Shown piece by piece: positions 1 through 64,000 of a stretch of DNA of 64,000 nucleotides. This DNA is from Hydrocarboniphaga sp. GTDB lineage: Bacteria > Pseudomonadota > Gammaproteobacteria > Nevskiales > Nevskiaceae. Location of the stretch: contig NZ_JAQGNT010000011.1 in the NCBI RefSeq assembly GCF_028291725.1, positions 1 through 64,000 of the forward strand. The letters are read 5' to 3'. Within the stretch, counting starts at the first letter, position 1; each line of letters opens with the position of its first letter. Position numbers and translations under genes: made by a program. Under the pieces are notes generated by a model that did no database searches, was not told the DNA's origin, and worked only from the letters and a program-made list of their open reading frames with translations.

Positions 1-2
1 AC

Positions 3-554
3 TCGGGATTGATCGTCCGCACCGAGGGCAAGGGCGGGCGCATCATCGACGAGGAGAAGGCGCACGCGCGCGGCACGCGGCTCGGCTTCCCGATGATCGT
101 TCTCGTAAACGGCGGCTCGGCCTCCGCGTCGGAGATCGTCGCCGGCGCGCTGCAGGATCACGAGCGCGCCGCCATCATGGGCACGCAGACGTTCGGCAAG
201 GGCTCGGTGCAGACGGTCATCGAGCTCGACGACGGCTCGGCGCTCAAGCTGACCATCGCGCGCTACTACACGCCGTCGGGCCGCTCGATCCAGGCCGAAG
301 GCATCGACCCCGACGTCACGGTCAAGCCTTTGAAAGTCGCCAAGGACGACAGCCAGCCGGACTTCGACGCGATCAAGGAAGCCGATCTGAAAGGCAGCCT
401 GCTCAACGAGAAGGAAAAGAAAGTCGATCAGGCCGCGATCGACGCGGCCAAGAAGATCGACGAAGACGAGCAGAAGCTGGCGACGACCGACTACCAGCTG
501 TTCGAGGCGCTGACCTTGCTGAAGGGTCTGAGCGTGGTGGCGAGCCGCCAGTAG
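3..554 (+). CDS. Carboxyl-terminal processing protease (S41 family), 3' part only
   Basis: Partial gene; the start lies outside the window and the reading frame is open from base 3. The visible 183 residues are the back half of the peptidase S41 domain. [16 protein letters not shown] carries the catalytic serine, and GKGSVQT about 25 residues later carries the catalytic lysine of the Ser/Lys dyad. [14 protein letters not shown] is the conserved strand that follows. The tail is charged and Lys/Asp-rich, as in many CtpA proteins. CtpA-type enzymes are exported to the periplasm and cut the C-terminal ends of envelope proteins; the signal peptide and PDZ domain would be upstream of this window. 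The gene converges on ubiB, and a pair of REP palindromes fills the gap. A second in-frame TAG (561-563) follows the stop and belongs to the REP head. Confidence 0.93.
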
Positions 555-559
555 GCCCC

Positions 560-637
560 GTAGGTTGGGGTGAGCATCGCGAACCCCAACTTCGGCGCGG
601 CATACCGTTGGGGTTCGCGATGCTCACCCCAACCTAC
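560..637. repeat. Inverted pair of REP-like GTAG palindromes, family A
   Basis: Two identical 31 bp units face each other at 560-590 (+) and 607-637 (-), 16 bp apart. Each begins with GTAG and continues as a palindrome with arms GTTGGGG and CCCCAAC around a TGAGCATCGCGAA centre. Together they can fold into a large double hairpin between the convergent ctp and ubiB genes. The GTAG head followed by an imperfect palindrome is the known layout of REP elements mobilised by RAYT transposases. Family A recurs at 34136, 39311 and 55324. Confidence 0.9.
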
Positions 638-641
638 AAAT

Positions 642-2255
642 TCAGCGTCGCGCGCTCCACCAAAGCGCGGCTCCCAGCGCCAGGCTCAGCACCGGCAGCG
701 CGGCCCCGAATTCGGGGCTCACGATGTGCGTGCACCACAGCAAGGCGCCGACGATGACCAGCGTTGCGCCGACCAGTACGCGGTTCTGGCGTTTCTGCTG
801 AGCCCGCATTTCCAGGCGCAACTGCTCGATCGACTTGCGCATACCCGCGTCGAGTCCGCCGCCGCGCTCCAGGCTGCGCACGACCTGCTGCACCAGCACC
901 GGCAGCGATTCGGCCAGCGCCGGAATGTCCTTGCGCGCCTGGCTCAGCCAGCGCGCCGGGCCGACGCGGCTGCGCATCCAGTCTTCCATGATCGGCTTGG
1001 CGGTCTTCCATAGATCCAGCTCGGGATACAGCTGGCGGCCTAGACCTTCGATGTTCAGCAACGTCTTCTGCAACAGCACCAGCTGCGGCTGCACCTGATA
1101 GTTGAAACGACGCGCGACCTGGAACAGGCGCAGCAGGAAAAAACCGAAGGAAATCTCGCTCAAAGGTTTCTGGAAGATCGGCTCGCAGACGGTGCGGATC
1201 GCGGCTTCGAAGTCCTCGACGCGCGTGCTGCTCGGCACCCACTCGCTTTCCAGATGCAGCTCGGCGACGCGCTTGTAGTCTCGGTTAAAGAAGGCCAGAA
1301 GGTTCTCGGCCAGATAGCGCTGGTCGAACACCGACAGCTGGCCGACGATGCCGAAATCGACCGCGATGTAGCTCGGGTTCTTGGGATTGCTCACGTCGAC
1401 GAAGATGTTGCCCGGATGCATATCGGCGTGAAAGAAATTGTCGCGGAAAGTCTGCTTGAAAAAAATCTCGACGCCGCGCTCCCCCAGCAGCTTGAAGTCC
1501 ACGCCCAGGCCGCGCAGACGATCCAGCTCGCGGATCGAGACGCCATGGATGCGCTCCATCACCAGCACGTTGGGCCGGGTGTAGTCGAAGAACACCGCCG
1601 GGTGGTAGATCAGCGGCGAGCCCAACCAGTTGCGGCGCAGCTGCGCGGCGTTGCCGCCCTCGCGCATCAGATCGAGCTCGTCGAACACGATCTTCTCGTA
1701 TTCCTCGACGATCGCACGCGGCCGCACGCGCCGCGCCTGTGCGCTGAATTTCTCGGCGAGTTCGGCGCAGAGATACATCAACTGCACGTCATCAAAGATG
1801 GTCTTTTCGATACCCGGGCGCAGCACTTTCACGATCACTTCGAAACCTGGATCGCTGGGCGTGGTCGGCTTCAAGCGTGCGGTATGAACTTGCGCGACCG
1901 AAGCCGACGCCAACGGAACCGGATCGAACTCGTCGAAGAGATCCGCGATCGGCTTGCCGAGCGCTTCCTCGATCAGGCGCATCGCCTCCGTGCCCGGGAA
2001 CGGCGGCACGCAATCCTGTAGCTTCGCCAGTTCCAGGGCCAGATCGGCCGGCAATACATCGGGCCGCGTCGACAGCGCCTGGCCGAACTTGATGAACACC
2101 GGGCCAAGTTCTTCCAGCGCCAGCCGTAGACGCATCCCGCGCGGGCGTGGGTCGCGCCGTGGTTTGCGACCGAGGAATTCCTGCAGCCGGTAGCGGCGAA
2201 TCACGCGCTGTATCGTCCACAGACGCGGGATACGGCTGAACTGGATGGAACTCAT
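642..2255 (-). CDS. ubiB: Ubiquinone biosynthesis protein UbiB (atypical ABC1/ADCK kinase)
   Basis: 537 residues, full length for UbiB. It belongs to the ABC1 protein-kinase-like family and is an ATPase needed for ubiquinone synthesis at the inner membrane. The family's KxGQ signature is present as FIKFGQALSTRPDVLP near residue 55, and the alanine-rich nucleotide loop as PLASASVAQVHTA near residue 115. HADMHPGNIF and the DFG-like VDFGIVGQL form the catalytic and metal-binding part. The last ~45 residues are two hydrophobic segments, the expected membrane anchor. It is the last gene of the operon DUF971-ubiE-ubiJ-ubiB and its start overlaps the ubiJ stop by 4 bp, which implies translational coupling. 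The stop is 5 bp from a REP palindrome. Confidence 0.97.
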   Translation of the reverse strand: MSSIQFSRIPRLWTIQRVIRRYRLQEFLGRKPRRDPRPRGMRLRLALEELGPVFIKFGQALSTRPDVLPADLALELAKLQDCVPPFPGTEAMRLIEEALGKPIADLFDEFDPVPLASASVAQVHTARLKPTTPSDPGFEVIVKVLRPGIEKTIFDDVQLMYLCAELAEKFSAQARRVRPRAIVEEYEKIVFDELDLMREGGNAAQLRRNWLGSPLIYHPAVFFDYTRPNVLVMERIHGVSIRELDRLRGLGVDFKLLGERGVEIFFKQTFRDNFFHADMHPGNIFVDVSNPKNPSYIAVDFGIVGQLSVFDQRYLAENLLAFFNRDYKRVAELHLESEWVPSSTRVEDFEAAIRTVCEPIFQKPLSEISFGFFLLRLFQVARRFNYQVQPQLVLLQKTLLNIEGLGRQLYPELDLWKTAKPIMEDWMRSRVGPARWLSQARKDIPALAESLPVLVQQVVRSLERGGGLDAGMRKSIEQLRLEMRAQQKRQNRVLVGATLVIVGALLWCTHIVSPEFGAALPVLSLALGAALWWSARR

Positions 2256-2893
2256 GCGGGGCGAGACTCGATGTTTTTCCGGCGTTCAAGACGCGACATT
2301 CGCGCCTCGATACGATCGGCGCGCTCACGCAGCCGATCGACTTCGTCCATCCATTCGGTGACGTCGATGCCGCGCGCCAGATCGCGGGTTTCTTCGACCA
2401 GATACTCGGCGGTGTTCTGCGCCATTGTGCGGCTGCTGTTGCGGCCCCAGTTGATCAGCGCCTTCAAACCCTGGGCCGCGCGATGCGCGGCACCGTCACC
2501 GAGCAAGGGCACGATCCATTCCTCGAAGTCGAAACCGACGCGGCCCAGCAGGCGCCGGAAACGCTGCAGCACTTCGGCTTCACCTTCAACACGCAAGCCC
2601 GCCGGCAACGCGGTATCGCCGCCGGCGAGCTTCGCCGCCATGCCGGCGAATGCCGGCGGCGGCCCAATCAAACTCACGCTGGGGGGCTTGTCACTCTCGT
2701 TGGTGACGCGCACGCCGCGTGCGTCGAACTCGATGAACAGCTGCCAGGCTAGACCTTCCAGCTCAAGGGCGATGCTGTTGCTGCTCATCGCCGCACATTC
2801 GGCGAGCGCTGCCGGCTCGATCTGCAGATAACGATTGAGCGCGACTTCCAGGCCAGCGCAGACCAGCGGCGGCGCCGCTTTCGCGCTGCTCAT
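2252..2893 (-). CDS. ubiJ: Ubiquinone biosynthesis accessory factor UbiJ (SCP2 domain)
   Basis: 213 residues, matching the size of UbiJ (formerly YigP). The N-terminal ~120 residues resemble an SCP2 sterol-carrier fold; UbiJ is thought to present hydrophobic ubiquinone intermediates to the soluble Ubi enzyme complex. The C-terminal part ([20 protein letters not shown] onward) is helical and charged, with a coiled-coil-like end [20 protein letters not shown]. It overlaps both neighbours by 4 bp (ubiE upstream, ubiB downstream). The position between ubiE and ubiB is the standard gammaproteobacterial order and is the strongest support, since sequence conservation in this family is low. Confidence 0.93.
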
Positions 2894-3663
2894 GCGTCCA
2901 GTCTGAACCCGCGATGCACCGCGACGATTCCGCCGGTCAGGTTATAGACCTGGCAGCGTTCCAGCCCGGCGTTTTCCATCATGCCCTTCAGCGTCTGTTG
3001 GTCCGGATGCATGCGGATCGATTCGGCCAGATAGCGATAGCTGGCTTCATCGCGCGCGACAAAACGCCCCATCAGCGGTAGCAGCTTGAATGAGTACTGG
3101 TCGTAGAGTTTCGACAGACCGGCATTCAGCGGCTTGGAGAATTCCAGTACCAACAGGCGGCCGCCCGGCTTCAACACGCGGCGCATCGAGCGCAGCGCGG
3201 CATCCTTGTCGGTGACGTTGCGCAGGCCGAATCCGATGGTCACGCAGTCGAAGCTGCGATCCGCGAACGGCAGCATCTCGGCATTGGCCTGGACCACCGG
3301 CAGGCCGACCACGCCCTGGTCGATCAGCCGGCGCCGGCCTTCGCCGAGCATCGCCGCGTTGATGTCGCTGAGCACAACCTGGCCGCGCGGTCCGACCTGT
3401 TTGGCAAATTCGCGCGTCAGGTCGCCGGTGCCGCCGGCGACGTCGAGCACGCGCTCGCCGGCCCGCACGCCGGCGAGGTCGATCACGAAGCGCTTCCACA
3501 GCCGGTGCACGCCCATCGACATCAGGTCGTTCATCAGGTCATAGCGTCGCGCTACCGACGAGAAAACTTCGGCGACACGCTTCTGCTTGTCCGCGACCGG
3601 TACCTGCTGGTAGCCGAAATGCGTGGTCGACGACGGTTTGGGATCGCTGGGGTCGTGGCTCAC
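2890..3663 (-). CDS. ubiE: Demethylmenaquinone/demethoxyubiquinol C-methyltransferase UbiE
   Basis: 257 residues, a class I SAM-dependent methyltransferase. It adds the C-5 methyl group of the quinone ring in ubiquinone (and menaquinone where made). The N-terminal [19 protein letters not shown] is the typical UbiE lead, followed by [18 protein letters not shown]. Motif I is [15 protein letters not shown], and the [17 protein letters not shown] segment is the UbiE/COQ5 signature. The start overlaps the stop of the DUF971 gene by 4 bp and its own stop overlaps ubiJ by 4 bp, so the whole operon looks translationally coupled. Confidence 0.97.
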
Positions 3664-4070
3664 GGCTGGGCCGGGTAGTGCTTCTTGGGCAGGGCGGCCA
3701 GTTTAACGATGTCGCTGTCGCGGGACATGTTCAGCGCCTGCAGCCGCTCGATATACGTAGCCCAGTAGGTTTCGCGATTCGTCGCCAGGTCGTGCAGCAC
3801 GTCCCAGGAATACAGGCCGGTATCGTGGCCGTCGTCGAAGCGCAGCCGGATCGCGTACTGGCCGATCGGGTCCGCACCGGTGACACCGACGTTGCGCTTG
3901 CCGCCGATCAGGTTCGGCTCGGCCTGGCCGTGGCCCCAGACTTCGGCCGAAGGGCTGAACACGCGCAGATATTCGAACGGCAGCTCGTGCACGCTGCCGT
4001 CGGCGTAGTGCAGCTCCAGCAGTCGCGAGCCGCGGCGCAGTTTCAGATCGGTGGGACGGGGTGCTGACAT
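3660..4070 (-). CDS. DUF971 family protein (gamma-butyrobetaine hydroxylase N-terminal-like)
   Basis: 136 residues, first gene of the ubi operon. The motif pattern [19 protein letters not shown]-like at the front, then [20 protein letters not shown] and [11 protein letters not shown], is the DUF971 fold, which also forms the N-terminal domain of gamma-butyrobetaine hydroxylases and FeS assembly factors. In many proteobacteria this small gene sits beside hslVU or ubiE. The exact role is not established. No metal-binding cysteine cluster is visible here. The stop overlaps the ubiE start by 4 bp. Confidence 0.88.
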
Positions 4071-4094
4071 CCCACCAGTTTAAGCGCGTCCGCG

Positions 4095-4718
4095 CTACAC
4101 GGGGCAGGCGGCACCGGTGCTGATCCACTCGCCGATCAGTGCGCCGAACTGCGCCTGCGTCCCCGGTGCCGGCTCGCGCGGCTGGCGGCTGATGTCGATA
4201 CCCGGGTTCCAGGCCCAGCCGACCAGCGAATCCTTGGCCATATGGTCCTCGAGCTGTTTCATCGATTTGCCGCCGTTGCGCTTTTTATCCTTGATCTGCT
4301 CGCAGATCTGCGCCAGCGACTGGCCCTGCCAGGCCATCTCGATCGGCGCGACGTGCCACAGCGGATGGCCCGGCACGCCGGAGGCCTCGAAGTTCTGCGC
4401 CTGGTGACAGGTATTGCACTGGAGCGCGGTGGCGCCGTGATTGTCCGGGCCGCGGACCACATGCGGCAGGTGCGGATGCAGATCCAAGCCCTGCGTCGGG
4501 CTGTCGCCCTTGGGATGGCAGTTCATGCAGCGCGGATGCTGGATCACCTTGCCGGCCTCGGTGAACAGCGCACGCGAACGCTCGGTCTTGTCGCTGATGC
4601 CGGCGAAATCCCGCGGCGATTTCAGTGTCTGGACTTGGTCGGCGGCCGCCAGCGTAGTACTCAGGCTCAGCGCCGACAGCAGCAAGCCGAGCAATCCTTG
4701 TCGCAATCCTTTGAACAT
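4095..4718 (-). CDS. Exported diheme cytochrome c-like protein next to a molybdenum hydroxylase
   Basis: 207 residues with the start at 4718, chosen because AGGAGA lies 7 bases before this ATG; a longer frame exists upstream without a ribosome site. The N-terminus is a signal peptide ending near LAAADQ. Two haem c attachment motifs are visible, CMNCH and CNTCH, with HP-rich spacing between them (HPHLPHVVRGPDNHG). The rest does not resemble a standard class I cytochrome. The gene is divergent from iorA-iorB. In related periplasmic molybdenum hydroxylases a c-type cytochrome takes the electrons, so acceptor for IorAB is the likely role; this is an inference from position. Confidence 0.8.
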   Translation of the reverse strand: MFKGLRQGLLGLLLSALSLSTTLAAADQVQTLKSPRDFAGISDKTERSRALFTEAGKVIQHPRCMNCHPKGDSPTQGLDLHPHLPHVVRGPDNHGATALQCNTCHQAQNFEASGVPGHPLWHVAPIEMAWQGQSLAQICEQIKDKKRNGGKSMKQLEDHMAKDSLVGWAWNPGIDISRQPREPAPGTQAQFGALIGEWISTGAACPV

Positions 4719-4786
4719 AATGCGTCTCCTGAGGCTGGCCGCGGGGCGGGCGAGAGAACGGTACCGAGCCTGCATCATAATGGTAG

Positions 4787-4796
4787 TGACCGGTCA
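4787..4796. promoter_or_regulatory. Palindromic operator candidate in the cytochrome/iorA divergent promoter region
   Basis: TGACCGGTCA is a perfect 10 bp palindrome in the 168 bp gap between the divergent cytochrome and iorA genes. On the minus strand a TATGAT -10-like element (4774-4779) lies 7 bases downstream of it, so the palindrome would fall inside the promoter spacer of the cytochrome gene. ACCGGT-centred palindromes are common TetR-family operators, but no regulator gene is adjacent. Confidence 0.4.
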
Positions 4797-4886
4797 GACA
4801 CATAGTGCCGCACTTTGGTTATGCTGGTCGTCCCCGCCGCGCCATGCGCGGCGTTCTAGCCATCCGCATCAAGACGGGAGAGCCAG

Positions 4887-5345
4887 ATGGTTTCACTCAA
4901 AATCAACGGCAGCGCGCACTCGGTTGACGCCGAGCCCAATACTCCTCTGCTCTGGGTGCTGCGCGACGAGCTCGGACTCACCGGCACCAAGTACGGCTGC
5001 GGCGTTGCCCAGTGCGGCGCCTGCACCGTGCATCTCGACGGCCAGCCGCTGCGTTCGTGTTCGGCGCCGGTGTCCGCGGTCGGCGGCAAGAACGTCACCA
5101 CGATCGAAGGCCTGAGCAGCAAGACCGCGAAAACGGTGCAGCAGGCCTGGATCGATCTGGACGTCGCGCAGTGCGGCTACTGCCAGTCCGGCCAAATCAT
5201 GACGGCGGTCGCGCTGTTGGAGGCCAAGCCTAAGCCGAGCGACGAGGACATCGATCTGGCGATGGCCGGTAATATCTGCCGCTGCGCGACCTATGTGCGC
5301 ATCCGCGCTGCGGTGCACGCTGCGTCGGCGAAGCTGAGCGCCTGA
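4887..5345 (+). CDS. iorA: Isoquinoline 1-oxidoreductase-type alpha subunit, 2x[2Fe-2S]
   Basis: 152 residues, the small iron-sulfur subunit of a molybdenum hydroxylase of the xanthine oxidase family. The plant-ferredoxin-type cluster ligands are [18 protein letters not shown] plus the distal Cys in LRSCSAP. The second cluster is held by CGYCQSGQ and CRCATY. It passes electrons from the molybdopterin subunit encoded next. GGGAG precedes the ATG by a normal distance. The stop is 10 bp before iorB. The true substrate cannot be told from sequence; family members oxidise N-heterocycles or aldehydes. Confidence 0.92.
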
Positions 5346-5355
5346 GGAGATTGCG

Positions 5356-7581
5356 ATGCGAGTACTCGACCCCTCATCCGCCGTCGCGATTTTTGCGATT
5401 CCGGCGCAGCAGCCCGCTGGCCTGAATCGCCGCGACTTCCTCAAGTCCAGCGCCGCGGCCGGCCTGGTGTTCGGCCTGCAGCTGCCGCTGGCGAAGAAGG
5501 CTTTCGCAGCGGACGCCGTCGGCGAAGTGCCGCCTGGACAGTTCGCACCGAACGCCTTCATCCGCATCGCGCCGGACAACACCGTGACCTTGGTGATCAA
5601 GCATCACGAGATGGGCCAGGGTGCGACCACCGGCCTGGCCACGATCCTGTGCGAGGAACTCGACGCCGATCTTCCCGCAGTGAAAGTCGAGTACGCACCG
5701 TCGAACGCGGCGCTGTACAAGAACCTCGCCTTCGGCGCCCAGGGCACCGGCGGCTCCACCGCGATCGCGAACTCCTGGGAGCAGCTGCGCAAAGCGGGCG
5801 CGACCGGGCGCGCGATGCTGGTGTCGGCCGCGGCCAAGCGCTGGAACGTGTCGCCGGCTAGCATCACCGTCAGCAAGGGCGTGGTCAGCAGCGGCAGCCA
5901 CAAGGCGACGTTCGGCGAACTCGCCAATGACGCAGCGACCCAGCCGGTGCCGGCTGATGTTCCGCTGAAAGACCCGAAGAACTTCGTTCTGGTCGGCAAG
6001 AAGGAAACCCGCCGCCTCGACAGCCAGGCCAAGTGCACGGGCACCGCGATCTACACCATCGACGTGAAACTGCCCGGACTGCTGACCGCGGTGATCGCGC
6101 GCCCGCCGGCGTTCGGCGTCAAGCTGGTGTCCTTCGATGCGGCGTCGGCGAAAGCGGTCAAAGGTGTCACCGATGTCGTCGAAGTGCCCGAGGGCGTGGC
6201 CATCGTCGCGACCGGCATGTGGCCGGCGCTGCAAGGCCGTCGTGCGCTGAAGATCCAGTGGGACGGCAGCGCCGGCAAGCTCAACACCGCCGGTCTTTAC
6301 TCGGATTATCTGAAAATCGCCGAAGCCGGCGTCGGCGCAGCGACGATCACCCGCGACAAGAACACCGCAGCGCAGATGAAGAAGGCGGTGACCACGGTCG
6401 AAGCGGTCTACGAGTTCCCGTATCTGGCGCATGCGCCGATGGAGCCGCTGAACTGCGTGGCCTGGCTGCATGACGGCATGCTCGAAACCTGGGGCGCGCA
6501 CCAGTTCCCGAGCTTCGATCACATGTTCGCGGCGCAGGCCGCGGGTCTGCCGGTGGAGAAGGTCAAGCTCAACTCGCTGATCTCCGGCGGCAGCTTCGGG
6601 CGCCGTGCGAATGCCGCCTCGGACTTCACCGTCGAAGCCGTCAATGTCGCCAAGGCGATCGGCCGCCCGGTACCGGTGCGCGTGCAGCGCACGCGCGAAG
6701 ACGACATGCGTGCGGGCTGGTATCGGCCGCTGTACGTGCACACCGTGAAGACCGGCCTTGATGCAAGAGGCGAGCTGCTGGCCTGGCAGCACGCGATCGT
6801 CGGCCAGTCGATCATGGCCGGCACGCCGATGGCGGCGACGGTCAAGAACGGCAACGACGCCAGCTCCACCGAAGGCGTATGGCCGACGCCGTACAAGATC
6901 CCGGCGATGTCGGCGGATCTGTATTCGCCGGTGCAGGACGTGCGCCCGCTGTGGTGGCGCTCGGTCGGCAATACGCATACGGCCTATGTGATGGAGACGA
7001 TGCTCGACGAGTTGGCGACGCTCGCCAGGCAGGACCCGGTCGCGTATCGCCTGAAGCTGCTCGCCGATGAGCCGCGCATGGCCGGCGTGATCAAGCTCGC
7101 GGCCGACAAAGCCGGCTGGAACACGCCGATGCCGGCCGGCAAGGCCCGCGGCGTCGCCTCGCATTTCTCGTTCGACACCTATGTCGCGCAAGTCGCCGAA
7201 GTCAGCCTGAAACCCAATGGTCAGCCGAAAGTCGAGCGGGTGGTCGTCGCGGTCGACTGCGGCGTCGCCGTGAACCCGGACCAGATCGCAGCGCAGATGG
7301 AAGGCTGCGTCGGCTTTGCGCTGGCTGCCGCGCTGTACGGCGAACTCGACATCGAAAACGGCGCGGTCAAACAGAGCAACTATCACGACTTCCGCGTGCT
7401 GCGCATCGACGAGATGCCGAAAGTCGAGGTCTACATCGCCGACAGTCAGCATGCGCCGACCGGTGTCGGCGAGCCTGGCGTGCCGCCGCTGGCGCCGGCG
7501 GTCGCCAATGCGCTGGCCAAGCTCACCGGTACCCGCGTACGCCGGCTGCCGCTGGCCAGACAGAAATTCCAGCTGGCTTGA
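5356..7581 (+). CDS. iorB: Isoquinoline 1-oxidoreductase-type beta subunit, Mo-cytosine-dinucleotide enzyme
   Basis: 741 residues, the large catalytic subunit. A twin-arginine signal (NRRDFLKSSAAAGLVFG) near residues 24-40 predicts export of the folded complex to the periplasm, as known for the IorB subclass, carrying IorA with it. Substrate and cofactor segments include HHEMGQGATTGLATILCEEL, GGSFGRRANAASDF and near the end GVGEPGVPPLAPAVANAL, where the Glu is the expected catalytic base. GAGGAG sits before the ATG. It is followed by genes for cofactor insertion and cytidylation, which together define a complete module. Confidence 0.93.
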   Translation: MRVLDPSSAVAIFAIPAQQPAGLNRRDFLKSSAAAGLVFGLQLPLAKKAFAADAVGEVPPGQFAPNAFIRIAPDNTVTLVIKHHEMGQGATTGLATILCEELDADLPAVKVEYAPSNAALYKNLAFGAQGTGGSTAIANSWEQLRKAGATGRAMLVSAAAKRWNVSPASITVSKGVVSSGSHKATFGELANDAATQPVPADVPLKDPKNFVLVGKKETRRLDSQAKCTGTAIYTIDVKLPGLLTAVIARPPAFGVKLVSFDAASAKAVKGVTDVVEVPEGVAIVATGMWPALQGRRALKIQWDGSAGKLNTAGLYSDYLKIAEAGVGAATITRDKNTAAQMKKAVTTVEAVYEFPYLAHAPMEPLNCVAWLHDGMLETWGAHQFPSFDHMFAAQAAGLPVEKVKLNSLISGGSFGRRANAASDFTVEAVNVAKAIGRPVPVRVQRTREDDMRAGWYRPLYVHTVKTGLDARGELLAWQHAIVGQSIMAGTPMAATVKNGNDASSTEGVWPTPYKIPAMSADLYSPVQDVRPLWWRSVGNTHTAYVMETMLDELATLARQDPVAYRLKLLADEPRMAGVIKLAADKAGWNTPMPAGKARGVASHFSFDTYVAQVAEVSLKPNGQPKVERVVVAVDCGVAVNPDQIAAQMEGCVGFALAAALYGELDIENGAVKQSNYHDFRVLRIDEMPKVEVYIADSQHAPTGVGEPGVPPLAPAVANALAKLTGTRVRRLPLARQKFQLA

Positions 7582-7589
7582 GGCCGACG

Positions 7590-8588
7590 ATGGCGGACGA
7601 TCTCGCGGACGACCCCAAAGCATCGCAGCCCGGCGGCTGGCCGGCCTGGCCGGCTTACGCGCTGATCGACGATCTGTTGCCGACGCTGGAACGCTGGTCC
7701 GCCAGCGGCAGACGCTACGCGCTGGCGACGCTGATCGAGGTGGTCGGCTCGTCGCCGCGGCCGGTCGGCTCCGAAATGGCGGTCGCGGACGACGGCGAGA
7801 TGGCCGGCTACGTTTCAGGCGGCTGCGTCGAGGCCGCCGTCGCCAGCGAAGCGCTCGCGGCGCTGGCGGATGGCCGGCCGCGTCTGCTCGACTACGGCGC
7901 CGGCAGCCCGGTGCTCGACGTACAACTGTCCTGCGGCGGCCGCATCCGCATCCTGGTTCGCGCCGTTGACGATGGCGCGGGCTATGCGGCAAGACTGCGC
8001 CGGGCCCGCGTTGACCGAAGCCCGCTGTCGATCAGCACCGATCTGGAAACGGGTGCGATTCATTTCGAAGCCGCAACGGTGGAAGAAGGACTCGGCGCCG
8101 CTCGTTACCTGCGGCGCCAGCTGCCGCCGCTGCGCCTGATCCTGGTCGGAGGTGACCCGATCGTGCTGGCGCTGCTGCAGATGGCGCCGATGTTCAGCGT
8201 CGAAACCGTGCTGCTGCGTCCACGCGGGCCCGCTGCCGGCGCGAGCCTGCAATACGTCCCGGCGCTGTATGACCGGCGCGGCATCGAAGCGGCGCTGGCC
8301 GATCTGCATGTCGACTCGCGGTGCGCGATCTATACCTTGTCGCACGACGTGGATACCGATCACGCGGTGCTGGCCGCCGCGCTGCGCTCTCCGGCCTATT
8401 GCATCGGTGCGCTGGGCAGCCGGCGCAAGGCACAGACACGGGTCGAGCGCCTGCGCGCCGAAGGCTTCGACGAGATCGCGCTGGCGCGCTTGCGCACACC
8501 GGCTGGACTGAACATCGGCGCGCGCTCGCCGCAGGAAATCGCGCTGTCGATTCTGGGCGAGCTGATTGCCGAACGCCGCCCAGACTGA
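7590..8588 (+). CDS. XdhC/CoxI-family molybdenum cofactor insertion protein
   Basis: 332 residues. The ATG at 7590 is preferred over a TTG that would overlap the iorB stop; GAGG lies upstream of the ATG. The XdhC_CoxI domain is seen as EVVGSSPRPVGSEMAV and YVSGGCVEAAVASEAL, the Cys being the conserved residue. The C-terminal Rossmann-type half has LILVGGDPIV, TLSHDVDTDHAVLAAAL, YCIGALGSRRKA and GLNIGARSPQEIALSI. XdhC proteins bind and protect molybdenum cofactor and pass it, sulfurated, to xanthine-oxidase family enzymes. With no xdhAB in sight the client here should be IorB. Confidence 0.9.
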   Translation: MADDLADDPKASQPGGWPAWPAYALIDDLLPTLERWSASGRRYALATLIEVVGSSPRPVGSEMAVADDGEMAGYVSGGCVEAAVASEALAALADGRPRLLDYGAGSPVLDVQLSCGGRIRILVRAVDDGAGYAARLRRARVDRSPLSISTDLETGAIHFEAATVEEGLGAARYLRRQLPPLRLILVGGDPIVLALLQMAPMFSVETVLLRPRGPAAGASLQYVPALYDRRGIEAALADLHVDSRCAIYTLSHDVDTDHAVLAAALRSPAYCIGALGSRRKAQTRVERLRAEGFDEIALARLRTPAGLNIGARSPQEIALSILGELIAERRPD

Positions 8589-9216
8589 GGCCGTCGCGGC
8601 GTCGGCGAACCGCATTGGCTGCATCGTGTTGTCCGCCGGCCGCTCACGGCGCTTCGGCCGGACCCGGATCAACAAGCTGCTGGCGCCGATTCGCGGTCAG
8701 CCGCTGATCTGCCATGTGCTGAACGCAGTCGCCGGCTCCGGCGTAAAACCGGTGGTGATCGTGACCGGCCACCAGCGGACGGGCGTCGAACGGGCTATCC
8801 GCCATCAGCGCGACCGCCATTGGCCCACCCGCTTCAACCGTCATCATCGCCAGGGCATGGCGAGCTCGCTGCAGGCCGGCCTGCGCGCGATGCCGGCCTC
8901 GGTGGAGGCGGTCGTGGTCTGCCTGGCGGACATGCCGGGCGTCACCTCCTGCCTCATTGCGCGGCTGATGGCGGCCTATCAAAGCGGCGATGCCGCGGTG
9001 ATCCCCGTGGTCGACGGCCGACGCGGCAATCCGGTGCTGCTGGGCCGCCCCCTGTTTGCCGCCATCGCCCAGCTGTCCGGCGACCAGGGTGCCCGGTCGC
9101 TGCTGCGCACTGGCCCCGGCCTGCGATACCTGGACACAGATGCTGACGCCGTCCGCGATATCGACACGAAGCGAGACTGGAACCGCGCCGTCCGCCGGCG
9201 GCTCCGCGTCCACTGA
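8566..9216 (+). CDS. Molybdenum cofactor cytidylyltransferase-like protein (MocA family)
   Basis: 216 residues, NTP-transferase fold. CIVLSAGRSRRFG is the nucleotide-binding loop, followed by NKLLAPIRGQPL with its conserved Lys. CLADMPGVT carries the metal-binding Asp. MocA joins CMP to molybdopterin to form the cytosine dinucleotide cofactor used by IorB-type enzymes. No ATG lies upstream of the conserved core in this frame; the only plausible start is TTG at 8566, inside the xdhC-like gene (23 bp overlap), so expression is probably coupled. The exact start remains uncertain. Confidence 0.85.
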   Translation: MPNAAQTEAVAASANRIGCIVLSAGRSRRFGRTRINKLLAPIRGQPLICHVLNAVAGSGVKPVVIVTGHQRTGVERAIRHQRDRHWPTRFNRHHRQGMASSLQAGLRAMPASVEAVVVCLADMPGVTSCLIARLMAAYQSGDAAVIPVVDGRRGNPVLLGRPLFAAIAQLSGDQGARSLLRTGPGLRYLDTDADAVRDIDTKRDWNRAVRRRLRVH

Positions 9217-9230
9217 AACCCCGATCCCCG

Positions 9231-9280
9231 TGTAACTACTCTTGTAACAGGACCGTGTTCTGTTGTTACCTTCGGTTACG
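9231..9280. promoter_or_regulatory. Repeated TGTAAC/GTTAC boxes upstream of the subtilase gene
   Basis: TGTAAC occurs at 9231-9236 and 9243-9248 (12 bp spacing, same face of the helix), followed by GTTAC at 9264-9268 and 9275-9279 in the opposite orientation. The cluster lies 80-130 bp before the protease start, where a response regulator or other dimeric activator could bind. No -35/-10 pair could be assigned with certainty. Confidence 0.35.
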
Positions 9281-9358
9281 GACGGGCCCTCGTGCCCGGC
9301 CCCAAACCATCGACAAGGGAACGGCCCGCTCAAGGGCTCTACGGAGAGAGTGCGCACC

Positions 9359-10735
9359 ATGAAGAGCAAACTGCAAAGTAAACTGCTTTTAGTCACCCTG
9401 TTGGCCGCGGCGGCCAGCACCATCAGCCTAAGCGCCGCGGCGGCCGGGCGTCCCGAGCTGGTCAAGGCCAGCCTCGACGCCCAGCGCCCGTACATCACCG
9501 GCGAACTGCTGATTCAATTCAAGGCCGGAACCGCGGCCGCCGACAAGGCCGCCGCGCTGAAGCCGGTGGGCGGCAACGTGCTGCAGTCCCTGGTCAAAGG
9601 CGGCCGCGGCCAGCTCGACCTGGACCGCGTCAGCTTCGGCGGCAACGTTTCGATCGAGACCGCGATGCGTCTGCTGCAGGCCAGCCCGCGCGTCGATTTC
9701 GCCGAGCCGAACTGGGTCTACCAGCACGACACGGTTTCCAACGATCCGTACTACCTCGACGGCTCGCTGTACGGCATGTACGGCAGTAGCACCTCGCCGA
9801 GCAACATCTACGGCTCGGGCGCCGGTGAAGCCTGGGCGGTAGAACATATCTGCAGCAACAAGATGATCGTCGGCGTGATCGACGAAGGCGCGATGTATAC
9901 CCACGAAGATCTGAAGGCGAACTTCTGGACCAATCCTTTCGATGCGGTCGACGGTATCGACAACGACGGCAACGGCTACATCGACGACGTCCACGGCTGG
10001 GACTTCGACGGCAACGACAACAGCACCTTCGACGGCTCCGGCGACGATCATGGCACGCACGTGTCGGGCACCATCGCAGCGGTCGGCGGTAACGGCATCG
10101 GCGTCGCCGGCGTCTGCTGGAAGGCGAAGATCATCAGCGCCAAGTTCCTCGGCGCCAGGGGCGGCACCACGGCCAATGCGATCCTGGCGATCGACTACCT
10201 CAGCGACCTGAAGACGCGCCACGCGCTGAAGATGCCGGCAATCAACAACTCCTGGGGCGGCGGCGGTTTCTCGCAGGCGCTGAAGGATGCGATCGACCGT
10301 TCGGGTGTGGCCGAGATCCTGTTTATTGCCGCTGCGGGCAACGACGGCGTCGATGACGATGTCTCGCCGCACTATCCCTCGTCCTACGACAGCGAGACCA
10401 TCGTCTCGGTCGCCTCGATCGACAGCTCCGGAGCGCTGTCGAGCTTCTCGAACTACGGCGCGGTTTCGGTGGATATCGGCGCTCCGGGTTCCAGCATCGT
10501 CTCGACGGTGCCGTCCAAAGCCATTAATCCCAGCAAGGTCAAGTCCGCGTACGCCAGCTACAGCGGCACGTCGATGGCCACGCCGCACGTGACCGGCGCG
10601 GTCGTGATGCTGTCGTCGATCAAAAGCGGTAAGACCGCGCTGCAGCTGAAGGATCTGCTGATCAGCAAGGGCACGCCGACCGCTTCGCTTGACGGCAAGA
10701 CCAGCAGCGGCAAGCGCCTGAATCTCGGCGACTGA
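9359..10735 (+). CDS. Secreted subtilisin-like serine protease (S8)
   Basis: 458 residues from the ATG at 9359, preceded by GGAGAG; a longer frame upstream lacks support. The signal peptide is MKSKLQSKLLLVTLLAAA with cleavage after SLSAAAAG. A short propeptide (ELLIQFKAG, about residues 40-120) looks like an intramolecular chaperone/inhibitor domain. The catalytic triad is visible: Asp in GVIDEGAMYTHEDL, His in DDHGTHVSGTIAAVG and Ser in YSGTSMATPHVTGAV. The oxyanion Asn is in AAAGNDG. It ends shortly after the catalytic domain, with no C-terminal secretion domain. It stands alone as a transcription unit, with a hairpin after it. Confidence 0.94.
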   Translation: MKSKLQSKLLLVTLLAAAASTISLSAAAAGRPELVKASLDAQRPYITGELLIQFKAGTAAADKAAALKPVGGNVLQSLVKGGRGQLDLDRVSFGGNVSIETAMRLLQASPRVDFAEPNWVYQHDTVSNDPYYLDGSLYGMYGSSTSPSNIYGSGAGEAWAVEHICSNKMIVGVIDEGAMYTHEDLKANFWTNPFDAVDGIDNDGNGYIDDVHGWDFDGNDNSTFDGSGDDHGTHVSGTIAAVGGNGIGVAGVCWKAKIISAKFLGARGGTTANAILAIDYLSDLKTRHALKMPAINNSWGGGGFSQALKDAIDRSGVAEILFIAAAGNDGVDDDVSPHYPSSYDSETIVSVASIDSSGALSSFSNYGAVSVDIGAPGSSIVSTVPSKAINPSKVKSAYASYSGTSMATPHVTGAVVMLSSIKSGKTALQLKDLLISKGTPTASLDGKTSSGKRLNLGD

Positions 10736-10762
10736 TCGGCGATGCGGAGTTGAGCATTTGAT

Positions 10763-10788
10763 AAAGACCCGGCTTCGGCCGGGCCTTT
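10763..10788 (+). terminator. Terminator-like GC hairpin after the subtilase gene
   Basis: A stem CCCGGC/GCCGGG with a TTCG tetraloop, extended by AAAG/CTTT, lies 28 bp past the subtilase stop. The following T tract is short, so it may serve both this gene and the convergent prohibitin-like gene. Confidence 0.6.
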
Positions 10789-10831
10789 ACTATTTGCCGG
10801 TCGGGGATGACGAACCCGGCGGCGCGGCCGT

Positions 10832-11701
10832 CTACTTGAGGTTGATGTAAGGCACGGTTCCCCCCGGAACCATCGTCGTCGGCAGCACACCGTTCCAGCG
10901 CTCGGCTGCTGTCAATTCGACCAAGGCAGCGTTCTGACGAAGGGCTTCGCCCTTGGCACGGATCGCGGACGCTTCTGCTTCGCCGGTGATACGTGTGCCT
11001 TCGGCTTTGGCGGTCGCCTCGGCCAGCGCCGACTCGGCGCGAGCTTTGGCCTGCGTTACCGCGATGTCGGCTTTGACGCGTTCGGTTTCCAGATTCTGTT
11101 TCTGAGTCTGGATGGTTACTTCGGCCTTCATGCGCTCTTCGATCGAGCTCTCGTAGGCGTTGCTGAAATCGATGTTCTCGATCTGCACCGAGTCGACGAC
11201 GATCGGCCCTTTGACGGCGGCTCGCAGATTGGTCGCCACATCCCTCACGAAAGCGGTGCGGTCCTGTACTGCCTTGAGCGCGGTGTATTGGCCGAACGTG
11301 TTCTCCGCCACCGTCGGCGTGTTCCGGTCGATCAGGCGCGACACGGTGTTTTCGACGTTGCCGTATTCGGCATAAACCTGTTCGACCACATCCGAAGGGA
11401 TGTGATAGTTCACCGACACTCGCATTGTCGCGGTCTGTTGATCGAAGCTGTAGGCGTCGACTTTCTCGAACAGCTGGCTGTTGTTCTGCACGCTGATCTT
11501 GCGCACCGAATCGACGAACGGAATCTTCCAGTTCGCACCGGGCTCCATGATGCCGACGATCTTGCCGAAGCGCAGATGCACACCTCGTTCGCCCTGATCG
11601 ATGCTGGTGTAGCTCATCAGCAGCACGAGCACGGCGATGACCGCCGCGACACCCGACGAAATCAGCCCCGACATCGGACGACCGCTTTCAAAACCCGTCA
11701 T
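10832..11701 (-). CDS. Prohibitin/SPFH family membrane protein
   Basis: 289 residues. One N-terminal membrane segment (about residues 11-30, ISSGVAAVIAVLVLLMSY) is followed by an SPFH/Band 7 domain (GERGVHLRFGKIVGIMEPGANWKIPFVDSV) and a long alanine/glutamate-rich coiled coil (about residues 195-260, ADIAVTQAKARAESALAEAT). The overall pattern matches bacterial prohibitin-like proteins, which form membrane rings or microdomains and often modulate membrane proteases such as FtsH. It is not clearly HflC because no hflK partner is adjacent. It is the second of two leftward genes after an unknown exported protein, with a 35 bp gap. Met-10 is an alternative start. Confidence 0.88.
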   Translation of the reverse strand: MTGFESGRPMSGLISSGVAAVIAVLVLLMSYTSIDQGERGVHLRFGKIVGIMEPGANWKIPFVDSVRKISVQNNSQLFEKVDAYSFDQQTATMRVSVNYHIPSDVVEQVYAEYGNVENTVSRLIDRNTPTVAENTFGQYTALKAVQDRTAFVRDVATNLRAAVKGPIVVDSVQIENIDFSNAYESSIEERMKAEVTIQTQKQNLETERVKADIAVTQAKARAESALAEATAKAEGTRITGEAEASAIRAKGEALRQNAALVELTAAERWNGVLPTTMVPGGTVPYINLK

Positions 11702-11736
11702 GTTGCCCCCTAGTCCGAAACAAGATTCGCGAAGTA

Positions 11737-12498
11737 TCAGCGCGCAACGAAACCATTGCGTCCCAACGCGAGCTGCCTGAAATCGATGCCCTGTTGCAGG
11801 AACGATTGATTAATACACTCCTGCAGCGTGGCATAACCGGCCTCGTCGTTACGCTGCAGCAACAGCTTGCTGCCGGTCAGGGGCACCGTCGTCAGAATGC
11901 CGAGCGTCTCGGCGGATCGCTGTTTCTCCGCATCGCTCATGAACATGATCTCGGGGCTGCGCTTCAAGGACCAGGCGATCCGGTCGCGGGCCACGCGCGA
12001 ATTGCCAGGGGATGCCGTCGCCCGATTGACGATTTCCCAGGCACTCAGATAGTACGCCGCCACCACGTCCGCGATATCGCGGGCGTTGTAGCCCGAGCCG
12101 CGCAGCAACTGATCGAACTGCTGCCAGATCGCATCACTCGAAAACGCTTCGCGAATTTTCGGCATCTGCGCCGGGTCGGTCCCCTGGACCTTGCTTGCAA
12201 TCTGTTGTCGCAAGGTGCGGCTGATACCGTCGGAGGGCTGGTAGTTGAGATTGGCCGTCAGGGTTTCCGTCATACCATCGCGGGTTGTCGTCAGCGGAGG
12301 CGGGCCGGCCTTGCCGAGCAGGCTTCTCTGACCGGCCGCCAGCGTAGGCTTGCTCACCTTCTGGATCAGGCTGTTGTAGAAGCTGGCAGACAGATACAAG
12401 GACGGCAATGGCGCCACATCTTCGGCGCGGCAAGGCGCGGGCAGCACGGACGCCACAATCAGCAGCCAGAATATGGAAGCAGCGCAGCGCTCAATCAT
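11737..12498 (-). CDS. Exported protein of unknown function
   Basis: 253 residues from the ATG at 12498. This start places a clear signal peptide at the N-terminus (IFWLLIVASVLPAPCRAEDV); the longer frame overlaps mnmE and lacks one. The mature part is mostly helical. YNARDIADVVAAYYLSAWE is a striking conserved-looking segment and resembles the small DUF6683-type exported proteins, but I am not certain of that family. No catalytic motif is visible. A single Cys pair at most (ECINQ) is present. It lies downstream of mnmE on the same strand and upstream of the prohibitin-like gene. Confidence 0.7.
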   Translation of the reverse strand: MIERCAASIFWLLIVASVLPAPCRAEDVAPLPSLYLSASFYNSLIQKVSKPTLAAGQRSLLGKAGPPPLTTTRDGMTETLTANLNYQPSDGISRTLRQQIASKVQGTDPAQMPKIREAFSSDAIWQQFDQLLRGSGYNARDIADVVAAYYLSAWEIVNRATASPGNSRVARDRIAWSLKRSPEIMFMSDAEKQRSAETLGILTTVPLTGSKLLLQRNDEAGYATLQECINQSFLQQGIDFRQLALGRNGFVAR

Positions 12499-12577
12499 GT
12501 CCGCATCATAAAAAACAAACGGGATATTCCGGTCGATCGACATCGCCTTCCGGCTACCGCCTGTCGTTTGCCACCGA

Positions 12578-13999
12578 TTATTTGCCGATGCAGAAGCTTG
12601 AGAATATCTGTCCCAGCAGGTCGTCGGTGGTGACGGTGCCGGTGATCTCACTCAGTTCCTGCTGGGCCAGACGTAGTTCTTCGGCGATGGTTTCCGCCGG
12701 CTGGCGCTGCTCCAGTCGGTTCTGCGCCTGCTGCACGTGGCCGCTGCAGGCCGCCAGCGCGACCACGTGCCGGGTGCGCGCGGTGAAAACGGTCTGCTGG
12801 TCGGCTCCGCCGGCGCTCCAGCCCGCTAAATGGCGCAGTTCGTCGCGCAGCAGATCGAAGCCCTGTCCGGTGACGGCGCTGACTCGCAGCTCGGTGCCGG
12901 TATCGGTCTGTCGTCGCAGCGGCGGCGCGCCGCTCAGATCGCATTTGTTGCGAATCAGCAGGCGCGGCACGTCAGCCGGCATGCGCGCCAGCAGCATGCG
13001 GTCCGCCTCGGCTTCAGGATCGCGATCGTCGAAGACGAACAGGATCGCCTCGGCCTTTTCCACTGCGGCCCAGGCGCGACGGATGCCCTCGCGCTCGATC
13101 GCATCGCCGGTGTCGCGCAGCCCGGCGGTATCGATCACCGTGACCGGCAATCCGTCGAGCAGTAGGTGTTCGCGCAGCACGTCGCGCGTGGTACCAGGCT
13201 GATCGCTGACGATCGCGGCGTCCGCGCCGGCGAGCCTGTTCAACAGGCTGCTCTTGCCGACATTGGGCTGCCCGGCGATGGCGACCACGAGGCCGTCGCG
13301 CAGGCGGCGACCTTGCGCGGTCTGAAGCTGCAGGCCCGCCAGCGCGTCGCGCCAGGCGCGCAGACGCTGATGCAGCTGCGCGTCGGCTAGCCAATCGATG
13401 TCTTCGTCGGAGAAGTCCAGCGCGCCTTCGATCCACGCGCGGATCTGCATCAGCTCGTCGGCGAGAGCCTGCACCTGGCGCGAGAACTCGCCTTCGAGTG
13501 ACCGCTGCGCCGCGGTGACGGCTTCGCGGCTGGACGCGTCGATCAGATCGGCAACCGCCTCCGCCTGCGCCAGATCGAGCCGGCCGTTGACGAACGCGCG
13601 CTCGGAGAATTCACCGGGCCTTGCGACCCGGGCTCCGGCAGCACAGGCCGCTTGCAGCAACAGGTCGAGTAACACCGGCCCGCCATGAGCCTGGAGTTCG
13701 ACGAGGTCTTCGCCGCTATAGGAATTCGGAGCGGCGAAACTCAGCACGAGTCCGCGATCCAGGACATAGCCGCCGGCGTCGCGGAAAGCGCGTAGGCCGG
13801 CTTGTCGCGGCGGCGGCAGCGATCCACAGATTTTCTCGGCGGTGGTTCGCGCCAGCGGGCCGCTCAGCCGCAGCACGCCGATCGCGCCGCGTCCTGCTGC
13901 GGTCGCGATCGCGGCGATGGTGTCCGTCGTCACGACCGAATCCGATGCGCTTGCCGCGGTCCGGCTATTTCGCCGACGGCTTTGGCTTGTGCTCGTCAC
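12578..13999 (-). CDS. mnmE: tRNA modification GTPase MnmE (TrmE)
   Basis: 473 residues. With MnmG it installs the 5-carboxymethylaminomethyl group on wobble uridine of certain tRNAs. The N-terminal folate-binding domain starts at TDTIAAIATAAGRGAIGV. The inserted G domain has G1 GQPNVGKSS, G2 region DQPGTTRD, G3 DTAGLRD and G4 NKCDL. The C-terminus ends in the invariant FCIGK. The ATG at 13999 overlaps the end of yidC by 35 bp and adds about 22 low-complexity residues before the conserved start; a GTG at 13933 is an equally reasonable start. mnmG, usually nearby in gammaproteobacteria, is not next to it. Confidence 0.96.
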   Translation of the reverse strand: MTSTSQSRRRNSRTAASASDSVVTTDTIAAIATAAGRGAIGVLRLSGPLARTTAEKICGSLPPPRQAGLRAFRDAGGYVLDRGLVLSFAAPNSYSGEDLVELQAHGGPVLLDLLLQAACAAGARVARPGEFSERAFVNGRLDLAQAEAVADLIDASSREAVTAAQRSLEGEFSRQVQALADELMQIRAWIEGALDFSDEDIDWLADAQLHQRLRAWRDALAGLQLQTAQGRRLRDGLVVAIAGQPNVGKSSLLNRLAGADAAIVSDQPGTTRDVLREHLLLDGLPVTVIDTAGLRDTGDAIEREGIRRAWAAVEKAEAILFVFDDRDPEAEADRMLLARMPADVPRLLIRNKCDLSGAPPLRRQTDTGTELRVSAVTGQGFDLLRDELRHLAGWSAGGADQQTVFTARTRHVVALAACSGHVQQAQNRLEQRQPAETIAEELRLAQQELSEITGTVTTDDLLGQIFSSFCIGK

Positions 14000-15653
14000 G
14001 CTCGATCTTGCGCGTGATGTACCACTGCTGCGCGATGCTGATCGTGTTCGATACGCACCAGTACAGCACCAGGCCCGCCGGGAAGAACGCGAAGAAGCCC
14101 GTGAGTGCTATCGGCATCACGTTCATCATCTTCTGCTGCATCGGGTCCATCGTCGCGCTCTGGCCCGACAGGCGCTGCATCGTGAACATGCTGATGCCGT
14201 AGATCACCGGCAGCACGAAGAACGGATCGGGCGAGGTCAGATCGTTGATCCACAGTGCGAAATCGGCCTGGCGCAGCTCAACGCTTTCCAGAAACACCCA
14301 GTACAGCGCGAAGAACACCGGCATCTGCACCAGCAGGGGCCAACAGCCCGCGAGCGGATTGAAGCCCTCTTTCTTGTACAACTCCATCATCGCCTTGGAC
14401 ATGCGCTCGCGATCACCCGCGTAGCGCTCCTTGAGGTCGGCGATGCGCGGTGCGAACTTGCGCATCTTCGCCGTGGAGCGGTACTGCGCGGCCGACAGCG
14501 GATAGAACGCACCCTTGACCAAAATCGTCAGCAGGATGATCGCGACACCCCAGTTGCCGGTGTAGTGATGCAGCTTTTCCATCAGCCAGAACAGCGGCTC
14601 GGAGATCGCGGTCAGGAAGCCGTAGTCGACGGTGAGTTCCAGACCCTTGGCGGCCTTGCCGATCGAGTCCTGCAGCTTGGGTCCGACATAGAGCTTGGTC
14701 GTGAAGGTCTGCTCGGCCTGCGGCGCGATCGTCGACACCGGGCCGAGATATTGCGCGACGTAGCGCTGATCGCGGCCCGGCTTGCCTTCGAAATGATTCT
14801 TCTCGTTCGCCGGCGGCAGGATCGCCGCGACGAAATAGTGCTGCAGCATTGCGATCCAGCCGCCTTGCTGGTCGACGCTGTATGCCTCCTTGTCGAGATC
14901 CTTGAACGTGTGCTTGCGAAAACGGTAGGCCTCGGAACCGGGCTTGGCTTCATACACACCGAAACCGGTGTAGGTATGAACAAAGCGCGGCTCCTCGGCA
15001 ACCGGTACCGACGTGCGCACGATGCGCACGTACGGGCTCGCGGTCAGCGCTTCGCCGCTGCCGTTGACGACCTGCTGGATGAGTTCGATCTCGTAGCTGC
15101 CGCGGTGGAAGCGATACGTCTTGATCACCTTGTTGCCGGCCGCGTCGCTGCGCTCGAGCGGCACGTCGAGCGTGTCGGTGCCGTCGGCCATCCGGTATTC
15201 GGCCTGCGCGCTGCTGAAGTCATCCAAATGGCTGCCTAGCGCCTTGTCAGAGCCGGCAACGCCACTCTGCAGCACGTAGAAATGGCCGTCGCGATCATTG
15301 AACAGGGGCACGTTCTTTTCGGGCTGCTTCTTCGACAGCGGATAACCGATCAGCTCGAGCCGGCGCAGGTCACCGCCAACGCTGGCGATTTCGCCGACGA
15401 AAAGATCGGTTCGCACTTCGATGCGCGTGTTCTTGGCCGGCGTCACAGCAGCTGGCGTCGTGGGCGCGTCCGGCACGCCGATCGTCGGCACATCGCTATC
15501 GGACTTGCGATCGTCGGCCAGCGTCGCCTGGGTGGCGGCGGTATCCGGCGGTGTCAGTTCCGGTTTCGGGCCGTGCTCCGTCTGCCAGGCCTGGTAGATG
15601 AAGAACAACAGCACGCCGAGCACGGCAAGCAAGATGAAGCGACGGTTTTCCAT
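13965..15653 (-). CDS. yidC: Membrane protein insertase YidC
   Basis: 562 residues starting at the ATG encoding MENRRFILLAVLGVLLFFIY; the open frame extends upstream but this is the canonical YidC start with its first membrane helix. A large periplasmic domain (about residues 60-360) follows, then the conserved insertase core with NWGVAIILLTILVKGAFYPL, MQKMMNVMPIALTGFFAFFPAG and a charged C-terminal tail. The core Arg sits in the hydrophilic groove region QYRSTAKMR. It helps SecYEG insert and fold inner-membrane proteins. It is in the classic rpmH-rnpA-yidD-yidC-mnmE series, 8 bp after yidD. Confidence 0.97.
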   Translation of the reverse strand: MENRRFILLAVLGVLLFFIYQAWQTEHGPKPELTPPDTAATQATLADDRKSDSDVPTIGVPDAPTTPAAVTPAKNTRIEVRTDLFVGEIASVGGDLRRLELIGYPLSKKQPEKNVPLFNDRDGHFYVLQSGVAGSDKALGSHLDDFSSAQAEYRMADGTDTLDVPLERSDAAGNKVIKTYRFHRGSYEIELIQQVVNGSGEALTASPYVRIVRTSVPVAEEPRFVHTYTGFGVYEAKPGSEAYRFRKHTFKDLDKEAYSVDQQGGWIAMLQHYFVAAILPPANEKNHFEGKPGRDQRYVAQYLGPVSTIAPQAEQTFTTKLYVGPKLQDSIGKAAKGLELTVDYGFLTAISEPLFWLMEKLHHYTGNWGVAIILLTILVKGAFYPLSAAQYRSTAKMRKFAPRIADLKERYAGDRERMSKAMMELYKKEGFNPLAGCWPLLVQMPVFFALYWVFLESVELRQADFALWINDLTSPDPFFVLPVIYGISMFTMQRLSGQSATMDPMQQKMMNVMPIALTGFFAFFPAGLVLYWCVSNTISIAQQWYITRKIERDEHKPKPSAK

Positions 15654-15661
15654 TGTGTTCG

Positions 15662-15928
15662 TTAATGCCTGTTGGGCTTGTTTAGGCTGCAGCAGTCTCG
15701 CCGGTCGGCGCGACTGGCTGGCGGCACGGGATCGAAGCCGCCGGGGTTCAGGGGATGGCAGCGCAGAATGCGCCGCGCCGCTAGCGTAGCGCCTCGCGCA
15801 AGACCGTGCTGTTGCAGAGCCTCGACCGCGTAGTGCGAGCATGAGGGATAGAAGCGGCAGCGCGGCGGCAGCAGCCGGCTGATGAATCGCTGATAGAAGC
15901 TGATCAGGAGGACGAGGATGCGGACCAT
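15662..15928 (-). CDS. yidD: Membrane protein insertion efficiency factor YidD
   Basis: 88 residues from ATG 15928, which matches the usual start [15 protein letters not shown]. The short hydrophobic/amphipathic N-terminus and the core [15 protein letters not shown] and [18 protein letters not shown], with its three conserved cysteines, are the haemolytic DUF37/YidD signature. It assists membrane protein insertion together with YidC. It overlaps the end of rnpA by 25 bp, as in most bacteria. Confidence 0.95.
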
Positions 15929-16263
15929 CGTTGGGCGATGCGGATCCAAAGCTTCTGCAGGTCGGCGTTGAACTCGACGCCAGGGCGAGTACGTGCCGCG
16001 GGTTTGGCCATGATCACGATGTCGCAGTTCGGCAGGCGATCCTGGGCTTCGCGAAAACTGGCTCTGATCTGACGCTTGAGACGATTACGGTCGACTGCCA
16101 AGGCGGCCTGCTTGCGCGAGATGGCCAGGCCGAGCCGGGCCTGGTCGATCGCGCCGGCAACGACGACGGCGGTCAGCAGCGGCGTGGTTTCGCGCCTGCC
16201 GCTTTTGAATACCCGCTCGAAATCCGCAGGCTTCAGCAGACGCGAGCGCCGGGGGAAGCGCAA
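15904..16263 (-). CDS. rnpA: Ribonuclease P protein component
   Basis: 119 residues. The protein subunit helps the RNase P RNA cut 5' leaders from tRNA precursors. [17 protein letters not shown] is the conserved front and the RNR motif is present as [13 protein letters not shown] in the central helix. It lies 28 bp after rpmH on the same strand, the usual operon, and overlaps yidD downstream. Confidence 0.96.
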
Positions 16264-16291
16264 AGGCGCTCGCGCCCGGACGCCGCCGGCT

Positions 16292-16429
16292 TCAGACCGG
16301 CGTCAGGCGGGCACGACCCTTCGCACGACGACGGGCCAGGACCTTGCGGCCCCCGACGGTCGCCATGCGGGCGCGGAAACCGTGGGTGCGCTTACGGCGC
16401 AGCGAATGCGGCTGAAAGGTGCGTTTCAT
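16292..16429 (-). CDS. rpmH: Ribosomal protein L34
   Basis: 45 residues, read directly on the minus strand: it begins [20 protein letters not shown] and ends [14 protein letters not shown]. This is the complete and typical L34 sequence, very rich in Arg and Lys, part of the large ribosomal subunit. It is first gene of the rpmH-rnpA-yidD-yidC-mnmE series and divergent from dnaA, as at most bacterial origins. A frame this short is easily missed by length cut-offs. Confidence 0.98.
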
Positions 16430-16722
16430 GGCGGGTCATCGGCAACAGCAAAAAAGGGCGCGGATTGTAGCGGCAAGCTGCTCCGGCTCACAAGCGGTGG
16501 TCCCAGCGGAGCTGCCGTCAGCGCCGTTTTTGGCTGTGGATAACTTGGCGGCGGCCGGTTAAACTCGGCCGATAAACCCGCTTTGCGCTGGGCAGCCGCC
16601 GATGTCGCTGCAGCGGAACAACAACTTTAATCGCGGGACGCTTTCTCCTTGATGCCGCAACGTCTGCCCCCTTCGTCGATCGCTTTTCCGGCTCCCTGTT
16701 CGGCCGATGAGCACGCAGCTCT
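16430..16722. promoter_or_regulatory. rpmH-dnaA divergent promoter region with one DnaA box
   Basis: This 293 bp gap contains one perfect DnaA box (TGTGGATAA, the reverse of TTATCCACA) at 16535-16543, about 180 bp before dnaA. It fits autoregulation of dnaA by DnaA. No cluster of boxes or long AT-rich stretch was seen here, so the main origin is more likely on the other side of dnaA. Confidence 0.6.
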
Positions 16723-18054
16723 ATGAACCTCGGTGAAACCGATACCTGGTCGCGCTGTGTCAACTGGCTCGAGGGTGAGTTGAGCGGCCAGGACGTCAGC
16801 ACTTGGATACGGCCGCTGGTGATCAAACGCTTGTCGGACCGTTTGCTGGTGGTGGCTCCAAACCGTATGGTCATGGAGCGCGTCCGGGCCGATTTCGTCT
16901 CGTCGATCCAGCGAGCTTGGCTGGCCTGCGACGGCGCCGACCTGCCGATCGAAATCAGCACGTCCAGTGAACCTCGCCTGGCGGCCGGTCCTGGCAATTC
17001 TTCGCCGGCGATGGTCGAGCCGGAGCGCTGGACCCAGAATGGGAAGCTGGATCCACGCTACTCCTTTGAAAGTTTCATCCAGGGCAAGTCGAACTCTCAG
17101 GCGCGCGCAGCCTGCCAACATGTGGCTGAATCACCTGGCGTCGCTTACAACCCGCTGCTGATCTATGGGGCCTCGGGCCTGGGCAAGACTCACCTGATGC
17201 ACGCCATCGGAAACGCGCTGCTGATGCGCTCGGCTCGAGCCCGGGTGGTGTATGTCGGCGCCGAGCAATGGGTAACGCAGTTCGTCGCGGCACTGCGCCA
17301 CAACAATACCGAGGAATTCAAGAGCTTTTATCGCTCCGCCGACGCCCTGTTGATCGACGATATTCATTTCTTTGCTGGCAAAGCCGTCAACCAGGAAGAG
17401 TTTTTTCATACTTTCAATACCTTGATGGATGGGCGCAAGCAGATCGTGCTGACCTGCGACCGCTTTCCCAAAGAGCTGGACCGGCTGGATGATCGGCTGA
17501 AGTCCCGTTTCAGCTGGGGCCTGACCGTGTCGGTCGAACCACCAGATCTGGAGACGCGGGTCGCGATCCTGCTGGCCAAAGCCGAACAGTTTCATTTGAG
17601 CCTATCGACGGACGTGGCTTTTTTTGTTGCCCAGCACATCCGCTCCAACGTGCGTGAACTCGAAGGTTCTCTGCTGCGGCTGGCGGCTGGCGTGCGGCTG
17701 CAGGGCGAGACCATCAGCATCGAGTTTGCACGGCACACACTGCGTGACATGCTGGCGCACTACGAGCGGCTGGTGACCATCGACAACATCATGGGAACCG
17801 TCAGCAAGTACTTCAACATTCAGATGAAGGAGCTGCGCTCGCCGAGGCGGAATCGTTCGCTGGCTCGGCCACGGCAGATAGCGATGTGTCTGGCGCGGGA
17901 ATTAACGCAACACAGCTTGCCGGAAATCGGCACCGCGTTCGAGAAAGATCACACCACGGTATTGCATGCCTGTCGTACGGTAGCGAAGCTGAGAGAAGAA
18001 GATGCGCGGGTCCGCGAAGACTACGAGAATCTGCTACGCCAGCTCAGTTTTTAG
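16723..18054 (+). CDS. dnaA: Chromosomal replication initiator protein DnaA
   Basis: 443 residues, normal length. It binds DnaA boxes at oriC, melts the DNA and loads the helicase. Domain I is at residues 1-90 (WSRCVNWLEGELSGQDVSTW). The AAA+ module has Walker A GASGLGKTH near 148, Walker B LLIDDIHFF near 209 and sensor motifs after it. The C-terminal DNA-binding domain has the DnaA signature CLARELTQHSLPEIGTAF followed by KDHTTVLHA near residues 386-412. First gene of dnaA-dnaN-recF-gyrB. Confidence 0.99.
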   Translation: MNLGETDTWSRCVNWLEGELSGQDVSTWIRPLVIKRLSDRLLVVAPNRMVMERVRADFVSSIQRAWLACDGADLPIEISTSSEPRLAAGPGNSSPAMVEPERWTQNGKLDPRYSFESFIQGKSNSQARAACQHVAESPGVAYNPLLIYGASGLGKTHLMHAIGNALLMRSARARVVYVGAEQWVTQFVAALRHNNTEEFKSFYRSADALLIDDIHFFAGKAVNQEEFFHTFNTLMDGRKQIVLTCDRFPKELDRLDDRLKSRFSWGLTVSVEPPDLETRVAILLAKAEQFHLSLSTDVAFFVAQHIRSNVRELEGSLLRLAAGVRLQGETISIEFARHTLRDMLAHYERLVTIDNIMGTVSKYFNIQMKELRSPRRNRSLARPRQIAMCLARELTQHSLPEIGTAFEKDHTTVLHACRTVAKLREEDARVREDYENLLRQLSF

Positions 18055-18296
18055 GCCTTGAATAGACTGTGAAACGAGTGACTCGAAAGCCTGTGTATAA
18101 GCTTGTGAAAGGCTTGGCATCGAAGTAGTCGACGGCTTATCCACAGGATGCCGGGACGTAGTCGAACAGGCTAAAGAGTGCTCGGTTTCGTGTTTAAGCT
18201 TATGCTTTTGATGAATTTTATTATTGTTATCCAAGGCTCAGACTCTGCCTTACTAATGCTGTATTGACTTAAAAGAACACCGAGAAAGGTGATGAC
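18055..18296. other. Candidate replication origin (oriC) between dnaA and dnaN
   Basis: This 242 bp gap has a perfect DnaA box TTATCCACA at 18137-18145, a one-mismatch box in reverse (TGTGTATAA) at 18092-18100 and a weaker one (TTATCCAAG) at 18227-18235. An AT-rich stretch at about 18192-18230 (TTTTATTATTGTTAT) would serve as the unwinding element. Its GC content is well below the surrounding genes. The arrangement fits an origin, but the number of strong boxes is small and a second origin half could lie in the rpmH-dnaA gap. Confidence 0.6.
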
Positions 18297-19397
18297 ATGA
18301 AGATCCAAGTCGGTCGAAATGAATTGTTGGGGGCGCTCCAGTCGGTGATCGGCGTTGTCGAGCGTCGGCAGACTCTGCCGGTGTTGGGCAACTTTCTGCT
18401 CGATGTGTCCGAAGACGTGCTGACCGTCATCGGCACCGATCTCGAGATGGAACTAATCGGTCGCGCCCGTGTGCAGAACCTCGCGCCAGGCCGTACGACG
18501 GTTCCGGCGCGGAAGCTGTTCGACATCTGCCGCGGTCTGCCAGAGGGCGCCGAGGTGACGCTGGAGGCGGCGGCGGACAAAGTCACGGTTCGTTCGGGCA
18601 AGAGCCGTTTCACGCTGTCCTCGCTGAAGGCCGACGAGTTTCCGGCGATGGGTCAGGCCGCCGGCGGTGTTGCGGTAACGCTGAAGCGCGCCGAGTTGAA
18701 ACTGTTGCTGGATCGCACGCAGTTCGCGATGGCGCAGCAGGACGTCCGCTACTACCTCAACGGTTTGTTGATCGATGTGTCGCCGAAGAGACTGCGCGCG
18801 GTAGCGACCGATGGCCACCGGCTGGCTTTCAGTGAGCTCAGCCGCGATACCGGCGTTACCGAATCGGTGCAGGCGATTCTGCCGCGCAAATCGATCATCG
18901 AACTCAGTCGCCTGCTCGACAATACCGATGAGGAAGTGTCGCTGGTTATCGCGCCGGGACAGGCGATGATCGACATCGATACGGTCAAGCTGACCACCAA
19001 GACGATCGATGGCCGATTCCCGGATTACGAGCGGGTGATCCCGGAGAACGGCGACAAGCGCGTGATCGCCGATCGCGAGATGTTGCGTAGAGCTTTGGCG
19101 CGTACCGCGATCCTGTCCAACGAGAAATTCCGTGGCGTGCGCCTGCTGCTCGAAGCCGGCGTGCTGAAACTGCAGACACATAATCCCGAGCACGAAGAAG
19201 CTGAGGAAGAAATCGAGGTTGCTTACGGCGGCGCGGCGATGGAAATTGGTTTCAACGTGAACTATTTGCTGGATGCGCTCGGCGTAATGACGGCTCAGGA
19301 AATCAGCCTGGAATTGAAGAATGCGGAGTCCAGCGGCCTTCTGCATGAGGCAGGAGATACCTCGAGCAAGTACGTGATCATGCCGATGCGGCTCTGA
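18297..19397 (+). CDS. dnaN: DNA polymerase III beta subunit (sliding clamp)
   Basis: 366 residues, three clamp domains of about 120 residues each. It starts MKIQVGRNELLGALQSVIGV with the typical VVERRQTLPVLGNFLL. RAVATDGHRLAF is the conserved second-domain motif, and the C-terminus VIMPMRL is the invariant clamp end that forms part of the peptide-binding pocket. The clamp encircles DNA and tethers polymerase III and many repair proteins. AAAGGTGA lies just before the ATG. It follows the candidate oriC and is 10 bp ahead of recF. Confidence 0.99.
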   Translation: MKIQVGRNELLGALQSVIGVVERRQTLPVLGNFLLDVSEDVLTVIGTDLEMELIGRARVQNLAPGRTTVPARKLFDICRGLPEGAEVTLEAAADKVTVRSGKSRFTLSSLKADEFPAMGQAAGGVAVTLKRAELKLLLDRTQFAMAQQDVRYYLNGLLIDVSPKRLRAVATDGHRLAFSELSRDTGVTESVQAILPRKSIIELSRLLDNTDEEVSLVIAPGQAMIDIDTVKLTTKTIDGRFPDYERVIPENGDKRVIADREMLRRALARTAILSNEKFRGVRLLLEAGVLKLQTHNPEHEEAEEEIEVAYGGAAMEIGFNVNYLLDALGVMTAQEISLELKNAESSGLLHEAGDTSSKYVIMPMRL

Positions 19398-19407
19398 TCG
19401 GCCGTCG

Positions 19408-22891
<3,484 letters not shown>

Positions 22892-22893
22892 TT

Positions 22894-22926
22894 AAGTCTC
22901 GCTATTTATAAATAAAGGCAAGACTT
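22894..22926. terminator. AT-rich hairpin between convergent gyrB and the DUF1318 gene
   Basis: AAGTCT (22894-22899) pairs with AGACTT (22921-22926) around an AT-rich loop. It lies 2 bp after gyrB and 14 bp from the end of the convergent gene. It is the only structure in the gap and could end either transcript, but there is no long T run. Confidence 0.35.
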
Positions 22927-22940
22927 GATAACGGGTGGCG

Positions 22941-23567
22941 CTACTTCTTGATCCAGGCGCCGCCCGCGTCCTGGTAGTACCAGCCCAGCTTCGCGCGCGC
23001 GATCCAACGGGTCGCGAACACGTTGCGGATCTGTGCTTCCCATTGCGCTTGTCCGTTAGCCAACGCGATCTCGCGGTACAGGGCGGCACGATCGGCGTTC
23101 TCGTTGGCCACCAGCGCGCGGATGCCGTTGCGCTCGGACAGCGCAACACCGGCCGCGTCGCGCATGGCGACGTAGCCATCCGCGGTCAGGCCAACCGCGC
23201 CACTGTCGAGCAAAGGTTCCAACAACGGAAAACGTGCTTCCATCGAGCCGCTCAAGCGCTTGACCTCGGGAGAAGTCACCTCGATGTTCGGCTCGGCGGC
23301 CGCAGCGGCGGGCAGCAGAAAGGCGCCCAGCGCGGCCCAGCAAGAGATCGATGCCGGAATGCCGATCGAGCCGCTGTGTTCGGGTGCGGTCGCCGGAGTC
23401 GCCGGCACCGCTCCACGCCAAACGTCGTCGATGATCTTGTCCGCGGCTTTCTCGGCGGCAGCGGCCGGAAAATAGACATTGATCGTCACGCAAGCCGCGA
23501 GCATCGCCATCAACGCGGCGGCGCTGACCACGGACAGAGTCACAGCGGCTTTCTGATTGCGTCTCAT
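22941..23567 (-). CDS. DUF1318 lipoprotein with YdbL-like C-terminal domain
   Basis: 208 residues. A lipoprotein signal ends in LMAMLAAC, followed by VTINVYFPAAAAEKAADKII, the start typical of DUF1318 lipoproteins. Around residues 70-92 is a second hydrophobic stretch ending AAAAAEP that looks like an internal signal sequence. After it comes a YdbL-like region (GLTADGYVAMRD, RNGIRALVANENADR, ARAKLGWYYQDAGGAWIKK); E. coli YdbL has the same ending pattern GQWLKK. In E. coli ydbL belongs to the ydbH-ynbE-ydbL unit. Here it follows the YdbH-like gene on the same strand, 64 bp away. It appears to combine a lipoprotein part and a YdbL part in one chain. Confidence 0.8.
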   Translation of the reverse strand: MRRNQKAAVTLSVVSAAALMAMLAACVTINVYFPAAAAEKAADKIIDDVWRGAVPATPATAPEHSGSIGIPASISCWAALGAFLLPAAAAAEPNIEVTSPEVKRLSGSMEARFPLLEPLLDSGAVGLTADGYVAMRDAAGVALSERNGIRALVANENADRAALYREIALANGQAQWEAQIRNVFATRWIARAKLGWYYQDAGGAWIKK

Positions 23568-23631
23568 GGCAGATCTCGGTCGATGGCGTCAGCTCAGAGT
23601 ATAGGCGGCGGCCCTACCGGGTCTGAACGCG

Positions 23632-25530
23632 CTAGCGAACCTCCACGCCTTCGGTTCCCCTGATCGCGAGCAGCTGGGCGAGGAAGCGATCCCAGTCGAC
23701 CCGGCGCTCATAGCCGATCACGTCGATGCGCGGCAGCAGCCGTCCTTTGACCAGGACATAGCCTCCGTTCTTGGCAGGCTCGACGCCGTCCATTGCGCAG
23801 ATGCCGTTTTCAAGACGGCAACTCCAGCCGACGCGTTCGTAGGCAAAGTCCTCGAAAAAGCGCAGCACGCCGCGTTGCAGAATCCCGCTGGGACCACCGC
23901 CCAGCGACGACAGATTGTCGATCGCGCGCTGCGATATCCGGTGTCGTGAGCGATCATCCTTCGGCGTATAAATGCGCGCGTCGAACGCAACCGGCCGCCA
24001 GCTCAGCAGCCGCAGCTCATCGACATCGCCCGACAAGCGACCCTCGATCCGTCCGAACGAGAATGCCTGCGTAATCGCCTTCAAATCGAGATTGCGCAAG
24101 CGCAGATTGGCCAGCACTCGCGGCAGCCGCCCGAACACTTCCGGCATGCGCAGATCCTCGATGCTGATCTCGCCGTCGAAGGCTTTCACCAACAGCCTGC
24201 CGTCGAAAGCGAGTTCATTGTCGTGAATGGCGACGCCGGGTATGCGGCCGGAAATCTCGCCGCCGAATTCCGGCCAGCCCAGCGCCTTGCACAGCGCGGC
24301 CAGATTGATCGGCTCGATCGTCGCGGCAAAGCGCGCGAGCAGTTTCGCCGAGCCGATGTCATGCAGCTCCAGCGCATCCACGACAACGGCGCCGCCAAGG
24401 ATCGGTAGCCGTGGCGCTTGCAGCAGCGAAAAATCCCGGCCTTGCGCGACGGCCTTGATCGAGGCCGCGCCGATCGGAAGATCGCCGTACTGCATGCCGC
24501 GCCAGCTCAAGCCCGACGGCTCCGCGGGAGCTGAAGACAGCCAGTGCAGCTCACCGGCAAGCCCGTCGACCTGCACCGCCGGCGTGCCGGCTTTCAAACC
24601 GATATCGTCGAGCTTGATGGCCGCTGATGTGGGCCTGTTCGCGAGCAAGCCTAGCCTCGCATCTGCGAACCCGGCTCCTTCAAGATCCTGCCAGCGTCCG
24701 CCGGCCAGGAAGGGCGCTGCGTATTGCGGCAACAGCGCGTCGAGACGAGCGCGCTCGATGCGCAGGTCGCCGGTGAAGCTCGGCGCTGTAGATAGACCAG
24801 CGACGGAGCCGAGCAACAGAAAACGATCGAAGACGCCGCGCTGCCGAGCATCGAAGCTCAATGAGCGAATCGCATCAGGCCACAGCGCGCCATCGGCGAC
24901 GTCGAACTGCAAGCGAGCCGTGGCGTTCAGCGGTGCGCCGGCCAGATCAACGAACACCGGCTCGACGTAGGCCTGGCCGGCGGACGAAGAAAGTTCGAAT
25001 TCCAAGTCGGCGTTCCCGCGTCGAAGCGCGAACGTCCCCTGTGCCAGCAGATTGAGCTTCTCGGCCGCATAACGGCCTGAGTTCTCACTGAACGATGCCG
25101 AGGAAAGCCGCGCAATGTAGGAGCTGACCCAGGTTCCGGCGCGGCTACGCTCGAGCTTCACCTGCAAGGTGGCGGAGCCGGTCAGCTGCGGTTTCAGCAC
25201 GGACTTCAGGCGAAGCAGCAGTTTGCCGGTCGCAGCGAGGTCGATGTGCTCGGCATCGATCCGAGCCGCGATCCACCACGACGCATCGCGCGCCACGTGC
25301 AGGTCGAAGTTGCCGGTGACCGGGCCGCTGAGTCTGCTCGTTGCAGCGGCCCGCCCTTCGCTGCAGCTCGCGACCTTGGCATCGCTGCCGAGATCACAGG
25401 ACACCTGCACATCGCTCAGCGGTGCCGGTAGCGCGGCACCCTCGATGTGCCCTACCCGAAGTTCGATGCTGGCCACCGCGCCAGCGGCGCTGCAGTACAG
25501 CAGCGCGCAGCAGGCGGTCGCCCATTTCAC
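23632..25530 (-). CDS. YdbH-like envelope protein (AsmA-like family)
   Basis: 632 residues. The start is GTG at 25530, whose last two bases overlap the TGA of the upstream esterase gene (GTGA). A signal peptide is at the N-terminus (MKWATACCALLYCSAAGAVA). The rest is beta-rich with repeating short hydrophobic strands, as in the AsmA-like bridge proteins. The end (GGPSGILQRGVLRFFEDFAY and LENGICAMDGVEPAKNGGYV) matches the C-terminal domain of YdbH-type proteins. E. coli YdbH, with TamB and YhdP, moves phospholipids between the membranes. This protein is shorter than E. coli YdbH (about 880 residues). The adjacent YdbL-like lipoprotein gene supports the assignment. Confidence 0.75.
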   Translation of the reverse strand: MKWATACCALLYCSAAGAVASIELRVGHIEGAALPAPLSDVQVSCDLGSDAKVASCSEGRAAATSRLSGPVTGNFDLHVARDASWWIAARIDAEHIDLAATGKLLLRLKSVLKPQLTGSATLQVKLERSRAGTWVSSYIARLSSASFSENSGRYAAEKLNLLAQGTFALRRGNADLEFELSSSAGQAYVEPVFVDLAGAPLNATARLQFDVADGALWPDAIRSLSFDARQRGVFDRFLLLGSVAGLSTAPSFTGDLRIERARLDALLPQYAAPFLAGGRWQDLEGAGFADARLGLLANRPTSAAIKLDDIGLKAGTPAVQVDGLAGELHWLSSAPAEPSGLSWRGMQYGDLPIGAASIKAVAQGRDFSLLQAPRLPILGGAVVVDALELHDIGSAKLLARFAATIEPINLAALCKALGWPEFGGEISGRIPGVAIHDNELAFDGRLLVKAFDGEISIEDLRMPEVFGRLPRVLANLRLRNLDLKAITQAFSFGRIEGRLSGDVDELRLLSWRPVAFDARIYTPKDDRSRHRISQRAIDNLSSLGGGPSGILQRGVLRFFEDFAYERVGWSCRLENGICAMDGVEPAKNGGYVLVKGRLLPRIDVIGYERRVDWDRFLAQLLAIRGTEGVEVR

Positions 25531-26201
25531 ACCAGGCGCTCGCGCAGAAACACGCCGATCGCCTCGATCTCGTCTTCGCAGACTTCATGCTGCATCGGAT
25601 ACTCGTTCCAGCCGACGCCGTAGCCGCTGGCGAGCAGACGATCGCGGCTCCAGCTGCCGAGTTCCAATGGCAGTACCGGATCGTATAGCCCGTGCTGCAT
25701 CAGGATCGCGATACTGCGATTGGCGGCGCTGCCCTCAACGTCGAGCGTCGATTCCATTGGCAGATAGGTCGATAGCGCCAGCAGCCCGGCCAGCGGCTTG
25801 GGATAGCGCAGCGCCGTATGCAGTGCGACGGCGCCGCCTTGCGAGAAGCCCGCGAGCAGGATGCGCTCGCTGGGGACACCGGCGGCGATCTGCCCGGCGA
25901 TCAGCGCGTCAATGCGGGTCTGTGCACGGCGGATGCCCTCGACGTCCTGCGCGCCCTGGCGATCCAGCGACACGATGTCGAACCACGAGCGCATTGGCAT
26001 CCCGCCGTTCAAGCTCACCGGCATCACCGCCGCGTGCGGGAAGATGAAGCGCCAGGCGCGGCCGTTCCCCGGCATTAGCGCCGGGACCAGCGGCACGAAA
26101 TCGTGGCCGTCGGCGCCCAGGCCATGCAGCCAGATGATCGCCGCTGTCGCCGCGGTGGTGGGCTCCAGTACGACACGGTCTACGGTTTCGATTTTCTTCA
26201 T
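25527..26201 (-). CDS. Carboxylesterase/phospholipase-type alpha/beta hydrolase
   Basis: 224 residues, cytoplasmic. IIWLHGLGADGHDFVPLVP is the oxyanion segment of the carboxylesterase (EstB, acyl-protein thioesterase-like) family. Catalytic Ser is in GFSQGG, Asp in HGLYDPVLP and His in PMQHEVC. The family cleaves short-chain esters and in some cases thioesters. It heads a leftward unit with the YdbH-like and DUF1318 genes, which may be coincidental. It is divergent from lptM. Confidence 0.93.
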   Translation of the reverse strand: MKKIETVDRVVLEPTTAATAAIIWLHGLGADGHDFVPLVPALMPGNGRAWRFIFPHAAVMPVSLNGGMPMRSWFDIVSLDRQGAQDVEGIRRAQTRIDALIAGQIAAGVPSERILLAGFSQGGAVALHTALRYPKPLAGLLALSTYLPMESTLDVEGSAANRSIAILMQHGLYDPVLPLELGSWSRDRLLASGYGVGWNEYPMQHEVCEDEIEAIGVFLRERLV

Positions 26202-26319
26202 GTGTTGTGGTTTTCCAGGTCCTTATCCGATGACAGCTCGATTGTCGAAGCCGCGCCAGGGGCAGGCAAGCCGGCGCGGCGTTAAACTGCTGCGACGTTC
26301 CTGGCCGGCATCGCCCGAT

Positions 26320-26568
26320 ATGTCGCAATCACCTGTGCTGCTGATCGCTGCTTCCCTGTTGTTGCTGCTGACCGCCTGCGGCCAGTCCGGCGATCTGGTG
26401 TTGCCGGATCGCAAGCCGACGCCGAAAGCGACCAAGGCGACCAAACCGGTACCGCCGGTGCCGGCGGTGCAGCCACCGAGTCCGACAGCGGCGCCCGGCG
26501 GCGATGCGGTACCGGGCCCGACCGAAGACCCGTCGCAGAAAAAAGACGGCAGCGTGACGCAGCCTTAG
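26320..26568 (+). CDS. lptM: Small lipoprotein of the LptM (YifL) family
   Basis: 82 residues from ATG 26320. The signal peptide and lipobox are LLIAASLLLLLTAC, followed directly by GQSGDLVLPDRK; the GxxGxLxLP pattern just after the lipid-bearing Cys is the LptM hallmark. The remainder is a Pro/Lys/Thr-rich disordered tail. LptM helps the outer-membrane LPS translocon LptDE assemble with correct disulfides. It precedes lysA by 51 bp, a common arrangement. It is short and easily missed. Confidence 0.88.
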   Translation: MSQSPVLLIAASLLLLLTACGQSGDLVLPDRKPTPKATKATKPVPPVPAVQPPSPTAAPGGDAVPGPTEDPSQKKDGSVTQP

Positions 26569-26619
26569 CCGTCCCGGTACGTTCTAAAAAACCACTTTCA
26601 ACGGACCAGCAGAACAAAC

Positions 26620-27891
26620 GTGGATCACTTTCAGTATCGCGAAGGCGAGTTGTACGCCGAAGACTTGCCGTTGTCGCGTATCGCGGCCGAACATGGCACG
26701 CCAACCTATGTCTATTCGCGCGCCACGCTCGAGCGCCATTACCGCGCGTTCGACAGCGCGCTCGCCTCGGTGCCGCATCAGGTCTGCTACGCGGTGAAGG
26801 CCAATTCCAATATCGCGGTATTGCAAGTGCTGGCCCGGCTCGGCAGTGGCTTCGACATCGTCTCCGGCGGCGAACTGCTGCGCGTGCTGCGCGCCGGCGG
26901 TGATCCGGCAAAAGTCGTGTTCAGCGGCGTCGGCAAGACCGAAGCGGAACTGCTGCTGGCGCTGGAACACGGCGTCGGCTGCTTCAATGTCGAGTCCGAA
27001 GCCGAGTTGCTGTTGCTCGATGAACTCGCGCAGCGCAGCGGACGCATCGCATCGATTGCACTGCGCGTGAATCCCGATGTCGACGCCAAGACGCATCCGT
27101 ATATTTCCACCGGGCTCAAGCAGAACAAGTTCGGTGTCGATCTGATCACCGCCGAGCGCCTGTACCGCGACGCAGCGACGCGCAAGGGTCTGCGCGTGAT
27201 CGGCATCGCCAGTCACATCGGCTCGCAGCTGCTCGATGTATCGCCGTATCTGGACGCGCTCGATCGCGTGCTGACGCTGGTCGACAGGCTCGCGGCCCAG
27301 GGCATCAAGCTCGATCATCTCGATGTCGGTGGTGGACTCGGCGTGCGTTATCGCGACGAGAAAGTCACCGAGCCCGCAGCCTGGGCGGCGGCGTTTCTGC
27401 CCAAGCTCGCCGGCCGTTCGCTGAAGATCTACACCGAACCCGGCCGCGCGATCGCCGGCAACGCCGGCGTGCTGCTGACGCGCGTGCTGCTGTTGAAGTC
27501 GGCCGAAGAAAAACGCTTCGCCATCGTCGACGCGGCGATGAACGATCTGCTGCGCCCCGCGCTGTACCAGGCCTGGATGGACATCGTTGCCGTCAGCCAA
27601 CAAGACCGGGCGCCGGCAATCTACGACATCGTCGGCCCGATCTGCGAAACCGGCGACTGGATCGGCCGCGACCGCGAACTCGCCATCGCCGCTGGCGATC
27701 TGCTCGCGGTGCGCACCGCGGGCGCCTACGGCTTCGTGATGAGTTCCAACTACAACACGCGTGGACGCGCGGCCGAAATCATGGTCGACGGTGCGCACGC
27801 CGTCGTCGTGCGCAAGCGCGAGACTTTCGAGGATCTGATCCGCGGCGAGCGTCTGCTCGAGCCCGACTCAGAGCGGCGGCAGGACGCGTAA
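26620..27891 (+). CDS. lysA: Diaminopimelate decarboxylase
   Basis: 423 residues with a GTG start. It makes L-lysine from meso-diaminopimelate using PLP. The PLP lysine is K60 in CYAVKANSN. HIGSQLLD, DVGGGLGVRY, EPGRAIAGNAG, GPICETGDWIG and the tyrosine of GAYGFVMSSNYNTR form the active site at the dimer interface. It follows lptM. dapF, its usual next gene, is replaced here by polA, whose ATG overlaps the last base of the lysA stop (TAATG). Confidence 0.97.
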   Translation: MDHFQYREGELYAEDLPLSRIAAEHGTPTYVYSRATLERHYRAFDSALASVPHQVCYAVKANSNIAVLQVLARLGSGFDIVSGGELLRVLRAGGDPAKVVFSGVGKTEAELLLALEHGVGCFNVESEAELLLLDELAQRSGRIASIALRVNPDVDAKTHPYISTGLKQNKFGVDLITAERLYRDAATRKGLRVIGIASHIGSQLLDVSPYLDALDRVLTLVDRLAAQGIKLDHLDVGGGLGVRYRDEKVTEPAAWAAAFLPKLAGRSLKIYTEPGRAIAGNAGVLLTRVLLLKSAEEKRFAIVDAAMNDLLRPALYQAWMDIVAVSQQDRAPAIYDIVGPICETGDWIGRDRELAIAAGDLLAVRTAGAYGFVMSSNYNTRGRAAEIMVDGAHAVVVRKRETFEDLIRGERLLEPDSERRQDA

Positions 27892-30731
27892 TGACGAACG
27901 AAGCGGCAGCGAAAACCGAGCCGGTGCATCCGCTGGTTCTGATCGACGGATCGAGCTGGCTGTTCCGTGCTTTCCATGCGCTGCCGCCGCTGAGCAATTC
28001 ACGCGGCGAGCCGACCGGCGCCGTCTACGGCATGGGCAATATGCTCAAGCGTTTGCAGCGCGAATACGCGCCGCAACGCATTTGCGTGGTGTTCGATCCG
28101 AAAGGCCCGACATTCCGCAACGAACTCTACGAGCAGTACAAGGCGAACCGTACCGAGACGCCGCCGGAACTGTCGGCGCAGTATGCCGACGTTCTGGCGC
28201 TGATCGCGGGTCTGGGCCTGCCGATGATCACCGTCGACGGCGTCGAGGCCGACGACGTCATCGGCACGCTCGCTGTGGCCGGGCGCGCACAAGGACTCGA
28301 TGTGTTGCTGGTGACCAGCGACAAGGACATGGCCCAGCTGGTCGACGAGCGCACGCACATGCTCGACACGATGAAGAACCTGCGCATCGATCGCGAAGGC
28401 GTGATCGCGAAATTCGGCGTGCCGCCGGAACGCATCATCGATTACCTGGCCCTGGTCGGCGACACCTCCGACAACATCCCCGGCGTCGATGGCTGCGGCC
28501 CCAAGACCGCCGCGAAATGGATCGCCGAATACGGCTCGGTCGAGGAGATCATCCGTCGCGCCGACGAAGTCAAAGGCAAGATCGGCGAGAAGCTGCGTGC
28601 CTCGCTGCCCGTACTGCCGCTGGCTTACCAGCTCGCAACGATCCGCTGCGACGTGCCACTGCCGCTGACGATCGATGCCCTGGTGCCTGGCCCGCGCGAC
28701 GATGCCGCGCTGATCGCGCTGTACCGCAAACTCGAATTCCACCGCTGGCGCGAAGAACTGGAAGTTGGCGCGCCGGCAACGCCCGAGCAGACCGACAGCG
28801 CCGCAGCGGAAACCTCGGCGCCGGTTGCTGTCGCCGCGAGCACCGGGATCGCCGACCTCGTCGAGCCGTCAGCGCCGACGCAGGTCGAAACGGTGATGGA
28901 CGCCGAAGCGCTGGACCGGCTGGTTGCCGCGCTCGAGTCGGCGGATCTGATCTGCTTCGACACCGAAACCGACGACCTCGACGCCAACCAGGCCGGCCTC
29001 GTCGGCCTGGCTTTCGCCACGGAATGCGGCACCGGCTGGTACGTGCCGCTTGCACACAACTATCTCGGCGCGCCAGACCAGTTGCCGATGGCCGAGGTGA
29101 TCGCGCGCGTCAAACCTTTTCTCGAAGATCCGGCCCGGCCGAAAGTCGCGCAGCACGGCAAGTACGACATCAACGTGCTGGTGCGTCACGGTATCGACGT
29201 CGCCGGCCTGGCCTACGACACGATGCTCGAAAGCTACGTGCTCGACGCCGCCGGCAACCGCCACGACATGGACACGCTGGCCGAGAAATACCTGAACCAC
29301 CGCACGATCCATTTCGAGGACGTCGCCGGCAAGGGCAAGAACCAGATCACCTTCAACCAGGTGTCGATCGACAAGGCCGCGCCGTATTCGGCCGAAGATG
29401 CCGACATCACGCTGCGCCTGCATCGGACACTGTTTCCGCGCGTGCAGGAAGTCGGATCGCTGCTGACTGTGTTCGAACACATCGAAATGCCGCTGGTGCC
29501 GGTACTGGCGCGTATCGAGCGCCGCGGCGTGTTCGTCGACGTGCCGCTGCTGAAACGCATCAGTGTCGAACTCGCCGGCCGCATGGACGAGCTGCAGAAG
29601 CAGGCGCATGCGCTGGCCGAAGGCGAATTCAATCTCGGATCGCCGAAGCAGTTGCAGGTTTTGCTGTACGACAAATTCAAGCTGCCGGTGCTGGCGAAGA
29701 CGCCCAAGGGCGATCCATCGACCGCGGAAGACACGCTGGAAGAACTCGCGTTGCAGCACCCGCTGCCGCGGCTGATTCTCGACTGGCGCGCGATGCAGAA
29801 GCTGCGCTCGACTTACGCCGATCAGCTGCCGGCGGCGGTGAACCCGCTCACTCACCGCATCCATACCAGCTACCACCAGGCGGTCGCGGCGACCGGCCGT
29901 CTGTCTTCGTCGGATCCGAACCTGCAGAACATCCCGGTGCGCACAGCCGAGGGCCGGCGCATCCGGCAGGCTTTCGTCGCCGAGCCCGGCAATGCACTGC
30001 TGTCGGTCGACTACTCGCAGATCGAGCTGCGGCTGATGGCGCATTTCTCAGAGGACGAGCGGCTGCAGCAGGCGTTTCGCAGCGGCCTCGACGTGCATCA
30101 GGCCACCGCTGCCGAGGTCTTCGGCTTGGCGCTGGAGGAAGTCGGGCCCGACCAGCGCCGCGCCGCCAAGGCGATCAACTTCGGCCTGATCTACGGCATG
30201 TCGGCTTTCGGTCTGGCCCGACAGCTGGCGATCGGCCGCAGCGAGGCGGCGGAATACATCGAACGCTTTTTCGGCCGCTATCCCGGCGTCAAACGCTTCA
30301 TGGACGGCACCCGCGAAGCCGCGCGCTCGCGCGGCTATGTCGAAACCCTGTTCGGCCGCCGGCTATACCTTCCCAACATTAATGCCCGCAACCTGGGCCT
30401 GCGTCAGTACGCGGAGCGCACCGCGATCAATGCGCCGCTGCAGGGCACGGCGGCCGATCTGATCAAGACCACGATGATCGATTTGCAGCACTGGCTGGAC
30501 GCCCATGCGCCGTCGGTGCAGATGATCATGCAGGTCCACGACGAACTGGTGTTCGAAGGCCCGGACGCCGCGATCCGCGAATTCGCGCCGCAGATTGCCG
30601 ACCGCATGTGCCGTGCGGCCGAGATCGCTGTGCCGCTGGTGGCCGATTACGGCATAGCCGGGAACTGGGACCAGGCCCATCAGGCCAGCGGTCACGCCAG
30701 CTCCGAAAGCCCGGCGCTGAACGCCGCTTAG
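27891..30731 (+). CDS. polA: DNA polymerase I
   Basis: 946 residues, all three domains. The 5' nuclease is at about 1-310 (LIDGSSWLFRAFHALPPL, EADDVIGTLA, DYLALVGDTSDNIPGV). The 3'-5' exonuclease starts at ICFDTETDDLDANQ with its acidic metal ligands intact, so proofreading should be active. The polymerase domain has motif A LLSVDYSQIELRLMAHF, motif B RRAAKAINFGLIYGMSAFG and motif C IMQVHDELVFE. A ~40 residue Ala/Thr/Glu linker joins the first two domains. The start overlaps lysA by one base. Confidence 0.98.
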   Translation: MTNEAAAKTEPVHPLVLIDGSSWLFRAFHALPPLSNSRGEPTGAVYGMGNMLKRLQREYAPQRICVVFDPKGPTFRNELYEQYKANRTETPPELSAQYADVLALIAGLGLPMITVDGVEADDVIGTLAVAGRAQGLDVLLVTSDKDMAQLVDERTHMLDTMKNLRIDREGVIAKFGVPPERIIDYLALVGDTSDNIPGVDGCGPKTAAKWIAEYGSVEEIIRRADEVKGKIGEKLRASLPVLPLAYQLATIRCDVPLPLTIDALVPGPRDDAALIALYRKLEFHRWREELEVGAPATPEQTDSAAAETSAPVAVAASTGIADLVEPSAPTQVETVMDAEALDRLVAALESADLICFDTETDDLDANQAGLVGLAFATECGTGWYVPLAHNYLGAPDQLPMAEVIARVKPFLEDPARPKVAQHGKYDINVLVRHGIDVAGLAYDTMLESYVLDAAGNRHDMDTLAEKYLNHRTIHFEDVAGKGKNQITFNQVSIDKAAPYSAEDADITLRLHRTLFPRVQEVGSLLTVFEHIEMPLVPVLARIERRGVFVDVPLLKRISVELAGRMDELQKQAHALAEGEFNLGSPKQLQVLLYDKFKLPVLAKTPKGDPSTAEDTLEELALQHPLPRLILDWRAMQKLRSTYADQLPAAVNPLTHRIHTSYHQAVAATGRLSSSDPNLQNIPVRTAEGRRIRQAFVAEPGNALLSVDYSQIELRLMAHFSEDERLQQAFRSGLDVHQATAAEVFGLALEEVGPDQRRAAKAINFGLIYGMSAFGLARQLAIGRSEAAEYIERFFGRYPGVKRFMDGTREAARSRGYVETLFGRRLYLPNINARNLGLRQYAERTAINAPLQGTAADLIKTTMIDLQHWLDAHAPSVQMIMQVHDELVFEGPDAAIREFAPQIADRMCRAAEIAVPLVADYGIAGNWDQAHQASGHASSESPALNAA

Positions 30732-30877
30732 ACGCTGCGCCGTTCGTCGGCCCCGGGCTGCCGCCGGTACCCGATAAACAAAATTTAACTTAAATAAAAA
30801 ATAGTTCAATATCAAAGATATACACGTGCTCCATTAGCTTATGGAGGCCGCTGTACACGCAAATACAAAATACGTCG

Positions 30878-31033
30878 TGAACTTTCCACGCGACTCTCTC
30901 TCTAATCCCCTGAGTGTGGACCTCTCCCTTCCCACACTCCCCGCCGTCACTCCCTCGGCGGGTCCGGTTTCCCCCAAGCCGGAGCTTGTTGCCCCGCGAG
31001 TCTCCCCCCGGCTCGCGGGGCTTTTTCTTTTTA
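30878..31033 (+). ncRNA. Candidate regulatory small RNA with four C/U-rich loops (polA-engB locus)
   Basis: Between polA (+) and engB (-) is a 358 bp gap. After an AT-rich lead (30776-30835) come four successive hairpins: GAGTGTGG/CCACACTC (30912-30939), CCCGCCG/CGGCGGG (30940-30962), CCGGTTT/AAGCCGG with one G-U pair (30964-30982) and the terminator stem (30991-31021). Every loop is C/U-rich (CCTCTCCC, CACTCCCT, CCCCC, TCTCCCCCC) and could pair with Shine-Dalgarno sequences. No reading frame explains the gap. The position is that of Spot 42 in enterobacteria and ErsA in Pseudomonas, and, as I recall, of sX13 in Xanthomonas, which also has C-rich loops. The 5' end is a guess from a TACAAAAT -10-like element at 30864. 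Confidence 0.75.
30991..31033 (+). terminator. Strong intrinsic terminator ending the candidate small RNA
   Basis: GCCCCGCGAG (30991-31000) pairs perfectly with CTCGCGGGGC (31012-31021), followed by TTTTTCTTTTT. This is the best intrinsic terminator in the window and faces rightward. It is 260 bp past polA, so it most likely ends the small RNA rather than the polA mRNA alone. Confidence 0.9.
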
Positions 31034-31089
31034 GAAGGCGTTTCACTTCAGCAGCTGAAAACGCGCTTCCAAAAGATAGTTATCAAGCC

Positions 31090-31710
31090 CTAGCCCGCCA
31101 GCTCCACTCCGGCTTCGCTGGCCAGCAGCCCGGCCAGCTTGGCCCGCGCCTCGTCCAGGCCTTGATGGCTGCTCGACGAGAACAGTTGCACGCTCGCCGA
31201 GCTGCCCATGTCTTTCAAGCCTTTCCGGGTCGCCAGCAGTACGTTCTTGGACGCGCCATAACCGAGCTTGTCGGCCTTGGTCAGCAGGATGTGGCAGTTG
31301 CGCCGCGCGCCGACTGCCCAGGCCAGCATCTGCTGGTCGTAGTCAGTCAGCGGGTGGCGGCAATCCATGACCAGGAACAGGCCGCGCAGGTTGATCCGCT
31401 GTTCGACGTAGCCACCGACCAGCCGGCCCCAGCTTTTGCGCATAGGCTCGGGGACGGAGGCATAGCCGTAGCCCGGGAGATCGGCCAGGCGCGAGGCGTC
31501 GCCGAGGCCGAACAGGTTGATCAACTGGGTGCGGCCCGGTGTCTTGGACACGCGCGCCAGGCCGTGACGGCCGCATACCGCGTTGAGCGCACTGGACTTG
31601 CCGGCGTTCGAGCGGCCAGCGAAAGCGACCTCCGGCAGGTCGTCGTCGGGCAACTGGGTGAGCTGGGCGCAGGAAAGAAGAAACTGCGCCTGGGAAAAGG
31701 GATTCTGCAT
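31090..31710 (-). CDS. engB: Ribosome biogenesis GTP-binding protein EngB (YsxC/YihA)
   Basis: 206 residues, a TRAFAC GTPase needed for large-subunit assembly. G1 is AGRSNAGKSSALNAV, G2 region SKTPGRTQLINLF, G3 DLPGYGYA and G4 LLTKADKL. The order polA-(small RNA)-engB, with engB on the opposite strand, is conserved across gammaproteobacteria. It diverges from the cytochrome c4 gene. Confidence 0.97.
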   Translation of the reverse strand: MQNPFSQAQFLLSCAQLTQLPDDDLPEVAFAGRSNAGKSSALNAVCGRHGLARVSKTPGRTQLINLFGLGDASRLADLPGYGYASVPEPMRKSWGRLVGGYVEQRINLRGLFLVMDCRHPLTDYDQQMLAWAVGARRNCHILLTKADKLGYGASKNVLLATRKGLKDMGSSASVQLFSSSSHQGLDEARAKLAGLLASEAGVELAG

Positions 31711-31832
31711 AGACCAACCGGAGTGTAGAGAAGTGTAGAATTACGCCGCCAAATTATCTGGTTAGCGCTGCCACCGCCACTTGGCGGTTTGCGCGGCGCA
31801 CCAGCAGCCAATTGCACCGGGAGCCTCGTTCG

Positions 31833-32486
31833 ATGAAACGCCTTTTTCTGGCGGTGATGTTTGCCGCACCTGTGGTCGTGGGTCTCGCCGGGCCCTTCGC
31901 CGTGCAGGCCGAAGAAGCCGCCGCCAAGGACCCCTTCACCCAGGGCGACGCAACTGCCGGAGCAACCAAGGCGACTCCTTGCGTGGCCTGCCATGGCGCC
32001 GGTGGCAACAGCGCGATGCCGGTCTGGCCGAACCTGGCCAGCCAGGGCTCGAGCTACATCCTGCATCAGCTCAAGGCTTTCAAATCCGGCGAGCGCAAGA
32101 ATCCGATCATGGCCGCACAGGCGGCCAATCTGTCGGATGCCGACATGGCCGACATCGCCGCCTACATGAGCCTCCAGAAAGTGCGCCCGGGCCTGGCCAG
32201 CAAGGACGCGGTTGCGCTCGCCGAGCCGATTTTCCGCGGTGGTGATGCCACGCGCGGCATCCCCGCCTGCGCCAGCTGCCACGGCCCCAAGGGCGCCGGC
32301 AATCCGGCGGCCGCTTATCCGCGCATTGGTGCGCAGCACGATCAGTACGTAGCGGCCTCGCTGACCGCCTACAAGGCCGGGGAACGCGGCGCAGGTGCAC
32401 AGGGTCAGATGATGCAGGCGGTCGCGTCCAAGCTTACGGATCAGGAGATCCAGGCGCTGGCTTCCTACGTCAACGGCCTGCAGTAA
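31833..32486 (+). CDS. Cytochrome c4 (diheme, periplasmic)
   Basis: 217 residues from ATG 31833 (GGGAG upstream). Signal peptide MKRLFLAVMFAAPVVVGLAG, cleaved near AVQAEE. Two class I cytochrome domains follow, with haem motifs CVACHG and CASCHG about 110 residues apart, each with a distal Met (NPIMAAQA and QMMQAVA). c4 carries electrons to terminal oxidases. The pairing with dsbA downstream (30 bp) and divergent engB is conserved in Pseudomonas and relatives. Confidence 0.94.
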   Translation: MKRLFLAVMFAAPVVVGLAGPFAVQAEEAAAKDPFTQGDATAGATKATPCVACHGAGGNSAMPVWPNLASQGSSYILHQLKAFKSGERKNPIMAAQAANLSDADMADIAAYMSLQKVRPGLASKDAVALAEPIFRGGDATRGIPACASCHGPKGAGNPAAAYPRIGAQHDQYVAASLTAYKAGERGAGAQGQMMQAVASKLTDQEIQALASYVNGLQ

Positions 32487-32516
32487 GGGCTCCCCGCCTC
32501 CTACCGGAACCGATCC

Positions 32517-33164
32517 ATGCGCGTCTTCCTGCGGTCGCTCGTCGCCTGCCTGAGCTTTGCCACATTCGCCTGCACGGCAGCCGATGCCACCGATTACAAG
32601 GAAGGCGAACAGTATAAAGAGGTGCGCGAGAAGCAACCGGTGCCGGACAAGAAACGTGTCCAGGTCGAAGAGATCTTCTGGTATGGCTGCCAGCACTGCT
32701 TCCATTTCGATCCGTCGATCGAAGCCTGGAAGAAGACCAAAGCCGGCGACGTTGATTTCGTGCGCATCCCGAACAGCCTCGGCCGGCCCGAGGGTGTGGT
32801 TCACCAGAAGGCGTTCTACACCGCCGAGGCCCTCGGCATCGGCGACAAGATCCACGTGCCGCTGTTCAACGGCATCCACGAGCAGCATCTGCCGCTGTAT
32901 ACCCAGGACGCGATCCGCACGTTCTTCAACCAGCAGACCGGCATCATGCCGGACCTGTTCGACGCGACTTTCACCGGCTTCGCCGTCGACAGCCGCGTGC
33001 GCCGCGCCGACGGCCTGATGAAGGCCTACGGCATCTCCAGCGTTCCGGCGATCGTCGTCGGCGGCAAATACACGACCAACGCGAGCATGGCCGGCAATTT
33101 CGAGGGCATGATCAAGGTCACCGACTTCCTGATCGACAAGGTTCGTCAAGAACAGAAGAAGTAA
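32517..33164 (+). CDS. dsbA: Thiol:disulfide interchange protein DsbA
   Basis: 215 residues. Signal peptide MRVFLRSLVACLSFATFACT, then a thioredoxin fold with the helical insert. The active site is FWYGCQHCFHFDP, so the two residues between the cysteines are Gln-His rather than the usual Pro-His. The cis-Pro loop is SSVPAIVVGGKY. DsbA introduces disulfides into exported proteins and would act on the secreted proteases in this region. A good terminator follows at 33216. Confidence 0.95.
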   Translation: MRVFLRSLVACLSFATFACTAADATDYKEGEQYKEVREKQPVPDKKRVQVEEIFWYGCQHCFHFDPSIEAWKKTKAGDVDFVRIPNSLGRPEGVVHQKAFYTAEALGIGDKIHVPLFNGIHEQHLPLYTQDAIRTFFNQQTGIMPDLFDATFTGFAVDSRVRRADGLMKAYGISSVPAIVVGGKYTTNASMAGNFEGMIKVTDFLIDKVRQEQKK

Positions 33165-33215
33165 GCCATCGCCCGGCGCATGATCAGCCCGTTGCGAAGA
33201 CTGATCGCGATCGAG

Positions 33216-33249
33216 AAAGCCCGGCTCATCGCCGGGCTTTTTAATTGTT
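33216..33249 (+). terminator. Intrinsic terminator after dsbA
   Basis: AAAGCCCGGC (33216-33225) pairs perfectly with GCCGGGCTTT (33231-33240) around TCATC, followed by TTAATTGTTT. It lies 51 bp past the dsbA stop and just before the peptidase gene, whose longest frame runs through it. Confidence 0.88.
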
Positions 33250-33266
33250 TGGTGGGGGGTTTGACG

Positions 33267-34127
33267 GTGAGTCTGATGGCGGACGAGGCGGTGGCCGCTG
33301 CGACGCCGCTGAGCTCCGCTGACCAGGCCTGCGAACAGTTGGGCGCGCGCCTGCAGAGCATCCAGGTGGCCGACTGCAAGCGCCTGCAGCTGATCGCTGG
33401 CGCCGGCGCCAGCCGCGAGGGGCGGCCGATGCTCTACCGCGATTTTCCGCCGTCACGCCGGCCGCACCGGCCAAGCCGCGTGCTGCTGATCGGCGGTATT
33501 CACGGCGACGAGTTATCGGCGGTCAGCATCGTGTTCCAGTGGATGCGCAAGCTCGAGCAAGAGCGTCTGCAGCCGTTCTACTGGCGGGTGATACCGAGCG
33601 CCAACCCGGACGGGCTGTTCGCGGAACCGGCCAGCCGAGTCAATCGCGGCGGTGTCGATCTGAACCGCAATTTCCCGAGCGCCGACTGGGATCGCCGCGC
33701 GCTGGCGTACTGGCGGGCCAAGACGCAGGCCGATCCGCGGCGCTACCCGGGCAAGGCGGCCTTGTCCGAGCCGGAGACGCGCTGGCTCGCAGAACAGATC
33801 GGCGAGTTCAAACCCGATGCGATTGTGTCGGTGCACGCGCCCTACGGCGTGCTCGACTACGACGGCCCGCCCGATCCGCCGCAGCGTTTCGGCTATCTGC
33901 GCCTGCATCCGCTGGGTACGTATCCGGGATCGCTGGGCAACTACGCCGGTATCGACCTGGGGCTGCCGGTGATCACGCTGGAACTGCCGCATGCCGGCGC
34001 GATGCCAACGCCGGCGCAGTCGCAGCGCATCTGGTCGGACATGATCGGCTGGCTGCAGCAGAACCTGCCGACCGGTGAACCGCCCTTGTACCGGCAGCCC
34101 GACGACAGCCTGTGGCTCAATCGCTGA
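33267..34127 (+). CDS. M14-family zinc peptidase/amidase (MpaA-like)
   Basis: 286 residues from GTG 33267, chosen because a GGGGGG run lies 7 bases before it and because the longer frame (from 33180) reads through the dsbA terminator. ATG 33276 is the alternative. The M14 zinc site is GGIHGDE (His and Glu) with the third ligand in VSVHAPYGVLDY; the general base Glu is in ITLELPHAG. NRGGVDLNRNFPS is the substrate-binding Asn-Arg motif. The closest known pattern is murein peptide amidase A, which removes meso-diaminopimelate from recycled peptidoglycan tripeptide. With the chosen start the protein has no signal peptide and is cytoplasmic, as MpaA is. Confidence 0.82.
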   Translation: MSLMADEAVAAATPLSSADQACEQLGARLQSIQVADCKRLQLIAGAGASREGRPMLYRDFPPSRRPHRPSRVLLIGGIHGDELSAVSIVFQWMRKLEQERLQPFYWRVIPSANPDGLFAEPASRVNRGGVDLNRNFPSADWDRRALAYWRAKTQADPRRYPGKAALSEPETRWLAEQIGEFKPDAIVSVHAPYGVLDYDGPPDPPQRFGYLRLHPLGTYPGSLGNYAGIDLGLPVITLELPHAGAMPTPAQSQRIWSDMIGWLQQNLPTGEPPLYRQPDDSLWLNR

Positions 34128-34135
34128 ACCTGCCC

Positions 34136-34166
34136 GTAGGTTGGGGTGAGCGCAGCGAACCCCAAC
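34136..34166 (+). repeat. Single REP-like GTAG palindrome, family A
   Basis: One 31 bp unit: GTAG head, arms GTTGGGG and CCCCAAC, centre TGAGCGCAGCGAA. It differs from the units at 560 and 55324 only in the loop (GCGCAGC instead of GCATCGC) and matches those at 39311. It lies between the convergent MpaA-like and EcsC genes. Confidence 0.88.
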
Positions 34167-34176
34167 ATTCGTGCGA

Positions 34177-35043
34177 TCACGAGTTAGGTGCCGGCAGTGC
34201 CTGCTGTTCCGGCGGCAACGCCGGCATCGACGCCTGCAGGTGCAGCTCGCGATGGCGGTTGCGCAGCCAGCGTTCCTGGAAGCAGTAGCGCGATACCGTC
34301 GCCAGGTCCCACAGGTACCAGGCGTTGACCGAGCCGCCAACCAGCGCGCCGAACACCGGCAAGGCGCCGGCCGCCTTGCGCCAGCCCAGGTGGCGGCCGG
34401 CCTGCATGGCCAGGTTCTGGATACTCAGCATTGCCGCCTCTTTCGCCAGCTCGCGCTCGGCCGCGCGCTCGATGCCGTCGCGCCATGCCGCTTCGCGCGT
34501 GGCGCCCGGCTCCGGCCGCGTCAGCGCCAGCAGCGCCGTGCGCTTTTCTTCTACGGTGTTGGCCGAGGCCAGCGCAAAGATCGCCAGTCCGAGCTGGCGC
34601 CCGGCGACGTTGTGCAGCACTTCGCCGTAGCACAGGCCAATGCGCTGGATGGTGCGGAACGCGAGCACCATCAGGGTCGGAATGTCGGCGACCATGCCGG
34701 CCCCGCCGGCCACTCCGAGCAGGGCGCCGGTGCCGCCGGCGGTGACGCAAGAGCGTCGCCGCACTTTGGCGGCGAGCTGGTCGCAGCGCTGCAGATCGGC
34801 GTTGCGCAGGTCTTCGATGCGCGCGACCCTCGCCTGCTTCAGCAGCGTCGCGTGGCCGGCGAAACGGCCCGCGGTGGATTGCACGCCGTCCAGCGCGATG
34901 CGCAGCGCCGCGGTCGGAATGATGGTCTGCACCGCCTGGCTGGCGGGGCCGGCGGCGCGGCCGAACCAGCGCGTCACCGGAGCAGGCGCCTGCTCCTGCC
35001 AGCGGCGCAGTTCGAGCAGTTGGCTGCGTTCGTATTCGTCCAT
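34177..35043 (-). CDS. EcsC family protein
   Basis: 288 residues from ATG 35043 (MDEYERSQLLELRRWQ). The EcsC domain is recognisable by AAGPASQAVQTIIPTAALRI, the glycine-rich hydrophobic hairpin TGALLGVAGGAGMVADIPTL and AGALPVFGALVGGSVNAW. Several hydrophobic segments suggest membrane association. EcsC proteins are widespread but their function is not settled. The gene starts 7 bp from the left end of a 348 bp repeat element, which therefore contains its promoter region. Confidence 0.85.
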   Translation of the reverse strand: MDEYERSQLLELRRWQEQAPAPVTRWFGRAAGPASQAVQTIIPTAALRIALDGVQSTAGRFAGHATLLKQARVARIEDLRNADLQRCDQLAAKVRRRSCVTAGGTGALLGVAGGAGMVADIPTLMVLAFRTIQRIGLCYGEVLHNVAGRQLGLAIFALASANTVEEKRTALLALTRPEPGATREAAWRDGIERAAERELAKEAAMLSIQNLAMQAGRHLGWRKAAGALPVFGALVGGSVNAWYLWDLATVSRYCFQERWLRNRHRELHLQASMPALPPEQQALPAPNS

Positions 35044-35050
35044 AGATCGC

Positions 35051-35398
35051 TTAGGGCCTGCTAACAATTAGTCGATCGCTGCGTTGCCGCCAAATAGGCG
35101 GCCCGGCAAGGCGCGAGGAGGAGGCATAGTGGTGACTATGGTGACGATGAGGCAATTGGCCCCAAGGTGCGGAGTGACTCAATGTCACTCCGCACTAAGC
35201 CAATTGCCGGCATGGCCGCCTCTTTGGCGGCAACCCGAAGGGCTGGCCCCAAAAAGGGCGCATTGCGGCGTCATTAAAAAGGGCGCATTGCGGCGTCATT
35301 CCCGCCTCATGTATTTCAATACATTTCGTCGGTCATTCCTTGCACTGCGCCCTTTTTGGGGCCAGCGCAGCGACCGCCTAATTGTTAACAGGCCCTAA
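35051..35398. mobile_element. 348 bp MITE-like element with terminal inverted repeats, no protein
   Basis: The ends are 21 bp inverted repeats (35051-35071 and 35378-35398), reading inward TTAGGGCCTG then C or T then TAACAATTAG, with one mismatch; similarity continues to about 41 bp with six mismatches. Inside are a hairpin GTGCGGAGTGA/TCACTCCGCAC (about 35169-35197), GCAATTGG/CCAATTGC flanking it, and a perfect 21 bp inverted repeat at 35242-35262 and 35346-35366. A 25 bp tandem duplication lies at 35251-35300. No convincing gene is present. It occupies most of the 434 bp gap between the EcsC and NRDE genes. No clear target duplication is visible at the ends. Confidence 0.8.
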
Positions 35399-35477
35399 GA
35401 GTAAGGCCTGTGACTGAACCGCGGCGAGCCGGCGGGCGCAGATTGACAGCCGCACCGGGCGCTGCGCAGAGTCGCGC

Positions 35478-36245
35478 ATGTGCCTTATCGCGTTTGCCTG
35501 GCGGACCGATCCCGACCGCCCGCTGGTGCTGATCGCCAACCGCGACGAGAACCACGAGCGCCCGGCCGCCCCGCTCGCGTTCTGGACCGATGCACCGGAG
35601 ATTGCTGCCGGACGCGACCTGCGCGAGCACGGCACTTGGCTCGGCGTCAGCCGCCGCGGTCGCGTGGCGGCGGTGACCAATGTCCGCGAACCCCAGGCTC
35701 TGCTCAAGTATCCGCGGTCGCGCGGCGCGCTGACCACCGACTTTCTGCTCGGCGGCGGCAGCGCGGCCGATCACGCGGCGTCGCTGATGGCCGACGCGAT
35801 GCAGTTCGGCGGTTTCAATCTGCTGCTGTGGGACGGAGCCGAGCTGGTTTATGCGAGCAACCGGCCAATGCCGAACTGGCACCGCGTCGAGCCCGGCGTG
35901 CATGGGCTCAGCAATGCGCAGCTCGACACACCGTGGCCGAAGACGCGCTGGGCGCGCCAGCAGCTGGACGGCTGGATGCACCAGGCATCGGCGGCACCGG
36001 AAACCTTGCTCGATGCGATGACCCGGCGCGATGTCCCGCCCGATGCCGAGCTGCCGGACACCGGAGTCGGTCTGGAGGCCGAGCGCCTGCTGGCGCCGCC
36101 TTTCATCTATCGGCCGGGCTACGGCACGCGCTGCACCAGCTGGCTGCAGATCAAAGGCGGCGGCGCGCAGATCCGCGAACGCCGTTACGACAACCAGGCG
36201 CAGCCCTCCGGCGACAGCGAACTCGAATTCGCATTCACCCCGTAG
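35478..36245 (+). CDS. NRDE family protein (TANGO2-like)
   Basis: 255 residues. It starts MCLIAFAW with the conserved second-position Cys and carries the family-defining LIANRDENHERPAAPLAFW, then GRDLREHGTWLGVSRRGRVA and VTNVREP. Eukaryotic TANGO2 is the relative; proposed roles include haem or lipid handling, but the bacterial function is unknown. The stop TAG (36243-36245) is formed by the GTAG head of a REP palindrome. It converges on the pteridine reductase-like gene. Confidence 0.9.
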   Translation: MCLIAFAWRTDPDRPLVLIANRDENHERPAAPLAFWTDAPEIAAGRDLREHGTWLGVSRRGRVAAVTNVREPQALLKYPRSRGALTTDFLLGGGSAADHAASLMADAMQFGGFNLLLWDGAELVYASNRPMPNWHRVEPGVHGLSNAQLDTPWPKTRWARQQLDGWMHQASAAPETLLDAMTRRDVPPDAELPDTGVGLEAERLLAPPFIYRPGYGTRCTSWLQIKGGGAQIRERRYDNQAQPSGDSELEFAFTP

Positions 36246-36306
36246 CCCGGGTGCAACCCGGGGATTGAGTGCGCCAAGCCATGATCCCGGGTTTCACCCG
36301 GGCTAC
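36242..36306. repeat. Inverted pair of REP-like GTAG palindromes, family B
   Basis: Left unit 36242-36262 is GTAG then CCCGGGTGCAACCCGGG; right unit 36286-36306 is the inverted form with centre TTTCA. The two heads give the stop codons of both flanking convergent genes (TAG at 36243-36245 on plus and 36303-36305 on minus). The family shares only the GTAG head and layout with family A. Confidence 0.85.
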
Positions 36307-37070
36307 GCGAGTCTCAATCCGCCGTCGACCGGAAGAATCGCGCCATTCAAATACGCGGCGTCGGCCGACAACAAAAAGCGTACCGCGCGCGCCACTTCGT
36401 CGCCGCCACCCAGGCGGCCCATCGGGATCCGCGCCAGTTCGGCGCGGCGCTGCGCATCGTCGAGATTGTCGCCGCCGCCCCAGATCATCCGGCCCGGCGC
36501 GATGCCGTTGACGCGGATCTTCGGCGCCAGCTCGACCGCCAGGCTCTCGGTCACCGACCACAGCGCCGCCTTCGCGGCGCAGTAGGCGACGTAGCCCGGC
36601 ATCGGCTTGCGCGCATGAATGTCGAGCAGATTGACGATCGCGGCGCCGTCGCTCATGCGCCGCGCGCAGGCCTGCGCCAGGAACAGCGGGCCTTTCAGAT
36701 TGCTGGCCATCAGTTCGTCGAACTGCGCGTGGCTCAGCGTGTCCAGCGGTGTCGGGTAGAAGCTCGATGCATTGTTGATCAGCGCGTCGAGCCGGCCGTA
36801 GCGTTCGATGGCCGCGGCTGAAATCGCCGCGGGCAGCGCCGCATCGCCCAGATCGCCCCGAAAGCTCGCGGCCGAGGTCGCTCGGCTCGCGTTGAGCTCG
36901 GCTTCCAGCGCCGGAGTCTCGTCGCCGGACCGATAGTGCAGCAGCAGATTCCAGCCGGCCGCATGCAGGTCGCGCGCGATCGCCAGGCCGATACGCCGGC
37001 CGGCACCGGTGATCAGCGCGACCCGCGCACCATCCTGCGGCTCCGGTATCGAAGTTGCGAGCACCTTCAT
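36303..37070 (-). CDS. SDR-family oxidoreductase, pteridine reductase-like
   Basis: 255 residues from ATG 37070, preceded by AGGCAGGCGG; the longer frame has no SDR similarity. The NADP-binding loop is LITGAGRRIGLAIARDL; the TGxxRRIG form is typical of pteridine (dihydrobiopterin/dihydrofolate) reductases such as FolM. NNASSFYPTPL and the catalytic YCAAK follow, then VNGIAPGRMIWGGG. The reaction is likely reduction of a pterin, but other SDR substrates are possible. Its TAG stop lies in the GTAG head of a REP unit. It is divergent from uppP with a 121 bp gap. Confidence 0.85.
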   Translation of the reverse strand: MKVLATSIPEPQDGARVALITGAGRRIGLAIARDLHAAGWNLLLHYRSGDETPALEAELNASRATSAASFRGDLGDAALPAAISAAAIERYGRLDALINNASSFYPTPLDTLSHAQFDELMASNLKGPLFLAQACARRMSDGAAIVNLLDIHARKPMPGYVAYCAAKAALWSVTESLAVELAPKIRVNGIAPGRMIWGGGDNLDDAQRRAELARIPMGRLGGGDEVARAVRFLLSADAAYLNGAILPVDGGLRLA

Positions 37071-37191
37071 CCGCCTGCCTCTATCATGAGTCCCGTTTTG
37101 TCGTATCGATTGTCGCCCAAGATGCCGCGCCATGTGCGCCGCTTGCGGCGGTCCGGCCCACCCACCGACCCGTTCCCCGTAGCCCATCTCG

Positions 37192-37965
37192 ATGCTAGAT
37201 GCCCTGCTGCTCGGCCTTATCGAAGGCCTGACCGAATTCCTGCCGATCTCCAGTACCGGCCATTTGCTGATCGCCGAACACTGGCTGGGCCAGCGCTCCG
37301 ACCTGTTCAACATCGTGATCCAGGCCGGCGCGATTCTGGCCGTGACCCTGGTCTATCGCGCGCGCTTGTTCGAGCTGGCCGGCGGCTGGCGCAGGCCCGA
37401 GCCGCGCGACTACACGCTGAAGCTCGCGGGCTCGTTCGCGGTGACTGCGGTGCTGGGCCTGATCGTCAAGAAACTCGGCTTCAAGCTGCCCGAAACGGTG
37501 ACACCGGTCGCGATCGCGCTGATCGTCGGCGGCTTCGCGATCTTCATCATCGAGGCCTGGGCAAAGCGGCAGCCGCCCCGCGACACCGTGACCTGGAAGC
37601 TGGCGATCGCGGTCGGGATCGCGCAGGTGATCGCCGGTGTATTCCCGGGCACTTCGCGTTCGGCTGCTGCGATCTTCGCCGCGATGCTGTTCGGTCTCAC
37701 CGATCGCGGCAAGGCCGCGGAGTTCGCGTTCCTGGTCGGCATCCCGACGATGTTCGCGGCCAGCGCGGTCGAGACGCTCAGCCTCTACAAAAACGGCGGT
37801 CTGCAGACCGAATCCGGCAGCGAACTCGCCGTCGCCATCGTCGTCTCCGCCATCACCGGCTTCATCTCGGTGAAGTGGTTGCTGCGCTACGTCTCGACCC
37901 ACGACTTCAAGGTGTTCGCCTGGTACCGCATCGCGCTCGGTGTCCTGCTGCTGGCGCTGCTCTAG
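37192..37965 (+). CDS. uppP: Undecaprenyl-diphosphatase UppP (BacA)
   Basis: 257 residues, integral membrane protein with about eight helices. It removes a phosphate from undecaprenyl diphosphate so the lipid carrier can be reused for peptidoglycan and other glycans; overexpression gives bacitracin resistance. Signature motifs are LIEGLTEFLPISSTGHLLIA near the N-terminus and GVFPGTSRSAAAIFAAMLFG, with the catalytic Glu/Ser/His/Arg set. It stands alone upstream of the ompA-like gene. Confidence 0.96.
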   Translation: MLDALLLGLIEGLTEFLPISSTGHLLIAEHWLGQRSDLFNIVIQAGAILAVTLVYRARLFELAGGWRRPEPRDYTLKLAGSFAVTAVLGLIVKKLGFKLPETVTPVAIALIVGGFAIFIIEAWAKRQPPRDTVTWKLAIAVGIAQVIAGVFPGTSRSAAAIFAAMLFGLTDRGKAAEFAFLVGIPTMFAASAVETLSLYKNGGLQTESGSELAVAIVVSAITGFISVKWLLRYVSTHDFKVFAWYRIALGVLLLALL

Positions 37966-37969
37966 GCTT

Positions 37970-37997
37970 TTGACCACTCAATCCAGGCCCGTATACT
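37970..37997 (+). promoter_or_regulatory. Sigma-70 type promoter of the OmpA-like gene
   Basis: TTGACC (37970-37975), 16 bp spacer, TATACT (37992-37997), about 30 bp before the start codon. This is one of the clearest vegetative promoters in the window and fits a highly expressed outer-membrane protein. Confidence 0.75.
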
Positions 37998-38027
37998 CCG
38001 GACTGAACAGTCTCAGGGAGTGGACTA

Positions 38028-39302
38028 GTGAATAAAAAGAGCTTGCTTGAAAACTCGCTTGGAAAGCGGATCCCCTATGGCCTGTTGTTGATCGCCAGCG
38101 GCGCGCTGCCGGTGGTGGCGCAGGCCGGTGATGGCTGGTATATCGGGGCCGAAGGCGGCGTTAATTTCGTCGACAAGCAGACCTTCAAAATCTACTACCC
38201 GGACGGCGGCGGTCTGGTCGACGACGGCACCACGATCGGCCAGGTTAAGCTCAAGACCGGCTGGCTCGGGGGCCTGGTCACCGGCTACTCGTTCGCCAGC
38301 GGTCTGCGGCCCGAACTCGAAATCGATTACCGCGAAAACGATCTGAAGAGCATCCATGTCGAGCCGACCGGCATTCTGAGCGGCCTGCTGACACCGGGCG
38401 GTTCCGATGCCAGCGGCGTGCACGGCGACGAAAATGCGCAGACCGCAATGGCGAATCTGTGGTTCGATTTGTTCAAGAGCAGCCGCTTCCATCCGTACAT
38501 CGGCGGCGGTGTCGGTGCGGCTCGCGTCGCGATGCACAGCGCGGGTTACGACGGCCAGGATTTTCGCAACACTTCGGACGTCGTGTTCGCCTACCAGGGC
38601 GGCGCCGGCCTGGGCTTCGACCTGGGCGATCACTGGACGCTGTCGCTGGACTACCGCCATCTGGAAACGCTGCGCGCCAAGCTCAATCTGCTCGACGACA
38701 CGCCCGAAACCCGCGTCAAATTACGCTACAGCGTCGACTCGGCGCTGCTGAGCCTGCGCTATTCCTTCGGCGAAGCACCGGCCGAGCCGCCGCCTGAGCC
38801 GGCGCCGGTGGAAGTGGTCGCGCCGGTCGAGGCGCCACCGCCGCCGCCCGCGCCGCCGGCACCGCCGCCCTGCGAGAGCCCCGCAGCGGGCCAAGCGTTT
38901 ACGCTGGAAGGCTGCAAGGTCGGCGACAAAGTCGTGCTGCGCGGCGTCAACTTCGAATTCGACAAGGCGACGCTGACGCCGGACGCGAAAGCACTGCTCG
39001 ACATGGTGTCCGACGCGCTGCAGGCACGGACCGATATCAGCGTCGAACTCGACGGCCATACCGACTCTAAGGGCTCCGACGCGTACAACCAGAAGCTGTC
39101 CGAGCGCCGATGCGAATCGGTCAAGCAATACCTGGTCGGCCGCGGTATCGATGCCGGACGTTTGACCACGGCCGGTTTCGGCGAGACTCAGCCGATCGAA
39201 GACAACGCCACCGACGAAGGCCGCGAGTACAACCGTCGCGTCGAGCTGAAAGTCACGGCCAGCAACGGCGGCGTCACCACCGAGACGGCGAAGCCGGAGT
39301 AG
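38028..39302 (+). CDS. OmpA-family outer-membrane protein
   Basis: 424 residues with a GTG start; GGGAG lies 7 bases upstream. Signal peptide with cleavage near VVAQAGDG. Residues 25-245 form an OmpA-like eight-stranded barrel (GWYIGAEGGVNFVD, PYIGGGVGAARVAM, ALLSLRYSFGEAP). A Pro-rich linker of about 40 residues (APAEPPPEPAPVEVV and PPPPPAPPAPPP) follows, then an OmpA_C peptidoglycan-binding domain: GVNFEFDKATLTPDAKALLD, DGHTDSKGSDAYNQKLSERR and EGREYNRRVEL. It links the outer membrane to the wall. Confidence 0.94.
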   Translation: MNKKSLLENSLGKRIPYGLLLIASGALPVVAQAGDGWYIGAEGGVNFVDKQTFKIYYPDGGGLVDDGTTIGQVKLKTGWLGGLVTGYSFASGLRPELEIDYRENDLKSIHVEPTGILSGLLTPGGSDASGVHGDENAQTAMANLWFDLFKSSRFHPYIGGGVGAARVAMHSAGYDGQDFRNTSDVVFAYQGGAGLGFDLGDHWTLSLDYRHLETLRAKLNLLDDTPETRVKLRYSVDSALLSLRYSFGEAPAEPPPEPAPVEVVAPVEAPPPPPAPPAPPPCESPAAGQAFTLEGCKVGDKVVLRGVNFEFDKATLTPDAKALLDMVSDALQARTDISVELDGHTDSKGSDAYNQKLSERRCESVKQYLVGRGIDAGRLTTAGFGETQPIEDNATDEGREYNRRVELKVTASNGGVTTETAKPE

Positions 39303-39310
39303 TTGAGTTC

Positions 39311-39388
39311 GTAGGTTGGGGTGAGCGCAGCGAACCCCAACGGTTTGCCGCGCCAATGTTGGGGTTCGCTGCGCTCACCCCAACCTAC
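39311..39388. repeat. Inverted pair of REP-like GTAG palindromes, family A
   Basis: Two 31 bp units at 39311-39341 (+) and 39358-39388 (-), 16 bp apart, both with the GCGCAGC loop variant seen at 34136. The right unit overlaps the 3' end of cca: the TGA stop (39375-39377) and the last four codons lie within it. Confidence 0.9.
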
Positions 39389-40610
39389 CGGCCTTCCATT
39401 GCCTGAGCGCCTGTTCCCGGCGCAGCGTGATCTGCTCGCTGACCGCGGGCCCGGTGTGGCCGTCGCGCATCACCTCGGCGGCCTGGATCTTCAGCGCCGC
39501 CGCGCGTGCCGCGCGCAGATAGTCGACGGCCGGATAGTCGCTTTGTTCAAGCCCGAGCCGGCCGCGTGCATCGCACAGGCAACTCTGCAAGGCCTGCTCG
39601 AAGAACTCGCCCGATTTCTTGAACGCGCCCAGACGGTCGAGCAGGCCGAGCAAAGTATTCGGCCGAAGTTCGGTTGCGCGATGCACGTTCAGATGGTCGC
39701 GCGTCACCGCCAGTGCGAGGTCGCGATACTGGTTGGGCACGCGCAGGCGCTCGCAGAACTGCGCGACCAGCGGCAGCCCGCGTTCTTCATGCTGGCGATG
39801 GCTAGGCCACTCCGGCGACGGCGTCGCTGCCTTGCCGAGATCGTGCAGCAGGGCGCTGACGCGCACCGCCAGGCCGAAGTCGTGACGCACCGCCGCGTCG
39901 ACGCACATCAGCGTATGCGTCAAGGTGTCGACTTCGGGATGGTAGTCGGCGCGTTGCGGCACGCCGCGTAGCGCGGCAACTTCCGGCATCACGCGCGCGA
40001 GCGCGCCGCAGGCTTCCAGGTCTTCGAAAAACACACTGGGCTTCTCCGATTCCAGCATCGCGCGTTCGGTCTCCTTCCACACGCGCTCGGCGACCAGATG
40101 GTCGGCCTCGCCGGCCGCGACCATGCTGCGCATCAGCGTCATCGTCTCGTCGGCGACGACGAAACCGCGCGCTGCATAGCGTGCATGAAAGCGCGCCAGC
40201 CTCAGTATGCGCACCGGGTCCTCGGCAAAAGATTCGGAGACGTGGCGCAGCGTCCTGGATTCCAGATCCCGGCGTCCGCCGTATGGGTCGATGATGCGTC
40301 CGTCCTCGTCCTGGGCCATCGCGTTGACGGTCAGATCGCGGCGGCGCAGGTCTTCCTCCAGCGTCACCAGCGGTGAGGCATCCATCACGAAGCCGTGATA
40401 GCCGCGTCCGGACTTGCGCTCGGTGCGCGCGAGCGCAGTTTCGTCCTTGGTTTCGGGATCGAGAAACACCGGGAAATCGCGGCCAACCGGCTTGTAGCCT
40501 GCCGCGATCATTTCATCCGGCGTCGCGCCGACCACGACCCAGTCGCGCTCGGTGACCGCGCGCCCGAGCAGCGCATCGCGCACCGCGCCGCCGACCAGAT
40601 AGCGTTTCAT
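39375..40610 (-). CDS. cca: Multifunctional CCA tRNA nucleotidyltransferase
   Basis: 411 residues from ATG 40610 (MKRYLVGGAVRDALLGRAV). It adds or repairs the 3' CCA of tRNA. The nucleotidyltransferase site has GGAVRDALLG and ERDWVVVGAT; RRRDLTVNAMA and EDPVRILRLARFHARYA follow. The C-terminal HD phosphohydrolase domain, present only in the multifunctional gammaproteobacterial form, is seen as DTLTHTLMCVDAA and ALLHDLGKAATP. The final residues (GRLG then TGA) are encoded by a REP palindrome, so the end of this protein may be repeat-derived. It is 10 bp downstream of slt. Confidence 0.96.
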   Translation of the reverse strand: MKRYLVGGAVRDALLGRAVTERDWVVVGATPDEMIAAGYKPVGRDFPVFLDPETKDETALARTERKSGRGYHGFVMDASPLVTLEEDLRRRDLTVNAMAQDEDGRIIDPYGGRRDLESRTLRHVSESFAEDPVRILRLARFHARYAARGFVVADETMTLMRSMVAAGEADHLVAERVWKETERAMLESEKPSVFFEDLEACGALARVMPEVAALRGVPQRADYHPEVDTLTHTLMCVDAAVRHDFGLAVRVSALLHDLGKAATPSPEWPSHRQHEERGLPLVAQFCERLRVPNQYRDLALAVTRDHLNVHRATELRPNTLLGLLDRLGAFKKSGEFFEQALQSCLCDARGRLGLEQSDYPAVDYLRAARAAALKIQAAEVMRDGHTGPAVSEQITLRREQALRQWKAGRLG

Positions 40611-40620
40611 GGCGCGGCGC

Positions 40621-42687
40621 TCACGAGTCGTCGCCGCCGGCGGTGGGCGTGATCGCATGCATCAGCTTGTCGATCTTCTGCGGCGTGCCGTCTGCGCGCC
40701 AGCCGAACACCGCGCTGTGCCAGATGACGCGCTGGATGTAGCTGCGCGTCTCGTTGTACGGCACGTTCTCGATCCACACATCGGCGTCCAGCGACGCGCT
40801 GGACGGCTGCCAGCGCGCGACCGGCTTGGGCCCGGCGTTATAGGCACCCAGCACCATCACGAATTCGTTGTCGTAGCGTTCCAGCAGCTCCCGAATATGC
40901 AGCGCGCCGAGCCGCGTGTTGATCTCGGGCCTGAACAGATCCGCGGCGCTCGGGATCGGCTGCTGCTGGCGGCGCGCGGTGTCGCGCGCGGTGCCGAGCA
41001 GCATCTGCAGCAGGCCGAGCGCGTCGGCGCGCGAACGCGCGCGCGGATCGTACAGGCTCTCCTGGCGCATCACCGCGTAGATCCAGTTGGCAGGCACACC
41101 GGAAGCGCGCGACGCAGCCGCGACCTCAATCTCGAAAGGCCGTGGATACAGCAGCTCCAGATCGTTGAACACCTGCGCCTTGCTGGCCGCGGTGACGGTC
41201 TGTACCTGCGCGCCCCAGGTCTGCGCGAGCCGAGCCGCCTGCACCAGCTGGGCGTTGTCCAGCGAGCCGATCTGCTCGCCCCATTCGAGACTCGACCACT
41301 CGTTGCGGCCGGCCAGCCACAGCTCGCGTACCCGGACCATGCCCGGCCGCGTCGACAGCTGCTGCTGCAGCGCCGGGTCTTTCGGGCTGACCGTCGGTAT
41401 CGGCACGTAGCCGCGGTCCAGCCGATACGAGGCGAGCAGCGGGTAGTAGCCGGTTTCGGTCGCGAGTTTCTCCCAGATCGCACGGGCGCCAGCAGGGTCG
41501 TCCTGCTGCGCGAGCGCGCGAGCGCGCCAGTAGCGCCAGCGCTGCTGTTCGGCGAGCGCCGGTGGCAGGCTTGCGATCCAGGCATTGGCCTGCTGCCAGT
41601 CGCCTGCCCACAGCGCCGCGCGGATGCGCCATTCGTTGCTGCGTTCGTCGAGCGCCGCGTCGTCGACCATGCGAAACGCCGCGACCGATTGCGGCAGCCG
41701 GCTCCAGGCCGCGCCGAGCGCGACTTCGCGGCGCAGCTCGCCCGGTGTGGCCGGCGACGCCAGCGCGCAGGGCCTGCCGCAGGCGGCGATAAAGGCCGAC
41801 AGGCGCGGCGTGGTGCCAAGCGGATCGCGCCTGCCGAGCTTGCCGACCGCGGCCGCGATCGCCTCCGGGTCCTGCGCCAGCATCAGGCTGGGCCCGGCCG
41901 CGGTCAGTGCGTCGAGTTCGCGCTCGGGCGCGCGCAACAGCCGCGACCAGCTGCGCAGCTGCGGCGCGCTTTCCGGCGGCAGCGAGCGCAGCAGGAAGTC
42001 GGCGAGCTCGGCATTGCCGGCCTGCAGCGCCAGCTTCGCGCGTTTTTCGAGCAGGTCCGGCGTGAACCAGCCGCGCGCCTTGGCCCATTCGAACGGCGCG
42101 ACGCAGGCGTCCGGCAATTGCGCGCCGGTCATCCATAGCTCGAGCACCGAAGTACGCAGCGGGTCGGGTGCTTGAGCGCCGCCGCCCGTCGATGCGTTCG
42201 GCGCGCCCGGTGGCGGCTGCGAGGCGATCAGCGCGTTGAGCTGTTCACAGCGCAGGCGCGAGTCGGCACGGGGTTCCAGGTAGTTGGCGAGGAACGGCGG
42301 CCAGCTGCGCCGCTTGGCCAGATCCACCAGCCAGTCGCGGCGCAGCTCGCGCGTCCACGGCAGGTCGCCGTCGCGCTTCAGCAGCGCGCCGATCGCGGCG
42401 TCGTCGGCGACCAGGCCAAAGCGCAGCGGCGCGCGCAGACGCTGCGCCTCCAGATACGGATACAGCACGTAGTTGCGCAGCGCCGCCGAGGCCTCGCCGG
42501 TCGTGCCGGCCTGCGCCGGCGAGGGCATCGCCTCGAGCGACTCGATCTGCTGCACGAACTCGGCGCGGACCGCGGCGTTGTCGGGAGAGGTCGCTGTGGG
42601 CGCCTGCGCGCGCGCCGTCGCCATCAGCGCCAGCGGCATGGCCAGCGCCAGCACCGCAGCGTGGCGGCTATAGGGAGGTTGGCTCAT
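40621..42687 (-). CDS. slt: Soluble lytic murein transglycosylase (Slt70-like)
   Basis: 688 residues from ATG 42687 (MSQPPYSRHAAVLAL); ATG 42696 is an alternative, and neither has a strong ribosome site. A signal peptide ends near ATARAQAP. The long alpha-helical superhelix (U and L domains, residues 40-520) is followed by the SLT domain: NWIYAVMRQESLYDPRARS with catalytic Glu near residue 541, then GLLQMLLGTARDTA, where the usual MP of the family's QxMPxTA is LL. WIENVPYNETRSYIQRV closes the domain. It cleaves glycan strands in the periplasm. Upstream of cca in one unit. Confidence 0.93.
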   Translation of the reverse strand: MSQPPYSRHAAVLALAMPLALMATARAQAPTATSPDNAAVRAEFVQQIESLEAMPSPAQAGTTGEASAALRNYVLYPYLEAQRLRAPLRFGLVADDAAIGALLKRDGDLPWTRELRRDWLVDLAKRRSWPPFLANYLEPRADSRLRCEQLNALIASQPPPGAPNASTGGGAQAPDPLRTSVLELWMTGAQLPDACVAPFEWAKARGWFTPDLLEKRAKLALQAGNAELADFLLRSLPPESAPQLRSWSRLLRAPERELDALTAAGPSLMLAQDPEAIAAAVGKLGRRDPLGTTPRLSAFIAACGRPCALASPATPGELRREVALGAAWSRLPQSVAAFRMVDDAALDERSNEWRIRAALWAGDWQQANAWIASLPPALAEQQRWRYWRARALAQQDDPAGARAIWEKLATETGYYPLLASYRLDRGYVPIPTVSPKDPALQQQLSTRPGMVRVRELWLAGRNEWSSLEWGEQIGSLDNAQLVQAARLAQTWGAQVQTVTAASKAQVFNDLELLYPRPFEIEVAAASRASGVPANWIYAVMRQESLYDPRARSRADALGLLQMLLGTARDTARRQQQPIPSAADLFRPEINTRLGALHIRELLERYDNEFVMVLGAYNAGPKPVARWQPSSASLDADVWIENVPYNETRSYIQRVIWHSAVFGWRADGTPQKIDKLMHAITPTAGGDDS

Positions 42688-42803
42688 TGCCGACATTCTA
42701 GTGTCGCTTGGACAAAGTATCCCGGTGGTCACACGCTCGCCGGGGGCGCTGATACCATCGCCGGCAGATAAGACAATGCAAAAATAATGCTTTGAAGGGA
42801 ACC

Positions 42804-44132
42804 ATGCTCAGCTTCGGACACAGGGCCTGTGTGGTGGCAGGGCTGGCTGCGGTCTTATCGGCTTGCGCCAGCACCAGCCAGACCGGTGCCCGAAGCAGCG
42901 ACTTTTATGCGGATATTCCGCCGCCGAGCCCCTCGACCGCGGCCAGCCGCTACCAGATCTACGACACCGGCACGCCGCCACGCCCGGCCTTGCCGTCCGA
43001 GCGCATCCCGCCTCCGTCCGCGCTGACCACCCCGGCATACACGGTTGCATCACGCGCCGAAGAAGAGCAGCGCACGACGGCCGAGCGTTTATCCCAGTGG
43101 CAGCGTAGCGGCAACGGCCTGAGCTCGATGACGAGCACCGGCGCGGTCACCCAGGGACTGCAGCCGGCACTGATCCCGGTGGTGCAGTCCTCGGCCCCGG
43201 CTTATGCGACGACCGACTACTACGCCGGCGCCAGCAACATCGGTGCGGGAGCGCTGATTCCGCCGATGCCGCAGAGCGCGCGGCCCGGCGAGTGCTATGC
43301 GCTGGTGCGCACGCCCGAGCAATACCGCAGCATCCAGCGCGACTACGTTGCGCGCCCGGGTTACGACGGCGCGCAGCTGACGCCGGCGCGCTATCAGACG
43401 GCCTTGCAGGATTACACCGCGCAGGAAGCCTACGAGCGCCTGGAAGTGATACCGGCGACGTTCAGGACCGTGACCGAACAGGTGGAGATCACGCCGCCGA
43501 GCACGCGTTACCTGGCCAGCGAGCCGCGCTACGAGACGGTCACCGAAAAGGTGCTCGAAAAGCCGGCGACGCAGACCTGGAAACGCGGCCGCGGTCCGAT
43601 CCAGAAGATCGACAACGCCAGCGGCGAGATCATGTGCCTGGTCGAAGAGCCGGCGGTATATCGCACGGTGACGCGCAAGGTGATCAAAACCCAGCCGCAG
43701 ATGCGCGAAGTGCAGCTGCCGGGCGAGTACCGCACGATTACGCGCCGTGTGATCGACCAGCCGGCCCAGGTTCGCCGCGTCGCGGTACCGGAACAGCGTT
43801 CGACCGTGCAGGTGCAGAAACTGGTCGCGCCGGCGGCATACCAAATGGTGCGCGTGCCGGATCAGATGGCGAGCTACACGACGCGCGAGCTGGCCGCGCC
43901 GGCGACGCTGGAATGGCGCCCGGTGCTGTGCGAAACCAATATCAGGGATACGACCGTGCGCCGCGTACAGGACGCGCTGCGCAACGCCGGCTTCGATCCC
44001 GGCCCCAGCGATGGCCGCGCCGGCAAGCGCACGCTGGATGCCTTGAACGCGTATCAGCGCGCCAAGGGTCTGCCGGAAGATCGTTATCTGAACCTGCCAA
44101 CGCTGCAGGCGCTGGGCGTCGGCTTGCCGTAG
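42804..44132 (+). CDS. Lipoprotein with repeated strand-rich region and C-terminal peptidoglycan-binding domain
   Basis: 442 residues from ATG 42804 (GAAGGGA just upstream). Lipobox GLAAVLSAC. Residues 20-150 are Pro/Ser/Ala-rich and disordered. Residues 195-375 consist of about nine repeats of roughly 15-25 residues with the pattern Y-x-T-V-T-x-K-V or similar (FRTVTEQVEI, YETVTEKVLEK, YRTVTRKVIKTQPQ, YRTITRRVIDQPAQ, YQMVRVPDQM). The end (VRRVQDALRNAGFDPGPSDG, RAGKRTLDALNAYQRAKGLP) is a PG_binding_1 domain. The whole suggests an outer-membrane-anchored, wall-binding protein. Function unknown. Its TAG stop is the head of a REP unit. Confidence 0.8.
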   Translation: MLSFGHRACVVAGLAAVLSACASTSQTGARSSDFYADIPPPSPSTAASRYQIYDTGTPPRPALPSERIPPPSALTTPAYTVASRAEEEQRTTAERLSQWQRSGNGLSSMTSTGAVTQGLQPALIPVVQSSAPAYATTDYYAGASNIGAGALIPPMPQSARPGECYALVRTPEQYRSIQRDYVARPGYDGAQLTPARYQTALQDYTAQEAYERLEVIPATFRTVTEQVEITPPSTRYLASEPRYETVTEKVLEKPATQTWKRGRGPIQKIDNASGEIMCLVEEPAVYRTVTRKVIKTQPQMREVQLPGEYRTITRRVIDQPAQVRRVAVPEQRSTVQVQKLVAPAAYQMVRVPDQMASYTTRELAAPATLEWRPVLCETNIRDTTVRRVQDALRNAGFDPGPSDGRAGKRTLDALNAYQRAKGLPEDRYLNLPTLQALGVGLP

Positions 44133-44208
44133 GTCGGCAATCCCTTGCCGACGTGTGGCCTCGGTTGCGCATCGGGCTGTACACGTCGGCAAAGGATTGC
44201 CGACCTAC
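44129..44208. repeat. Inverted pair of REP-like GTAG palindromes, family C
   Basis: Left unit 44129-44152 is GTAG then GTCGGCAA, TCCC, TTGCCGAC; the right unit 44185-44208 is its inverse with one mismatch. The left TAG (44130-44132) is the stop codon of the preceding lipoprotein gene. Confidence 0.85.
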
Positions 44209-44243
44209 GAACGGCTCGGCTCGTCAGACGGTATCGGCGAGGC

Positions 44244-44672
44244 TCACTCCGCGTCGTCGAAGCGCTCGCGCAGGGTTTCCAGACGCGCGCGGTTCATGCC
44301 GAAATCCGAAGGGCCGAAACGCGCGGCGGAGCGCACGTGGATCACCGACTCGGCCGGCACGATCAGAAACTCGACATCGTGAATCATGCCGAGCAGATCG
44401 GTCTGGAATTCCGCATACACGTAGTCGCGCGTCTGCGTGACCAGGCTGCAGCGCGGCTCCTCCAGCAACACCGCCAGCAGGCGCGTCATCGCGTCACCGG
44501 CGCTGCCGGCGTACTTGAACGGATGGATATGCTGCGGCCCGAGTTCGCCGCGTACTTCGGCCTGCTGCTGGCTGCATACGCAAGTCGACCGGTCTTCGGG
44601 GCAGGGCGTCAGCTGGCCGTTGTGCACGCCGAGGTTTTCGGGCCTCTTGCCGCTGATTTTGAGCAGGCTCAT
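44244..44672 (-). CDS. DUF1499 family protein
   Basis: 142 residues, no signal peptide. KRPENLGVHNGQLTPCPEDR followed by CVCSQ is the DUF1499 front; the repeated pairing of PC and CxxS is conserved in the family. EPRCSLVTQTRDYVYAEFQT and VEFLIVPAESVIHVRSAARF complete the fold, ending with NRARLETLRERF. Function unknown. It lies 21 bp downstream of oxyR on the same strand, so the two may be co-transcribed, which would put it under oxidative-stress control. Confidence 0.88.
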   Translation of the reverse strand: MSLLKISGKRPENLGVHNGQLTPCPEDRSTCVCSQQQAEVRGELGPQHIHPFKYAGSAGDAMTRLLAVLLEEPRCSLVTQTRDYVYAEFQTDLLGMIHDVEFLIVPAESVIHVRSAARFGPSDFGMNRARLETLRERFDDAE

Positions 44673-44693
44673 TGCATCGCCTTCATGGCAGTT

Positions 44694-45632
44694 TCAAGCT
44701 TCCTGCTTGTGTTCGGAAGGCAGCATCGTCACGCCGCGCAGCGGGCTCGCCAGGATCGCATCGCGTAGCGCGCCGATCGCGGCGAGCCGCGGATAGGTCT
44801 TGCGCCAGACCAGCGCGATACGCCTTGCCGGTGCTTTCGGCGCAAACGACTTGGCGACGATCAGGCCGGCTTCGTCGCTGCGGTTCGCAACCGAGGAGCG
44901 CGGCAGCACGGTGATGCCGAGGCCGCCGGCAACCATGTGGCGTATGGTTTCCAGCGAGCTGCCGGTCTGCGCGCGCGGACCGTCGCCGTCGGGCTCCACG
45001 CATTTCGGGCAGGCCTGCACGACCTGGTCGCGGAAGCAGTGGCCGGGGCCTAGCAGCAGCAGATGTTCCTCGGCGAGCTTGCGTGCCGGGATTTCGGTTT
45101 CGTTTTTCCAGCGATGATCCTGCGGGATCAGCACGACGAAATCCTCGTCGTACAGCGGCCACGCGGCGAAGCCCTGCATGTCGATCGGCAGCGCGACCAC
45201 GGCGACGTCGAGCTCGTTGTCGCGCAGCTGTTCGAGCAGCTTCGCGGTGAAGTTTTCCTCGATCACCAGCGGCATCATCGGCGCGATCTGGCGAATTACC
45301 GGGATCAGATGCGGCAGCAGGTAGGGGCCGACCGTGTAGATCGCGCCGAAGCGCAGCGGCCCGACCAGCTCGTCCCGGCCCTCACGGGCGAGATCCTCGA
45401 TCAGCTTGGCCTCGGCGAGCACGCGCCGCGCCTGGGCGATCACGCGCGCGCCAACCGGCGTCGGCCGCGCTTCGCCGCGATTGCGCTCGAACAGCAGCAC
45501 GCCGAGTTCGTCCTCGAGCTTCTTCACCGCCACGGACAAGGTCGGCTGTGATACGAAGGAGCGCTCGGCGGCGCGGCCGAAATGCCGTTCCTTTTCCAGA
45601 TTGACCAGATACCGCAGCTCGGTGAGCGTCAT
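44694..45632 (-). CDS. oxyR: Hydrogen peroxide-responsive LysR regulator OxyR
   Basis: 312 residues. N-terminal LysR helix-turn-helix (LRYLVNLEKERHFGRAAERS, SQPTLSVAVKKLEDELGV). The redox pair is at Cys199 and Cys208 (GPGHCFRDQVVQACP), exactly the positions of E. coli OxyR, so peroxide sensing by disulfide formation is well supported. A third Cys at 211 is extra. It activates catalase, peroxiredoxin and related genes, none of which are adjacent here. DUF1499 follows on the same strand. Confidence 0.93.
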   Translation of the reverse strand: MTLTELRYLVNLEKERHFGRAAERSFVSQPTLSVAVKKLEDELGVLLFERNRGEARPTPVGARVIAQARRVLAEAKLIEDLAREGRDELVGPLRFGAIYTVGPYLLPHLIPVIRQIAPMMPLVIEENFTAKLLEQLRDNELDVAVVALPIDMQGFAAWPLYDEDFVVLIPQDHRWKNETEIPARKLAEEHLLLLGPGHCFRDQVVQACPKCVEPDGDGPRAQTGSSLETIRHMVAGGLGITVLPRSSVANRSDEAGLIVAKSFAPKAPARRIALVWRKTYPRLAAIGALRDAILASPLRGVTMLPSEHKQEA

Positions 45633-45679
45633 GCCGCCAGCATAACGGATGGCGCCAGTCAGCTCAGCCGGCGTGGCTT

Positions 45680-45701
45680 GTAGGGCGGGTCATGACCCGC
45701 C
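45680..45701 (+). repeat. Single REP-like GTAG palindrome, family D
   Basis: GTAG followed by GGCGGGTCATGACCCGCC, a perfect 18 bp palindrome. It lies in the 80 bp gap between oxyR and hemF, both on the minus strand. It shares layout but not sequence with the other families. Confidence 0.7.
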
Positions 45702-45712
45702 GTTGTGCCGCC

Positions 45713-46651
45713 TCACACCCAGTCGCGGGGCTTCAGGTACTGCGCGAGCTGTGCTTCAGCGCTACCGGGCTCAGTCCGATGCTCGTACTGCCAGCTCGCC
45801 AGCGGCGGCATCGACATCAGGATCGATTCGGTACGCCCACCGGATTGCAGCCCGAACAGCGTGCCGCGGTCGAACACCAGGTTGAACTCGACGTAGCGGC
45901 CGCGACGCACCAGCTGCCACTCGCGTTCGCGAGCCCCGTAAGGCGTGTCGCGTCGGCGCTCGACGATCGCCAGATAAGCCGGCAGAAACGCGTCGCCGAC
46001 GCTGCGCTGCAGACCGAAGCTGGCGTCGAAGCCGCCTTCGCTCCAGTCGTCGAAGAACAGGCCGCCGACGCCGCGCGTCTCGTTGCGATGCTTCAGGTAG
46101 AAGTACTCGTCGCAGTTTTTTTTGAGACGCGGATACGCCTCGTCGCCGAAAGCTGCGCAGGCATCACGCGCCGCGCGGTGCCAGTTTCGGACGTCGTCCT
46201 CGACCACGTAGTACGGCGTCAGATCGAAGCCGCCACCGAACCACCACACCGGATCGCCGGACGGTTTTTCGGCCAGGAACATGCGCACGTTCATGTGCAC
46301 GGTCGGGACATGCGGATTGCGCGGATGCAGCACCAGCGACACGCCCATCGCGCGGAATGAGCAGCCGGCCAGCTCCGGCCTTTGCGCGCTCGCCGACGGC
46401 GGCAGCCGGTCGCCGGCGACCAGCGAGAAGCCGACGCCAGCGCGCTCGAACAGCTCGCCGCCTTCGAGAATCCGGGTGATGCCGTTGCCGCGCAGTGGCG
46501 CGTCGTCCGGCTTGCGCCATTCGTCGACGGCGAAAGCTTGGCCGTCGGCGGCGCTCAGCGCATCGCAAATGCGGTTCTGCAGATCGCGCAGATAGGCTTC
46601 GACGGCGGCTGCGTCGGGGGTCGATTGCTTGTCGCGACGGATGAAACTCAA
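45713..46651 (-). CDS. hemF: Oxygen-dependent coproporphyrinogen III oxidase
   Basis: 312 residues. It converts coproporphyrinogen III to protoporphyrinogen IX in haem synthesis using oxygen. Recognisable blocks are [63 protein letters not shown] and [20 protein letters not shown]. The conserved His residues are present. In related genomes hemF neighbours tsaC; here a metalloprotease gene lies between them. Confidence 0.97.
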
Positions 46652-46668
46652 CGGTGGCTCCGCTGGAT

Positions 46669-46702
46669 GGCTAAGGATGCATGACGAGCACGCATCCTAG
46701 CC
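46669..46702. other. Stable hairpin between metalloprotease and hemF genes
   Basis: GGCTAAGGATGC (46669-46680) pairs with GCATCCTAGCC (46692-46702) with one bulged A. It occupies most of the 72 bp gap but has no T run on either strand, so it is not a standard intrinsic terminator. Confidence 0.5.
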
Positions 46703-46723
46703 GCCCTTGAAGCTGATGGCGCG

Positions 46724-48709
46724 TTATGGCGCCGTGGTGATCGCGAAGCTTGCGTCCGACACGTCGAAGAACACGTTGCCGTTGCATTTGAGCTTCAGGC
46801 GCGCGGTGCTGGTGTCGAGTATCGGCAGCGTGACGTTGGTCTTGCCGGTGTTTGAGACCTTCCTCAACTTCGTCGTGAAGCTCTGGCCGCCATCGGTCGA
46901 TAGGTAGACGTCGATTGTCGAGCAGGACACCGGCGCCAGATTGGTGCCGGCGACGTCCCAGGTCACTTTCAGCTTGCTGCCGGCCGCATAGGTCGCCGCG
47001 GTGTTCGGCGTCAGCAGCTTGAACGGACCGGCGCTGCCGGTGACCGAGAAGCTCATCAGCGAGCTGGCGACGCCGCCCGAGGACGGCGCGACCTGGTTGT
47101 CACGCACGTTCAGGCGGAAGTTCAGCGTGCGGCTCACCGCTGGCAGGATCTCGCCGATGGTGTGCGTATTGTTCAGCAGGTCGGACAGCTGCGGGAAAAC
47201 CCGCGTCTTGTTCTTGGTCGGCAGGAACGAGCGGAACAGCGGCGCGCTCGCATCAGGCGAATCGGGCGCACCAGCGGCGCCGAGGTCCATTTCTTCCCAC
47301 TGGTAGCTGAGCTTGTTGCCGTCCGGATCGGTGCTCTTGACGGCGGTCAGTTCGAACGGCGTCTGCATCGGGATCGTGAAGCCGCCAGCGCCGGCATCGG
47401 CGCTCGGCGCCTGGTTGCCGCTGGCGGTGACGGCCGCGCAGCTGTTGCCGGTGCCGTTGCGCGTGTAGTCGACGATCTCGTCGAAGCTCACCGACTGGAA
47501 GTAGTCGTCGCTGTGCGGCTGGATGTCGTCGGCGCCGCAGATGCCGGCGTAGGCCATGATCGTGGTGCCGCTGCCGGGCTCGTACGCGGTCGAGGCGTTG
47601 CGGTTGCCGCCGCCGCAGGAGCCGGTCTGGCTGTTGAAGGTGTGGTTGGCGCCGTACTGGTGGCCCATTTCATGGGCGACGTAGTCGATATAAAACGCAT
47701 CGCCGATCGGGTCGGGCAGGCCGGTGACACCGGCGCCCTTGGAACCGCCGCAGACGACACCGAGCCCGGCGATTCCACCGCCGCCGGTGCTGACGACATG
47801 GCCGATGTCGTAGGCGCCGGAGCCGATGGCGGTGTTCAGGATGCGCGTGTTGGTGTTGACCATCAGGCTGCCCGAGCTGTTGGCGTAGGGGTCCGTGGTC
47901 GGGTCGGTGTAGATGATCGCGTCCTCGTTGGCGATCAGCTGCATGCGCACGCCGACTTCACGCTCGTAGACGCCGGTGACGCGGTTGACGACGTTGACCA
48001 GTTCGGCCAGTACGATGCTCTTGTCCGGAGTGGCATTGTCCGGGTCCTGGTATTCGGCGTATTCGCCGGTGGTCGCCAGCGCCAGGCGATAGGTGCGCAG
48101 ATCGGTGGCGATGCTGACACCGTCGGTGCCCACCGCGCTGGCGGCGGTGCGCTGGACTATGCCCGACAGCGCGCTGTCGATCACGTCCGGTGCGCGGCGC
48201 CTGGCCGGCATGTCGCGCGTGTAATAGACCTGGTGGATGCGGGTTTCGCCGCGGCGCAGCGGGTCGATGAACACCGTGCCCTTCGAGGTGAAGATCTGGC
48301 CGTGGAAGCCGCGCGGGCCGATGTCGAAGCGGCCGCTGATGTCCGGATCGCTTTCGCTGACGCCGGCAAAGGTGAGGATCTGCGGATAGCGCGCGGCCAG
48401 CGCCGGCGCCATCACCGCGGTCGCGGCGATGCGGAAGCTGATGCTGCTGCCGTCGGGCATCGGCAGCTTGATCGCCGGCCGCGACGACAGCGGCGTGGAC
48501 TCGTCCGGCAGCGCCGCGAGCTGGGCGCGCAGCGCCGGGCTGTCGAGGTCGAAGATGCGCGCCTTGCTCGGCTCGATCAGGCGCGGCGTGGTCAGCTTGC
48601 TGGCCGAGGCGGGGGCATCCGCCCACAGGCTGGACGATGCGGCTGCGGCGGGGCCGCAGAAGAACGCGGCCATGCAGCAGGCCGTCAGGACAGGGGTCAG
48701 GGAGCGCAT
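46724..48709 (-). CDS. Secreted zinc metalloprotease, reprolysin-like (M12B type)
   Basis: 661 residues. Signal peptide MRSLTPVLTACCMAAFFCG, cleaved near PAAAASS. An N-terminal propeptide-like region (about 30-190) precedes the catalytic domain. The metzincin motif is VAHEMGHQYGANHTF near residues 341-355 (HExxHxxxxxH complete) and the Met-turn is TIMAYAGICG. The C-terminal ~200 residues are beta-rich, with a PKD-like piece (AVKSTDPDGNKLSYQWEEMD) and an end domain VTWDVAGTNLAPVSCSTIDV. It probably degrades extracellular protein. It separates hemF from tsaC, which are usually closer, and may be an accessory insertion. Confidence 0.92.
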   Translation of the reverse strand: MRSLTPVLTACCMAAFFCGPAAAASSSLWADAPASASKLTTPRLIEPSKARIFDLDSPALRAQLAALPDESTPLSSRPAIKLPMPDGSSISFRIAATAVMAPALAARYPQILTFAGVSESDPDISGRFDIGPRGFHGQIFTSKGTVFIDPLRRGETRIHQVYYTRDMPARRRAPDVIDSALSGIVQRTAASAVGTDGVSIATDLRTYRLALATTGEYAEYQDPDNATPDKSIVLAELVNVVNRVTGVYEREVGVRMQLIANEDAIIYTDPTTDPYANSSGSLMVNTNTRILNTAIGSGAYDIGHVVSTGGGGIAGLGVVCGGSKGAGVTGLPDPIGDAFYIDYVAHEMGHQYGANHTFNSQTGSCGGGNRNASTAYEPGSGTTIMAYAGICGADDIQPHSDDYFQSVSFDEIVDYTRNGTGNSCAAVTASGNQAPSADAGAGGFTIPMQTPFELTAVKSTDPDGNKLSYQWEEMDLGAAGAPDSPDASAPLFRSFLPTKNKTRVFPQLSDLLNNTHTIGEILPAVSRTLNFRLNVRDNQVAPSSGGVASSLMSFSVTGSAGPFKLLTPNTAATYAAGSKLKVTWDVAGTNLAPVSCSTIDVYLSTDGGQSFTTKLRKVSNTGKTNVTLPILDTSTARLKLKCNGNVFFDVSDASFAITTAP

Positions 48710-48780
48710 CGGATTCTTCAGCGGATCAGGAGACCCGCGTTGTAGCAGCTTGGCCGCCGGAGCCGACAGGGGGTTCGACC

Positions 48781-49371
48781 TCAGGCGCGGATGGTGCGTC
48801 CACTCAGCAGGTCGCGAATGATCGTCGGCCGCGGCGCCCGGCCGACCGGGCCTGGAACCACGTCGATGCTCCGGCCGAAACGCAGCCGCACTTCGGTCAG
48901 CGTGCGCGCCGGCGCTTCGCCGGCACGGTTGGCGCTGGTCGATACCAGCGGCCCGACCGCGTCGCAGAGTTCGACCGCGGCCGGATGGCGCGTGACGCGC
49001 ACCGCGATCTTGCTACTGCCGCCGGTGATCCAGCGCGGCGCCTCGGGCGTCGCCGGCCACAGCCAGGTATGCGGGCCGGGCCAGGTGCGGTAGGCGCGGT
49101 CCTCGACTTTCTCGGCCATCGGCATCAGCCAGTGTTCGATCTCGCTGAAATCCGAGGCGATCACGATCAGGCCGCGTTCGACCGGCCGCTGCTTCAGCGC
49201 CAGCAGGCGCATCACCGCGTCTTCATTGTTCGGGTCGCAGCCCAGGCCCCAGACCGCCTCGGTCGGGTAGGCGATGAGGCCGCCGGCGCGCACCGCGCGC
49301 GCCGCCTTGCGCAGATGGATGTTGCTCAGCACCGGAGCGCGCGCAACAGAAGGGGTTTCTTTTCCGGCCAC
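48781..49371 (-). CDS. tsaC: Threonylcarbamoyl-AMP synthase TsaC (YrdC/Sua5)
   Basis: 196 residues. It makes threonylcarbamoyl-AMP for the t6A37 modification of ANN-decoding tRNAs. The basic RNA/nucleotide face and signature are KAARAVRAGGLIAYPTEAVW, GLGCDPNNEDAVMRLLALKQ, then WPGPHTWLWPA and VSTSANRAGEAPA. The ~15 residues before the conserved start vary in the family, so a later start is possible. It begins 3 bp after the topA stop, an evident operon. Confidence 0.94.
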   Translation of the reverse strand: MAGKETPSVARAPVLSNIHLRKAARAVRAGGLIAYPTEAVWGLGCDPNNEDAVMRLLALKQRPVERGLIVIASDFSEIEHWLMPMAEKVEDRAYRTWPGPHTWLWPATPEAPRWITGGSSKIAVRVTRHPAAVELCDAVGPLVSTSANRAGEAPARTLTEVRLRFGRSIDVVPGPVGRAPRPTIIRDLLSGRTIRA

Positions 49372-49374
49372 GGC

Positions 49375-51828
49375 TTAGGGTTTTTTCTTCTTGGCGGCTT
49401 TTTTCGCTGTGCTTTTTTTTGCCGTGCTTTTCTTGACGACGCTCTTGGCCGCGGTTTTGGTCGCCGTCTTGGCTGTGGCCGCGGTCTTCTTGCTCGCCTT
49501 GCCCTTGCCGCTCTTCTTGCCGCCGGCCGCCTTGTCCTTCTGCTCGGCCTCGTTCAGGAAGAATTCGCAGTCCAGTGCCGACAGGGTTTCCGGATCGCGG
49601 GTCTTGGGGATGTTGGCGCGGCGCGTACCGTCGCTGATATACGGCCCGAAGCGACCCTTGATGATGCGGATGCCCGCAGCTTCGAAGACCTTGATCGTCG
49701 CCGCTTCCAGCGCCGCGGCCTTCTGCTCGATCAGCTCGATCGCGCGCGGCAGGCCGATGGTGTAGGGGTCGTCGTCCTTCTTCAGCGATACGAAGCTCTT
49801 GCCGTAGCGCGCGTACGGCCCGAAGCGGCCGATGTTGACCTCGACCTCCTCGCCGTTTTCGAGCGTGCCGAGGCGCCGCGGCAGCTGGAACAGCGCCAGT
49901 GCATCGGCCAGCGTCACGGTGTCGATGCGCTGGTTCGCGCGCAAGCTGGCGAAGCGCGGCTTGTCGGCGTCGTCCTTGGTGCCGATCTGCACGAACGGCC
50001 CGTAGCGGCCGAGCCGAGCCGAGACCGGCTTGCCGCTCGCCGGGTCGGTGCCGATCTGGCGCGTCTCGCTGACTTCCTGGCGCGTCAGCTCCATCTTCTC
50101 GTCGACGCGCGGCTTGAACGAGCCCCAGAAATCGGCCAGCAGCGGCACCCATTCGCGCTCGCCGCGCGACACCGCGTCGAGATCGTCCTCTAGCTTGGCA
50201 GTGAACTCGTAGTCCACGTACTGGGTGAAATGATCGGTCAGGAACTTGTTGACGATCATGCCGACGTCGGTCGGCGTGAACTGCTTGCTGTCCAGGCGCA
50301 CATACTCGCGCGCCTGCAACGTGCTGATGATCGAGGCGTAGGTCGACGGACGGCCGATGTCGAATTCCTCCAGCGTCTTCACCAAGCTTGCTTCGGTATA
50401 GCGCGGCGGCGGCTGGGTGAAATGCTGCTCGGCGTCGAGGTCCAGCAGGTTCACGGTCTCGCCGACCACCAGCACCGGCAGGCGCTTGTCGTCCTCGTCG
50501 TCCTCGTCGCTCTTGTCCAGCGGATCGGTGACCTTGATGTTGTACGCAGCCAGGAAGCCCGGCTCCAGCAACACCGAGCCATTGGCGCGGAAAGTGTGCT
50601 GCAGGCCGGCTTTCAAGTCGGCGGCGACGGTGTCGAACACCGCCGGGTTCATCTGACAGGCCATCGCGCGTTTCCAGATCAGCTCGTAGAGCTTGGCCTG
50701 GTCCGGCGTCAGATAACGCGCGACAGACTTGGGCGTGCGCGAGGCGGACGTCGGGCGCACCGCTTCATGCGCTTCCTGCGCGTTCTTGCTCTTGCTCTTG
50801 TAGTAGCGCGCCTCGGCCGGCAGGGTCTTGTCGCCGAACTCGCGGACGATGGTCTTGCGGATCTCGGCAATCGCTTCCTGCGCCAGGCTCACCGAGTCGG
50901 TACGCATGTAGCTGATCAGGCCGACCGTGTCGCCGCCCAGATCCACGCCTTCGTACAGCTGCTGCGCGGTGCGCATCGTGCGGCTCGAGGTGAAACCGAG
51001 CTTGCGGTTGGCTTCCTGCTGCAAGGTCGAGGTCGTGAACGGCGGCGAGGGATTGCGCCGGCGCTGCTTCTTGTCGACGGCGACGACTTTCAGCGAGCCC
51101 TGCGCGGCGGCGAGGATGCGCACTTTCGCCGCTTCCGAGCCGCCGGCGTCGGTGAGTGTGAACTGCTCGACTTTCTGCCCGTCGAGTTCGGTGAGCTTGG
51201 CGGCGAAGCTCTGCGCGTCTTTCTGCGCGCGCGCATCCAGCGTCCAGTATTCCTGCGGAATGAACGCGCGGATCTCGAGCTCGCGCTCGCAGATCAGGCG
51301 CAGCGCCGGCGATTGCACGCGGCCGGCGGACAAGCCCGGCTGGATCTTGCGCCACAGCAGCGGCGACAGATTGAAGCCGACCAGATAGTCCAGCGCACGC
51401 CGCGCCTGCTGCGCATTGACCAGGTCGAAGGCGATGTCGCGCGGGTTGGCGATGGCCTCGTTGACCGCGCGCTCGGTGATTTCGTGGAACACCACGCGCT
51501 TGACCGGCTTGTTCTTCAGCGCGCCTTTTTCTTTCAGCAGCTCGACCAGATGCCAGCTGATCGCCTCACCCTCGCGATCAGGGTCGGTCGCCAGGAACAG
51601 CGCGTCGGCGTCCTTCAATGCACTGATGATCGCGCGCACGTGTTTCTCGTTGCGGTCGATGATCTGGTACTTCATGTCGAAACTGCCGGAGGTGTCGACG
51701 GCGCCGTCTTTGGGCACCAGATCGCGCACGTGACCGTAGGACGCCAGGACCTCGAAGTCCTTGCCCAGATACTTTTTGATCGTCTTCGCCTTGGCCGGCG
51801 ACTCGACGATGACCAGGTTTTTGCTCAT
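49375..51828 (-). CDS. topA: DNA topoisomerase I (type IA)
   Basis: 817 residues from ATG 51828 (MSKNLVIVESPAKAKTIKKY). It relaxes negative supercoils. TOPRIM acidic residues are in FLATDPDREGEAISWHL and the active Tyr is in ISYMRTDSVSL near residue 305. The C-terminal part has glycine-rich topoisomerase repeats (RLGRYGPFVQIG, NIGRFGPYARYG, KGRFGPYISDG) in place of the Cys4 zinc fingers of E. coli TopA; no Cys clusters are visible. The last ~45 residues are a Lys/Ala/Thr tail (KKSTAKKSTAKKAAKKKKP). tsaC follows directly. Confidence 0.97.
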   Translation of the reverse strand: MSKNLVIVESPAKAKTIKKYLGKDFEVLASYGHVRDLVPKDGAVDTSGSFDMKYQIIDRNEKHVRAIISALKDADALFLATDPDREGEAISWHLVELLKEKGALKNKPVKRVVFHEITERAVNEAIANPRDIAFDLVNAQQARRALDYLVGFNLSPLLWRKIQPGLSAGRVQSPALRLICERELEIRAFIPQEYWTLDARAQKDAQSFAAKLTELDGQKVEQFTLTDAGGSEAAKVRILAAAQGSLKVVAVDKKQRRRNPSPPFTTSTLQQEANRKLGFTSSRTMRTAQQLYEGVDLGGDTVGLISYMRTDSVSLAQEAIAEIRKTIVREFGDKTLPAEARYYKSKSKNAQEAHEAVRPTSASRTPKSVARYLTPDQAKLYELIWKRAMACQMNPAVFDTVAADLKAGLQHTFRANGSVLLEPGFLAAYNIKVTDPLDKSDEDDEDDKRLPVLVVGETVNLLDLDAEQHFTQPPPRYTEASLVKTLEEFDIGRPSTYASIISTLQAREYVRLDSKQFTPTDVGMIVNKFLTDHFTQYVDYEFTAKLEDDLDAVSRGEREWVPLLADFWGSFKPRVDEKMELTRQEVSETRQIGTDPASGKPVSARLGRYGPFVQIGTKDDADKPRFASLRANQRIDTVTLADALALFQLPRRLGTLENGEEVEVNIGRFGPYARYGKSFVSLKKDDDPYTIGLPRAIELIEQKAAALEAATIKVFEAAGIRIIKGRFGPYISDGTRRANIPKTRDPETLSALDCEFFLNEAEQKDKAAGGKKSGKGKASKKTAATAKTATKTAAKSVVKKSTAKKSTAKKAAKKKKP

Positions 51829-51966
51829 TGCACCGCTGCTGGAAACCACGACCGACGCGGGTTACGGGCCCGCGGGGACCGTGCTTATAAGGGCAAGCCG
51901 CCGCCAATGTCTAGCTAGCCCGTCGCCGAGCGGCCCCTTTTCGGGCCTCTGCAGCCTGGTGCGGAC

Positions 51967-52003
51967 AAAGAAAAAGGGCCGGCGAGGAGCCGGCCCTTTT
52001 TAA
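51967..52003 (-). terminator. Intrinsic terminator after the Gly/Ser-rich lipoprotein gene
   Basis: AAAGGGCCGGC (51973-51983) pairs perfectly with GCCGGCCCTTT (51989-51999). Read on the minus strand it is followed by TTTTTCTTTG, a good U tract. It ends the leftward transcript of the lipoprotein gene ahead of topA. Confidence 0.88.
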
Positions 52004-52034
52004 AACCTCGCCGATGCGACGCGGCGGTTTCAGC

Positions 52035-53255
52035 TCAGGTAGAGCCGCACAGGATCGCCAGCAGCGGGATGCCGGCGAAGGCGCAACTGCCGGTGCCGCT
52101 GGTGCCGCCAGCCAGCGTGCCGAGCACGGTGCTGACGATGTTGACCACCGGCGCCAGCGCGGTACCGGCCAGCGCGCCGCCGGTGCCGCCCGAGGCGGTG
52201 CCGCCGGCCAGCGCGTCCATGATCGGGCCGGTGATCGTCGGCAGCAGGGTTTCGATCGGCGACAGCAGCGGCGTCAGCGCGCTCAGCAGCGAGGCGCCGA
52301 ATACCGAGGAAGCCGGCGAGGTACCGACGCTGCCACCGAGCAGGCTCTGCAGCTGTGCCGTCACGCTGGCGATCTGGGCGGTCAGCGCGTCGCTGCCGGA
52401 CTGCGACTCGAGTGTCGTCAGCGGCACGACCTGGGTCAGCAGATTGGTCACGGCGTTGGTCACCAGGGCCTGCAGCGCGGTGCTGGCGCCAGCCGCATCC
52501 ATGTTCGTCGCGGCGGTCAGCAGCGTGCTCAGATTGCTCAGCGCAGTTGCCACCGTGGTCAACGCACCGCCGGCGATCGGGGCCGAGTAGGCCGAGGCCG
52601 GGATCTGTGCGATCGCGGTCTGCATCGCGGCGTTGAGCTGGGCGACCAGTGTCGCGAGTGTCGCCAGCGACGGCGTCGTGCCGCTACCGCTGCCGCTGCC
52701 ACTACCGGTGCCGATGGTCGCGATGATCTGCGCCAGCACCGGTTCCAGCTGGGTCGACAGCGGCGCCAGCGGCGTGCCGTCGAGGGCGTGCAGCGCGGCT
52801 TCGAGCTGGGCCAGCGACAGCGTGTTGGTGGTGCAGCCGCTGGTCTGGCCGGCGAGGCCCTGAAGCAGCCCGGTCAGGTCGACGACCATCAGGCGCAGCG
52901 AGTCGGCCAGCGCGGCCGGGTCGGCACTGCCCGGGTTGGCGGCGGCGGCCTGAAGCGCTACCAGCACCGTATCGGCGATGTCGAGCGCACTGCCGTTGAC
53001 GATCGCGTCACTGCACTGGACCACGGCCTGCAGCGGCGTGCCGGTAACCGCGCTGGTCAGCGGAATGAACACCGACGTGCTGAGCTGGGTCTGCACGGGG
53101 TCGAGCGGGCCGGCGATCTTGTTGCCGGTGATCGTCGTGCTGGCCGGTGTCGGATCGGTCGAGGAATCGGAACCGCCGCCGCCGCAGGCAGTCAGCAGGG
53201 TGGCGCCGAGAAGAGCGGCTGCGCCGATGGCGCGTTTGCAGGGAAGGTCGAACAT
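52035..53255 (-). CDS. Low-complexity lipoprotein of unknown function
   Basis: 406 residues. Lipobox GATLLTAC followed by GGGGSDSSTD, a common form of outer-membrane lipoprotein. The mature chain is built almost wholly from Ala, Leu, Thr, Ser, Val, Gly and Gln, with amphipathic helical repeats (LAQLEAALHALDGTPLAPL, LTTVATALSNLSTLLTAAT). A Gly/Ser stretch (GTGSGSGSGSGTT) divides it near residue 185. Four Cys residues in the mature part (QCSD, SGCTT, GSCAF, ILCGST) could form disulfides. No family is recognised. It has its own terminator and a ~230 bp gap ahead of it. Confidence 0.75.
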   Translation of the reverse strand: MFDLPCKRAIGAAALLGATLLTACGGGGSDSSTDPTPASTTITGNKIAGPLDPVQTQLSTSVFIPLTSAVTGTPLQAVVQCSDAIVNGSALDIADTVLVALQAAAANPGSADPAALADSLRLMVVDLTGLLQGLAGQTSGCTTNTLSLAQLEAALHALDGTPLAPLSTQLEPVLAQIIATIGTGSGSGSGSGTTPSLATLATLVAQLNAAMQTAIAQIPASAYSAPIAGGALTTVATALSNLSTLLTAATNMDAAGASTALQALVTNAVTNLLTQVVPLTTLESQSGSDALTAQIASVTAQLQSLLGGSVGTSPASSVFGASLLSALTPLLSPIETLLPTITGPIMDALAGGTASGGTGGALAGTALAPVVNIVSTVLGTLAGGTSGTGSCAFAGIPLLAILCGST

Positions 53256-53485
53256 GTGGGATGCCCCGGTTGCGTGGTGATGACGAGCTCACCATCGCAA
53301 GAAGGCGTGTAAGAAAAATCCCACAACAGAACAAGTGGTTAAGCGGACGGCGACCAGCGGCGCGGGCGCATCAAGTCAAGGCTGCCGGTCGCCCCGGCAG
53401 GGGCTTTCGTCGTCGAACATGCGGCCCGTGTCAGATGGGCTGCGCAGGTCCGAGCCGCATACCGGCCGTCCTGGAAGCCGCCGCC

Positions 53486-53962
53486 TCAGTGCAGATAGTC
53501 GCCCTGGTAATAGACCAGGTCTTCCATGTGCTCGAAGGCTTCCTCGGAGTCCGGCTGGTTGATCAGCACCAGCAGGCAGACCCACTTGACGCGCTCCAGG
53601 TCGATTTCCTCCTGGAAGGCCATCAGCCGGTCGATCACGACCTCGCGGCTGGACGAATCCAGAATGCCGAGCTGCTCGAGGTTGTGCAGGAAGCCGCGGC
53701 ATTCCACCGACAGCTTGGCCAGCTCTTCGCGGGCATACATCCGCAGCGAGCGCATCGCGCCGCCGGCGCCATCGTGTACCGGTTTCTGGCGGTTCTCGGA
53801 CAGACCGTCTAGCCAGGAGAAGGCGTGTTCCACTTCTTCGGCCGGAAAGCCGGCGGCGGTGAGCTCGTCGCGCAGAGTGTCCTGGTTGTCCGTGTCGGAG
53901 AATTCCCCATGCTGATAGTTCTCGAAGAGATACATCAGCACGTCCAGCACTGTTTCTTTCAT
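53486..53962 (-). CDS. smg: Smg family protein (DUF494)
   Basis: 158 residues from ATG 53962 (MKETVLDVLMYLFENYQ), the canonical start. Conserved blocks include LRDELTAAGFPAEEVEHAF, WLDGL, SLRMYAREELAKLSVECRGF and LERVKWVCLLVLINQP. The function is not established; the gene almost always lies beside dprA and topA, as here. Helix-rich and cytoplasmic. A 7-3-7 inverted repeat lies 72 bp upstream. Confidence 0.93.
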   Translation of the reverse strand: MKETVLDVLMYLFENYQHGEFSDTDNQDTLRDELTAAGFPAEEVEHAFSWLDGLSENRQKPVHDGAGGAMRSLRMYAREELAKLSVECRGFLHNLEQLGILDSSSREVVIDRLMAFQEEIDLERVKWVCLLVLINQPDSEEAFEHMEDLVYYQGDYLH

Positions 53963-54033
53963 GTCGATCCCGTTGCGTCTTTCAAGAGGATTTGCGACCT
54001 GCTGTGCCAGCACCGCCCTCGCAGGAGCGGTCA

Positions 54034-54050
54034 GTTCACCTTAGAGGTGA
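54034..54050. promoter_or_regulatory. Inverted repeat in the smg upstream region
   Basis: TTCACCT, TAG, AGGTGAA: a perfect 7 bp inverted repeat with a 3 bp centre, 72 bp before smg. The adjoining stretch to 54105 is AT-rich compared with the window and could hold the smg promoter. No known operator class is recognised. Confidence 0.35.
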
Positions 54051-54110
54051 AGTGATGATTTGTCTACATATTGTGTTTGTTGCGCGTTTCTCCTAACATT
54101 TTGAGCTCGC

Positions 54111-55265
54111 TCACTGCGGCTCCGCACGGACCCGCCGGATAACCCGGCCGGAGCTGTCGGTAGCCACCCAGCCTTCGAGCTCCAGCTCCAAAAGCCCTAC
54201 GCTCAAAGCCTCCGCGCTGGTCTGCAGACGCTCGATCAGGCGGTCCACGCTCGTCGGCTCATCGCCGATGGCCTGCCAAATCCCTCGCAAGTCGCGGGCC
54301 GGTTCGGACTCTATAGTCGGTTTTGTTGACGCCGATGTGTCGGCGGCCGCGGCGCCTGGGTCGGCCAGCGCCTCGCTCAGCGCGGCGGCCAGAACCCCGG
54401 ACAGCTCTTCGACGATGTCGTCCACGGTCTCGACCAGACGCGCGCCCTGGCGCAGCAGCTGGTGGCAGCCGCGCGCCAGCGGATTGTGGATCGAGCCCGG
54501 TATCGCGAACACCTCGCGCCCCTGTTCGGCCGCCAGCCTGGCGGTGATCAGCGAGCCGGATTCGCGCGCCGCCTCGACCACCAGGATGCCCAGCGACAGT
54601 CCCGAGATCAGCCGGTTGCGTTGCGGAAAGTTCTCGGCCAACGGCGGCATCCCCGGCGAGAACTCGGACACCAGCAGGCCGCGGGCGACAATCGCGTGGG
54701 CCAGCTCCTTGTGCCGTGCCGGGTAGACGCGGTCGAGCCCGGTTGCGCAAACCGCGATCGTCGGGCCGCCGGCCGCCAGCGCGCCGCGATGCGCGGCGCC
54801 GTCGATGCCCAGCGCCAGGCCGCTGGTCACGACCAGCCCGCGGCCGACCAGCGCGGCGGCGAAGGACTGCGCGGTGTCCAGGCCCTGGGCGGTCGCATGG
54901 CGCGAGCCGACGACGCCGATCTGCGGCTGGCGCAGCAGCTCGACGTCGCCGATGCCGAACAGCGCTGCCGGCGCCGCGTCGATCTCGCGCAGCCGCTGCG
55001 GGTAGCGCGGATCGGTGTAGACGATCAGGTGGCGGTCGGCCGCCCCGGCCAGCCAGGCCAGATCCAGATCGACCCGGGCGCGGTCCGGTTCGGCGAGCCC
55101 GGTGCAGGCTTCGCGCGACAGGCCGAGCCGGCTCCAGTTGCCGCGGCCGGCGGCGAGCACGGTGGCCGCGTCGCCGTACTGCTCGATCAGGCGTACCGCC
55201 AGCGGCGGGCTGACGCCCGGAGCGCGCAGCAGCCACAGCCAGGCTCGGAGATCTTCGTCGTTCAT
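54111..55265 (-). CDS. dprA: DNA processing protein DprA (Smf)
   Basis: 384 residues. It loads RecA on incoming single-stranded DNA during natural transformation; the gene is also kept in non-competent bacteria. An N-terminal HhH/SAM-like region (LRAWLWLLRAPGVSPPLAVR) precedes the Rossmann core: IGVVGSRHATAQG, SGLALGIDGAAHRGAL, FPQRNRLISGLSLGILVVEA and SGSLITARLAAEQGREVFAI. The C-terminal winged-helix (DRLIERLQTSAEALSVGLLE) is present. It lies between smg and the LysM gene, all leftward. Confidence 0.96.
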   Translation of the reverse strand: MNDEDLRAWLWLLRAPGVSPPLAVRLIEQYGDAATVLAAGRGNWSRLGLSREACTGLAEPDRARVDLDLAWLAGAADRHLIVYTDPRYPQRLREIDAAPAALFGIGDVELLRQPQIGVVGSRHATAQGLDTAQSFAAALVGRGLVVTSGLALGIDGAAHRGALAAGGPTIAVCATGLDRVYPARHKELAHAIVARGLLVSEFSPGMPPLAENFPQRNRLISGLSLGILVVEAARESGSLITARLAAEQGREVFAIPGSIHNPLARGCHQLLRQGARLVETVDDIVEELSGVLAAALSEALADPGAAAADTSASTKPTIESEPARDLRGIWQAIGDEPTSVDRLIERLQTSAEALSVGLLELELEGWVATDSSGRVIRRVRAEPQ

Positions 55266-55323
55266 GACGCGACGCTAGGGCGCGGCGCCGCGTACCGCAA
55301 GGATTTGCGTCTCGGTAGCGAGC

Positions 55324-55401
55324 GTAGGTTGGGGTGAGCATCGCGAACCCCAACGGTATCCCGCGCCGATGTTGGGGTTCGCGATGCTCACCCCAACCTA
55401 C
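55324..55401. repeat. Inverted pair of REP-like GTAG palindromes, family A
   Basis: Two 31 bp units at 55324-55354 (+) and 55371-55401 (-), 16 bp apart, with the GCATCGC loop variant seen at 560. It is the only paired locus between genes on the same strand (LysM end and dprA start, both minus), 10 bp after the LysM gene. Confidence 0.9.
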
Positions 55402-55411
55402 GATACCCAAA

Positions 55412-56608
55412 TCAGTACCGTGTCGGCAGCGGCTTCTCCACCTTGTCCAGCAGATGCGCCGGGCGGGTCACGCTCATCACCAGGCCATACGACAGCCGCG
55501 GCGTGGTCTTGAACACCAGCAATTGCCCGGCGGGCTGATCCGGCAGCTGGATCTTCTTCTTGCCGTAGGGGTCGGCGACACGGGCGCCGGCCTGCATGAT
55601 CTGCAGCACGTGGCCGGGCTCCAGGCCATGCTGGCTGCCGCGGTTGATCGCGACGATCTGGAACTGGCTGATCTGCGACAGGCCGTCAAACACCGCGATG
55701 ATGCGGCCGCCGATCGCGTGGTCCGGCGCGTGCGGGTAGAAGTCCGCCTGGAAGGCCTCCGGCTCCACCGGCAGCAGGCGGTCGCCGACCCGCGCCTCGC
55801 GATAGCTCTGTGACAGCAGCGCTGTAGCCGGTTCGCCCGGCAGCTTGACCTCGACCTCGCCGATCGGGATCGCCTCGTAGCCGATGATCGAGCCGTCGTC
55901 CGGGTCTTTGTACGGCTCGCCCGGCCGCACCAGCGCATACGACCAGGGTTCCTGCGGCGGCAGCCGGCGCACGTAGATCAGCGCGCCTTCGCCGCCGATC
56001 AGGTGATCGTCGACGAAGGACAGCAGATACGGCGCGGTCTTCAGCTCCTCGGGCGTGACCAGGCGCGGTCCGCGCAGGAAATCGCGGATCGCGTCGATCG
56101 GGATCGTCGGGATCGCCGATTCCAGCGGCAGTTCGCGTACCTGCGGCGACACCCGCTCCAGGTCGGAGCCGCCGGCCAGCCCCAGGCGCGGCCGGCCATC
56201 GACCTCGGACAGCTGCAGCACGTCGCCGGGATAGATCAGGTGCGGGTTGCGCACCTGGCCGTTCACGTACCAAATCTCCGGCCATTGCCAGGGGTCGAGC
56301 AGAAAGTGGTTGGCGATGTCCCACAGCGTGTCGCCGCGCTTGACCACGTAGGCCAAGGGCGCGCCGGGGCGGAGCACCGGCGCCGGCTGGGCGCTGGAAT
56401 AGGGCTCCGCGGCCGCCATGGTCTGCATCGGTTCGGCTGCGGGTTCGGCGGCCGGTGCCGGCAGCGGGCCGGGCATCGGCGTGCTGGAGGCACAAGCCGC
56501 GACCAGGCCCGCCAGCAACATGGCCAGACCGGTGACGCCGAATTTCGACAGCGCTTGGCGGTCCAAGCACCCGCGATACCCGGATTGCGAGCGACTATAC
56601 TTTCCCAT
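55412..56608 (-). CDS. LysM-domain lipoprotein
   Basis: 398 residues from ATG 56608 (MGKYSRSQSGYRG), preceded by GAGGGGAC. The signal peptide ends in LLAGLVAAC, a lipobox. After a Pro/Ala linker a single LysM domain is seen (YVVKRGDTLWDIANHFLLDP and NPHLIYPGDVLQL), which binds peptidoglycan glycan. The remaining ~250 residues are beta-rich, without a catalytic motif. The gene is divergent from def, as in Pseudomonas, where a LysM protein also sits between dprA and def. Role likely in the wall or the envelope. Confidence 0.9.
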   Translation of the reverse strand: MGKYSRSQSGYRGCLDRQALSKFGVTGLAMLLAGLVAACASSTPMPGPLPAPAAEPAAEPMQTMAAAEPYSSAQPAPVLRPGAPLAYVVKRGDTLWDIANHFLLDPWQWPEIWYVNGQVRNPHLIYPGDVLQLSEVDGRPRLGLAGGSDLERVSPQVRELPLESAIPTIPIDAIRDFLRGPRLVTPEELKTAPYLLSFVDDHLIGGEGALIYVRRLPPQEPWSYALVRPGEPYKDPDDGSIIGYEAIPIGEVEVKLPGEPATALLSQSYREARVGDRLLPVEPEAFQADFYPHAPDHAIGGRIIAVFDGLSQISQFQIVAINRGSQHGLEPGHVLQIMQAGARVADPYGKKKIQLPDQPAGQLLVFKTTPRLSYGLVMSVTRPAHLLDKVEKPLPTRY

Positions 56609-56725
56609 GCAGGCCGTCCCCTCTTGCGGCTGGCTCCCCTGTTCAGGCCGGAATGGCAGCCGGGGGTTCACGGATCGTTCCGCATCAAACCAGTAGATCA
56701 ATCTGTAGCGTCCGAATACTAAGCC

Positions 56726-57232
56726 ATGGCCCTGATGCCGATTCTTCATCATCCCGACCCGCGGTTGCGCATCAAGGCGCAGCCGGTCGTCGACTTCGGC
56801 CCGGCGCTGCAGAAGCTGGTCGAAGACATGTTCGAAACCATGTATGACGCGCCCGGCGTCGGCCTGGCCGCCACCCAGGTCGGCGTCAACCTGCGCCTGG
56901 CGGTGATGGACGCCGGAGAAGACGCGCCCGAGCCGCGGGTGATGATCAACCCCGAAGTGCTAGCGGCCAGCGATCGCGTCGAGATGGAGGAAGGCTGCCT
57001 GTCGGTGCCGGATGCCAGCGAGAAAGTGCAGCGCTACAACCATCTCAAGGTCCGCGCGCTGGATCGCAACGGCGCGCCCTACGAGCTCGAGGTCGAGGGC
57101 CTGCGCGCGCAGGCGGTGCAGCACGAGATCGACCATCTCGACGGCAAGCTGTACATCGACTACCTGTCGTCGCTGAAGCGCGAGCGGATTCTGAAGAAGC
57201 TGCGCAAGCAGCAGCTGCGCGAAAACGCGTGA
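56726..57232 (+). CDS. def: Peptide deformylase
   Basis: 168 residues. It removes the formyl group from the initiator Met of new proteins. Metal-site motifs are all present: GVGLAATQVGV near residue 44, EEGCLSVP with the Cys ligand near 90, and HEIDHLDGKLYID with two His ligands and the catalytic Glu near 133. fmt follows 22 bp downstream, the conserved pair. Confidence 0.97.
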   Translation: MALMPILHHPDPRLRIKAQPVVDFGPALQKLVEDMFETMYDAPGVGLAATQVGVNLRLAVMDAGEDAPEPRVMINPEVLAASDRVEMEEGCLSVPDASEKVQRYNHLKVRALDRNGAPYELEVEGLRAQAVQHEIDHLDGKLYIDYLSSLKRERILKKLRKQQLRENA

Positions 57233-57254
57233 CCGTCGCCAGTCGAGGCATCGA

Positions 57255-58184
57255 TTGAAAATTGTGTTCGCCGGCACGCCGGCATTCTCGGTTGCCGCAC
57301 TGGATGCACTGCATGCGGCCGGCCACACGATCGTCGCGGTCTACACGCAACCCGATCGTCCCGCCGGCCGCGGCCAGAAAATGATGCCCTCGCCGGTCGC
57401 GCTGCGCGCCGCCGAACTGGGCCTGCCGACGTTCAAACCTTCGAGCCTGCGCGGCAACGAGCCGGCGATCGGTGGCCTGCGCAAGCTCGCGCCGGATCTG
57501 ATGGTCGTCGTCGCCTATGGCCTGATCCTGCCGCAGGCGGTGCTCGACGTGCCGCGGCTCGGCTGCTTCAACATTCATGCCTCGCTGCTGCCGCGCTGGC
57601 GCGGCGCCGCGCCGATCCAGCGCGCGATCCTGGCCGGCGACGACGTCAGCGGCGTCACCATCATGCAGATGGATGCCGGCCTGGACACTGGCGCGATGCT
57701 GATCCGCGACCAGGTCGCGATCACGCCGACGACCACCGCCGATCAATTGCAGCAGCAGCTGCAGACGATGGGCGCGCGGCTGATCGTCGAAGCGGTCACG
57801 CAGGCCGCGGCCGGCACGCTGCAACCTGAAGCGCAGCCAAGCGAAGGCGTCACCTACGCGCACAAGTTCGACAAGACTGAAGCGCGAATCGATTGGACCA
57901 AACCGGCGATCGAACTCGATCGCCTGGTGCGCGCGTTCAATCCCGCGCCGATCGCCTGGACCGAGCTCGGCACCGAGCGTCTGCGCGTGTTCGCCGCGCG
58001 CCCGATCGCCGAGGCCGCCGACGCTGCGCCAGGCACCATCGTCTCGGCCAACGCCTACGGCGTCGTTGTCGCAACCGGTGACGGCCTGCTCGCATTGCAG
58101 GCGCTGCAATGGGCCGGCGGCCGCGTCACCGACGCCGAGCAGGCGGCGCGCGGCCGGCCGCTGCTCGGAGCCCGCTTCCAATGA
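57255..58184 (+). CDS. fmt: Methionyl-tRNA formyltransferase
   Basis: 309 residues with a TTG start (GAGG 6 bases upstream); no ATG lies near the conserved front KIVFAGTPAFSVAALDAL. The catalytic block is FNIHASLLPRWRGAAPIQRA, with the Asn, His and later Asp (QMDAGLDTGAML) of the formyl transfer site. It formylates Met-tRNAi for initiation. rsmB usually follows; here four other genes come between them. The stop overlaps the next small gene (ATGA). Confidence 0.96.
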   Translation: MKIVFAGTPAFSVAALDALHAAGHTIVAVYTQPDRPAGRGQKMMPSPVALRAAELGLPTFKPSSLRGNEPAIGGLRKLAPDLMVVVAYGLILPQAVLDVPRLGCFNIHASLLPRWRGAAPIQRAILAGDDVSGVTIMQMDAGLDTGAMLIRDQVAITPTTTADQLQQQLQTMGARLIVEAVTQAAAGTLQPEAQPSEGVTYAHKFDKTEARIDWTKPAIELDRLVRAFNPAPIAWTELGTERLRVFAARPIAEAADAAPGTIVSANAYGVVVATGDGLLALQALQWAGGRVTDAEQAARGRPLLGARFQ

Positions 58185-58375
58185 ACCCGCCGCAAGACGC
58201 GCGCGAGGACTCATTGCCGCCCGAGCCCGAACGTCCCGACTGCTGCAACGGCGGCTGCGCGGTCTGCGTGCTCGACGGCTTCGAGGACGAAGTCCAGGCC
58301 TGGCGCCGCCAGTGCGAGGCGATACTGGCGCAGCGGTCCGCGCTCAAAGCCGGCGCTCAGCCGCCGCCGAGCTGA
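58181..58375 (+). CDS. Small oxidoreductase-like domain protein
   Basis: 64 residues; ATG overlaps the fmt TGA. PPEPERPDCCNGGCAVCVLD is the Cys-rich core of the oxidoreductase-like domain (PF09791 type), found in short bacterial proteins and in eukaryotic mitochondrial ones. Four cysteines in CC-x3-C-x2-C could bind a metal or form disulfides. The rest is a short charged helix. Function unknown. Its last 19 bp overlap the 3' end of convergent creD. Confidence 0.82.
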   Translation: MNPPQDAREDSLPPEPERPDCCNGGCAVCVLDGFEDEVQAWRRQCEAILAQRSALKAGAQPPPS

Positions 58376-59757
58376 TGCCAGTCAAGCTTGCGCGTCAGCA
58401 GCATCACCACCGCAAGACCCGCGAACAGAGCGACCGAGCCGCCCAGCAAGGCATAGTCCTCGGCTTGAAGCAGCAGGTACAAGTAGCCATAGAGTCCGCT
58501 GAGCAGGCCGCCGACGACCAGTGCCGCGCGCCAGCGGCGCAGGGCGGCGCGGCTGTAGAACGTGACCATGCCGGTGACCGCCAGAGTCGAGACCAGAAAG
58601 CCCGGCGCAAAGCCGACGTGTTCGCCGAAGGCCAGCTGCAGCAGGCCGAACAGGCACAGCGCCGAACCCACCAGCAGATACTGCAGCGGATGGACGCGCT
58701 GCCCGCTGAGCAGCTCGGTCAGCCAGATCGTCAGGAACGTGAAAAACAGCGCGAGTACCGCATACTTGGTCACTCGCTCGGCCATGCGATACGCGTCCAC
58801 CGGCGTCAGCAGGCTCACGCCGAACAGTTGCTGGCGCAGGTCTTCGAGCTTGCGTTCGCTGGCGCTGTTCCACTGCTGCGGATAGCCGCGACCGAGGTAG
58901 GAGATCGACCAGTCCGCCGCAAATTGCTGCGCTGAAAGCTCGCTGCGAGTCGGCAGCCAGGCGCCCTGGAAACTCGGATGCGGCCAATCGGCCTGCAAGC
59001 TCGCATTGGTGTTGCGGCCGACCGGCGCCATCAGGATCTGATCGCTGCCGTTGAAGCGCAGCCGGAGTGTGAAATCGGCAAGGCCGTTGTCGTCGAAGAC
59101 ATCCGCCTTGCCGGGCGCGACAGACAGCGCCACGTGCACGCCGGCTGCGTTCCAGTCGGCGTCGGTGGCCGGTTGCAGCTCGTATGGCTTTCCGGCCCAG
59201 ATCAGCTGCCCGTCGGCGTGGATCGCGCGCACATCGCTGAGGCCGATCTGCAGCTCGGCTTGCTGCCAGAGCATGTCGTCGTCGCGGTCGACCCAGGTCG
59301 ACAGGTCCGGGCGCTGGAAATGTCCGCTCAGCTTCAGTTCGGCGCCATAAACCGGGAAGCTGAAAATGCCGCGGTGGCGGTTCTCCGTTTTCAGCTTTGC
59401 CTCGATGCCGAGCTGTTCGGGCAGCAGATAGGCGGCGCGGCGCAGCTGGCGCGGCTTGCCGTCCGCGTCGGTGTAATGCGCGATGTAGGGCACGCGCAGG
59501 ATCGGGCCGATCAGCTGCTGCTGGCCGCCCCATTTGCTGGTCACTTCAGTGCCGGCATCAACGCGGCGCGATTGCCGCTCCTGCACCAGGTCCTGGATCA
59601 TCGACAAGGGAATGCGCAGCAGCAGCCACAAAAATAGCAGCAGCACCAGGCGGCCCAGCGGGCTGCGCAGAAAATCGACGATGCCGCGGTTTGGCGCGGC
59701 CGTGACGACAGGTGGACTGCCGGGCGCGGCCGGCGGTGATGCGGATAGGGATGTCAT
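58357..59757 (-). CDS. creD: Inner membrane protein CreD
   Basis: 466 residues from ATG 59757 (MTSLSASPPAAPGSPPVV). A first membrane helix (LGRLVLLLFLWLLLRIPL) is followed by a long periplasmic domain (about residues 70-330: EVTSKWGGQQQLIGPILRVP, LTPVDAYRMAERV) and five or so C-terminal helices (LQYLLVGSALCLFGLLQLAF and on). The end LLTRKLDWHQLGGG resembles the E. coli CreD end. CreD is a marker target of the CreBC system, linked to beta-lactam and envelope stress. Here it is divergent from the creB-like gene rather than downstream in one operon. Confidence 0.93.
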   Translation of the reverse strand: MTSLSASPPAAPGSPPVVTAAPNRGIVDFLRSPLGRLVLLLFLWLLLRIPLSMIQDLVQERQSRRVDAGTEVTSKWGGQQQLIGPILRVPYIAHYTDADGKPRQLRRAAYLLPEQLGIEAKLKTENRHRGIFSFPVYGAELKLSGHFQRPDLSTWVDRDDDMLWQQAELQIGLSDVRAIHADGQLIWAGKPYELQPATDADWNAAGVHVALSVAPGKADVFDDNGLADFTLRLRFNGSDQILMAPVGRNTNASLQADWPHPSFQGAWLPTRSELSAQQFAADWSISYLGRGYPQQWNSASERKLEDLRQQLFGVSLLTPVDAYRMAERVTKYAVLALFFTFLTIWLTELLSGQRVHPLQYLLVGSALCLFGLLQLAFGEHVGFAPGFLVSTLAVTGMVTFYSRAALRRWRAALVVGGLLSGLYGYLYLLLQAEDYALLGGSVALFAGLAVVMLLTRKLDWHQLGGG

Positions 59758-59790
59758 GACGGATCTCGCTTCGAGTGGGACTCGGGGAAT

Positions 59791-59823
59791 GGTTCGGAAA
59801 GGGGTTCGGAAAAGGGTCCGGCC
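59791..59823. promoter_or_regulatory. Direct repeats in the creD/creB divergent promoter region
   Basis: GGTTCGGAAA occurs at 59791-59800 and 59803-59812, with a degenerate third copy (GGTCCGGCCA) at 59815-59824. The 12 bp period resembles a tandem response-regulator site. The expected CreB tag TTCAC-N6-TTCAC was not found, so if CreB binds here the motif differs. Confidence 0.35.
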
Positions 59824-59938
59824 ATTGTTCGTGTGCGCGTCGCAAGTCCGGCCGCGACGGCGTGCAAGTCGCGAGGAACTTTGTGCAAATCCGGTGCAGG
59901 TCCGCGGAGTGCGCGGCACGCCTTGCTAAGCTGCCGAC

Positions 59939-60631
59939 ATGGCCAAAATCCTCGTAGTCGACGACGACGCGCATATCCGCGAACTGGTTTGTTTCGCGCT
60001 CGGCAAAGCGGGCTTTGCAACGCTGAGCGCCGGTGATGGCGTGCAGGCGCTGGCGGTCTGCGACCGCGAGCGTCCCAGCTTGCTGGTGCTCGATATCCTG
60101 ATGCCCGAAATGGATGGCACCGAAGTCTGCCGACGGCTGCGCGCTGCGCCGATGACCGCGCGTCTGCCTATCCTGTTTCTGAGTTCGCGGGACGACGAGG
60201 TGGACCGCATCGTCGGGCTCGAGCTCGGCGGCGACGACTACGTAGCCAAACCGTTTTCGCCGCGCGAACTCGTTGCCCGGGTACGCGCGCTGTTGCGCCG
60301 CGCAGAGCCGATCGCGATCGACGCCGCGCCCGCGCAATGGCGGCATAACCGGCTGCGGCTCGACGGCGAGCGCTATCGCGCCTGGTGGGACGAGCAGGAG
60401 ATCGTGCTGACGCTGACCGAGTTCGGCATCCTGCGCGCGCTGATCACGCGGCCCGGCAAAGTGTGCCGGCGGGTGCAGCTGATGGATCAGGCCTACGAGC
60501 TGCACCGCATCGTCTCCGATCGCACCATCGACAGTCATGTGCGCCGAGTGCGCGCCAAGCTCGCGGTGGCCGGCGCCGACGTCATCGAAACCGCGCACGG
60601 CATCGGCTACCGGCTCGGCCCCTGCGAATGA
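59939..60631 (+). CDS. OmpR-family response regulator, CreB-like
   Basis: 230 residues. Receiver domain 1-120 with acidic pocket VVDDD, phospho-acceptor Asp52 in LVLDILMPEMDG and Lys104 in VAKPFSPREL. The winged-helix DNA-binding domain (about 135-228) includes LTLTEFGILRALITRPGKVC, SDRTIDSHVRRVRAKL and ETAHGIGYRLG. Its assignment as CreB rests on the adjacent creD and kinase genes. The stop overlaps the kinase start (ATGA). Confidence 0.88.
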   Translation: MAKILVVDDDAHIRELVCFALGKAGFATLSAGDGVQALAVCDRERPSLLVLDILMPEMDGTEVCRRLRAAPMTARLPILFLSSRDDEVDRIVGLELGGDDYVAKPFSPRELVARVRALLRRAEPIAIDAAPAQWRHNRLRLDGERYRAWWDEQEIVLTLTEFGILRALITRPGKVCRRVQLMDQAYELHRIVSDRTIDSHVRRVRAKLAVAGADVIETAHGIGYRLGPCE

Positions 60632-62193
60632 AGTGGCGGCCGTCGCTGCGCCTGATCCTGCTGCTGATCAATCTGCTGGTGATGCTGTTGCCGCTGGGCG
60701 GCATCGCCTGGCTGCGTCTGTACGAAAGTGCGCTGGTGCGCCAGACCGAAAGCGAGCTGCTGGCGCAGGGCGCAGTCGTCGCCGCGGCCTACAAGGCGGC
60801 GTGGTTGCGCATGCCGGGCGAGCCGGCGCTGGCCGATCTGCCGGCGGTTTTCGGCCCGATCGGCGAATGGCAGCCGCGCCAGCCGCGGCTCGATCTGGCG
60901 GTGGACCCGATACAGCCGCGGCCCGACGATGCTCAACCCACGCCTTGGCGCGCCGAGCCGCGGGCGGCCGCGGTGGGCGCCGAATTCAGTCCGGTGCTGC
61001 AGGACGTGCGGCGCACCACGCTGGCCGGCATTCGCGTGCTCGATCATCAGGGCATCGTCGTTGCCAGCACCGCCGGGGATTTCGGCGGCCAGCTGACGCA
61101 GCCGGAAGTGCTGCGCGCGCTGCGCGGCGAGACCGTCAGCCTGCTGCGCGAACGCCACAGCCAATCACCGCCGCCGGTTTCAGGTTCGCTGAGCCGCGCC
61201 ACCGGCATCCGCGTGTTCGTCGCCTTGCCGGTGATTCATCAGAACCACGTGCTCGGCGCAGTGCTGCTGGCGCGCACGCCGGCCAGTATCTGGGACACGA
61301 TCCAGGGCAAGCGCTGGCCGCTGGTCTACGCCAGCCTGGCGCTGCTGGCGCTCGTGCTGACGCTGTCCTGGCTGACCACGCGCACCATCGCCAGGCCGAT
61401 CGCCGAACTGGGGGCGCAGGCGCAGCGCGCGGCGCGCGGCGAGAGCGGCGCGGTGCAGGCGCTGCGTCATGCCGGCACGCGCGAAGTCGCCGAACTCTCC
61501 ACCGCGCTGGCGGCAATGGCGCAGACGCTGGAAGCGCGCGCGGACTACATCCGCCGCTTTGCGGCGCACGTGTCGCACGAGTTCAAGACGCCGTTGACCA
61601 GCATTCGCGGCGCGGTCGAGTTGTTGCGCGATCACGCCGATGCCCTGGCTCCGGACGAGCGCGCGCGGTTCCAGGACATGATCGCGGCCGATACCGCGCG
61701 GCTCGATCGCCTGGTGCGCCGCCTGCTGGAACTCGCGCGCGCCGACGTCACGCGCCCCGGCCATCAGCGCAGCGACGCACTCGCGGTACTGCGTGACAGC
61801 GCTGCGCGCGCAGAAAGCCTGGGCAGCGTGATCCAAACACAGTTTCCGGACGCCGTCGCCTGGGTGCCGATGCCGGCAGAAGAACTGGAGACGGTGTTCG
61901 CTAACCTGCTCGACAACGCGCGCCTGCATGCGCCGGGCTACGTGCTACGCCTTGCCGCCAGCATCGAGGGCTCCGCACTGCTGCTGAGTTTTGAAGACAC
62001 CGGTCCCGGAATATCGGCCGCCAACGCGGCGCGCATTTTCGAGCCGTTTTTCACCACCGCGCGCGGCAGCGGCAGCACCGGCCTGGGCCTGGCGATCATC
62101 CGCGCGCTATTGACGGCGCACGGCGGCGACATCAGTCTGCGCGCCTCCGACGCGGGCGCCGTGTTTCTGGTGCGGCTGCCGCTCAAACTCTAG
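60628..62193 (+). CDS. Sensor histidine kinase, CreC-like
   Basis: 521 residues; ATG overlaps the regulator's TGA. Membrane helix 1 (LRLILLLINLLVMLLPLGGI), a periplasmic sensor region (about 33-235, IRVLDHQGIVVASTAGDFGG), membrane helix 2 (VYASLALLALVLTLSWLTT) and a HAMP linker. The phospho-acceptor His is in HVSHEFKTPLTSIRGAVELL near residue 317. The ATPase has NLLDNARLHAPG (N box), EDTGPGIS (G1) and GSTGLGLAIIR (G2). It should control the regulator encoded upstream. CreC identity is inferred from creD and is less certain than the kinase call. Confidence 0.9.
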   Translation: MKWRPSLRLILLLINLLVMLLPLGGIAWLRLYESALVRQTESELLAQGAVVAAAYKAAWLRMPGEPALADLPAVFGPIGEWQPRQPRLDLAVDPIQPRPDDAQPTPWRAEPRAAAVGAEFSPVLQDVRRTTLAGIRVLDHQGIVVASTAGDFGGQLTQPEVLRALRGETVSLLRERHSQSPPPVSGSLSRATGIRVFVALPVIHQNHVLGAVLLARTPASIWDTIQGKRWPLVYASLALLALVLTLSWLTTRTIARPIAELGAQAQRAARGESGAVQALRHAGTREVAELSTALAAMAQTLEARADYIRRFAAHVSHEFKTPLTSIRGAVELLRDHADALAPDERARFQDMIAADTARLDRLVRRLLELARADVTRPGHQRSDALAVLRDSAARAESLGSVIQTQFPDAVAWVPMPAEELETVFANLLDNARLHAPGYVLRLAASIEGSALLLSFEDTGPGISAANAARIFEPFFTTARGSGSTGLGLAIIRALLTAHGGDISLRASDAGAVFLVRLPLKL

Positions 62194-62238
62194 GGCCTGC
62201 AATCCGGGCTACGCTGCCCGCCGCAGGCGAATCCGATC

Positions 62239-63570
62239 ATGGTCTGGCCCATTTCCAATACCGCTGCTCCAAAACCCTTGAACGCGCGCGCGCTGGCGGC
62301 CCGCGCCGTGGCCCGGGTGCTCGCCGGCGACAGCCTCGACGATGCGCTGGCCACCGCGCGCCGCCAGATCGCCGAGCGCGATCTGCCGCTGATCAAGAGC
62401 ATCGCTTATGGCGTACTGCGCGAGCATGCGCAGCTGCGCGCGCTGGCTTTGCAGATGCTGCAGAAGCCGATGGATCGCGAGCCGGAAATCATGGCGCTGA
62501 TCGAGGTCGGCCTGTATCAGCTGCGGCGCATGCGCATCCCGCCGCATGCCGCGGTGGCCGACACGGTCGAGGCGGTGACCGCGCTCGAGCGCCCGAATCT
62601 GTCCGGCCTGGTCAACGCGCTGCTGCGCCGCTATCAGCGCGAACGCGAGACCCTGGAAGCGGCGCTGCCGCAGGACGCCGAAACCCGCTACAGCGCGCCC
62701 GGCTGGCTGGTCGACGGCGTTCGCCAGGACTGGCCGGACAGCTGGGAAGCGATCCTGGCCGCGAGCAATGCGCAGGCGCCGCTGGTGCTGCGGGTGAATC
62801 GCCGCAAAGTCAGCCGTGAGGCTTACCTGGAAAAACTGGGCGCCGCCGGCCTGCCGGCGCGGATCGTCGAAGCCGCGCCCGATGCACTGATTCTGGAAAG
62901 CGCGGTACCGGTCGATCAGCTGCCGGGCTTCGCCGAGGGTGAAGTGTCGGTACAGGATGCTTCCGCGCAGCTGATGACCGGGCTGCTCGATCTGCACGAT
63001 GGCCAGCGCCTGCTCGACGCCTGCGCCGCGCCGGGCGGCAAGACCACGCATGCGCTGGAATGCGCCCAGCTCGAGGTGCTGGCGCTGGATATCGCCAAGG
63101 CGCGGCTGCCGCGGGTGCACGAGAACCTGCAGCGTCTCGGCCTGAGCGCCGAAGTGCGCATCGCAGACGCCGGCCGGCCGAACACCTGGTGGGACGGGCG
63201 CGCCTTCGATCGCATCCTGGTCGACGCGCCATGCTCGGGTACCGGGGTGATCCGCCGCCATCCGGATATCCGCTGGCTGCGCCGGGCTGAGGACATCCCG
63301 CGCATGGCGGACCGCCAGCTGCGCCTGCTGAGCGCGTTGTGGCCGCTGCTCGCGCCGGGCGGCGTGATGGTCTACGCGACCTGTTCGGTGCTTGGCGCGG
63401 AAGGCGAGGACGTGGCCAAGCGCTTCCTGATGAGCCAGCCCGACGCCAAGCACCAGCCGATCGCGGCGAACTGGGGCGAGGCACGCCGCCACGGCCGGCG
63501 CATCGCCCCCGGTGACGGCTTCGACGGCTTTTACTACGCGCGCTTCGTCAAGCCGAACAAGCGCGTCTAG
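62239..63570 (+). CDS. rsmB: 16S rRNA (cytosine-967-C5)-methyltransferase RsmB
   Basis: 443 residues. An N-terminal NusB-like RNA-binding domain (NARALAARAVARVL, PLIKSIAYGVLREHAQLRAL) is joined to a class I methyltransferase: DASAQLMTGLLDL, SAM motif CAAPGGKTTHALE near 260, the first catalytic Cys in DAPCSGTGVIRRHPDIRW near 330 and the second in YATCSVL near 380. It methylates C967 of 16S rRNA. It normally follows fmt directly; here it is displaced by the creD/creBC-like block, though still on the same strand. Confidence 0.96.
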   Translation: MVWPISNTAAPKPLNARALAARAVARVLAGDSLDDALATARRQIAERDLPLIKSIAYGVLREHAQLRALALQMLQKPMDREPEIMALIEVGLYQLRRMRIPPHAAVADTVEAVTALERPNLSGLVNALLRRYQRERETLEAALPQDAETRYSAPGWLVDGVRQDWPDSWEAILAASNAQAPLVLRVNRRKVSREAYLEKLGAAGLPARIVEAAPDALILESAVPVDQLPGFAEGEVSVQDASAQLMTGLLDLHDGQRLLDACAAPGGKTTHALECAQLEVLALDIAKARLPRVHENLQRLGLSAEVRIADAGRPNTWWDGRAFDRILVDAPCSGTGVIRRHPDIRWLRRAEDIPRMADRQLRLLSALWPLLAPGGVMVYATCSVLGAEGEDVAKRFLMSQPDAKHQPIAANWGEARRHGRRIAPGDGFDGFYYARFVKPNKRV

Positions 63571-63715
63571 CATCGGGCCGCAGTGGGGCAGTTCAGCTGA
63601 ACTTCATCCGGTTTTTTCTACGGTTCGGATAGCTCGCGTTCAGCGAACAGCGAATGGCATCCCATTGATGGGGATGAACACGGAAGTTTTGAACCAGCGG
63701 AAGGAGATCGCAAAA

Positions 63716-64000
63716 ATGAAGATTCATGCACGCGCCGGCAGCGTCGCCATCGGTGTTGCGGTACTCGCGTTGACGGGTTGTCACAACTACGTCAAACGCG
63801 ACGAATTCGACCGGACGGTCGCCGATCTGCGCGCCGGAACGGAGTCCGCAAGGCTCGAATCGCGCGACGAGATCGCCTCGCTGGGCCGCGATCTCGAAGG
63901 CAAGATGAAGAGTCAGGACGTTGCGATCACTGATCTGCAGGATCGCCTGCGTCTGGACCTGACGGCGCACTTCGATTTCGACAAGTCGGAACTGCGTCCC
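63716..64000 (+). CDS. OmpA-family lipoprotein, 5' part only
   Basis: The frame runs off the end of the window after 95 residues. AAGGAG lies 9 bases before the ATG, an ideal ribosome site. The signal peptide and lipobox are VAVLALTGC, followed by HNYVKRDEFD and a charged helical or coiled-coil stretch (LESRDEIASLGRDLEGKMKS). LRLDLTAHFDFDKSELRP is the beginning of an OmpA_C/Pal-like peptidoglycan-binding domain. It is probably a Pal-like outer-membrane lipoprotein. The gap before it (63571-63715) has a 14 bp palindrome (63590-63603, AGTTCAGCTGAACT) after rsmB, with a T run 8 bases later. Confidence 0.85.
   Translation, partial: MKIHARAGSVAIGVAVLALTGCHNYVKRDEFDRTVADLRAGTESARLESRDEIASLGRDLEGKMKSQDVAITDLQDRLRLDLTAHFDFDKSELRP

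Follow-up and report, generated by a model that had tools for sequence, protein, structure and literature searches.

The gap between polA and engB in a Hydrocarboniphaga genome contains, as judged from sequence evidence, a real small RNA (sRNA) gene. It lies at 30911-31032 on the plus strand of the window, the 64-kb stretch of genome G000 (6.47 Mb in 120 contigs) that was analysed, and it appears to be a four-loop variant of the polA-linked sRNAs with C-rich loops. We consider it likely that the product is a trans-acting envelope-stress sRNA, which would be transcribed from its own sigma-E/AlgU-type promoter and block the G-rich Shine-Dalgarno sites of many targets. This explanation draws on the predicted fold, the covariation of the stems, the C-rich loops 2-4, the promoter sequence, the synteny, the additional copies and the tandem arrays. 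The structure and the promoter class are well supported; the transcription, the sigma dependence and the targets we infer.

The gap is 358 bp long. Its neighbours, polA upstream (27891-30731, plus strand) and engB/ysxC downstream (31090-31710, minus strand), are convergent and served as syntenic anchors. The best PolA segments matched those of H. daqingensis at 86% and those of H. effusa at 76%. An EngB scan of viral_contigs found no relative. A 295-aa open reading frame on the plus strand (30841-31728) runs over the sRNA region and is mostly antisense to engB. We rejected a coding role for it because the indels among the family members are not multiples of three.

The start of the predicted RNA, which is about 120 nt long, was placed about six bases after the -10 box, and its end was taken from the U tract. 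The predicted fold of 30911-31032 had an energy of -63.0 kcal/mol, compared with -38.0 ± 3.4 for 200 shuffles (z = -7.3), none of which was equal to it. Four hairpins follow each other on the plus strand. Hairpin 1 (30912-30939) has 8 bp and the loop ACCUCUCCCUUC at 30920-30931, hairpin 2 (30940-30962) has 7 bp and the loop UCACUCCCU at 30947-30955, and hairpin 3 (30963-30983) has 8 bp and the loop CCCCC at 30971-30975. Hairpin 4 (30991-31021, 12 bp) carries the loop UCCCCCC at 31003-31009 and, together with its tail TTTTTCTTTTT, forms a strong intrinsic terminator at 30991-31032. All four loops are C/U-rich, with mean unpaired probabilities of 0.99-1.00 in the predicted fold. The sequence-only reading, which had described four consecutive hairpins with exposed C/U loops and a terminator at the end, was thus correct about the anatomy. 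Its start at 30776 was about 135 bases too far upstream, and the AT-rich lead that it had included in the RNA does not belong to the transcript expected from the promoter at 30879-30905. When part of this lead was added to the fold, the 5′ side of hairpin 3 paired upstream. At the gathering cut-offs of Rfam, no match was found in the 64-kb window, and sub-threshold matches such as snoM1 and NEAT1 were dismissed as chance.

The putative promoter (30879-30905, plus strand) comprises GAACTT (30879-30884), a 16-base spacer and TCTAA (30901-30905). It matches the consensus of AlgU, the sigma-E of Pseudomonas, which is given as GAACTT-N16/17-TCtgA in the available text of two papers (PMC10651043, PMC3819740). 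The sigma-E elements of X. campestris are similarly listed as GAACTT and TCTCA in the accessible part of PMC4229105. A sigma-70 scan found no promoter. The pattern GAACTTN15-17TCTRA occurs twice in the 6.47-Mb genome, each time preceding an sRNA copy, and a backward control pattern occurs six times; the count by itself is uninformative and the positions before sRNA copies are informative. Among four copies of the genome, two have a perfect box, and the remaining two deviate from it at one and at two positions, respectively. In the whole order, a box of at least 9/11 precedes 119 of 139 copies, compared with 101 of 5000 random stretches that were drawn from the same loci and possibly include true sites. 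Upstream sequence was lacking for one further copy and includes masked bases in one of the 139. The spacing in the 119 boxes is 16 in 93 cases, 17 in 24 and 18 in two.

RpoE is encoded in three of the four Hydrocarboniphaga genomes, the fourth being 86% complete, and Hfq in all four. No GAACTT box was found in about 600 bases upstream of rpoE in these three genomes (L265, L266, L267). The rpoE gene of Hydrocarboniphaga may therefore not be autoregulated through this box, and it could not be used as an anchor for the promoter call. The missing box at rpoE would also fit a repressor of the same C-loop type whose expression is constitutive or depends on another ECF sigma factor, and which hence is not an envelope-stress RNA. 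The one Xanthomonadaceae sX13 locus that we examined, which has no GAACTT box, points in the same direction. Against this stand the box and its 16/17 spacing, which equal the AlgU consensus in the text available from PMC10651043 and PMC3819740, and ErsA, which occupies the same locus and is AlgU-dependent according to the accessible portions of PMC5819304 and PMC8575079. We thus regard a different sigma factor or constitutive expression as unlikely and retain the sigma-E/AlgU-type promoter. As a separate observation, the genome has a homologue of AlgF (alginate acetylation) at G000:C83:99201-99716 (L262), and no other match at E ≤ 1e-10 was found among 143 genomes of the class. Control of an alginate pathway by an AlgU-like sigma factor would be consistent with this homologue.

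We then placed the RNA in a family. Because hairpin 1 and the terminator came out wrongly aligned with MAFFT (alignment A1), only 20 of the 40 gathered copies were used as the seed of a covariance model, R1. They came from other genera of the window's family (f1), which we take to be Nevskiaceae from general taxonomy and from named members such as Nevskia. Left out of the seed were nine Hydrocarboniphaga copies, L036, L012, two of the three L035 copies, one of the two L014 copies, L021, two L037 copies, L038, L039 and L023. As no Hydrocarboniphaga copy was included, the window is an independent test of R1, and it was matched at 30907-31030 with 86.1 bits. In the family, R1 matched 57 of 58 genomes and all 49 good ones (E ≤ 0.01); in the order, it matched 83 of 85 genomes and all 72 good ones (E ≤ 0.001). 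A second model, R2, was trained on 107 sequences, including R1 loci from outside the order. The features that define the R1/R2 family were all found in the window: four covarying hairpins, C-rich loops 2-4, a GAACTT-N16/17-TCNNA box, and polA and engB as neighbours.

R1 found 140 copies (138 distinct) in 82 stretches of the order, which had been fetched because they have matches. Among the 138 distinct sequences, all 29 stem pairs change on both sides, and 97.8% of the cells pair. There were 822 compensated cells in an alignment that was fitted to the structure, compared with 24-59 when the partners were slid by 1-3 columns. A MAFFT alignment with a hand-written structure (A2) gave 70 compensated cells, compared with 0-7 after sliding. 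CCC is present in loops 2, 3 and 4 of 137, 138 and 140 of the 140 copies, respectively. Covarying stems and C-rich loops in related gaps were what the sequence-only reading had asked for. Loop 2 is kept as CUCCC in 133 of the 140 copies, and in 104 of 107 sequences of the wider alignment. A C-rich loop 1 occurs in 80 of 86 copies of the window's family, in two of seven in f2-f5 and in none of 47 in f6, five named loci having been assigned to families through matching scores or coordinates. The usual form, which is also that of sX13, thus has three C-rich loops, to which the window's family has added a fourth. The idea of a four-loop variant is borne out by this distribution, since a C-rich first loop is mainly confined to that family. 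The label "lineage-specific", which the same reading had applied to the RNA as a whole, does not suit an RNA found across nearly the entire order and widely in the class.

The earlier reading missed the sigma-E/AlgU-type promoter, the tandem arrays and at least three additional copies elsewhere in the genome. BLASTN and R1 together revealed at least four copies: the window copy, C85:14682-14816, C116:38028-38160 and C116:67404-67562. A fifth, more divergent copy (C11:32654-32779, 54.6 bits) was listed by R2 only, and R2 counts six matches in this genome at E ≤ 0.001. One dispersed copy (L112) and a dispersed copy of H. daqingensis (L115), the latter near lexA, have surrounding sequence blocks in common, though arranged in a different order. 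Two other dispersed copies adjoin a penicillin-binding protein gene and a phosphate transporter gene. Among eight scanned proteins encoded next to dispersed copies, including three proteins of the window's own genome, none is a mobile-element protein. An 80-bp palindromic REP-like repeat also occurs near dispersed copies of this genome (L111:126-208; L112:6760-6841; L113:2185-2266 and 4660-4739), with repeats up to 96% identical. In contig 1 of H. effusa (G001), the proteins predicted at about 20-157 kb are repeated, each time 203,532 bases further along (L273-L290), which is either a large direct duplication or an assembly artefact.

Two or more copies occur in 29 of the 82 stretches of the order, always on the same strand within each stretch. 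Panacagrimonas perspica has three copies between polA and engB, and three loci of family f6 (L150, L151 and L152) have arrays of five to six units there. The largest array, with six copies, is L150 (G047:C2:79500-87500). Among the 58 start-to-start distances in arrays, 53 are within 175-327 bases. Most array units seem to be separate transcription units, because 74 of 87 have a promoter box of at least 9/11; two others had no usable upstream sequence. These data also bear on whether the element is a mere transcription terminator, or a 3′ end structure, between two convergent genes that makes no separate RNA. The convergence of polA and engB and the textbook form of hairpin 4 would agree with this. 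However, a terminator would not explain the promoter box before most copies (119/139 in the order), the three other hairpins, whose stems covary and whose loops are conserved, the copies that this genome carries at sites other than polA, or arrays of up to six units with their own boxes in 74 of 87 cases. We consider this explanation highly improbable and treat the element as an sRNA gene.

The family extends widely in Gammaproteobacteria. At E ≤ 0.001, R1 matched 109 of 369 genomes of the class, four of these in the window's order, and R2 matched 192 of 369; class counts at this level include chance matches, as RF02837 at the same level also matched three of 14 control genomes. Outside the order, polA or engB adjoins the match in 26 of the 27 best R1 loci, and a box of at least 9/11 is present in 21 of the 27. 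In a sample of 143 genomes, 54 R2 matches outside the window's own genome were listed, comprising those stronger than about 1e-9, and the neighbours were checked for these matches. Forty of the 54 are within 3 kb of engB, 37 of them converging with it; nine have engB farther away or on another contig, and five belong to genomes in which engB had no match. One family match in Lamprobacter (L046:8921-9045) lies about 2.2 kb past the end of the polA match and not directly behind it. Matches to the cspA thermoregulator of Rfam, just over the cut-off, lie beside the sRNA at L191:961-1401 and L198:1018-1451 and are possibly due to chance.

The promoter box was also surveyed at 79 named polA loci. 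A box of at least 10/11 was present within 500 bases after polA in 17 loci, seven of them in the window's order, and no such box was found in this interval in the other 62. The same box occurred on the other strand in one of 79 loci, and in 10 of 1178 random stretches of the same loci. The box-bearing loci outside the order include Amphritea, Nitrincola, Aliiglaciecola and Porticoccus. In Oleiagrimonas and in Luteibacter, two loci each carry CAACTT-N16-TCTAA.

In the mechanism that we propose, envelope stress would lead an extracytoplasmic sigma factor, a homologue of RpoE, to transcribe 30911-31032 and at least three dispersed copies. The RNA would end at its own terminator, hairpin 4, and act in trans. 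Its rigid hairpins would present four C/U-rich loops, which could base-pair with G-rich Shine-Dalgarno regions and so deny ribosomes access. In this way, one sRNA might reduce the output of many proteins, outer-membrane proteins plausibly among them. From what we have, we infer the transcription, the base pairing, the repression and the target class alike, together with the sigma dependence. Blocking of ribosome sites is the best reading because the anatomy is the same as that of sX13 plus one loop, and masking by the loops is plausible by this analogy. Against this proposal, C-rich loops fit any strong Shine-Dalgarno site and so do not by themselves explain specificity.

Alternatively, the C/U loops might serve as a protein decoy. 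The RNA would then titrate either Rho, a protein with a preference for C-rich RNA, or Hfq, bound by way of the U tail, and tandem copies would add binding sites. Repeated similar loops on stems, amplified in arrays, do recall sponge RNAs such as CsrB. However, loop 2 is kept as CUCCC, which is close to the anti-Shine-Dalgarno sequence, and not as any run of C. Moreover, the relative sX13 acts through its C-rich loops on G-rich motifs independently of Hfq, according to the available text of PMC3771888. A decoy therefore seems quite unlikely to us, and the blocking of Shine-Dalgarno sites is still preferred.

We also attempted to predict targets by pairing the four loops with guessed ribosome-binding sites at guessed gene starts, with crude home-made rules for exported (signal) and barrel-like proteins. 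In H. effusa (1.2 Mb, 781 genes), exported proteins made up 34 of the top 100 compared with 164 of all 781 (P = 8e-4), and none of 100 shuffled loop sets was as high; an earlier version of the test, with only three shuffled sets, had given 35 of 100. The 16S anti-Shine-Dalgarno control showed no such enrichment (26 of 100, P = 0.12). Barrel-like proteins were in the top 100 in 11 of 17 cases, and the same control also gave nine of 17. Ten H. effusa candidates chosen for their exported look comprised, by Pfam, four TonB receptors, one outer-membrane efflux protein, DUF1302 and DUF3570 proteins, and three without a match. The enrichment was not replicated in a second genus (G029, 0.8 Mb), where 25 of the top 100 were exported compared with 134 of 626 (P = 0.2). 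In that genome, a control stretch 65-95 bases upstream also gave 25, and two of 100 shuffled loop sets reached 25; three of nine barrel-like proteins were in the top 100, and 34 of 100 shuffled sets were as high. Given this lack of replication, the target class is a hypothesis only. Regulation of hfq, as in sX13, was rejected: the ribosome-binding site of hfq is AAGGAAG, and GGGAG is absent from it in the four genomes.

A search of the open-licence PMC literature found no paper on this RNA in Hydrocarboniphaga or its order. As far as our searches show, the class-wide unification, the sigma-E-type promoter in the order and the arrays are new.

Among the known RNAs, sX13 of Xanthomonas (RF02232) is similar in lying directly downstream of polA. 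The accessible text of PMC3771888 describes it as a 115-nt RNA with three hairpins of stable stems and C-rich loops, the last being CCCCC, whose loops mediate an Hfq-independent repression of mRNAs that carry G-rich motifs close to the start codon. The window RNA differs in having four hairpins with C-rich loops instead of three. It scored 24.9 bits with RF02232, below the gathering score of 50, and no match at E ≤ 0.001 was found in its genome. RF02232 exceeded its cut-off in one of 143 class genomes, with a single match (G096:C34:203774-203887), and no scanned Rhodanobacteraceae locus reached it. This G096 copy is the sX13 locus without a GAACTT box. R1 matched this Rfam-confirmed locus (203772-203880) with 32.7 bits (E = 2.2e-5) and R2 with 44.6 bits, which agrees with the relationship to sX13 proposed in the sequence-only reading. 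Common descent with sX13 is thus supported rather than proven, given the moderate scores.

Another related RNA is anti-hemB, or Burkholderia RNA 7 (RF02837), which has a similar hairpin 2 with a CUCCC loop and a terminator. With a cut-off of 49.5, the window scored 43.9 (below) and an H. effusa copy 54.2 (above). RF02837 exceeded its cut-off in six of 143 class genomes and reached E ≤ 0.001 in 69 of 143 and in three of 14 controls. Of the 48 places outside the order where it scores best, 43 coincide at least in part with places listed for R1 or R2. The window copy lies between polA and engB and not at hemB, where RF02837 is presumably located from its name. Unlike the window copy, the best RF02837 match (G190) has neither polA nor engB within 1.5 kb on either side; its best GAACTT box is a poor 7/11. 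RF02837 was also over its cut-off at engB loci of other bacteria (L204, L202, L200, L031), and at polA too where the sequence extends that far. The Rfam name and scope of this family look too narrow. In B. cenocepacia, anti-hemB is ncS04, an expressed RNA of 105 nt, in the available part of PMC5688073, and it is also listed in PMC3521395.

ErsA of Pseudomonas aeruginosa likewise lies between polA and engB, and is described in the accessible text of PMC5819304 and PMC8575079 as an AlgU-dependent RNA of 132 nt. By description only, it differs from the four hairpins of the window RNA in having the stem-loops SL1 and SL2 on either side of an unstructured domain, and its action is Hfq-dependent in the text available from PMC8575079. 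The earlier reading had also placed Spot 42 (RF00021) in this gap, and we located it after polA in Vibrio mimicus and Shewanella jiangmenensis. Spot 42, which is CRP-controlled, had no gathering match in the window, and R2 did not match at its two places; a weak R2 match was found in Shewanella 68 bases downstream of it. 6C RNA (RF01066), an actinobacterial family, shares the C-rich hairpin loops, and the window scored 37.6 against its cut-off of 47.

It seems slightly more probable than the contrary that sX13, anti-hemB, ErsA and the window RNA are branches of one ancient polA-engB lineage in Gammaproteobacteria. This lineage would have been driven ancestrally by an envelope-stress sigma factor and have worked as a mobile version of the ribosome's own anti-Shine-Dalgarno; the fourth loop would have been gained in the window's family, and the arrays of up to six units would represent dosage amplification in the order. 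A family that spans the class, sits mostly at a single locus, has a sigma-E-type promoter and is amplified in tandem in one order suggests that a connection leading from envelope stress to translation has been conserved. Its natural arrays offer a setting to ask why cells want several similar sRNAs, and it ties together RNAs that have been named separately.
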